Of a stretch of DNA of 32,049 nt, positions 1 through 32,049 are shown one piece after another. The notes beneath the pieces are model-generated. The model ran no database searches. It was not told the origin of the DNA and saw only the letters and a list, made by a program, of their open reading frames with translations. The stretch is from contig MGYT01000010.1 in the NCBI GenBank assembly GCA_001801865.1, forward strand, positions 1 to 32,049, in the 5' to 3' direction. The position numbers and the translations under genes were made by a program. Each line of letters begins with the position of its first letter. Within the stretch, counting starts at the first letter, position 1. Source of the stretch: Gammaproteobacteria bacterium RIFCSPLOWO2_02_FULL_61_13 (GTDB lineage Bacteria > Pseudomonadota > Gammaproteobacteria > Eutrophobiales > Eutrophobiaceae).

Positions 1-87
1 GGAATTAAAATCACAGTAAGGACATTTGCGTACACACCAGGGCAGGTGTACGTACAGCGCCAGTGGGGGCGGGATGGAAAGATTCAC
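1..87 (-). CDS. hemW: HemW-like radical SAM heme chaperone, 5' end only
   Basis: The first 29 codons of a gene that runs off the left edge; too short for the ORF track. Read on the minus strand from a GTG at 87, the peptide contains LYVHLPWCVRKCPYCDFNS. That is the N-terminal HemW signature, with the CxxxCxxC cluster that binds the radical-SAM 4Fe-4S centre. HemW proteins bind heme and are related to oxygen-independent coproporphyrinogen oxidase HemN, but the 'PWCVRKCPYCDFNS' form is typical of HemW. The GTG overlaps the rdgB stop codon (GTGA), so translation is probably coupled. The rph-rdgB-hemW order is common in gammaproteobacteria. Only the N-terminus is visible, so integrity of the rest is unknown. 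Confidence 0.88.
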   Translation of the reverse strand, partial: MNLSIPPPLALYVHLPWCVRKCPYCDFNS

Positions 88-734
88 CGACCTGTTCCGG
101 CCCGGCGCCGGGGAATTTCAGACTGCGCGGGAAAGCGCGCCCGCAACCCTTGCAGCAACCCGGCCAGCGCCTGCGCCCGGTGACTGATCTGATTCTTGAT
201 CGTGGGGTCGAGCTCCGCCGAGGTGCAGCCGTGGGTGGGGACAAAGAAGATGGGATCATAACCAAAGCCGTGGCTCCCCCGCGGCTCGGGCACCAGATGT
301 CCGTTCCAGGTCCCCTGGGCAATGACGGGCGTAGCGTCGCCGGCGTGGGCCATGAACACCATCAGGCATTGAAAACGCGCCACCGGGTTCACGGCTCCCG
401 TACCCCGCACTCGCTCCAGCAATAACTGCAGGTTCTTCTCATCGCCGGCGCCGGGGCCGGCAAAGCGCGCCGAGCGGACGCCGGGCGCCCCGTCCAGTAT
501 CTCGACCTCGATCCCGGAATCATCGGCGATGGCCGGCAAACCGGTGGCGCTGCAGGCGTGCCGCGCCTTCAAAATGGCGTTTTCCACAAAGCTGATGCCG
601 GACTCGTCCGCTTCGGTCACACCCAGGTCGGACTGGTTCACCAGCTCCACCGGCCATTCATGCAACCAAGCGACCAGCTCGCGTAATTTGCCGGTATTGC
701 TGCTGGCGATAACGATACGCTGCGAACCTGCCAC
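84..734 (-). CDS. rdgB: RdgB/HAM1 non-canonical purine NTP pyrophosphatase
   Basis: Hydrolyses dITP, XTP and related damaged purine nucleotides to monophosphates, keeping them out of DNA and RNA. The start motif IASSNTGKLRE (substrate and phosphate binding) follows directly after the chosen start. FVENAILKARHA, ADDSGIEVEILDGAPGVRSARFAG and GFGYDPIF are the expected family blocks in order, and ISHRAQAL closes the domain. The ORF track begins at 881, inside rph. I prefer the GTG at 734, because it lies one base after the rph stop and gives 216 aa against about 197 in E. coli. The C-terminal tail (RRRAGTGR) is slightly longer than usual. Its stop overlaps the hemW start. Cytoplasmic. Confidence 0.93.
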   Translation of the reverse strand: MAGSQRIVIASSNTGKLRELVAWLHEWPVELVNQSDLGVTEADESGISFVENAILKARHACSATGLPAIADDSGIEVEILDGAPGVRSARFAGPGAGDEKNLQLLLERVRGTGAVNPVARFQCLMVFMAHAGDATPVIAQGTWNGHLVPEPRGSHGFGYDPIFFVPTHGCTSAELDPTIKNQISHRAQALAGLLQGLRARFPAQSEIPRRRAGTGR

Positions 735-735
735 G

Positions 736-1455
736 TTAGCCTGCCGCGAGTGCGCCGGCCTGTAATTCAAACAGGCGGCGGATGCCGGTCTCGGCCAATG
801 CCAGCATGGCATCGAGATCAGGGCGGGCGAATGCGTTGCTCTCGGCCGTGCCCTGTATCTCGATGAACCCGCCGGCGTCATTCATGACCACGTTCATATC
901 AGTGGCGGCGCTGGAATCCTCCGCATAATCCAGATCCAGCAAGGCCTGCCCGTCACAGATCCCCACGGACACCGACGCGATCCTGACCGCCAGCGGGTCC
1001 TTCTTGATCTGGCCCCTGCGACGCGCCGCATTCAGCGCATCCACCAACGCCACGTAACCACCGGTGATTGCCGCGGTACGCGTGCCGCCATCGGCTTGGA
1101 TCACATCGCAGTCCACCATGCAGGACAGCTCGCCCAACGCCTCCAGGTTCACGGCGGCGCGCAGGGACCGGCCAATCAGGCGCTGGATCTCCAGTGTCCG
1201 TCCGCCCTGGCGATTCTGACTCGCCTCCCGGCGCATGCGTTGATTCGTGGAGCGCGGCAACATGCCGTATTCCGCGGTCACCCAGCCCCTGCCGGTACCC
1301 TTGAGAAACGCGGGCACGGAGTTTTCCACCGATGCGGTGCAAATCACCCTGGTATGGCCGAATTCCACCAACACGGAACCTTCCGCATGCATGGTGTAGT
1401 TACGCGTCAGTTTGACTTGACGCAGTTCATCGTTGGCGCGGCCACTGGGGCGCAT
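736..1455 (-). CDS. rph: Ribonuclease PH
   Basis: Phosphorolytic 3'-5' exoribonuclease that trims tRNA 3' ends; a hexameric cytoplasmic enzyme. The start was set at MRPSGRAND, which aligns with the E. coli start MRPAGRSNN. It gives 239 aa, essentially the family length, and sits behind a GAGGA ribosome-binding site. The upstream 71 codons of the track ORF are therefore untranslated. Family blocks seen: [89 protein letters not shown] and EIQGTAE. First gene of an rph-rdgB-hemW operon, divergent from yicC. Confidence 0.97.
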
Positions 1456-1501
1456 TTTCGAATTCCTCGGGAGAAAAATAAAATGCAGTTCGTGGCGCAG
1501 G

Positions 1502-1530
1502 ATTATCGGGACGCTGAAATTGCCCGTCCA
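1502..1530 (-). promoter_or_regulatory. Candidate sigma-70 promoter for rph-rdgB-hemW
   Basis: On the minus strand TGGACG (1530-1525) and GATAAT (1507-1502) are separated by exactly 17 bases, placing transcription start near 1494, about 40 nt before the rph ATG. Each hexamer differs from consensus, so this is a plausible but unproven promoter. Confidence 0.45.
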
Positions 1531-1604
1531 GAGGTATTTCCGCCCGCCCCGGCGCGGAACCCGGATGCTACAATTCGCGCCATACGGCAATCGGCCCCGG
1601 GAAT

Positions 1605-1622
1605 CTCTGAACCTGTTCAGAG
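1605..1622. repeat. Short palindrome upstream of yicC
   Basis: CTCTGAAC-CT-GTTCAGAG is a perfect inverted repeat with 8-bp arms and a 2-bp centre, 24 bp before the yicC start. Its position, downstream of a TACAAT hexamer (1569-1574), would suit an operator or a leader hairpin for the yicC-gmk transcript. I do not recognise the binding protein. Confidence 0.35.
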
Positions 1623-1646
1623 TGGACAGACTTGGGAGTGAGCAGT

Positions 1647-2507
1647 GTGATTCAGAGCATGACGGCATTCGGGCGGGTGGAACGCCAGATACAGTGGGGT
1701 GCGGCGGTTTGCGAGATGCGTACCGTCAACCACCGCTACCTGGAAGTCACGCTGCGCCTGCCCGATGATCTGCGTGCCCTGGAAACCGCAATGCGGGACC
1801 GCATCAGCGCGCGCCTGAGCCGGGGCAAGGTCGAATGTCAGATACGCCTGGATCGACAGGAAGCCAGTGATGAACCGCTGGCGATTAATCAGCCGCTGGT
1901 GCAGCAATTGCTGGCCGCGGCCGGGGCGCTGCCGATTGCCAATCCCGCCCCGCTGCAGCCGCTGGATGTATTGCGCTGGCCCGGTGTATTGGGCCGCACC
2001 GTCCTCGACCTGGCGGTGGTAAACGGTCCTTTGCTGGAACTCATCGACGCAACACTGGATATGCTGCTGGAAACGCGCCGGCGCGAAGGTCAGCGCATCC
2101 GGACGCTGATACTGGATCGATGCACCGCCATCAGTGCCATTACCGCGGCGGCGCGGCGCGCGATGCCGGAGATCATTCGCAACATCCGTGAACGCTACCT
2201 GCAGCGGGCGCGCGAGATTGAACTGCAACTGGATGCAGATCGGCTGGAACAGGAGATCCTGTTGCTGGTGCAGAAACTGGACGTGGCCGAGGAGCTGGAT
2301 CGTCTTGAGGCACATGTGGCCGAGGTCCGGCATGTGCTGGATCAGGAACAGCCTGCGGGCAGGCGCCTCGACTTCCTGATGCAGGAATTGAACCGTGAGG
2401 CCAACACACTGGGGTCGAAGGCCGGTACCCTGGAATCCAGCAATGCCTCCGTGGATCTGAAGGTATTGATAGAGCAGATCCGCGAGCAGATCCAGAACGT
2501 GGAATAA
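1647..2507 (+). CDS. yicC: YicC family endoribonuclease-like protein
   Basis: YicC/YloC family protein; members have been reported to act as endoribonucleases. The start was moved from the TTG at 1632 to the GTG at 1647: this gives [10 protein letters not shown], matching E. coli MIRSMTAYAR, and a GGGAG Shine-Dalgarno sequence lies 8 bases upstream. Length is 286 aa against 287 in E. coli. Visible blocks are [11 protein letters not shown] near the N-terminus, the central coiled-coil-rich part, and the C-terminal DUF1732 segment [21 protein letters not shown]. It directly abuts gmk: the TAA is followed immediately by the gmk ATG, so the two are co-transcribed and probably coupled. Confidence 0.95.
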
Positions 2508-3122
2508 ATGCAGCGGCGCGGCATCCTGTTTGTGATATCCGCCCCATCCGGCGGTGGCAAGACCACGCTGGTGCGCGCACTGACCGACGCCGACCCGCTG
2601 TTGCGGGTATCCGTGTCGCATACCACGCGCGACCGACGCAGCGACGAACTGGATGGCGTGGCCTACCATTTTGTCGATGTGGCGACCTTCGAGAAGATGA
2701 TTGCCGCCGCGGCGTTCCTCGAGCACGCGCGCGTATTCGACCATCACTACGGCACTTCGAAGGTCTGGGTCGAGCAGCAGTTGGCGGCCGGGATCGACGT
2801 AGTACTGGAGATCGACTGGCAGGGCGCCCGTCAGATCCGCGCCCTGATGCCGGACACGGTCGGCATATACATCCTCCCGCCTGCCATGGAGGTGCTGGAG
2901 CAACGCCTGCGCGGCCGCGGGGACCCACGGTCACAAATAGTGCGCCGGATGCAGGATGCCCGGGCGGAAATTTCCCATTGCCGGGAGTATGACTATCTGG
3001 TGTTCAACGATGATCTGCAGCGGGCCCAGGCGGACCTGCAGGCCATCGTCGGGGCCGCGCGTTGCGACTACCGCCTGCAACAAACCGCGGCCGATGCCCG
3101 GATCGCGGAATTATTGCGGTAA
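2508..3122 (+). CDS. gmk: Guanylate kinase
   Basis: Phosphorylates GMP to GDP with ATP and so feeds both GTP and (p)ppGpp synthesis. The P-loop SAPSGGGKTTL lies at about residues 11-21. GMP-binding elements VSHTTR and the YHFVD/FLEHARVFDHHYGT region follow, then VLEIDWQGARQIR and the lid with RGRGDP. Length of 204 aa is normal. It starts at the ATG immediately after the yicC stop, and there is no room for another start. The 92-bp gap before rpoZ contains no gene. Neighbouring rpoZ and spoT make this the classic gammaproteobacterial gmk-rpoZ-spoT cluster. Confidence 0.97.
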   Translation: MQRRGILFVISAPSGGGKTTLVRALTDADPLLRVSVSHTTRDRRSDELDGVAYHFVDVATFEKMIAAAAFLEHARVFDHHYGTSKVWVEQQLAAGIDVVLEIDWQGARQIRALMPDTVGIYILPPAMEVLEQRLRGRGDPRSQIVRRMQDARAEISHCREYDYLVFNDDLQRAQADLQAIVGAARCDYRLQQTAADARIAELLR

Positions 3123-3214
3123 CGCCACCCTTCCAGTAGACTCTGCGCCCCCTGAACACCCCGGTGCGGCTGAACCAACCGGGTTGCTGCAAATCACTTA
3201 CTGAGGTTGTCCAC

Positions 3215-3481
3215 ATGGCGCGATTGACTGTTGAAGTATGCCTGGCCCATATCCCCAACCGCTATGACCTGGTGCTGCTGGCCGCGAAGCGGGCCCGGCA
3301 ACTGGGCTTGGGCGCGGACCCACTGGTGCCGGAGGAAGGCGACAAGCCCACGGTCATCGCCTTGCGCGAGATTGAGGCCGGCGTGGTGACCCTCGCCAAC
3401 ATCGACAGCATTGGCAAACCGGTGATGGAAGAATCCCTCGCCAACCTCGAGTTCCCGCCCCTGCCGGACCTGCCTGAGTAA
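3215..3481 (+). CDS. rpoZ: RNA polymerase omega subunit
   Basis: Small subunit that helps assemble beta' into RNA polymerase and forms part of a ppGpp-binding site. The N-terminal [30 protein letters not shown] is the signature omega helix-turn region. Length is 88 aa (E. coli 91). The track ORF begins at 3164, but the ATG at 3215, preceded by TGAGG, gives the canonical MARLTVE start. Encoded between gmk and spoT, so the omega subunit and the ppGpp enzyme are made together. Confidence 0.97.
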
Positions 3482-3617
3482 GTATTTCGTTCCCGCGGCC
3501 TGACCCCGGGAACCCTCACCCCAGTTGTTTTGCCCCCGGGCACCGCCCCGGGGCCGCAAGGACGAACGGCCGCCCGAAACCGCGGCAGCCCTGTGTCCTG
3601 CTGCTAGAATCCCTGCC

Positions 3618-5744
3618 ATGAGCGTCACCATCGAAGACTTGCAGCGCCAGGTCAGCGACTACCTCCAGGCGGACGAGGTGGAGCGCGTGCTGCGCGCCTA
3701 TGATTTTGGGGCCAAGGCCCACGCGGGCCAGCACCGCATGAGCGGCGAACCCTACATCCATCACCCGCTCGAAGTGGCCCAGATCCTGGCGGACATGCAC
3801 ATGGACTCGCAAACCCTGATTGCGGCAATCCTGCACGATGTCATGGAGGACACGCGCACGGCCAAGGGCGAGATCCAGCGCCGCTTCGGCAAGGGCGTCG
3901 CGGAACTGGTGGATGGTGTCAGCAAGCTGACGCAGATCCCCTTCGATACCCACGCGGAGGCCGAGGCACAGAATTTCCGCAAGATGTTGATGGCCATGAG
4001 CAACGACATCCGCGTGATCCTGGTGAAGCTGGCGGATCGGCTGCACAACATGCGCACGCTCGGCGCGCTACCGCCCGACAAGCGGCGCCGCATTGCACGG
4101 GAGACCCTGGACATTTATGCGCCCATCGCCCAGCGCCTGGGAATCAACACCATCCGCCTGGAGCTGGAAGAACTGGGGTTTGCCACGCTCCATCCCCTGC
4201 GCCACCGCATCCTGAATGAACAGGTGCGCAAGGCGCACGGGCATCGCAAGGAAGTGGTCGACAAGATCCGCTCCGCGCTCAAGCGCCGCCTGCGCCAGGA
4301 GAAGATCCACGCCCAGGTCATGGGCCGGGAGAAGCATTTGTACGGCATCTATCAGAAGATGCGCAGTAAGGGGCTGTCGTTCGACGAGGTCTACGACATG
4401 TTCGCATTCCGCATCGTTGTCGACAGCGTGGACGACTGTTACCGCGTCGTCGGCACCGTACACAACCTGTACAAACCGGTGCCGGGAAAGTTCAAGGACT
4501 ACATCGCCATCCCCAAGTCCAACGGCTACCAGTCCCTGCATACCGTGTTGTTCGGGCCGTTCGGGACTCCCATCGAAGTGCAGATCCGCATGCGGGAAAT
4601 GAACGACGTGGCCGAGGCCGGCATCGCCGCGCACTGGCTTTACAAGTCGGGCAGCGCCAGCGAGCGCAGCGGCGCGCACAAACGGGCGCGGGAATGGTTG
4701 CGCCGGATTATGGAAATGCAGACCACTGCCGGCAATCCGCAGGAATTTCTGGAAAACGTAAAGGTCGATCTGTTCCCTGAGTCGGTCTATGTGTTTACAC
4801 CCAAGGGCCGGATCGTGGAATTGCCGCGCAGCGCCACTGCCGTGGACTTTGCCTATGCCATCCACACCGATGTGGGTAATGCCTGTGTCGGTGTGCGCGT
4901 TGACCGGCGCCTGTCACCGCTGGGGACGCGCCTGGGCACGGGCCAGACCGTGGAGGTGGTCACTGCGCCGGGTGCGCACCCCAATCCCGCCTGGCTCAAT
5001 TTCGCCGTCACCGCCAAGGCGCGCTCCAACATCCGCCACTACCTGAAGCACCTGCAGTTAAATGAGGCTGCGGCACTGGGCAAACGCCTGCTCGTGCGCG
5101 AACTGCAATTGCACAACTCCAGTTACGACAGCATCCAGCCCGAACAGTTGAAAAAAGTGCTCACGGAAACCCATCTTGGCTCCGAGGAGCAGATGTTGCA
5201 GGAGGTCGGACTGGGCAACCGCATGGCGCCCATAATCGCGCGCCAGTTGCTGGACGACTGGGCCGCCGCGCCGCAACCCCATGTCAAACCTGCGGACGCC
5301 AGCGCGGCCCCGTTGCTGATCCGCGGTTCGGAAGGTCTGGTTGTCACTTTTCCCAAGTGCTGCCGCCCCATCCCCGGCGACCCGATTCTCGGCTTCGTGA
5401 CCGCTGGCCGCGGCATCGTGGTGCATCACCAGTCGTGCACCAACGTGGCCGAGTACCGCAATCACCCGGATAAGTGGATCACTGTGGGATGGGAGACCGG
5501 CATTGAGGGTGAGTACCCCACGAACATGCGCGTCGAGGTCACCAACCAGCGCGGCGTGCTGGCGAAGATCGCGGCCGTGATCTCCGACCAGCAGGCCAAC
5601 ATCGTGCACGTGGAGATGAAGGACAAGGATGATCGCTACACGACCCTGAAATTCGTGATTGAAGTACGCGACCGCCAGCACCTGGCCCAGGTGATGCGGC
5701 GCGTGCGCAGTCTCAAGCACGTGGCGCGCATCAGCCGCCGGTAG
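3618..5744 (+). CDS. spoT: Bifunctional (p)ppGpp synthetase/hydrolase SpoT
   Basis: Controls the stringent-response alarmone. Domains in order: HD hydrolase (about 30-190) with intact HDVMEDT; synthetase (about 240-370) with FKDYIAIPKSNGYQSLHT; TGS (about 395-455) starting VYVFTPKGRIVELP; zinc-finger/helical region with FPKCCRPIPGDPILGF; and C-terminal ACT domain (about 635-708). The KFKD sequence in the synthetase is the basic type found in bifunctional Rel/SpoT enzymes, not the acidic ExDD of RelA, and the HD motif is intact, so hydrolase is expected. The ATG at 3618 gives 708 aa (E. coli 702). There is no good Shine-Dalgarno. A TAGAAT hexamer ends 7 bases before the ATG. Follows rpoZ after 136 bp of GC-rich DNA. 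Confidence 0.96.
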   Translation: MSVTIEDLQRQVSDYLQADEVERVLRAYDFGAKAHAGQHRMSGEPYIHHPLEVAQILADMHMDSQTLIAAILHDVMEDTRTAKGEIQRRFGKGVAELVDGVSKLTQIPFDTHAEAEAQNFRKMLMAMSNDIRVILVKLADRLHNMRTLGALPPDKRRRIARETLDIYAPIAQRLGINTIRLELEELGFATLHPLRHRILNEQVRKAHGHRKEVVDKIRSALKRRLRQEKIHAQVMGREKHLYGIYQKMRSKGLSFDEVYDMFAFRIVVDSVDDCYRVVGTVHNLYKPVPGKFKDYIAIPKSNGYQSLHTVLFGPFGTPIEVQIRMREMNDVAEAGIAAHWLYKSGSASERSGAHKRAREWLRRIMEMQTTAGNPQEFLENVKVDLFPESVYVFTPKGRIVELPRSATAVDFAYAIHTDVGNACVGVRVDRRLSPLGTRLGTGQTVEVVTAPGAHPNPAWLNFAVTAKARSNIRHYLKHLQLNEAAALGKRLLVRELQLHNSSYDSIQPEQLKKVLTETHLGSEEQMLQEVGLGNRMAPIIARQLLDDWAAAPQPHVKPADASAAPLLIRGSEGLVVTFPKCCRPIPGDPILGFVTAGRGIVVHHQSCTNVAEYRNHPDKWITVGWETGIEGEYPTNMRVEVTNQRGVLAKIAAVISDQQANIVHVEMKDKDDRYTTLKFVIEVRDRQHLAQVMRRVRSLKHVARISRR

Positions 5745-5779
5745 AATCCTATTCACAGCATGGCGTAGGAAGTCGGACC

Positions 5780-5920
5780 GGGAGCCGGATTGCCGGGTAT
5801 TCGCTCCGCTTAATCTCGCCATACTTCGTGTATGGCTCGAATCGGGTTCCGCGCGCTTCGCCATCCATGGTTACGCGCGCTCCACACGACGCTGCGCAAA
5901 CACCCGGCAATCCGGCTCCC
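5780..5920. repeat. Element bounded by perfect 19-bp inverted repeats
   Basis: GGGAGCCGGATTGCCGGGT at 5780-5798 is exactly complementary to 5902-5920, with 103 bp between. The interior carries smaller hairpins, including GCGCGC arms around CCATGG. It looks like a REP-cluster or MITE-like unit without coding capacity. No flanking target-site duplication was evident. Confidence 0.75.
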
Positions 5921-5957
5921 TGCGAATCAATTTATTGTTACTCAATTTGCCACGCAG

Positions 5958-6154
5958 TCGCAGGGGCAGTCCGATCCTATGGTGGCGGACCGTAAGCCGC
6001 AGGGGTTCGCAGCAAAGCTGCGAACGCCCGCACAAGGATGTGCGGGCCGGACTTTCGAGCGTAGCCGGACGCGCAGCGACGAAAGGCGGCACCCGAGCTT
6101 ACATGGACGTATTCACGGCGTGTCCGACACCGTAGGATCGGACTGCCCTTGCGA
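5958..6154. repeat. Second structured element with 27-bp imperfect terminal inverted repeats
   Basis: The left arm 5958-5984 and right arm 6128-6154 are complementary over 27 bp with two mismatches; the core is GGGCAGTCCGATCCTA. Inside are two perfect hairpins in tandem, GTTCGCAGC-AAA-GCTGCGAAC (6005-6025) and GCCCGCAC-AAGGAT-GTGCGGGC (6026-6047). Near the right end is TACATGGACGTA, a word whose complement recurs in the 23.4-kb repeat cluster. At 197 bp with no ORF it fits a non-autonomous mobile or intergenic repeat unit. Confidence 0.75.
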
Positions 6155-6235
6155 TGGATTGGAAGGAGTCAATTTCCAGGGGCCACCCGTCTCGCCAGTT
6201 GCCAGCGGCTCGCGTGTGCACGGATAATGCAATCC

Positions 6236-6622
6236 ATGTCAAAGACCATCATCGCCACGCCCAACGCACCCCGCGCCATCGGCCCCTATTCCCAGGCTGT
6301 CGCCCATGGCAGGACGGTTTATCTTTCCGGACAGATCGCCCTCGATCCGGGTTCCATGGAGATGGTGGCGGGGGATTGCCGTGTTCAATCCGAACAGGTG
6401 TTCCGCAACCTGGCTGCGGTGACGGCGGCGGCTGGCGGCTCGCTCGCGAACATAGTGAAGATCAATATTTACCTCACCGATCTGGGCGCCTTCCCCGTGG
6501 TCAACGAGGTCATGGCGAACTGGTTCCAGGCGCCCTACCCGGCTCGTGCCACTGTGGGTGTCGCCGCCCTCCCCCGCGGCGCGCTGGTGGAGGTGGACGC
6601 GGTGCTGGTATTGGACGCCTGA
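6236..6622 (+). CDS. ridA: RidA family reactive intermediate/imine deaminase
   Basis: YjgF/YER057c/UK114 family; RidA hydrolyses reactive enamines and imines, such as 2-aminoacrylate made by PLP enzymes. The start [22 protein letters not shown] matches E. coli MSKTIATENAPAAIGPY. Later family blocks are [57 protein letters not shown]. The catalytic Arg lies in the PARATVGV motif. Length is 128 aa, exactly typical. An ATG three codons upstream (6227) is an alternative; neither has a strong Shine-Dalgarno. The spoT-ridA-recG order is known from other gammaproteobacteria such as pseudomonads. The repeat-filled gap upstream suggests its own promoter or read-through from spoT. Confidence 0.95.
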
Positions 6623-6648
6623 GTCCGGGCCCGCCCCGGCCCACGGGA

Positions 6649-8742
6649 TTGCCGGAGCCCCCGCGCCTGAATACGCCGCTGGGCCGCATGCCCGGCGTCG
6701 GCCCGGCCACCGAGTCCCGGCTCGCGCGGCTCGGTTTGCACACCCTCCAGGACCTGCTGTTTCACCTGCCGCTGCGCTATGTGGATCGGACCCGGATCAC
6801 ACCCATGGGTAGCCTGCGGCCGGGCCAGGAGGTGCTGGTACAGGGGCAGATTGATCTCGCGCAAATCCGGTTCGGGCGCCGCCGCAGCCTGCTCTGCCGG
6901 ATCAGTGACGGCACAGGTTCAGTGATGTTGCGCTTCTTTCATTTCAATCGCGCGCAGCAGGCCAACCTGGAACGCGGAACGACATTGCGATGCTGGGGGC
7001 AGGCGCGCGCCGGGGCACGCGGAATGGAAATGGTCCATCCGGAATACCGGCGCGTGCAGGAGGACGCCGCGGATGGTCTGGAGGTCGCGCTGACGCCGGT
7101 CTATCCCGCCACCGAGCGGCTCCCGCAATCGGTTCTGCGACGGCTGACAACCCAGGCCTTGGCGGCGTTGAAGTCGGCGCCGGAAGCATTGGAGGATTTC
7201 CTGCCGGAGCGCGTGAGTCGCAACCTTGCCCTGCCGCGACTGCACGACGCCATCAGCCTGATGCACATGCCGCCGCCGGGCACGGACACGGATCAGTTGC
7301 TGACCGGCCGGCACCCGGCGCAGCGGCGCCTGGCATTCGAAGAACTTTTGGCGCACCAGATCAGCCTGCGCCTGTTGCGCAGGGAGGTTCGCACGTTGCG
7401 GGCGCCCAGCCTGCCGGCCGGCAACGGCAACCTGCTGAGCCGTTTCCTGGCCGGGCTGGAATTCAAACTGACGCGGGCACAACAGCGCACATTGCGGGAC
7501 GTGCAACGGGATCTGGCCGCCGCAAGTCCGATGTTGCGCCTGGTGCAGGGGGACGTGGGCTCGGGCAAGACGGTCATCGCCGCCGCCGCCGCGGTACAAG
7601 CCCTTGCCGCCGGGTATCAGGCGGCACTCATGGCCCCGACTGAATTGCTGGCGGAGCAACACCGCGACAACCTGTCGCGCTGGTTCACCGCAATGGAGAT
7701 TCCGGTGATTACCCTGACCGGGCGCGTGGCGGGCCGGGAACGCAAACAGCTCCTGCAGCGACTGGCCGACGGGGAACTGGTGATGACGGTGGGCACCCAC
7801 GCCCTGTTGCAGGAGGGTGTCAGCTTTGGACGCCTGGGTCTGGTGGTCATCGATGAGCAACACCGCTTCGGCGTGCATCAGCGGCTGGCGCTGCTGGAAA
7901 AGGGTGCGAACCAGGATACATTCCCGCACCAACTGGTCCTCACCGCGACGCCCATCCCGCGCACGCTGGCAATGACCTTGTTCGCGGACCTGGATGTCAG
8001 TGTCATCGACGAACTTCCGCCCGGGCGACAACCGGTGCAAACCGTGGTCACGTCCGCTGACCGCCGCGCGGAGATCATGCAGGGCATTCGCAATGCCTGT
8101 GCCCAGGGGCGGCAGGCGTACTGGGTTTGCCCGCGTATCGAAGAGTCGGACGATGACCAGTTTCAGGCCGCGGAGGAGACCGCGCGCATGCTGACCGAAC
8201 AATTATCAACGCTGCGCATCGGCCTCGTGCATGGCAGGATGCCGGGACGGGAACGTGATCGCGCCATGCAGGCCTTTCGCGCCGGCACCTTTGACGTGCT
8301 GGTGGCGACGACGGTGATTGAAGTGGGCGTGGATGTGCCCAATGCCACCCTGATGGTCATTGAAAACGCCGAACGGCTCGGCCTGGCCCAGTTGCACCAG
8401 TTGCGCGGCCGCATCGGGCGCGGGCAGCACGCCAGTAATTGCCTGTTGCTGTATCAGGCGCCGTTGGCGGCGCTGGCCCGGGCACGGCTGGAGACCATGC
8501 GCGCCACCACGGATGGATTTGTCATTGCTGAAAAAGACCTGGAACTGCGCGGCCCGGGGGAGATACTCGGCTCGCGCCAGACCGGTTTGCAGCGCCTGCG
8601 GGTTGCCGACCTGGCGCGGGATGCGCGCCTGATCCCGCAGGTGCAACGGGTTGCCGACATGATGATAGAACGCCACCCGGATCGCCTCGCGGCATTGACC
8701 GCGCGCTGGGTGTCCCCGGATGCCGCCCTGGGCTCCGTGTAA
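6649..8742 (+). CDS. recG: ATP-dependent DNA helicase RecG
   Basis: Remodels stalled replication forks and branches Holliday junctions. An N-terminal wedge domain starts at PLGRMPGVGPATESRL and LLFHLPLRYVDRT. Then come the helicase motifs: Walker A GDVGSGKT near residue 300, DEQHRFGVHQR near 400, TATPIPRTLAMT, the second helicase lobe with VATTVIEVGVDVPNAT, and QLRGRIGRG. The C-terminal ELRGPGEILGSRQTGLQ segment is typical. The track ORF begins far upstream, inside ridA in another frame. The best start is the TTG at 6649, giving 697 aa (E. coli 693); the ATG at 6688 would cut the usual N-terminus to two residues before GVG. No clear Shine-Dalgarno precedes it. It begins 26 bp after ridA. Confidence 0.95.
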   Translation: MPEPPRLNTPLGRMPGVGPATESRLARLGLHTLQDLLFHLPLRYVDRTRITPMGSLRPGQEVLVQGQIDLAQIRFGRRRSLLCRISDGTGSVMLRFFHFNRAQQANLERGTTLRCWGQARAGARGMEMVHPEYRRVQEDAADGLEVALTPVYPATERLPQSVLRRLTTQALAALKSAPEALEDFLPERVSRNLALPRLHDAISLMHMPPPGTDTDQLLTGRHPAQRRLAFEELLAHQISLRLLRREVRTLRAPSLPAGNGNLLSRFLAGLEFKLTRAQQRTLRDVQRDLAAASPMLRLVQGDVGSGKTVIAAAAAVQALAAGYQAALMAPTELLAEQHRDNLSRWFTAMEIPVITLTGRVAGRERKQLLQRLADGELVMTVGTHALLQEGVSFGRLGLVVIDEQHRFGVHQRLALLEKGANQDTFPHQLVLTATPIPRTLAMTLFADLDVSVIDELPPGRQPVQTVVTSADRRAEIMQGIRNACAQGRQAYWVCPRIEESDDDQFQAAEETARMLTEQLSTLRIGLVHGRMPGRERDRAMQAFRAGTFDVLVATTVIEVGVDVPNATLMVIENAERLGLAQLHQLRGRIGRGQHASNCLLLYQAPLAALARARLETMRATTDGFVIAEKDLELRGPGEILGSRQTGLQRLRVADLARDARLIPQVQRVADMMIERHPDRLAALTARWVSPDAALGSV

Positions 8743-8860
8743 TCGGGACAGCTTGATGGTTCTGGACAGGACACGGCTCTGCAGCACCCTGCTAAAATAG
8801 CGCTTATGAAACAAACCTGCCGCACCCGCGGCTGAGAGCCCTCCGCATGGCCCCACGCCC

Positions 8861-9799
8861 ATGAGTCGTTCCGTCGCCCGTTTGCCGGGAGACAATTCCG
8901 GTCTCGACTCCGCCGGATTCCCGCTGCCGCGGATCCCGGACCGTGCCCGGCTGACTCTCTATGCGCAACTGGCCCGTCTGGACCGGCCCATTGGCGCGCT
9001 GCTGCTGCTGTGGCCGACACTGTGGGCGCTCTGGCTTGCCGCCAATGGCACGCCCAGCCTGCACTTGCTGGTGGTGTTTGTGTTGGGCGTGTTCCTTACC
9101 CGTTCGGGGGGCTGCGTCCTCAATGATTATGCCGATCGCGATCTGGATGGCGGGGTCGATCGCACGCGTGACCGGCCGCTGGCCACGGGCCGGGTGGCGC
9201 CGGGGGAGGCCCTGGTGCTGGCCGCGTTGCTGTTCGGCCTTGCGTTCCTGCTGGTGCTGACCACGAACCGGCTCACGGTGCTGCTGTCGTTTGCGGGCGC
9301 CGTGCTGGCCGGCATCTATCCGTTCATGAAGCGGATCACCTGGGTGCCGCAATTCTTTCTTGGCCTGGCGTTCAGCTGGGGCATCCCCATGGCATTCGCA
9401 GCGCAGACCGGCGGCGTGCCGCCGGTGGCCTGGTTGCTGTATATGGCCAACATACTTTGGGCCATGGTTTACGACACCATCTACGCCATGGTGGATCGGA
9501 ACGATGACTTGCGTCTGGGCGTTCGATCCACAGCCATCCTGTTCGATGATGCCGACACCACCATCATCGGCATCATGCAGATAATGATGCTGGCGCTGCT
9601 TACGCTGGTCGGATACCGGTTGCAGCTGGGCTTCTATTATTATCTGGGCATTATCCTTGCCGGCGCCCAGTTTTTCGCCCATCAGATCGTGATCCGTGAT
9701 CGCTCCCGCGACGCGTGCTTCCGGGCCTTCATGCTCAACAACTGGGTCGGGCTGACGATATTTGCCGGCATTGTGCTGGCCATGGGGATGGTTGCATGA
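8861..9799 (+). CDS. ubiA: 4-hydroxybenzoate octaprenyltransferase UbiA
   Basis: Integral inner-membrane prenyltransferase that joins the polyprenyl tail to 4-hydroxybenzoate in ubiquinone synthesis. About eight or nine hydrophobic segments follow a polar N-terminus. The two magnesium-diphosphate aspartate motifs are NDYADRDLDG and YDTIYAMVDRNDD. RPIGALLLLWPTLWALW and YPFMKR match the family closely. At 312 aa it is longer than E. coli (290) because of about 25 extra N-terminal residues, so a later start cannot be excluded, but no internal Met lies before the first helix. The usual chorismate lyase partner ubiC is not adjacent. A TAAAAT hexamer lies at 8793-8798 in the recG-ubiA gap. Its stop overlaps the next start (ATGA). 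Confidence 0.96.
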   Translation: MSRSVARLPGDNSGLDSAGFPLPRIPDRARLTLYAQLARLDRPIGALLLLWPTLWALWLAANGTPSLHLLVVFVLGVFLTRSGGCVLNDYADRDLDGGVDRTRDRPLATGRVAPGEALVLAALLFGLAFLLVLTTNRLTVLLSFAGAVLAGIYPFMKRITWVPQFFLGLAFSWGIPMAFAAQTGGVPPVAWLLYMANILWAMVYDTIYAMVDRNDDLRLGVRSTAILFDDADTTIIGIMQIMMLALLTLVGYRLQLGFYYYLGIILAGAQFFAHQIVIRDRSRDACFRAFMLNNWVGLTIFAGIVLAMGMVA

Positions 9800-10686
9800 A
9801 ACGCGAGGCATTGGCCGTGATCCTGCTGTCCGCCGCGGTCGGCGTTGCGGGCGCGGACACGAAGGTTACCGGCGAGTGCGACCGCATTGCGCAGAAACTG
9901 GCCAGCATCGACCAGAGCGAGTGCCTGAACCGGGCGCTGGCAATCACACGCGGTGAGTCGGTGCAGGGCGCGCCCATCCTGCTCAAGGAGTACCTGCCGA
10001 TGGAGAATCGACAGCCGCGGGGACGGGTGTTGCTCGTCGGCGGCATTCATGGCGACGAATATTCCTCGGTCAGCATTGTCTTCAAATGGATGAGCATTCT
10101 GGATGAGCACCACACCGGGCTGTTTCACTGGCGCATCGTGCCGCTGCTGAACCCTGATGGATTGCTGCGCCAGGAGGCCCGGCGCATGAACGCCCACGGC
10201 GTGGACCTGAACCGGAATTTTCCCATGCCGGGATGGGAGGATTTGGCGCCCCGTTACTGGGTCGAGCAGACCAACAGCAGTCCGCGTTACTTCCCGGGCG
10301 AGAAACCCCTGAGCGAGCCCGAGTCGCGCTGGCTCGTGGATGAGATCAATGGCTTCTCACCGGACGTGATTGTCGCGGTGCACGCACCCCACGGCGTCGT
10401 GGACTACGATGGCCCGCGCAGCGGCCCGCGCAAGCTCGGTCGCCTGTATCTGAACCTGTTGGGGACGTTTCCGGGATCGCTGGGGAATTACGCCGGCGTG
10501 CAACGGCGCATACCCGTGGTCACGGTGGAATTGCCATATGCCGGCACCATGCCCAGGCCGGCGGAGGTTGCGGAGATGTGGCGCGACCTGGTGCGTTGGC
10601 TTTCAAAAAACACGCCGGCGCAAGGCCGACTGGTGGATGAACCCGGCTTCGGGGAGAAGCCGGATCAGGTGACCGATCCCTCATAG
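9796..10686 (+). CDS. Secreted M14 zinc carboxypeptidase/amidase (murein-peptide type)
   Basis: The hydrophobic N-terminus MKREALAVILLSAAVGVAGA reads as a signal peptide, so the enzyme is probably periplasmic. The M14 zinc site is complete: H85 and E88 in GGIHGDEYS and H196 in VAVHAPHG. DLNRNFP (about 138-143) supplies the substrate-carboxylate-binding Arg/Asn, and E245 in VTVELP is the catalytic acid/base. Closest recognisable types are the MpaA murein-peptide amidase and the Csd4/Pgp1 peptidoglycan carboxypeptidases. MpaA itself is cytoplasmic, which favours a peptidoglycan-trimming role here. It starts in the ubiA stop codon (ATGA overlap), and its 3' end overlaps the convergent L,D-transpeptidase gene by 22 bp. 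Exact substrate is inference. Confidence 0.85.
   Translation: MKREALAVILLSAAVGVAGADTKVTGECDRIAQKLASIDQSECLNRALAITRGESVQGAPILLKEYLPMENRQPRGRVLLVGGIHGDEYSSVSIVFKWMSILDEHHTGLFHWRIVPLLNPDGLLRQEARRMNAHGVDLNRNFPMPGWEDLAPRYWVEQTNSSPRYFPGEKPLSEPESRWLVDEINGFSPDVIVAVHAPHGVVDYDGPRSGPRKLGRLYLNLLGTFPGSLGNYAGVQRRIPVVTVELPYAGTMPRPAEVAEMWRDLVRWLSKNTPAQGRLVDEPGFGEKPDQVTDPS
10643..10663 (-). terminator. Hairpin just past the L,D-transpeptidase stop, inside the M14 gene
   Basis: CCGGCTTC-GGGGA-GAAGCCGG is a perfect 8-bp stem starting one base after the minus-strand stop (10665-10667). No U-tract follows on the minus strand, so termination efficiency is uncertain. It lies within codons of the M14 gene, so it is also constrained as coding sequence. 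Confidence 0.4.
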
Positions 10687-11870
10687 AGGATGCGCCAGCG
10701 GCCGTCGGCCTCCTGCCGCCAGTACTGGCGCTTGACGAAGCGCCGGTGATTTCGATCGCTGCTGTAATCCTGCTGAAAGGTGACGACCAGCAAGGCCTGC
10801 TCGCCCGGGTAAAGAAACATGCTCTGTCCCGAGATGCCCACGCGGATAAACTGCTTCCCGCTGTTGACCTTGCGCTTGTAGGCCACCCACCTTTCATAGT
10901 CCATACCGAGGCCGGAGTAGGACGGTGAGTAGTGATCCAGGTACTGCTCCGTGTCACGGCTCTCCCAGTCCTTGCGCCATTGCTCCACCACGATGGCCAG
11001 CCGCGCCTGGCGCTGCTCCCACTGGCTGCGTGAGATCCATTCAACGTCCTCGGCGAGAATGACCGGTGTTTCACCGGGCGCGATGTACTGCTTTATGCTC
11101 TCCAGGTCCGCATTGCTGAGGATGACGCAACCATCACTGTCCCGTGGCGGGCGGCTGAAGGTGTTGCTCGGCGTGCCGTGCAGCCAGATGCCGTAACCGG
11201 TTCGCCCCCGGCGTTGATCCCAGGCATTGGGATAGTCAATCGGGAAGGCGCCGGAGCCGTAGAAGTCCGGCAGCTTTTCCGGGGAGATTGTGCCGGTGAC
11301 GAAGTAGACCCCAACCGGCGTCTTCTGGTCGCCTTGCGCCAGCTTGCCGGTACCGTTTTTGCCGATCGTGGCATAAAAGTCACGCACCAGATGCGGCACA
11401 CCGCCACGGTTCTCATACAAATAAAGCCGGGATGTGGTCATGTTCACCAGCACCACGTAGCCCTGCTGATCACTCAGTTTGACCAGCGCGGACGGGATCT
11501 GATCCATGGGTGGCGGCGCGCGGTAATGGCGCAATCGCGCCCGCGCCTCGTCACGCAGGGCGTTGACCTGCTGATAAGTGGCAAATGGCACGGCGCCGAA
11601 TTCCGAGATTGGCGCCGTCCTGGATAACAGCAGATCCGCGTACACCATCTGCGCGAGCCGGAAGTCGGGATTGGCGGCCAGCAACCGCCGCAGGTCCGTC
11701 ATGGCGGCATCGATGTGGCTGCCACTGACGTTTTGCAGCGCCTGCACCAGGATCGCCTCCTGCCCCGGATCCGGTTCATGCAACCGGGCATGGCTGGCAA
11801 TAATGTTCCCGGCGGCTACGGATGCAGACCACTGTGACAACAAAAGCAGAGAAATGACAAGGCTGCGCAT
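10665..11870 (-). CDS. YkuD L,D-transpeptidase/carboxypeptidase with C-terminal NTF2-like (Csd6-type) domain
   Basis: Signal peptide MRSLVISLLLLSQWSASVAA. A helical N-terminal region (about 30-115) precedes the YkuD catalytic domain (about 135-275): YVVLVNMTTSRLYLYE, GDQKTPVGVYFV, and the active-site pair H231 (WLHGTPSN) and C248 (SDGCVILSN). Residues about 288-401 form an NTF2/SnoaL-like module (VVEQWRKDWESRDTEQYLDHYS) ending WRQEADGRWRILYEG. This arrangement matches Helicobacter Csd6, which was shown to act as an L,D-carboxypeptidase in cell-shape control. Whether this one cross-links or trims peptidoglycan cannot be read from sequence. It follows the TPR-NTF2 gene by 18 bp with a GGAG site upstream, so the pair is an operon, convergent with the M14 gene. 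Confidence 0.88.
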   Translation of the reverse strand: MRSLVISLLLLSQWSASVAAGNIIASHARLHEPDPGQEAILVQALQNVSGSHIDAAMTDLRRLLAANPDFRLAQMVYADLLLSRTAPISEFGAVPFATYQQVNALRDEARARLRHYRAPPPMDQIPSALVKLSDQQGYVVLVNMTTSRLYLYENRGGVPHLVRDFYATIGKNGTGKLAQGDQKTPVGVYFVTGTISPEKLPDFYGSGAFPIDYPNAWDQRRGRTGYGIWLHGTPSNTFSRPPRDSDGCVILSNADLESIKQYIAPGETPVILAEDVEWISRSQWEQRQARLAIVVEQWRKDWESRDTEQYLDHYSPSYSGLGMDYERWVAYKRKVNSGKQFIRVGISGQSMFLYPGEQALLVVTFQQDYSSDRNHRRFVKRQYWRQEADGRWRILYEGSVT

Positions 11871-11888
11871 GATGGTGATGTCTCCGGA

Positions 11889-12959
11889 TCAGCGCACTGT
11901 TTCTTCAACAATCTTCCAGTCCGCGCCAACCTTCTTCATGATCAGGATCTTGCGCACGTCATCGCTGAAGGCATCGGACTGGTAGTGCTGGTCGAATGAA
12001 ATTTGCGCGTGTTCCGGCCCATGTTCAACAACCTTCATGCTGGCCAGATCCACCCGGATAAAACTTGACTGCTGCAGCCGCGCGCGACGAGTTTGTTCCC
12101 ATTGCGCGCGGGAAGTACCGTCCGCAGGTGCAAACTCGGCGCCATAGGCGGCGAGGTAGGCCGCTACATCCCGTTCCGACCAGACCTTGGCCCAGGATTC
12201 CACTGCGGCGCGCAGCTCCGGCTCGGACGAAACCTGCGCGGGCACCGGCGCGGGTTTTTCCGTGACCGGTTCAGGCTCGGGCGCCGTGTCCACGGCAACA
12301 GGTTGCGGGGCTGAAACCGGCTGCGCTGGTTGTGGTTGCGGCTGCGGCTGCAGTTGTGCCTGCGGTTGTGGTTGTGCTGGAGCCGGCGCGGCAACACCGC
12401 CTGCTGGCTGCCCTGGATTGGTCGGCGCGGCCGCTGCCAGCGCCGTCTTGCCTGCGCCATTATTGGACGCGGGGACCGGGAACAGATCGTCAATCATCGC
12501 CAGCTTGGCCTTGGCGGAACTGTTGGCCTCGTCCAGTTGCAGCGCGTGATTGTAGGCCTGACTGGCCATCTTGGCGTAGATATCGCCGAGATTTTCATGG
12601 GCCGTGGCATAACTGGGATGGGTATTGATGGCCATTTGCAACGCCTTTTGTGCGGCTTCGAAATCGCCACGCGCGGCATGCACCACGGCCAGGTTGTTGA
12701 ATGGCTCCGGCAGCTCGGGATGTTCCTCGGTGATGTGCTGAAATATTTCGGCCGCCTGGTCGAGCCGATTCATGCGTGCCAATACCAGTCCCTTGAGAAA
12801 TTGCAGGGTCACATCGGACTTGTTCTGCGCCAAATCAACCTCGACCTGGTCCAGGGCCGGTTGCAACTTGCCGTCGGCAATCAATGCCTGAACGTCGGCA
12901 GCTGCGCCGTGGGTGGCCACCATCCAGAACGCAAGCGCAACTGCAAAAATAACTCTCAC
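11889..12959 (-). CDS. Periplasmic TPR protein with Pro/Gln-rich linker and C-terminal NTF2-like domain
   Basis: Not a named family that I recognise, but the domains are clear. The GTG at 12959 (GGAG Shine-Dalgarno 8 bp upstream) gives a signal peptide RVIFAVALAFWMVATHGAAA and 356 aa; the track start at 13034 would put 25 polar residues in front. TPR repeats occupy about 25-160 (FLKGLVLARMNRLDQAAEIF, FNNLAVVHAARGDFEAAQKAL, AHENLGDIYAKMA). A low-complexity linker made of PQPQ/AQLQPQ runs to about 245. The last 110 residues (AVESWAKVWSERDVAAYLAAYG ... DWKIVEETV) resemble the NTF2-like tail of the downstream L,D-transpeptidase. A scaffold or partner role for that enzyme is inferred from this shared module and the 18-bp spacing. 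Confidence 0.82.
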   Translation of the reverse strand: MRVIFAVALAFWMVATHGAAADVQALIADGKLQPALDQVEVDLAQNKSDVTLQFLKGLVLARMNRLDQAAEIFQHITEEHPELPEPFNNLAVVHAARGDFEAAQKALQMAINTHPSYATAHENLGDIYAKMASQAYNHALQLDEANSSAKAKLAMIDDLFPVPASNNGAGKTALAAAAPTNPGQPAGGVAAPAPAQPQPQAQLQPQPQPQPAQPVSAPQPVAVDTAPEPEPVTEKPAPVPAQVSSEPELRAAVESWAKVWSERDVAAYLAAYGAEFAPADGTSRAQWEQTRRARLQQSSFIRVDLASMKVVEHGPEHAQISFDQHYQSDAFSDDVRKILIMKKVGADWKIVEETVR

Positions 12960-13046
12960 ACGGATTTCTCCACGGCGTGTTTGAACCGCTTTCCCCGCGG
13001 CATCGTTACCGGCAGGGACAGGTGGCAACGGCACACCCCCTGCATT

Positions 13047-13895
13047 TTATGGGGCCGACTGGTCCAAGGCAATTTCGCTGCATGCCACCGGCACGGAACC
13101 GAACCGGGACGGGAAGCCCGTATACATCTCTTGTAATACCGGATCCTCCTTTGGCAAACGCACATCGACCCAGTGAATGCGCTGCACATTCGGATAGGGC
13201 ACAACTACCGGCTGGAACCCCTGTTCACGCAACTGCCGCAGGCGCTCATTTACCTGCGATTGCGAGGAAAACAGCCCCAAAGAGACTGCATTGGCGAGAT
13301 TGCCGCGATCAATGAGACGATAGTCCTGGATACCCTTTTTCGCCAGCGTATCCAACACGGAATCGACGCCCTGCCGCGACTGCTGTGGAGACAGGTAGAC
13401 CCAGAACAGGCTTCGATCCGCGTCTTCGCCGACGCGGCTGCGCAGCGGGATCAGGCGCACCCGGAACCAATCCGCGAGCCAGATAGCGTGTTTTTCCTCC
13501 GGCAAGGGCCCGAATGAGAAGCAGGAGTATTCTTCGACACCCGCAACCCCGGCACCCGATGCAGTGCCAGGCAAATCCAGATCCGGCAGCTGATTCACCA
13601 ACTCATCCGGCCCGGCGCCAGTACCGGCCTGGATCTCCGCCGGCACACTTGTTTCCGTCTGCAAACCCGGGTCATTTACCGCCTGTGCCGCCGGCTCGAA
13701 GTCGAGTTGCCCTTCCAGTTCCTCCCGCGCTGCAGGCAATTGTGCAAGTTCACGCAACAACTTGAGTTCTCCGACGCGGGCCGGCAGCGTCAGCGCCTCG
13801 GACTGGTTCGCGCGTGCCGTGCGGGTATCCGCATCAACCTGCCAGCCATAATGCACGAGGTTCAGTGCCAGCAGACACAGTGCCACCCAGCGCAT
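13047..13895 (-). CDS. Membrane-anchored SPOR-like domain protein
   Basis: The ATG at 13895 gives an N-terminal hydrophobic segment (MRWVALCLLALNLVHYGW) that anchors or exports the protein, then a charged, Pro/Glu-rich stretch. The C-terminal region (about 165-260) carries YSCFSFGPL followed by DYRLIDRGNLANAVSLGLFSS and ERLRQLREQGFQPVVV, the pattern of SPOR domains, which bind denuded septal glycan. Length is 282 aa. The track start at 14027 lies inside coaX in another frame and was rejected. The ATG is one base after the coaX stop, so it is co-transcribed with birA-coaX. Placement just upstream of the TPR and L,D-transpeptidase genes agrees with an envelope role. The precise function is unknown. 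Confidence 0.78.
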   Translation of the reverse strand: MRWVALCLLALNLVHYGWQVDADTRTARANQSEALTLPARVGELKLLRELAQLPAAREELEGQLDFEPAAQAVNDPGLQTETSVPAEIQAGTGAGPDELVNQLPDLDLPGTASGAGVAGVEEYSCFSFGPLPEEKHAIWLADWFRVRLIPLRSRVGEDADRSLFWVYLSPQQSRQGVDSVLDTLAKKGIQDYRLIDRGNLANAVSLGLFSSQSQVNERLRQLREQGFQPVVVPYPNVQRIHWVDVRLPKEDPVLQEMYTGFPSRFGSVPVACSEIALDQSAP

Positions 13896-13896
13896 G

Positions 13897-14637
13897 TTAT
13901 TTATCCCGCGCTGCAAGCAGCATGCCGTCAAACACGAGGCTTGGGATATGCGCGCATGAATCCGGAAGGAACGGCAGGACGCGCTCGGCATCCCCGCCCG
14001 TGGCAACCGGCACACCGCCGGGGCCACACTGCCGTTCCATCAATTCCAATGCCATACGCAGCATGCCGGCAACACTGAGCAGGCAACCATTGGCGACGCA
14101 GGCGCCGGTGGACTGCCCGAGTGTGACACCCGCCTCCGGATTTGCATGCCGGATCCCGGCGGTCTTTGTCTGCAGCATCGATTGGGACAGCGCGATTCCC
14201 GGAGCGATGAGCCCACCCAGATGCCGCCCGTCCGCCGCCACGACGTCTGCCGTCACTGCGGTGCCGATGTCAAACACGCACACCGGACTCTGAAACCGGT
14301 TCCAGGCCGCCAGCATGGCCAGCCAGCGATCCACGCCCATCTGGGCCGGCTCAGCATAGGCGCTGCGCACACCGCATCGCATCGCTTCTGGCTCCAATTG
14401 GATCGGTTCCTGGTCCCAGCGCGAACTCGTCATGTCGTGCACGGCCGTCAATACCTGCAAACTTCCCACGCTGGCCACCAGGACCCGCTCCGGCGCCGCG
14501 ATGCCGTGCAATTGTTGCTGTAACTGCAATTCCCATCCCGGCCCACATGGATCCACGGACCCGGTTTGCGCATAACTGCCCGCAGACCAGGTTGCCCACT
14601 TGGCGCGGCTGTTGCCGAGGTCAAACAGCAGCATCAT
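13897..14637 (-). CDS. coaX: Type III pantothenate kinase CoaX
   Basis: First step of coenzyme A synthesis, phosphorylating pantothenate in an ASKHA-fold enzyme that, unlike type I, is not feedback-inhibited by CoA. The nucleotide/phosphate motif LLFDLGNSRAKWA opens the protein. MGVDRWLAMLAAW and VFDIGTAVTADVV are the other diagnostic blocks, and LGGLIAPGI follows. Length is 246 aa, normal. Two consecutive ATG codons (14637, 14634) directly follow the birA TGA, so the genes are coupled; either could be used. The birA-coaX pairing, from the old name Bvg accessory factor, is common in beta- and gammaproteobacteria. Confidence 0.95.
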   Translation of the reverse strand: MMLLFDLGNSRAKWATWSAGSYAQTGSVDPCGPGWELQLQQQLHGIAAPERVLVASVGSLQVLTAVHDMTSSRWDQEPIQLEPEAMRCGVRSAYAEPAQMGVDRWLAMLAAWNRFQSPVCVFDIGTAVTADVVAADGRHLGGLIAPGIALSQSMLQTKTAGIRHANPEAGVTLGQSTGACVANGCLLSVAGMLRMALELMERQCGPGGVPVATGGDAERVLPFLPDSCAHIPSLVFDGMLLAARDK

Positions 14638-15642
14638 TCAGCGCAGGCGCAGGCTGAGTTCACCGCTGGCAAATTCCCGCTCCACACCGTTCACGGACAT
14701 GCGCAGCATTCCGGCATCCGTGATGCCAAGCACATGGCCATGCAGGGTCTCCGCCGCCATGCGCAGCTCGGCGGTGTGGCCAATACTCAAATCATGTTGG
14801 CGCCATTCATCCCGGTAGGCGCTGATCGTCCCTGCGGCCAGGGCAGCCAACATATCGATCAATTCCTCCACCATCACCACCACAATCTCATTTCTTGTCG
14901 GAAGGTGCGCGCAGCATTGACTTAAATCCGCGGGCTGGTTATCTCCGGCCACCGCCATTCCACGTGGTAGCCTTACGTTCAATCCGACCCCAATGACTAT
15001 TTCCATGGGTCCGGCCAGTTGCGCCCGGGATTCGATCAACAGCCCGCCCACCTTGCAACCCTGATACATCAGATCGTTCGGCCACTTCAGTCCTATCGCG
15101 CGGACACCAATCCGAAGCAACGCGCGTATCAATGCGGCGCCGGCCAGAATTGACAGCGCGCCGGCGCCAGCGGGCGCCGCCTCCAGTCGCCAGCCCAGGG
15201 ACAGGCAGATCCCGCTTGCCAGCGGTGATATCCAGGTAGTCCCGCGGCGCCCGCGGCCGTTGGCCTGGAATTCGGCCAGCAACACACGGCCATGACAATC
15301 CGGAGCCTGCAACAAACGCTGGCTGGTGGAGTCGGTGAAAAAATCAACCCGCACTTCCTGCAGCGCAGCCCTGATGTCGGGTCGCAACCCGGCCTGAATC
15401 CGATCCGCATCCAGCAGGTCCACGGGATGCGCCAGTCTGTAACCATGCCCGCGAATGCGATCGAGTTGCACTCCCCGTGCCGTCAACCCGGCAAGCCGCT
15501 TCCATATCGCGGTTCGTGTCACACCCAACATGTGCGCGAGATCGGCGCCGGAATGCACTCCGCCATCGGCCAGCCGCGCCAGCAGTTGCCGATCGGGATC
15601 CGGGGATTTGATCCGCGATTGAAAGGATTGCGTCTTGCTCAC
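14638..15642 (-). CDS. birA: BirA: biotin-protein ligase and biotin repressor
   Basis: Attaches biotin to the carboxyl carrier protein of acetyl-CoA carboxylase. Its N-terminal winged helix (about 18-70, LLARLADGGVHSGADLAHML, VTRTAIWKRLAGL) suggests it also represses biotin genes. The ligase core has GRGRRGTTW at 129-137, KWPNDLMYQGCKVGGLLIE at about 186-204, and a small C-terminal SH3-like domain (HVLGITDAGMLRM). Length is 334 aa (E. coli 321). The start is a GTG at 15642 with AGGTG upstream; no in-frame ATG is better placed. First gene of the birA-coaX-SPOR run. No biotin-synthesis gene is in the window. Confidence 0.95.
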   Translation of the reverse strand: MSKTQSFQSRIKSPDPDRQLLARLADGGVHSGADLAHMLGVTRTAIWKRLAGLTARGVQLDRIRGHGYRLAHPVDLLDADRIQAGLRPDIRAALQEVRVDFFTDSTSQRLLQAPDCHGRVLLAEFQANGRGRRGTTWISPLASGICLSLGWRLEAAPAGAGALSILAGAALIRALLRIGVRAIGLKWPNDLMYQGCKVGGLLIESRAQLAGPMEIVIGVGLNVRLPRGMAVAGDNQPADLSQCCAHLPTRNEIVVVMVEELIDMLAALAAGTISAYRDEWRQHDLSIGHTAELRMAAETLHGHVLGITDAGMLRMSVNGVEREFASGELSLRLR

Positions 15643-15709
15643 AGGAGATTCACCTGGCCCGGTGCGGACTTTCCGAGATCAACTCAGGCAGGGAGAACTC
15701 TTGAAAATT

Positions 15710-15724
15710 CGGCGGACGCCGCCG
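15710..15724 (-). terminator. Possible terminator of the FHA gene
   Basis: CGGCGG-ACG-CCGCCG forms a 6-bp stem on the minus strand just after the FHA stop codon, followed by AATTTTC. The short stem and four-T tract make it a modest intrinsic-terminator candidate separating this gene from birA. Confidence 0.45.
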
Positions 15725-15738
15725 CCTGAAGCGGAATA

Positions 15739-16998
15739 TTAACCACCACCGGTGATATCGAAGACATCATCTTCCTTCTTGCCGTTCCCGGGGCGGGAAG
15801 ATTTGTCCTTGCCACGCTCAGCGCTGCCGGAAGCAGGCAGCAGCGTTTCCTCTGCCGCAACCGCGCCGCCACTGGCAGGCAGCAAGGTTTCATCGTCAGA
15901 CCCGCCCGCCGGCGCAGCGGTTGCGGAGGATCCTGGCAATAAGGTTTCATCGTCAGACCCGCCCGCCGGCGCAGCGGTTGCGGAGGATCCCGGCAGTAAT
16001 GTGGCCTCCGCGGATTCCACGCTTTCCCGTAACCCGTCCAGGTCGTCGCCGCCCGCATCCGGGCCCGGGTCCGCTTCCGGCTCAAGAACGAAATCCGATT
16101 GCACCGGCGCGGAAGCAGGTGCCGCCGCTGCGCCAGCGGGACGCGACCCGTCCTGGGCCAACACCGTGACACCGGACTCACCGAGTTCCGGCATGACAAA
16201 CTCGAACTCCAGTTTGTGCAGCCTCAGGCGATCACCATGTTTCAACCGAACTTCAGCGCTTACCGGCCGATCATTGACGAAGGTGCCATTGATACTGCCC
16301 TGATCCATGACCCAGTAACCAAAGTCCTTGAATTCAATCAGCGCATGCCGGCGCCCGATGGTAGCGCTGGGGATCACGATATAGTCGAGAAACTCCGTGT
16401 CCTTCCCGCCGACCCGCCCCAACATAATCGGCTTGAGGCCCAGCTTGTACATTCCCAGGGTCGTGCTGCCGCTGACATCGCGCAAAAAGGCCTCAGCCAC
16501 ATAACGGCGCTGTTCCTGGCGCGCCTCTCGACCACGCTTAAGCAGGATGATGATGATGGCAATCAAAGTGGTAATCAGCACGACCGCGGAGACAAGGATA
16601 AATATCGAACGCAGGCGATCGTCATTTCCCGCCGTGGAAACGGGACCGGAGGCCGGGACCACTGCGGGCGCTCCGGTTGACGATTCGACAACGGCCGGCG
16701 CCGTGCCGGTTACGGTGGATCCGGGTTCGATGGGCGCCGCCGCCGTATCGGTTACAGTGGATTCGGGTTCGATGGGCGCCGCCGCGTCGGTTGGCGCGGA
16801 TTCGGGCCCGGTTTGCGCCGGCGCCAGGTCCGAAATGCCTGGCGGTTCAGCCCCGGCAGGCGCCGCCGGATCTGACGCAATTGGTTGTTGTTCCGCCGCG
16901 TTATCCGGCACGGGGGATACCGGCTCATCCTGGGCATGGACCATGCCTGCACAGACGAACACAGTGACAAACAGGAAGCTGAACCAGCGCATGCTCAT
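15739..16998 (-). CDS. Exported, membrane-anchored FHA domain protein with repeated C-terminal tail
   Basis: Signal peptide MRWFSFLFVTVFVCAGMVHAQ, then a Pro/Ala/Glu/Thr-rich outer segment with a duplicated APIEPxSTVTxTA unit. A transmembrane helix at about 131-153 (SIFILVSAVVLITTLIAIII) is followed by basic residues, so the FHA domain (about 190-270) is cytoplasmic. FHA hallmarks are IMLGR, GRRHALIEF and DQGSINGTFVND. In place of the usual Ser-x-x-His this domain reads Gly-Arg-Arg-His, so phosphothreonine binding may be altered. The 150-residue tail contains ETLLPGSS/ETLLPASG four times. A TATAAT at 17037-17032 favours starts at 16998 or 16992 over 17031. No kinase gene is nearby. Function not assigned. 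Confidence 0.82.
   Translation of the reverse strand: MSMRWFSFLFVTVFVCAGMVHAQDEPVSPVPDNAAEQQPIASDPAAPAGAEPPGISDLAPAQTGPESAPTDAAAPIEPESTVTDTAAAPIEPGSTVTGTAPAVVESSTGAPAVVPASGPVSTAGNDDRLRSIFILVSAVVLITTLIAIIIILLKRGREARQEQRRYVAEAFLRDVSGSTTLGMYKLGLKPIMLGRVGGKDTEFLDYIVIPSATIGRRHALIEFKDFGYWVMDQGSINGTFVNDRPVSAEVRLKHGDRLRLHKLEFEFVMPELGESGVTVLAQDGSRPAGAAAAPASAPVQSDFVLEPEADPGPDAGGDDLDGLRESVESAEATLLPGSSATAAPAGGSDDETLLPGSSATAAPAGGSDDETLLPASGGAVAAEETLLPASGSAERGKDKSSRPGNGKKEDDVFDITGGG
15884..15997 (-). repeat. Two 57-bp coding tandem repeats
   Basis: Units 15884-15940 and 15941-15997 match at 55 of 57 positions and encode two copies of a 19-residue block containing ETLLPGSSATAAPAGGSDD. The multiple of three keeps frame. 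Near-identity at DNA level implies a recent duplication, so copy number may vary among strains. Confidence 0.9.
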
Positions 16999-17031
16999 GA
17001 CCGCGGCGTCCGGGCGCGAAGGGATTCGCAT

Positions 17032-17037
17032 ATTATA
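17032..17037 (-). promoter_or_regulatory. TATAAT -10 hexamer for the FHA gene
   Basis: A perfect TATAAT on the minus strand sits 33 bp before the chosen ATG. It directly abuts the upstream ATG at 17031, which argues against that ATG as start. No good -35 is seen at 16-18 bp; an activator or extended contacts may be needed. Confidence 0.45.
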
Positions 17038-17060
17038 CGGTTTGCAGCCTGTCCACTGCA

Positions 17061-17903
17061 TCACGGCCCGGGTTTCGGCCCACGAGCCACCGGCCGCGCC
17101 GGATCTGCGCACCACTCGCTCCATGAACCCACGTACAGCCGCGGCATTGGCAATCCTGCGGCTGTGGCAGCAAGTACATTGTGGCAGGCGGAAACGCCTG
17201 AGCCGCAATAAAATGTGACGTCACCGGGATCCGTCGCCCCATACATGGCCAGATGCTGCTGACGCAACCGGCCGGCAGGGAGAAAGCGTCCGGTCGCATC
17301 CAGGTTGTGCTTCCAGAAGTGGTTCCGTGCACCGGGGATATGCCCGGCGACCGGATCGATGGTCTCCACTTCTCCCGCATAACGGGCCGGCTCGCGGGAA
17401 TCCAGCAACAACGGCAGCTGACTCACTTCGTCCAGCCGGACCAGCATGTGCGGGTTGGGGGTTCCGGCAAACCGGGCAACCGGCCGATGAAACTCACCGG
17501 TTTCCTGTTCCACGCCGAGCTCCAGCCACGCCTGCCAGCCGCCGTCCAGGACCGCTGCCTTTCTGTGTCCCATGTATTGCAGCATCCACCACAACCGGCC
17601 GGCAATGGAGCCGCCGCCAGCGTCGTACACTATGACCTGCGAACCCGGGCCAATGCCGAATCCGGAAAAAACCTGCGTCAATCGTCCCGGCGTCGGCAGA
17701 GGATGGCGGCCGTGATCCGTTACCGGTTCGTCGCTCAAATGGTCATGGAGGTGCGCATACTGGGCGCCCGGGATATGGCCTGCCAGGTAGGCGCGAAATC
17801 CCGCGCCGGTGTCCAGCAGGTCGTAACGGCAGTCAATGACAACCCAGTCAGGCGCATCCCGGGCGGACTCAAATTCACGCGCATCAATAAGTGATATGAA
17901 CAT
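17061..17903 (-). CDS. sseA: 3-mercaptopyruvate/thiosulfate sulfurtransferase (tandem rhodanese)
   Basis: Two rhodanese domains: an inactive N-terminal one (about 5-125, with VVIDCRYDLLD and GHIPGAQYAHL) and the catalytic C-terminal one (about 155-270) with C233 in the loop CGSGVSA. CGSGVT/SA is the 3-mercaptopyruvate type of loop, whereas thiosulfate rhodaneses usually carry CRxGxR. It moves sulfane sulfur from mercaptopyruvate to cyanide or thiols. Length of 280 aa is normal. The ATG at 17903 is the only reasonable start, and the Shine-Dalgarno is weak. Divergent from the lipoprotein aminopeptidase and 62 bp upstream of the FHA gene. Its role among nearby sulfur genes is suggestive only. 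Confidence 0.93.
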   Translation of the reverse strand: MFISLIDAREFESARDAPDWVVIDCRYDLLDTGAGFRAYLAGHIPGAQYAHLHDHLSDEPVTDHGRHPLPTPGRLTQVFSGFGIGPGSQVIVYDAGGGSIAGRLWWMLQYMGHRKAAVLDGGWQAWLELGVEQETGEFHRPVARFAGTPNPHMLVRLDEVSQLPLLLDSREPARYAGEVETIDPVAGHIPGARNHFWKHNLDATGRFLPAGRLRQQHLAMYGATDPGDVTFYCGSGVSACHNVLAATAAGLPMPRLYVGSWSEWCADPARPVARGPKPGP

Positions 17904-17928
17904 CGGCAGGCATCATATAACGGCATCC

Positions 17929-19053
17929 GTGCCCCCAATAGCCCACAAACCGCTACGCCCATGCTGCGCCGGTTTCATGCTGATGGGCGTCTTGCTCGTG
18001 CTGTCGACTGCGATAAGCGGCTGCGCGACCCTGTCCTATTACCGGCAGTCGATAACCGGACAGCTGCAGATACTGGCGCAAAGGCAGGACATGCAGACGC
18101 TGGTGCTGGCGCCGGAGACACCGGAGTCCCGTAAAGCCCAGCTTCAGGCAGTGCCTGAACTGCTGCGATTTGCATCTGACCAATTGGCATTACCGGACAA
18201 TGGCAGCTACCGGACGTTTGTGGCACTGGAACAATCGTTCGTTGCCTGGAATGTATTTGCGACGCCCGGGCTGTCATTGGACGGTGTGCGATGGTGTTAT
18301 CCGATCGCCGGATGTTTCGGCTACCGCGGCTATTTTTCCGAAGCGGCGGCAAGGGCCGAGGCCGGGCACCTGCGCGCGTCCGGACATGACGTGTATGTAG
18401 GCGGCGTGGCGGCTTATTCCACACTCGGCTGGTTCAAGGACCCGATAGTCAGTTCCATGTTGCGCGCGGATCGACTGGATTTTGCAGCACTGTTGTTCCA
18501 CGAACTGGCGCACCAGAGACTATGGCTGCCGGACGACACGGACCTTAATGAGGCGTTCGCGGAGACCGTTGCGCGCATCGGCGTCGGGAAGCTGGCGCAA
18601 ACCTGGGGCGACATTGACTTGCAGCGATTTCACGAGCGCGCGCAGCAGGATGATCAATTCTTCGCGCTGGTGCTGAGGCACAAGCAACTATTGGCATCCT
18701 TGTACGCCACGAACCAGCCGGATGGGCGCAAACTGGAACTCAAGCAACAGCAATTCACCATGCTCCGGGCCGACTACCGGATGCTGAAGGCCGGATCGGG
18801 CGATCCCGGCCGATTTGATCATTGGCTGGAAACCGACTTGAATAATGCGAAACTTCTGGCGGTTTCCGCATACCGGGACCTGATGCCCGGCTTGCTGCAG
18901 GTCTATCAAAGCAGCAGTCGTGACCTGGAGACATTTTATGGGTTGCTGCGGCGGTTGCAGGATTGTTCTCTGGTCGACCGTCACCAATGGGTGCGGTCCG
19001 GGGGCACCCTGCCTGAATGCCGGGCACCCGGCAGGAATCCGCCGGATTCCTGA
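17929..19053 (+). CDS. Lipoprotein zinc aminopeptidase (PF10023-type)
   Basis: The N-terminus has a hydrophobic stretch (MLMGVLLVLSTAISGC) ending in a lipobox cysteine, so the mature protein is probably lipid-anchored in the envelope. The gluzincin motif HELAHQRLWLPDDTDLNEAFAETVA gives two zinc histidines, the catalytic Glu and a downstream Glu ligand. This matches the 'putative aminopeptidase' family common in proteobacteria. YFSEAAARAEAGHL and YSTLGWFKDPI are further family blocks. The start is uncertain: the GTG at 17929 supplies positive residues before the hydrophobic core (374 aa); ATG 17896 overlaps the divergent gene; ATG 17977 leaves no n-region. Substrate unknown. Confidence 0.82.
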   Translation: MPPIAHKPLRPCCAGFMLMGVLLVLSTAISGCATLSYYRQSITGQLQILAQRQDMQTLVLAPETPESRKAQLQAVPELLRFASDQLALPDNGSYRTFVALEQSFVAWNVFATPGLSLDGVRWCYPIAGCFGYRGYFSEAAARAEAGHLRASGHDVYVGGVAAYSTLGWFKDPIVSSMLRADRLDFAALLFHELAHQRLWLPDDTDLNEAFAETVARIGVGKLAQTWGDIDLQRFHERAQQDDQFFALVLRHKQLLASLYATNQPDGRKLELKQQQFTMLRADYRMLKAGSGDPGRFDHWLETDLNNAKLLAVSAYRDLMPGLLQVYQSSSRDLETFYGLLRRLQDCSLVDRHQWVRSGGTLPECRAPGRNPPDS

Positions 19054-19104
19054 AGCAGATCATGTCACTGGGTGACGTGGCCACGGACCTCCGCTTACAG
19101 TTTC

Positions 19105-19135
19105 TTGCCTTAATAGCGGTCTGGCACAGTATAAT
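19105..19135 (+). promoter_or_regulatory. Sigma-70-type promoter candidate for the second FHA gene
   Basis: TTGCCT at 19105-19110 and a perfect TATAAT at 19130-19135 are separated by 19 bases, slightly long. It would give a leader of about 65 nt before the ATG at 19206. Confidence 0.5.
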
Positions 19136-19205
19136 CGGCCCGAAACTTGCTTCGAATCTTGTTTAAAGAATCGGCGCGGTGCACTGACCAGCCCATGGAA
19201 TTCAA

Positions 19206-20093
19206 ATGCTGAACAAGCTTTTCGCGAAACCCATAGAGCTTCAGATTGGCGAGCAGCTGCTGAAGTTTTTTTCCATTAGGGACTTTGAATTCTGCCTGTC
19301 CGGTCGCACGTCGGTGCCCTCGCGCAAGATCACCGAGATGGTCAAGTTCACGCCCGAGCAGCTGAAAAAGGAGGCGCGCACCATCAAGGACATTGAGAAA
19401 CGCTTCGTCTCCATCCTGTCCAAATCCATTGAGGATCCGCTCAGCATCAATCGCAACATTCGCGAACTGGACCCGCTGATTTTTTCCCAGGACCATAATT
19501 GGCGCGACATCATTTCGTCCATGAACACCGGCGGCGATGAATTGAATCCGTTCCGGCGCGTGGCGTTGGTGAAATACATGCAGTACCTGTCATCGCGCCA
19601 GGAGATCATCAAATACCTGTACTCGGAAAAGAAGAAATTCATGGATGAACCCGGGCAACGCGAAAACGAGGCCGCGGAGAACACAAAATTCAAGGACACC
19701 CTGATCCTGGAAAATACGCTGTTCGAGCCGAATCTGGGCGCGGATAACAAAACCAGGGAATACGAGCGCCTGCCGAAGGGTGAGGTCATCAGCCTCACCG
19801 TGGAACCCAACGCGCAGGTGGAAATCCTGCTGTCCAAGCACGCGTGCAAGTTGGTTGCGGGCGAGACGCTGAAATTCATGGATCAGGCCGGCAGGCAGTA
19901 TGAATTGCGCAAGGGCCGCAATATCATCGGCCGGGACACCATCAGCAACATCATGATTGACCCGTCGCTACGCGACGTGTCCCGCCTGCACCTGGTAATC
20001 GAGAAAATTGACGAACACCACGTGAGCCTGACGGACATGTCGGCACACGGGACCTACCTGCCAATCCAGAATCTGCCACAAAAGCGCGGCTGA
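19206..20093 (+). CDS. Cytoplasmic protein with C-terminal FHA domain
   Basis: No signal peptide or membrane segment. Residues about 1-190 are charged and mostly helical and belong to no family I recognise (KFTPEQLKKEARTIKDIEKR, LNPFRRVALVKYMQYLSSRQ). The FHA domain occupies about 205-290: GRNIIGRDTISNIMIDPSLRD, then VSRLHLVIEKI with the canonical Ser-Arg-x-His, and LTDMSAHGTYLP in the NGT region. Phosphothreonine binding is therefore plausible, unlike the altered site in the FHA protein at 15739. ATG 19206 follows GGAATTCAA, a moderate Shine-Dalgarno. It has its own promoter candidate and is transcribed towards cysH. No kinase or phosphatase lies in the window. Function unknown. Confidence 0.8.
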   Translation: MLNKLFAKPIELQIGEQLLKFFSIRDFEFCLSGRTSVPSRKITEMVKFTPEQLKKEARTIKDIEKRFVSILSKSIEDPLSINRNIRELDPLIFSQDHNWRDIISSMNTGGDELNPFRRVALVKYMQYLSSRQEIIKYLYSEKKKFMDEPGQRENEAAENTKFKDTLILENTLFEPNLGADNKTREYERLPKGEVISLTVEPNAQVEILLSKHACKLVAGETLKFMDQAGRQYELRKGRNIIGRDTISNIMIDPSLRDVSRLHLVIEKIDEHHVSLTDMSAHGTYLPIQNLPQKRG

Positions 20094-20157
20094 ATTCGAC
20101 TGCCCGCCGCAACGGTGCAAATTCCGGGTCCGGCCGTCCTGGAGATTCGCACTATCA

Positions 20158-20203
20158 ATATGAACAGTTATTATTTATCGGAATAAAAATTCTTTGGTAG
20201 ACT
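20158..20203 (+). promoter_or_regulatory. Candidate CysB-controlled promoter region of cysH
   Basis: ATATGAACAGTTAT at 20158-20171 lies in an AT-rich block (TTATTTATCGGAATAAAAAT) that stands out from the GC-rich surroundings. A possible -10 TAGACT is at 20198-20203, with only a poor -35, as expected for an activator-dependent promoter. The same word, with one inserted base, occurs upstream of cysB (22378-22392). The link to CysB is inference. Confidence 0.45.
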
Positions 20204-20251
20204 TGTCGGCCCTTTGACTTTATTGCGCAATATCAAGGAGTTGATTGACTT

Positions 20252-20992
20252 ATGAGCGTAACGATGTTTGACGTCGCCTCTCGCGCCGCGGAATACGACG
20301 CCCGCGCGCCCCAGGATATTCTCCGTCTCGCACTGGAAAGTTTCGAAACCGTGGGGATTTCCTTCAGCGGAGCCGAGGATGTAGTTCTGATCGACATGGC
20401 GCTGAAGATTCGTCCGGACATCCGCGTTTTCTCGCTGGACACGGGGCGGTTGCATGTGGAGACCTACCGCTTCCTGGAACAGGTGCGCAAGCACTACCAC
20501 ATCGATATTGATGTGTTGTCACCGGACGCAGCCGGGGTGGAGAAAATGGTACGCGCAAAGGGATTGTTCAGTTTCTACCAGGAGGGCCACAAGGAATGCT
20601 GCGGCGTGCGCAAGGTGCTGCCGTTGCGGCGCAAGCTGGCGACCCTGGACGCATGGGTTACCGGACAGCGCAAGGACCAGAGCCCGGGGACCCGCGCCAA
20701 CGTACCGGTGGTCGAGGAAGATCGCGCGTTTTCCGCGGCCGGCCGGACGCTGTTCAAGTTCAACCCGCTGGCCAACTGGAGTTCAAAGCAGGTCTGGCAC
20801 TACATTCGCAGTAATGACGTCCCCTCCAATGAACTGCATCAGCGCGGGTTCATCAGCATTGGCTGCGAACCCTGCACGCGGCCGGTGCTGCCCAATCAGC
20901 ATGAGCGCGAGGGCCGGTGGTGGTGGGAAGAAGAAACCATGAAAGAATGCGGTTTGCATGCCGGCAACCCGGCAGTCCCGGGCAAAACCTGA
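20252..20992 (+). CDS. cysH: Assimilatory adenylyl-sulfate (APS) reductase, CysH family
   Basis: Reduces adenylyl sulfate to sulfite for cysteine synthesis, using electrons from thioredoxin or glutaredoxin. [15 protein letters not shown] and [13 protein letters not shown] are the nucleotide-binding parts. Two cysteine pairs, C116-C117 in [12 protein letters not shown] and C205/C208 in [10 protein letters not shown], are the 4Fe-4S ligands that distinguish the APS-using form from the clusterless PAPS reductase of E. coli. The catalytic cysteine is C233 in MKECGLH near the C-terminus. Length is 246 aa. ATG 20252 has AAGGAG 11 bp upstream. The CxxC protein gene begins 8 bp after the stop, so the two form an operon. 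Confidence 0.95.
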
Positions 20993-21000
20993 ACGCTGCC

Positions 21001-21336
21001 ATGCGCATCACCATGGTCAAAAAGATCCTGGCAGACGGAAGTCCGTGCCGGAAATGCGCGGAGGTCGAGACCCGGCTCAGGGACAGTGGCCACCTCAACC
21101 GTATCGATAGCATTGTGATTGCAGACGAGCGGGATCCCGACAGCGAGGGGCAGAAACTGGCCCGGCGCCACGGCGTGGAACTGGCCCCTTTTTTCATCGT
21201 CGAGCAGGACGACGGGAGCACGCGCGTTTACACCATTTTTCTGCGCTTTTTGCGCGAGGTGCTGCAAGGGGAGGCCAACGCAAGCGACGAGGTGCAGGAA
21301 ATCATGGAGCGCGGCCCGAACCTGGATTTTCTGTAA
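21001..21336 (+). CDS. Small thioredoxin-fold CxxC protein linked to cysH
   Basis: A 111-aa cytoplasmic protein. MRITMVKKILADGSPCRKCAEVE places a CRKC pair (C16, C19) after a first beta strand, as in thioredoxins and glutaredoxins. The later block HGVELAPFFIVEQDDG has the cis-proline position of the fold (ELAPFF), and YTIFLRFLREVL forms a final helix. It lacks the WCGPC or CPYC active site, so it is not a standard Trx or Grx. ATG 21001 begins 8 bp after the cysH stop with no clear Shine-Dalgarno, suggesting coupling; ATG 21013 is an alternative. Position implies an electron donor or sulfur-relay partner for APS reductase, which is inference. Confidence 0.75.
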   Translation: MRITMVKKILADGSPCRKCAEVETRLRDSGHLNRIDSIVIADERDPDSEGQKLARRHGVELAPFFIVEQDDGSTRVYTIFLRFLREVLQGEANASDEVQEIMERGPNLDFL

Positions 21337-21349
21337 CTGGTGCACCCCT

Positions 21350-21393
21350 GTGCTGTGGAAACAACGGAACTTGTTCCGATGTTTCCACAGCAC
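21350..21393. terminator. Long hairpin between convergent CxxC and cysB genes
   Basis: GTGCTGTGGAAACA at 21350-21363 pairs perfectly with 21380-21393; an A-A mismatch and a further CGGAAC/GTTCCG stem extend it to 20 pairs. It starts 13 bp after one stop codon and 3 bp from the other, the expected place for a bidirectional terminator. It lacks a long U-tract, so it may act as a roadblock or mRNA-end stabiliser. Confidence 0.75.
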
Positions 21394-21396
21394 GGA

Positions 21397-22426
<1,030 letters not shown>

Positions 22427-22497
22427 TGGTCCCCCATAGAGTACAACGTCGAGTCATCTGTTGTGGCAGGCAGCCACCCATCGGGAGTCAGATCACC

Positions 22498-23286
22498 ATG
22501 GAGTTTCAACTTCCCTACACCGTGGCAGGATTTTTTGTGGGGTTTATCGTTGGACTCACCGGCGTTGGCGGTGGATCGCTGATGACCCCGCTGCTCGTGC
22601 TCCTGTTCGGCTTCAAGCCGGCGGTGGCGGTGGGCACCGACCTGCTTTACGCCGCCATCACCAAGTCCGGCGGCATCGTGGTGCATCAGCGCAAGGGCAA
22701 TATCGAGTGGCGCATTGTCCGCCTGCTGGCCTCCGGCAGTATTCCCGCCTCGCTGCTGTCGCTGTTGCTCCTGCGCTATCTGGATGCCGCCGGTGTCAAC
22801 TATGACCGCATGATCACACTGGTACTGGCAGTGGCGCTGATTCTGACGTCACTGGTGCTGGTGTTCCGCAAACAGATGGAGACCTTGAGCCAGAAGGAAA
22901 ATCTGGACCTTATTCGCACCCTGCATCGGCGCCTGCGTACCCCGATGACCATCACCTCCGGTGCATTCATTGGATTTTTTGTCACCTTGTCATCGGTGGG
23001 CGCAGGGGCACTGGGTGCGGCAATACTCTTCTTCCTGTATCCACGCATGCGTCCCATCACCATTGTCGGCACCGATCTTGCGCATGCGATACCCATTACC
23101 GCCATCGCCGGGCTGGGACATGCGCAGCTTGGCACGGTGGATTTCGTCCTGTTGGCGAATCTGCTGATCGGATCGCTGCCCGGTATCTATCTGGGCAGTC
23201 ACACCGGCTCCAGGGTGCCGGACCACGTCATGCGTCCCATCCTTGCCGGAATGCTGCTGTTAATCGGCGTGCGCATGGTGTTTTAA
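22498..23286 (+). CDS. TauE/SafE family sulfite/organosulfonate exporter-like permease
   Basis: Inner-membrane protein with about eight hydrophobic helices. Two family repeats start FFVGFIVGLTGVGGGSLMTPLL and GAFIGFFVTLSSVGAGALGAAIL, the inverted duplication typical of TauE/SafE. KPAVAVGTDLLYAAITKSGG and ITIVGTDLAHAIPITAIAG are the matching second halves. ATG 22498 (GGGAG 11 bp upstream) gives 262 aa; the track start at 22426 has no basis. Divergence from cysB and the shared operator-like word suggest sulfur control, so export of sulfite or related anions is a fair guess. Substrate specificity is not readable from sequence. Confidence 0.88.
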   Translation: MEFQLPYTVAGFFVGFIVGLTGVGGGSLMTPLLVLLFGFKPAVAVGTDLLYAAITKSGGIVVHQRKGNIEWRIVRLLASGSIPASLLSLLLLRYLDAAGVNYDRMITLVLAVALILTSLVLVFRKQMETLSQKENLDLIRTLHRRLRTPMTITSGAFIGFFVTLSSVGAGALGAAILFFLYPRMRPITIVGTDLAHAIPITAIAGLGHAQLGTVDFVLLANLLIGSLPGIYLGSHTGSRVPDHVMRPILAGMLLLIGVRMVF

Positions 23287-23289
23287 TCG

Positions 23290-23489
23290 CCGCTTGTGTG
23301 TTCCCGACACCAGCGGCATACGACCGGCATGGACGACCGCCACGGATGGCGGAAGTGCAGAAAACGCAGGGAGCGGTTTTCTGCCGGCGGAAGTGCAGAA
23401 AATGCAGGAGCAATTTTCTGCCAGTACGTCCATGTACATCGCCGCGTGTGTGCTCCTGCACACGCGGCATACAGTACGTCCGTGTACAT
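23290..23489. repeat. Cluster of short direct and inverted repeats downstream of tauE
   Basis: Two near-identical units in tandem (23348-23385, 23386-23422; period 38 bp) each begin GGCGGAAGTGCAGAAAA and fold as GCAGAAAAC/GTTTTCTGC or GCAGAAAAT/ATTTTCTGC hairpins. They are followed by CAGTACGTCCATGTACAT (23422-23439) and CAGTACGTCCGTGTACAT (23472-23489), 50 bp apart, around a perfect hairpin CCGCGTGTG/CACACGCGG (23442-23467). A degenerate copy of that last unit (TGTGTG...GCGGCATAC) starts near 23293. Short ORFs here are repeat-driven shadows. The first hairpins may also terminate tauE. Confidence 0.8.
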
Positions 23490-23490
23490 A

Positions 23491-23528
23491 AAAAACCCCG
23501 CGCGAATATGCTTATTCGGGCGGGGTTC
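23491..23528 (-). terminator. Strong intrinsic terminator of the DUF465 gene
   Basis: On the minus strand AACCCCGCCCGAATA pairs with TATTCGCGCGGGGTT across AGCA with a single mismatch, followed by TTTTTTATG. This long GC stem with a six-T tract lies 25-30 bp after the stop codon of the YdcH-like gene. Confidence 0.88.
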
Positions 23529-23554
23529 CACCGGCTCCGGCCGGTACATCGGAC

Positions 23555-23779
23555 TCAGACCTGGGCGCGCCGATACCCCTCGATAATCGCCGCCATCTTG
23601 TCCTTGAGCAGAAGTTTCTCCTTCTTCAGATTTTCGAGGCTGAATTCATCCATGGCCTCGGCGCGCAAGTTAGCGTCATGAACACGTTGCTTGAGTTCCA
23701 CATGTTTCTGATAAAGGCGCTGGAAATCCGTACTTTTCGAAAGCAACGTATCCACAATCTGCTGGTCATATTCAAACAT
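23555..23779 (-). CDS. YdcH/DUF465 family small protein
   Basis: A 74-residue cytoplasmic protein, strongly helical and charged: MFEYDQQIVDTLLSKSTDFQRLYQKHVELKQRV then LKKEKLLLKDKMAAIIEGYRR. The 'LxxxxxxFxxLxxxHxxLxxxI' helix followed by LKKEKLxLKDxI is the DUF465 pattern; members are small coiled-coil proteins of unknown role. The start was moved from 23938 to the ATG at 23779, which has an excellent AGGGGGAG Shine-Dalgarno and gives the usual family length. It is a single-gene transcript closed by the strong terminator, divergent from the metallohydrolase gene across 267 bp of gene-free DNA. Confidence 0.9.
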   Translation of the reverse strand: MFEYDQQIVDTLLSKSTDFQRLYQKHVELKQRVHDANLRAEAMDEFSLENLKKEKLLLKDKMAAIIEGYRRAQV

Positions 23780-24046
23780 GACTCCCCCTTTGGGTTTCTG
23801 AGTTGCTGTGGTTTTGCCTTGGACTGCGGGAAGGTGGAAAGACGGAATGAATACGGCTGCATGCCTTGTGGCCGGTCCCTGCCAGGCAGGGCCGTTGCCC
23901 CCTACGCGGTGGCTGAGTTTTTCTGGAAGCTTCATCATGCCTTTCCAGTGTTAACCTTAGTGCAGAAATTGCGCTTCCTCAAGACCCCGGCCCAACTTCG
24001 ACGGGAAATATTTTCATGCTTTTTTCCATCAATTAATCAAGACGTT
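23780..24046. other. Gene-free divergent gap
   Basis: 267 bp between the DUF465 start and the metallohydrolase start. The metallohydrolase frame stays open across most of it but shows no domain features. A small hairpin CCCTGC-CAG-GCAGGG lies near 23875-23889. The last 60 bp are AT-rich (AAATATTTTCATGCTTTTTT) and may hold the metallohydrolase promoter. No riboswitch was recognised. Confidence 0.5.
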
Positions 24047-25030
24047 ATGACGCATCATGGGTTTGCATTCCCACGTTTGCCCTGCACCGGGGGGCACCAG
24101 CCTGCCCGGTGGCTGGTGCTGGGTGCATGTCTTTGGCTCGGCCTCGCAGGGCCAGGTTCCGCGACAGATGTTTCCCCGCTGCCAATTGCTGAAATTGCCC
24201 CGGGCATATTTGTGCATCAGGGGCGCCACGTTTCCCTGGAGGACCCTGCTCGCGCCGACAGTGCCAATATTGGCTTCATCGTCGGTGAACGCTGCGTGGC
24301 AATCGTGGATACCGGCGGATCCGTTGCGATGGGTGCTGCCTTGCTGGTCACGGTGCGCGCGGCCACCGAAAAACCGATCTGTTACGTCATCAATTCGCAC
24401 GGACATTTCGATCATGTCCTGGGTAATGCTGCCTTTACAGACCTGCCCGGGGTCCAATTCGCCGGACATTCCAATCTGGCGGAGAACCTTGGCGCGTCCA
24501 CGGATTTTTTCCTGCGTCAGTTCGCCGCGGAACTGGGACCCGCCCCGGCGGCCGGCCAGATCGTATTGCCGACATTGCAGGTGGCAGATCGGCAGGAGTT
24601 GGATCTGGGCGGCCGGGCACTGGAATTGCAGGCGCATGCGACCGCCCATTCGCACGCTGATCTGACTGTGTATGACCGCGAAACCGGCACGCTTTGGCTG
24701 GGGGATCTCCTGTTCATGGAGCGCATTCCAGCCCTGGACGGTTCATTACTTGGCTGGATTGAGGTAATGGAACGGCTGCAAGTCATCGCCGTCAACCGGG
24801 TCGTGCCCGGCCACGGGCCGGCCAGCGCGCCATGGCCCGCGGCATCGCTGCCGCAAATGTCCTACCTCCAATCATTGCGCGATGAGGTGCGCGCCGGTAT
24901 CGGCGCGGGAGAGTTTATGGAAGACCTGATGAAGACGGCGGGTGCGCAGCAGAGGTCGCAATGGTTGTTGCACGAGTTTAACCACGAGCGCAACGTGTCC
25001 CGGGCGTTCACAGAGCTGGAATGGGAATAA
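24047..25030 (+). CDS. SoxH-related metallo-beta-lactamase-fold hydrolase (quinoprotein relay type)
   Basis: Secreted MBL-fold protein. After a 20-residue polar lead, RWLVLGACLWLGLAGPGSATD is a signal peptide. The metal site is intact: HGHFDH at 118-123, TAHSHADLTVYD (third His), LWLGDLLFMERIPALDGSLLGW (bridging Asp) and VVPGHGP. The C-terminal WLLHEFNHERNVSRAFTELEWE and NIGFIVGERCVAIVDTGGS match the 'quinoprotein relay system zinc metallohydrolase 2' family, usually found with PQQ/quinoprotein and c-cytochrome genes. None are in this window. ATG 24047 gives 327 aa with only a weak Shine-Dalgarno, so the start is not certain. It ends 5 bp from the convergent dadA stop. Substrate unknown. Confidence 0.85.
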   Translation: MTHHGFAFPRLPCTGGHQPARWLVLGACLWLGLAGPGSATDVSPLPIAEIAPGIFVHQGRHVSLEDPARADSANIGFIVGERCVAIVDTGGSVAMGAALLVTVRAATEKPICYVINSHGHFDHVLGNAAFTDLPGVQFAGHSNLAENLGASTDFFLRQFAAELGPAPAAGQIVLPTLQVADRQELDLGGRALELQAHATAHSHADLTVYDRETGTLWLGDLLFMERIPALDGSLLGWIEVMERLQVIAVNRVVPGHGPASAPWPAASLPQMSYLQSLRDEVRAGIGAGEFMEDLMKTAGAQQRSQWLLHEFNHERNVSRAFTELEWE

Positions 25031-25035
25031 TGCTC

Positions 25036-26292
25036 TCAGAAGCGCAGCGGGCTGTACGGCGCGGGATCAATGTCCGGCGTGATACCGGACACCAATTGTG
25101 ACAGCAGCTTTCCCGACCCCGCCGCCAGCGTCCACCCCAGGTGGCCGTGCCCGGTATTGAGGTAGACATTGCCCAGATGCGCGCGTCCGATAATCGGCAC
25201 GCCATCACAAGTATAGGGGCGGAGCCCCGCCCACGCACCGACATCCATTGTCGGTTCCGGAACGAATGCCGGAAAGACTTCCCCCACGACCCGCTTCAAA
25301 TTTTCAATTCGCCCGGCCGTCAGGGTCAGATCAAACCCGGCGAATTCCGCCGTCCCCGCCACGCGCAGCAGGCCATCCAGGGGCGTCATTGCCACGTGCC
25401 GCGCATCGTCCACCACCGGCATGCCCGGCATGACCCCGCTTCCCGACATGGGCACCGTGATGGAATACCCCTTGACCGGCTGTATGGGGAGATGCAATCC
25501 GATCCCTGCACCCAGTGCCGGCGCATGACTTCCCGCGCACAGGACAAACCCATCCGCTTCCATGTCGCCCTGGCCCGTCTGCAGCGCCGATACTTTGCTC
25601 CCGGTAAGCACGAATCCATTCACCTCGACATTGCCGCAGAACTCGACGCCCTGTCGTGACATTGTTGCCGCCAGGGCTGAACAATATCTGTGCGCGTTAC
25701 CGGACTCGTCATCGGGAAAATGAATGGCACCAACCAGGCGCGCCACCACATCCTGCAACGCCGGTTCCACGCGCAAGGCGCCGGCCGGATCCAGAATGTT
25801 GGGCGTGACGCCGCTCCCCGCGAGCAGATTTGCCAGGCTCACGCCTTCAGCAAACGCCTCCCGGTCGCGGTAGATCTTCAGACTGCCGCGGCAGATCTGG
25901 CCATAATCCAGGGCTTCCTTCTGCCGCAACTCGTGTAATGCGGCGAGACTGAATCGCGCCAGGCGCGCATTGGACATGGCATTCCTGTGGAAACGCTCCC
26001 TGCCGGAGTGGTGCAGAAAGCGCAGACCCCAGAAAAACATCGAGCCCAGCGCGGCAGGACGCAATAGCACCGGGGCATCCTCGCGACCGAGCCAGCCAAT
26101 CACCTTGGGCAGGATACCGGGCATGTTCCACGGCTCCGCCTGGCTCGGGGTCAACATGCCGGCATTGGCAAAACTGGTCCCGAGCCCGGCCCCGGCATGG
26201 CGGTCAACTATGGTCACGCGATGACCCTGGGCCGAAAGGTAATAGGCCGAACTCAGCCCGAGCAGCCCGGCTCCGATGACGATGAACTTCAT
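25036..26292 (-). CDS. dadA: D-amino acid dehydrogenase (DadA-like) FAD enzyme
   Basis: Membrane-associated flavoenzyme that oxidises D-amino acids (classically D-alanine) to keto acids, passing electrons to quinone. The FAD-binding Rossmann motif is at the start, MKFIVIGAGLLGLSSAYYLSAQG. DadA-type blocks follow: GTSFANAGMLTPSQAEPW, KGYSITVPM, GLRPYTCDGVPIIGRA and the C-terminal NTGHGHLGWTLAAGSGKLL. Length is 418 aa (E. coli 432). The track start at 26568 was rejected for the ATG at 26292, which has AAAGGA upstream and begins directly with the Rossmann fold. No alanine racemase dadX is adjacent, so the physiological substrate is less certain. Divergent from tesB. Confidence 0.9.
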   Translation of the reverse strand: MKFIVIGAGLLGLSSAYYLSAQGHRVTIVDRHAGAGLGTSFANAGMLTPSQAEPWNMPGILPKVIGWLGREDAPVLLRPAALGSMFFWGLRFLHHSGRERFHRNAMSNARLARFSLAALHELRQKEALDYGQICRGSLKIYRDREAFAEGVSLANLLAGSGVTPNILDPAGALRVEPALQDVVARLVGAIHFPDDESGNAHRYCSALAATMSRQGVEFCGNVEVNGFVLTGSKVSALQTGQGDMEADGFVLCAGSHAPALGAGIGLHLPIQPVKGYSITVPMSGSGVMPGMPVVDDARHVAMTPLDGLLRVAGTAEFAGFDLTLTAGRIENLKRVVGEVFPAFVPEPTMDVGAWAGLRPYTCDGVPIIGRAHLGNVYLNTGHGHLGWTLAAGSGKLLSQLVSGITPDIDPAPYSPLRF

Positions 26293-26476
26293 GGAAGGAT
26301 CCTTTCGTTCAGTGCAGTGCGGGATAGATCGCAGGCGTCGCCGACGGGGTCGGACAGGAAGACGGCATGGGGGCGTATGGTAACATGCGCGAAATTTCGA
26401 TCCGCTTTGACCCGGATCGGTATCGCAAACGCGATTTCCACATTCTGCATTTCTTCCACCTCCCGGAGAAGCCGCG

Positions 26477-27346
26477 GTGCAGCCCATATTGGCCGACCTC
26501 GTTGCCCATCTCGAACTGGAACGTTTGGAGGAAAACCTGTTCCGCGGCCCCAGCCGCGATATCGGCACGGCGCAAGTGTTTGGCGGTCAGGTCCTGGGTC
26601 AGGCCTTGAAGGCCGCTCAATTCACCGTCGACCAGCGCAATGTGCATTCCCTGCACGCCTATTTTCTCCGCCGCGGTGATTTCGATGCCCCGATTGTTTA
26701 CGAGGTGGATCGCAGCCGGGACGGCAACAGTTTTTCCGCCCGGCGCGTAGTTGCAATCCAGCACGGTCATCCAATTTTCACGTTGTCGGCCTCGTTCCAG
26801 TCGCTGGAAGAGGGCCTGGAGTTCCAGCCACCCCTGCCGGATGTGCCGCCGCCGGAACAACTCTCCAGCGTGCGCGAGTACGAAACACGGAATCTGGGAC
26901 GCCTTCCCGAGAAAGTGCACCGGCTGCTCAAATTATCCGAGCCCTTCGACCTGCGTCCGGTGGAGTTGGGGACGCAGCATCAAGCCGAGGATGTGGCCGC
27001 TTGCCGCCAGTTCTGGCTGCGCACCGTGGATCGACTGCCGGATGATCCCGGTCTGCACCAGTCCATACTGGCATATGTGTCCGATTACGGCCTGTTGACG
27101 ACCACGCTGCAGCCCCATCGCGTCCATTTCACCGACATGAATCTGCAGATGGCCAGCATTGACCACGCCATGTGGTTTCACCGGCCGTTCCGCGTGGATG
27201 AGTGGTTATTGTGTGAATACGAGGCCATTTCCACCTCCAATGCGCGCGGCCTGGCGCGAGGGGCCATCTTCCAGCGCGACGGCAGGCTGGTGGCCACAAC
27301 CATTCAGGAGGGTCTGGTGCGCATTCGCGCAGGGCAACAGCAGTAA
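26477..27346 (+). CDS. tesB: Acyl-CoA thioesterase II
   Basis: Double-hotdog thioesterase that cleaves acyl-CoA to free acid and CoA. The first hotdog carries RDIGTAQVFGGQVLGQAL and NVHSLHAYFLRRGD. The second has SIDHAMWFHRPFRVDEWLLCEYEA and ends with TTIQEGLVR, carrying the catalytic Asp and Gln regions of TesB. Length is 289 aa (E. coli 286). The start is a GTG at 26477 with GGAGAAG upstream. The product acts in the cytoplasm on fatty acyl-CoA. It is convergent with the ETF-QO gene, 43 bp apart, with no clear terminator between. Proximity to ETF-QO hints at fatty-acid turnover, but no beta-oxidation gene lies in the window. Confidence 0.94.
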   Translation: MQPILADLVAHLELERLEENLFRGPSRDIGTAQVFGGQVLGQALKAAQFTVDQRNVHSLHAYFLRRGDFDAPIVYEVDRSRDGNSFSARRVVAIQHGHPIFTLSASFQSLEEGLEFQPPLPDVPPPEQLSSVREYETRNLGRLPEKVHRLLKLSEPFDLRPVELGTQHQAEDVAACRQFWLRTVDRLPDDPGLHQSILAYVSDYGLLTTTLQPHRVHFTDMNLQMASIDHAMWFHRPFRVDEWLLCEYEAISTSNARGLARGAIFQRDGRLVATTIQEGLVRIRAGQQQ

Positions 27347-27389
27347 AGTTATTTCAACGGCCACTGGGTGCAACCTCGCCCCCGGCATT

Positions 27390-29054
27390 CTACATATTGG
27401 AATAGTTCGGTCCGCCACCGCCTTCCGGCGCCACCCAGACAATATTCTGGGTCGGGTCCTTGATATCGCAGGTCTTGCAGTGCACGCAATTCTGGGCATT
27501 GATCTGCAGGCGTGGCCGGTTGTCGCTGGTAACGATTTCATACACGCCGGCCGGACAGTAACGCTGCTCGGGCGCATCATAATCGGCCAGGTTGATCCCA
27601 ATCGGCACCTGCTTGTCGCGCAGGGTCAGGTGGCAGGGCTGATCTTCCCCATGGTTGGTGCTCGACAAATACACCGAGGATAACCGGTCAAAACTCAATA
27701 CCCCGTCCGGCTTCGGATACTCAATCCTGTTGCAGTCAGCGGCCTTGTCCAGCGTTGCGTGGTCGGGCGTGCAATCGCGCAGCGTCAGCGGAAGCCGGCC
27801 GCGAAACACATTCTGATCGATGAAATTGAAGGCCGCGCCGCCAAACAGCCCAAACCGGTGCAGCGCCGGGCCAAAATTTCGTGAGCGCCACAATTCGTCG
27901 TGGATCCATGATTTCCGGAAAAGATCCCGATAGGTGGTCAATTCCACGCCGCCACTCCCGCCATCGCCGAGATGCGCACTGATTGCCACGGCTGCGAGCA
28001 GACCGGACTTCATGGCCATGTGCGTGCCTTTGATCTTGGAAAAATTGAGCGTGCCCGCGTCGCAACCCACCATGAGTCCGCCCGGGAAAGTCATGCGCGG
28101 CAACGAGTTCAGGCCACCCTTGGTGATAGCCCGTGCGCCGTAGGTAATCCGTTTTCCCCCGGCCAGTGTTGTTCGAAAAAGCGGATGGTGTTTGAGGCGT
28201 TGAAACTCCTCGAACGGGTTCAGAAACGGGTTGCTGTAATTGAGGTCAACGATTAGTCCGGCCGCAACCTGCCGATTCTCAAGGTGGTACAGGAAGAACC
28301 CGCCACTGGATCCGCGTCGCAGGGGCCAGCCGGCACCGTGGACCACGAGTCCGGGCCGGTGCTGCGCCGCTGTTACCTCCCATAACTCCTTGATGCCGAG
28401 GGCGTAATGTTGCGGGTCTGCGTCACGATCAAGCGCAAATTTCCGGATTAGGTGCCGGCCGAGATGACCGCGGCAACCCTCCGCGAATACCGTGAACTTG
28501 CCGCGCAATTCCATGCCCGGCGCGAAACTGTCCTTTTTACCGCCGTCGGCGCCGATACCCATGTCTCCGGAAATGACTCCGGCTACGGCGCCTGCAGCAT
28601 CGAACAAAACTTCGGCGGCGGCGAAACCCGGAAAGATTTCCACTCCCAGCGCCTCGGCCTGTTGCGCCAGCCAGCGACAGACATTGCCCAGGCTGACGAT
28701 ATAGTTGCCGTCATTGTGCATGGGCGCCGGCACCAGCAGGTTCGGGACCCGAAAGCCTTGCTCTGAACCGGTCAGAAAATGAAATTCGTCCGCGCAAACC
28801 CGGGTGTGCAACGGGGCGTTCCGGCTGCGCCAGTCTGGCAGTAACTCATCCAGCGCGCGGGTCTCGATGACCGCGCCCGACAGGATATGGGCGCCAATCT
28901 CCGAACCTTTCTCCAGGACACAAACCGTGAGATTTTGATTCCGGCTTGCCGCCAGCTGCTTCAGGTGTATCGCTGCGGAAAGTCCGGCCGGACCGCCGCC
29001 GACGACGACAACATCGTATTCGACCTGGTCACGTGCGGCGGGATTGGTGCTCAT
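27390..29054 (-). CDS. Electron transfer flavoprotein-ubiquinone oxidoreductase
   Basis: Inner-membrane-associated enzyme that moves electrons from reduced ETF, and thus from acyl-CoA and amino-acid dehydrogenases, to ubiquinone. The N-terminal FAD motif is VVVVGGGPAGLSAAIHL. Family blocks EIGAHILSGAVIE, GLVVHGAGWPL, GGFFLYHLENRQVAAGLIVDLNYSNP and KGTHMAMKSGLLAA follow in order. The C-terminal 4Fe-4S domain has four cysteines (CPAGVYE, then NCVHCKTCDIKDP). Length of 554 aa is complete. The start ATG is at 29054. The etfAB genes are not present here. A perfect hairpin lies between this gene and the upstream TPR gene, so separate transcription is likely. Confidence 0.96.
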   Translation of the reverse strand: MSTNPAARDQVEYDVVVVGGGPAGLSAAIHLKQLAASRNQNLTVCVLEKGSEIGAHILSGAVIETRALDELLPDWRSRNAPLHTRVCADEFHFLTGSEQGFRVPNLLVPAPMHNDGNYIVSLGNVCRWLAQQAEALGVEIFPGFAAAEVLFDAAGAVAGVISGDMGIGADGGKKDSFAPGMELRGKFTVFAEGCRGHLGRHLIRKFALDRDADPQHYALGIKELWEVTAAQHRPGLVVHGAGWPLRRGSSGGFFLYHLENRQVAAGLIVDLNYSNPFLNPFEEFQRLKHHPLFRTTLAGGKRITYGARAITKGGLNSLPRMTFPGGLMVGCDAGTLNFSKIKGTHMAMKSGLLAAVAISAHLGDGGSGGVELTTYRDLFRKSWIHDELWRSRNFGPALHRFGLFGGAAFNFIDQNVFRGRLPLTLRDCTPDHATLDKAADCNRIEYPKPDGVLSFDRLSSVYLSSTNHGEDQPCHLTLRDKQVPIGINLADYDAPEQRYCPAGVYEIVTSDNRPRLQINAQNCVHCKTCDIKDPTQNIVWVAPEGGGGPNYSNM

Positions 29055-29081
29055 CGGTAACCGTCTCCGGTGCGATGGGGA

Positions 29082-29110
29082 CGCTGCCGGCGGGGAACCC
29101 GCCGGCAGCG
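29082..29110 (-). terminator. Perfect 13-bp hairpin between the TPR and ETF-QO genes
   Basis: CGCTGCCGGCGGG at 29082-29094 is exactly complementary to 29098-29110 with a 3-base loop, 14 bp after the TPR stop. No U-tract follows on the minus strand, so it may be a terminator of the TPR/exb transcript, an attenuator, or an mRNA stabiliser. Confidence 0.55.
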
Positions 29111-29124
29111 CAAAGCCGGTGCTT

Positions 29125-30372
29125 TTATTTCTTTTGCTGAATGTACAGCGTCCAAAGCCGCGCCAGATCTGTCAACGCCTTGTTCTGCGTCACAGCGGCG
29201 AAGGCAGTCTTTGCCTCCTCAATCCTGCCCAGTCTGAAGTAGGCAATGCCGAGTTGCAGATTGGCCGTGTCCAGCGCGGTCACGTTGCCCTTGCCCAGGC
29301 CGCGCTGTAATGCAGCCACGGCGGCGTCCAACTGGCCATAGTTAAGGTATGCCTCGCCGGTCTTGACATCGGGGTCGCCGGAGGCCGCGGCGGCGGTTTC
29401 CTTTTCCACCTGGGCCAATGCCTTGGAGTCATCGCCAGCCTGCGTGCTGGCCATGGTCAGCAGGCGCTTCTGCCGGTCGGCGGCTTCACCCATTCCCAGG
29501 GTCTGGTTGGCGAATCCCTTGTCGAGGACGGACTTCGCTTCGCCCGGCAGTCCCAGCTGGATTGCGAGTTCAGCCAGTTCGATATACTCGCCCTCATCCT
29601 GCAATACGTCGGTTTCGTTCATCAATCGCAGGATTTCGAAATTTTCCCGGTCACCCAGTTCCGGCAGGTCCTGCACCATCTGGATGCGATCACGCCAATA
29701 TTTCGGTGACGGGAAACGCTTGAGCAGCATTTCCAGGACGTCGGCTACGCCGGCGTCGTTTTTCTGCTCGTACTCCGCGCTCATAAGCAATTGCAGCCAG
29801 TCCTGCTTGACCTCCCTGCCGGACTTGTCCGCCGAGGCAATGATGGCGCGCAGGCTGGTGGCGGTGCCCTTATAATCCTTTTGCAGGTACTGCGCCTGGA
29901 TAATCAACAACTGCACCTCCAGGTCACCCGGGGCGCTTTGCGCATACTTTTTGCCGTATTCAATGACCTTGTTGTAGTCCTTCACCTGGTAGGCAATTTG
30001 CGCCAGTGACTTGTAGGTCTTGGTAGTCTCTTCCGCGCTGAGGAACCCAGAAGCAATGGTCGCTTCCATGGCCCTGCCGGCCGCGGCATAGTCGGCACGC
30101 TGCAATTGAATGAACACCTTGAACTGATCAATCTTGAACTGCTCGAAGGGCGTCTTGGAGGCAACCGCCTCCGCTTCCTTTACCTTCGCCAGCGCGCCGT
30201 TCAGGTCCTTCTTTTGCGCCAACTCCTGGGCCGCCTGCAATGGTTTGCCGACCTTCGCGCCGATCTTCTCTTCTGCGATGGCCGCCGGAGTCATGGCGAT
30301 GGCGCCAATCCCCAAAGCCGTTACCACGGCGATGTAGCGGGCGAAACGACCAACATTCATGTACGAATTCAT
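29125..30372 (-). CDS. Periplasmic TPR protein of the exbB-exbD locus
   Basis: N-terminal signal peptide (ARYIAVVTALGIGAIAMTPAAIA), then helical repeats over the whole 415 aa. Recognisable TPR-like units are YKSLAQIAYQVKDYNKVIEYGKKYAQ, LLIIQAQYLQKDYKGTATSLRAII, EAYLNYGQLDAAVAALQRG and LQLGIAYFRLGRIEEAKTAF. Lys- and Ala-rich with no enzyme motif. ATG 30372 has GAGG about 10 bp upstream. It lies 72 bp after exbD2, across a hairpin with a T-tract, and is likely the last gene of the TonB-energising cluster. Similar TPR proteins follow tonB-exbBD systems in other proteobacteria, but their role is unclear; a periplasmic scaffold is inference. Confidence 0.85.
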   Translation of the reverse strand: MNSYMNVGRFARYIAVVTALGIGAIAMTPAAIAEEKIGAKVGKPLQAAQELAQKKDLNGALAKVKEAEAVASKTPFEQFKIDQFKVFIQLQRADYAAAGRAMEATIASGFLSAEETTKTYKSLAQIAYQVKDYNKVIEYGKKYAQSAPGDLEVQLLIIQAQYLQKDYKGTATSLRAIIASADKSGREVKQDWLQLLMSAEYEQKNDAGVADVLEMLLKRFPSPKYWRDRIQMVQDLPELGDRENFEILRLMNETDVLQDEGEYIELAELAIQLGLPGEAKSVLDKGFANQTLGMGEAADRQKRLLTMASTQAGDDSKALAQVEKETAAAASGDPDVKTGEAYLNYGQLDAAVAALQRGLGKGNVTALDTANLQLGIAYFRLGRIEEAKTAFAAVTQNKALTDLARLWTLYIQQKK

Positions 30373-30390
30373 CTTCGCTTTCCTCTCAAT

Positions 30391-30422
30391 GAAAACGCCA
30401 CGACGGAAGACCCGCCGTGGCG
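30391..30422 (-). terminator. Intrinsic terminator or attenuator between exbD2 and the TPR gene
   Basis: On the minus strand CGCCACGGCGG-GTCTT-CCGTCGTGGCG forms an 11-bp stem with one G-U pair, followed by TTTTCATT. It sits after the exbD2 stop and before the TPR Shine-Dalgarno, so read-through would set TPR levels below exbBD. Confidence 0.65.
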
Positions 30423-30444
30423 CAACTTTATAAGTCCCGATTCT

Positions 30445-30870
30445 TTATTCGAGGTACTGTTCGTTGCCGACAAAACCAATGCGTTGGATACCCAGGCGCT
30501 GCGCGGAAGCGAGTACGGTGGCCACATGGTCATACTTCGACAACCGATGTGGCCGCAGGTGCACTTCCGGTTGAGGATCTTTTCTGGCCTCACGTAGGAA
30601 ATAGGAACGCAGCGCCGCCTGGTTGGGGACAATTGACCCGTTCCACAAAATCGTACCGTCAAAATCCACTTCGAGGTCGATGACCTCCGGCGGCACCGGC
30701 GGTGGTTCATTCTGGCCTTGCGGCATGTCAAGTTTGACGGCATGTGTTTGAATCGGAATGGTGATAATCAGCATGACCAGCAACACCAGCATCACGTCAA
30801 TCAAAGGCGTGGTGTTGATATCCATCATGACCTCAGCATCGCCACCACTTGGACCCATTGACATGGACAT
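30445..30870 (-). CDS. exbD2: ExbD/TolR family transport protein (second copy)
   Basis: A single N-terminal membrane helix (MLVLLVMLIITIPIQT) follows the conserved cytoplasmic/TM entry MMDINTTPLIDVMLVLL, whose Asp is the proton-path residue of ExbD. The periplasmic domain includes VIDLEVDFDGTILWNGSIV and PEVHLRPHRLSKYDHVATVLASAQRLGI. Length is 141 aa. ATG 30870 is preceded by AAAGGAGG, the strongest ribosome-binding site in the locus. It differs clearly from its neighbour exbD1 after the helix, so this is an old paralogue and not a recent duplication. Works with ExbB to drive TonB. Confidence 0.92.
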   Translation of the reverse strand: MSMSMGPSGGDAEVMMDINTTPLIDVMLVLLVMLIITIPIQTHAVKLDMPQGQNEPPPVPPEVIDLEVDFDGTILWNGSIVPNQAALRSYFLREARKDPQPEVHLRPHRLSKYDHVATVLASAQRLGIQRIGFVGNEQYLE

Positions 30871-30900
30871 GGTTCCTGCCTCCTTTAGTTAGTTCGCGGG

Positions 30901-31338
30901 TTAATGCTGGCCGGGTTCCGGCTGCGTAATAAAGCCGACTTTCACGACACCGCCGCGCTGCACTGCGACAATCACCTTGCCGATGTTCTCGAATCGCGTA
31001 TACCTGTCTCCGCGCACATGGATTTCCGGTTGCGGCACCAGGACTGCGACTTCCTTCACCTTTTCGATCAGGGCGCGCGTATTCGCAATACGGCGCTCGT
31101 TCCAGAACATCTTCCCATCCCGATTCACGGCGATAACGATGTTCTCGGGCTTCGTCGTGGTGGGTTGGTTGGCCACCTTGGGCAGATCAACCGGCACAGT
31201 TTGGATCACCACCGGAATGGTAATCAGGAAGATGATCAGCAGCACCAGCATCACGTCCACCAGGGGCGTGGTGTTGATGGCGGAGATGGCTTCCGAAAAC
31301 TCCTCCTCCGCGCCGCCGGTGCCCACGTTCATGGACAT
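30901..31338 (-). CDS. exbD1: ExbD/TolR family transport protein (first copy)
   Basis: An N-terminal cytoplasmic stretch leads to ISAINTTPLVDVMLVLLIIFLITIPVV, with the essential Asp at the start of the membrane helix. The periplasmic part (IVIAVNRDGKMFWNERRI, PEIHVRGDRYTRFENIGKVIVAVQRGGV) is the ExbD C-terminal domain. Length is 145 aa. ATG 31338 lies 2 bp after the exbB stop and exbD2 follows 30 bp later, so the three are one operon. In Xanthomonas a tonB-exbB-exbD1-exbD2 set has the same layout. Confidence 0.93.
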   Translation of the reverse strand: MSMNVGTGGAEEEFSEAISAINTTPLVDVMLVLLIIFLITIPVVIQTVPVDLPKVANQPTTTKPENIVIAVNRDGKMFWNERRIANTRALIEKVKEVAVLVPQPEIHVRGDRYTRFENIGKVIVAVQRGGVVKVGFITQPEPGQH

Positions 31339-31340
31339 GT

Positions 31341-32049
31341 TCAGCGACCCCCGGCGGGCGACCCGGCAATGCGCTTGCCGCTCAGCAACACGGCATGCAC
31401 GTCGGAGGAGAAGTTGCGCAGGCTTTCGATGGCCACCTTGTTACGGCGCACCAGCCAGTTATAGCTCAGCACCGCGGGTACGGCAACGGCGAGGCCGAGA
31501 GCAGTCATGATCAGCGCCTCGCCCACGGGGCCGGCAACCTTGTCAATGCTGGCCTGGCCGGCAATGCCGATGGCGATGAGCGCGTGGTAGATGCCCCACA
31601 CCGTGCCGAACAATCCGACGAACGGCGCCGTGGAACCCACGGTGGCCAGAAATGCCAGGCCGGTCTGCAGTTCACTGTTAACCGATTCCACAGCGCGTTG
31701 CAGGGACATCGTCACCCACTCGTGCAAATCGATCTGATCCGTCAGCTTGCCGTCGTGATGCTGGGCGGCTGACAAACCGTCTTCCACAATCATCCGGTAC
31801 ACATTCTTGTCCGGGAGCTTGCCTGCGGCGTCCTTGATGCTGGCGGACCTCCAGAACTGCTGGCCCACGAGTTTGACCTGATTGAACAGCTTCTGCTGGT
31901 AGATCAACTTGGCGAACAGGATGTACCAGGAGAACACCGACATGATCAGCAGGATGAACAGCGTACCTCTGGAGACGAAATCGCCCTGCTGCCAGAGCGC
32001 CTTCAGTCCGTACGGGTTTTCCACGGCGACGGTTTCCGCCGGCGGCTCT
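31341..32049 (-). CDS. exbB: ExbB/TolQ proton channel subunit, possibly truncated at the window edge
   Basis: MotA/TolQ/ExbB family. Three membrane helices: FILLIMSVFSWYILFAKLIY near the start, LAFLATVGSTAPFVGLFGTVWGIYHAL, and LIMTALGLAVAVPAVLSYNW. The conserved STAPFVGLFGTV segment and the Thr/Pro residues of the proton path are present. The track start is a GTG at 32024 (VENPYGLKALW). The frame stays open to 32049 (EPPAETVA before it), so translation may begin outside the window, where tonB would also be expected. Forms the ExbB5-ExbD2-type motor that powers TonB-dependent uptake of siderophores or other ligands. Related TolQ is less likely because no tolA or tolB is seen. Confidence 0.92.
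   Translation of the reverse strand, partial: EPPAETVAVENPYGLKALWQQGDFVSRGTLFILLIMSVFSWYILFAKLIYQQKLFNQVKLVGQQFWRSASIKDAAGKLPDKNVYRMIVEDGLSAAQHHDGKLTDQIDLHEWVTMSLQRAVESVNSELQTGLAFLATVGSTAPFVGLFGTVWGIYHALIAIGIAGQASIDKVAGPVGEALIMTALGLAVAVPAVLSYNWLVRRNKVAIESLRNFSSDVHAVLLSGKRIAGSPAGGR

Follow-up and report, generated by a model that had tools for sequence, protein, structure and literature searches.

A probable periplasmic stem-peptide trimming module in which a Csd6/Bd1075-like YkuD-NTF2 enzyme is paired with a TPR-NTF2 protein

LD-carboxypeptidases that carry an NTF2-like domain are known to set cell shape (PMC8938487, PMC8038945). Helicobacter and Bdellovibrio owe their curved form to wall-trimming enzymes of this kind. 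The NTF2 domain of Bd1075 from Bdellovibrio bacteriovorus (PDB 7o21) targets this enzyme to the convex face, but what directs Bd1075 to a single side was stated to be unknown (PMC8938487). In Pgp2 of Campylobacter jejuni, the corresponding pocket binds peptidoglycan and is required for shape (PMC8038945), whereas for the pocket of Csd6 from Helicobacter pylori the suggested ligand is pseudaminic acid (PMC4599014).

In the window (the whole stretch of 32,049 nucleotides that was analysed), four open reading frames for an M14 peptidase, a YkuD-NTF2 enzyme, a TPR-NTF2 protein and a SPOR-domain protein were located where the original prediction had placed them, as confirmed by an ORF check and Pfam. 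The gene for the exported, MpaA-like M14 peptidase (9796..10686, + strand) is convergent with that for the exported YkuD-NTF2 enzyme (10665..11870, - strand), with a 22-bp overlap of their 3' ends. The gene for the exported TPR-NTF2 partner (11889..12959, - strand) stops 18 bp before the start of the YkuD gene; for its own start, the GTG at 12959, which gives a signal peptide, is likelier than 13034. The SPOR-domain protein is encoded at 13047..13895 (- strand). A scan for promoters and terminators yielded signals that were not above chance.

Pfam matches of the enzyme comprised YkuD (8.1e-20; catalytic domain at 11058..11459, - strand) and Cds6_C (2.6e-26; NTF2-like domain, Y type, at 10680..10991, - strand). 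Together with the invariance of H231 and C248 in an alignment of 26 homologs, these matches bore out the predicted combination of a YkuD active site and a C-terminal NTF2-like domain. The best PDB relatives of the enzyme, by sequence as well as by fold, were Bd1075, Csd6, and Pgp2, and its predicted structure matched Bd1075 with a TM-score of 0.88-0.91 (by target length). K176, Y204, and W229, which by alignment correspond to K107, Y133, and W158 of Csd6, were invariant among 26 diverse homologs; in Csd6 these are residues that tell LD-carboxypeptidases apart (PMC10653827). An Arg two positions after the catalytic Cys (C+2), which is present in LD-transpeptidases and missing from LD-carboxypeptidases (PMC8263019), was found in 0 of 154 distinct enzyme homologs. 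Based on the three invariant residues and the absence of this Arg, the enzyme is predicted to be an LD-carboxypeptidase that trims tetrapeptides to tripeptides, and the earlier description of the enzyme as Csd6-like agrees with both its nearest relatives and its conserved residues.

It is very improbable that the enzyme is instead a DpaA-like amidase, which would free covalently bound outer-membrane proteins from peptidoglycan. DpaA-like proteins likewise lack the transpeptidase Arg (PMC8263019), and the enzyme weakly matched the NCBIfam model LdtF/DpaA/YafK, with 21.2 bits against an equivalog cut-off of 365. However, sequence and fold scores were far better for LD-carboxypeptidases, and the homologs aligned here all retain both aromatic residues of the D-Ala pocket, Tyr and Trp, the second of which is Met in DpaA (PMC10653827). 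A TPR fold for the N-terminus of the enzyme was considered but not adopted, as a profile comparison gave it a probability of 20%.

Loci were gathered in two independent ways, through the Cds6_C family in relatives of the window, its class and its phylum and through the enzyme in named genomes. In this collection, from which partner-less lineages far from both the domain and the enzyme escape, 141 of 154 distinct YkuD enzymes were immediately preceded by a partner gene in the same orientation, at a median gap of -4 bases. Several of the remaining 13 were situated at contig ends or had miscalled starts; no partner gene occurred near the enzyme in L085, L100, L104, L105, and L116. The pair was present in more than 20 families in the sample of the host's class, and named hosts include Nitrosovibrio, Methyloversatilis, Azonexus, Pseudothauera, and Gallionella. 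The proposal of a gammaproteobacterial counterpart of the Helicobacter system stands for a Csd6-like enzyme with a partner but is too narrow, since the pair also occurs in Betaproteobacteria and in a further class of this phylum. The module is real, old, and widespread. Of the gene group expected to be conserved in relatives, the pair is kept, but M14 is frequent rather than universal and SPOR falls outside the core.

Pfam matches of the partner consisted of TPR repeats (12534..12872, - strand) and Cds6_C (1.3e-17; 64.5 bits, over the Pfam gathering score of 27), the latter at 11901..12215 (- strand; T type, with Arg replacing the pocket Lys257). The best solved fold match of its predicted model was Bd1075 (109 columns, 1.5 A rmsd). 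N89 and N123, one repeat apart in the TPR region, were invariant in 43 partners, and the pattern was frequent in the wider set. Asparagines of such spacing hold the peptide backbone in O-GlcNAc transferase, and by analogy the TPR groove of the partner may bind peptides. No description of a TPR-NTF2 partner was found in the open-access papers searched, in line with the original statement that no system with such a paired protein was known; the partner thus appears new to the literature.

Both C-terminal domains belong to Cds6_C, the Pfam family built on Csd6. Their sharing of a fold had been set beforehand as a test of the prediction, and this sharing holds: besides the common family, Bd1075 was the best solved match of both models. 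Of the Pgp2 pocket residues, W225, Y237, and K307 were kept in 146, 144, and 148, respectively, of the 149 domains from enzymes, and Y233 in 129; none of the 132 domains from partners lacked any of these four. At the position of K257, 144 of the 149 enzyme domains have Lys and 130 of the 132 partner domains have Arg. A single tree of this short domain, with a local support of 0.74 for the split, parted 145 enzyme from 130 partner NTF2 domains without error (275/275). Full separation of the two types and retention of the pocket in both indicate that the pair is old and that enzyme and partner probably both bind the wall; most simply, the tree reflects a single divergence of the two domains, which would then have been inherited side by side.

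The original prediction had the TPR protein recruit the enzyme by direct NTF2-NTF2 contact. Such contact would be consistent with the strict pairing and gene order, with the homology of the two domains, and with the often oligomeric or dimeric nature of NTF2 folds, CaMKII hubs being among the fold matches of the enzyme. However, retention of the Pgp2 peptidoglycan-binding residues in both domains fits at least equally well with each protein binding the wall. Moreover, in L106 and L119 the NTF2 domain of the enzyme is eroded and that of the partner retained, whereas in L107 and L121 the partner lacks NTF2, yet is still paired with an enzyme that retains its own. One NTF2 domain per pair can therefore suffice, and NTF2-NTF2 contact cannot be needed in these four loci and is not required everywhere. 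As a general mechanism, it is considered unlikely. YkuD enzymes that have a second NTF2 domain and lack a TPR partner (L091:5675-6928, L096:5692-6966) were rejected as a Rosetta stone fusion proving contact, because the tree groups both of their domains with the enzyme type.

Elsewhere, Cds6_C was found fused to a SurA-like isomerase (L240:4364-6088) and to a TpsB/ShlB-type outer-membrane protein (L083:733-2844), and a protein of 838 residues carries it in tandem (L045:7206-9722). In one genome from outside the host's class but within its phylum, the gene for an M14 ortholog overlaps that for an NTF2-SPOR protein (L238:4288-6629), which gives M14 an NTF2-bearing neighbour of its own. Occurrence of Cds6_C on SurA-like, TpsB-type, and SPOR proteins fits a general periplasmic targeting module.

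The M14 protein matched Pfam Peptidase_M14 (4.6e-13) and has a signal peptide. Its residues H85, E88, H196, E245, R130, and N139-R140 were invariant in 16 orthologs, which confirmed the predicted exported peptidase with complete zinc and catalytic residues. Two further cysteines, C28 and C43, are invariant in the family and precede the catalytic domain; a possible disulfide would fit the periplasm. The nearest solved relatives are MpaA proteins (PDB 5hxd, 4axv), whose target bond the M14 protein is also predicted to cut; its score of 80.6 bits missed the MpaA NCBIfam equivalog cut-off of 157. The DL-carboxypeptidase Csd4 has a QxxE...H metal motif, shared with Pgp1, and extra domains (PMC4220969), whereas the protein studied here is a single MpaA-type domain with an HxxE...H motif (H85, E88, H196). 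Because the peptidase matches MpaA in metal site as well as in size, it was not filed as a true Csd4, contrary to what had been proposed. MpaA is a cytoplasmic murein tripeptide amidase that recycles murein peptides; the M14 protein differs from it by its signal peptide, the two invariant cysteines and the missed cut-off. It is predicted to cut the D-Glu-mDAP bond and, by analogy with Csd4 and Pgp1, would convert tripeptides to dipeptides, probably one step after the enzyme. The proposed Csd4-like order of the two cuts is supported at the level of predicted activities.

Among 369 genomes of the class, M14 orthologs occurred together with Cds6_C in 32 and without it in 5, Cds6_C occurred without M14 in 25, and both were absent from 307 (Fisher 2e-25, in a test that treats genomes as unrelated). 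M14 was convergent to the pair in all 18 pair-bearing genomes fetched from the host's family and absent from four of four members of this family without the pair. In seven genomes (G057, G062, G131, G177, G194, G237, G287) it was far from the pair or on another contig, so that the link is not one of adjacency alone. M14 was not found beside betaproteobacterial pairs. In many lineages, M14 is part of the module.

In the host's family, the cassette genes are located between ubiA and coaX-birA, and the gene for the membrane-anchored SPOR protein (Pfam SPOR, 4.1e-07) abuts coaX-birA. SPOR was rejected as a core part, as it is kept within this family and in L095 and does not stand beside the pair elsewhere. 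Its gene, which had been counted as part of the cassette, is probably a mere neighbour belonging to the coaX-birA group. A bactofilin was encoded near the cassette in L086, L093, L105, L113, L125, L126, and L135; several of these loci also encode an SH3 membrane protein. At L105:8196-9438, a YkuD-NTF2 gene without TPR partner has bactofilin and an SH3 coiled-coil membrane protein beside it, and L086, L125, and L135 have similar neighbours. As a marker of the pair, bactofilin was uninformative (238/369 genomes of the class). Because it is so common and because, in C. jejuni, the pathway of bactofilin is distinct from that of Pgp2 (PMC10151779), it is a lead only.

The gene order in the host's family, the recycling role of MpaA as nearest M14 relative, and the failure of the common bactofilin to mark the pair would also fit general wall turnover or recycling, with no role in shape or placement and with neighbours that form a housekeeping cluster. 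This possibility is regarded as doubtful: outside the host's family the pair occurs without ubiA, coaX, and birA (L050), the proteins are exported, and the known NTF2-bearing LD-carboxypeptidases act on shape.

The favoured reading, with a probability of roughly 0.6, is a periplasmic stem-peptide trimming module that consists of the enzyme, a wall-binding partner with a TPR groove and, as next enzyme, M14. The YkuD-NTF2 enzyme would strip D-Ala4 from tetrapeptides to leave tripeptides. The NTF2 pockets of enzyme and partner would both hold peptidoglycan, bringing the two proteins onto the same wall, and the TPR groove of the partner may hold a further protein, or the enzyme itself, and so set where or when trimming occurs. 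Where present, the exported M14 peptidase would convert tripeptides to dipeptides, as Csd4 and Pgp1 do. A role of the module in controlling cell curvature is speculative. More tentatively, and with the odds rather against it, the partner may be a dedicated wall reader that docks the LD-carboxypeptidase at chosen sites, its TPR groove linking it to a positioning system, possibly bactofilin, a near neighbour in several lineages. If true, this would explain the asymmetric placement of LD-carboxypeptidases that carry NTF2. Being strictly paired with the enzyme, sharing its wall-binding domain and having a groove for protein binding, the partner is a candidate placing factor in other proteobacteria; cultivable genera that have it include Methyloversatilis, Azonexus, and Nitrosovibrio.

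Among described systems, Bd1075 combines YkuD and NTF2 as the enzyme does and is its nearest solved relative by sequence and fold, as well as the nearest solved fold for the NTF2 domain of the partner; it was, however, described as monocistronic, and neither an M14 gene nor a TPR-NTF2 protein was named alongside it (PMC8938487). H. pylori resembles the present system in that an NTF2-bearing LD-carboxypeptidase, Csd6, is followed by an M14 peptidase, Csd4, cutting D-Glu-mDAP, but no TPR-NTF2 partner has been reported. Pgp2 and Pgp1 likewise trim in two steps, and enzyme and partner both retain the peptidoglycan-binding pocket residues of Pgp2, but again no such partner has been reported (PMC8038945, PMC10151779). 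AHA0618 of Aeromonas caviae is a gammaproteobacterial YkuD protein that has been compared with Csd6, but it is far smaller, lacks the extra domains of Csd6, and was not seen to change muropeptides (PMC4398505). With a partner for which no description was found, the module is a variant of the Csd6/Bd1075 kind.
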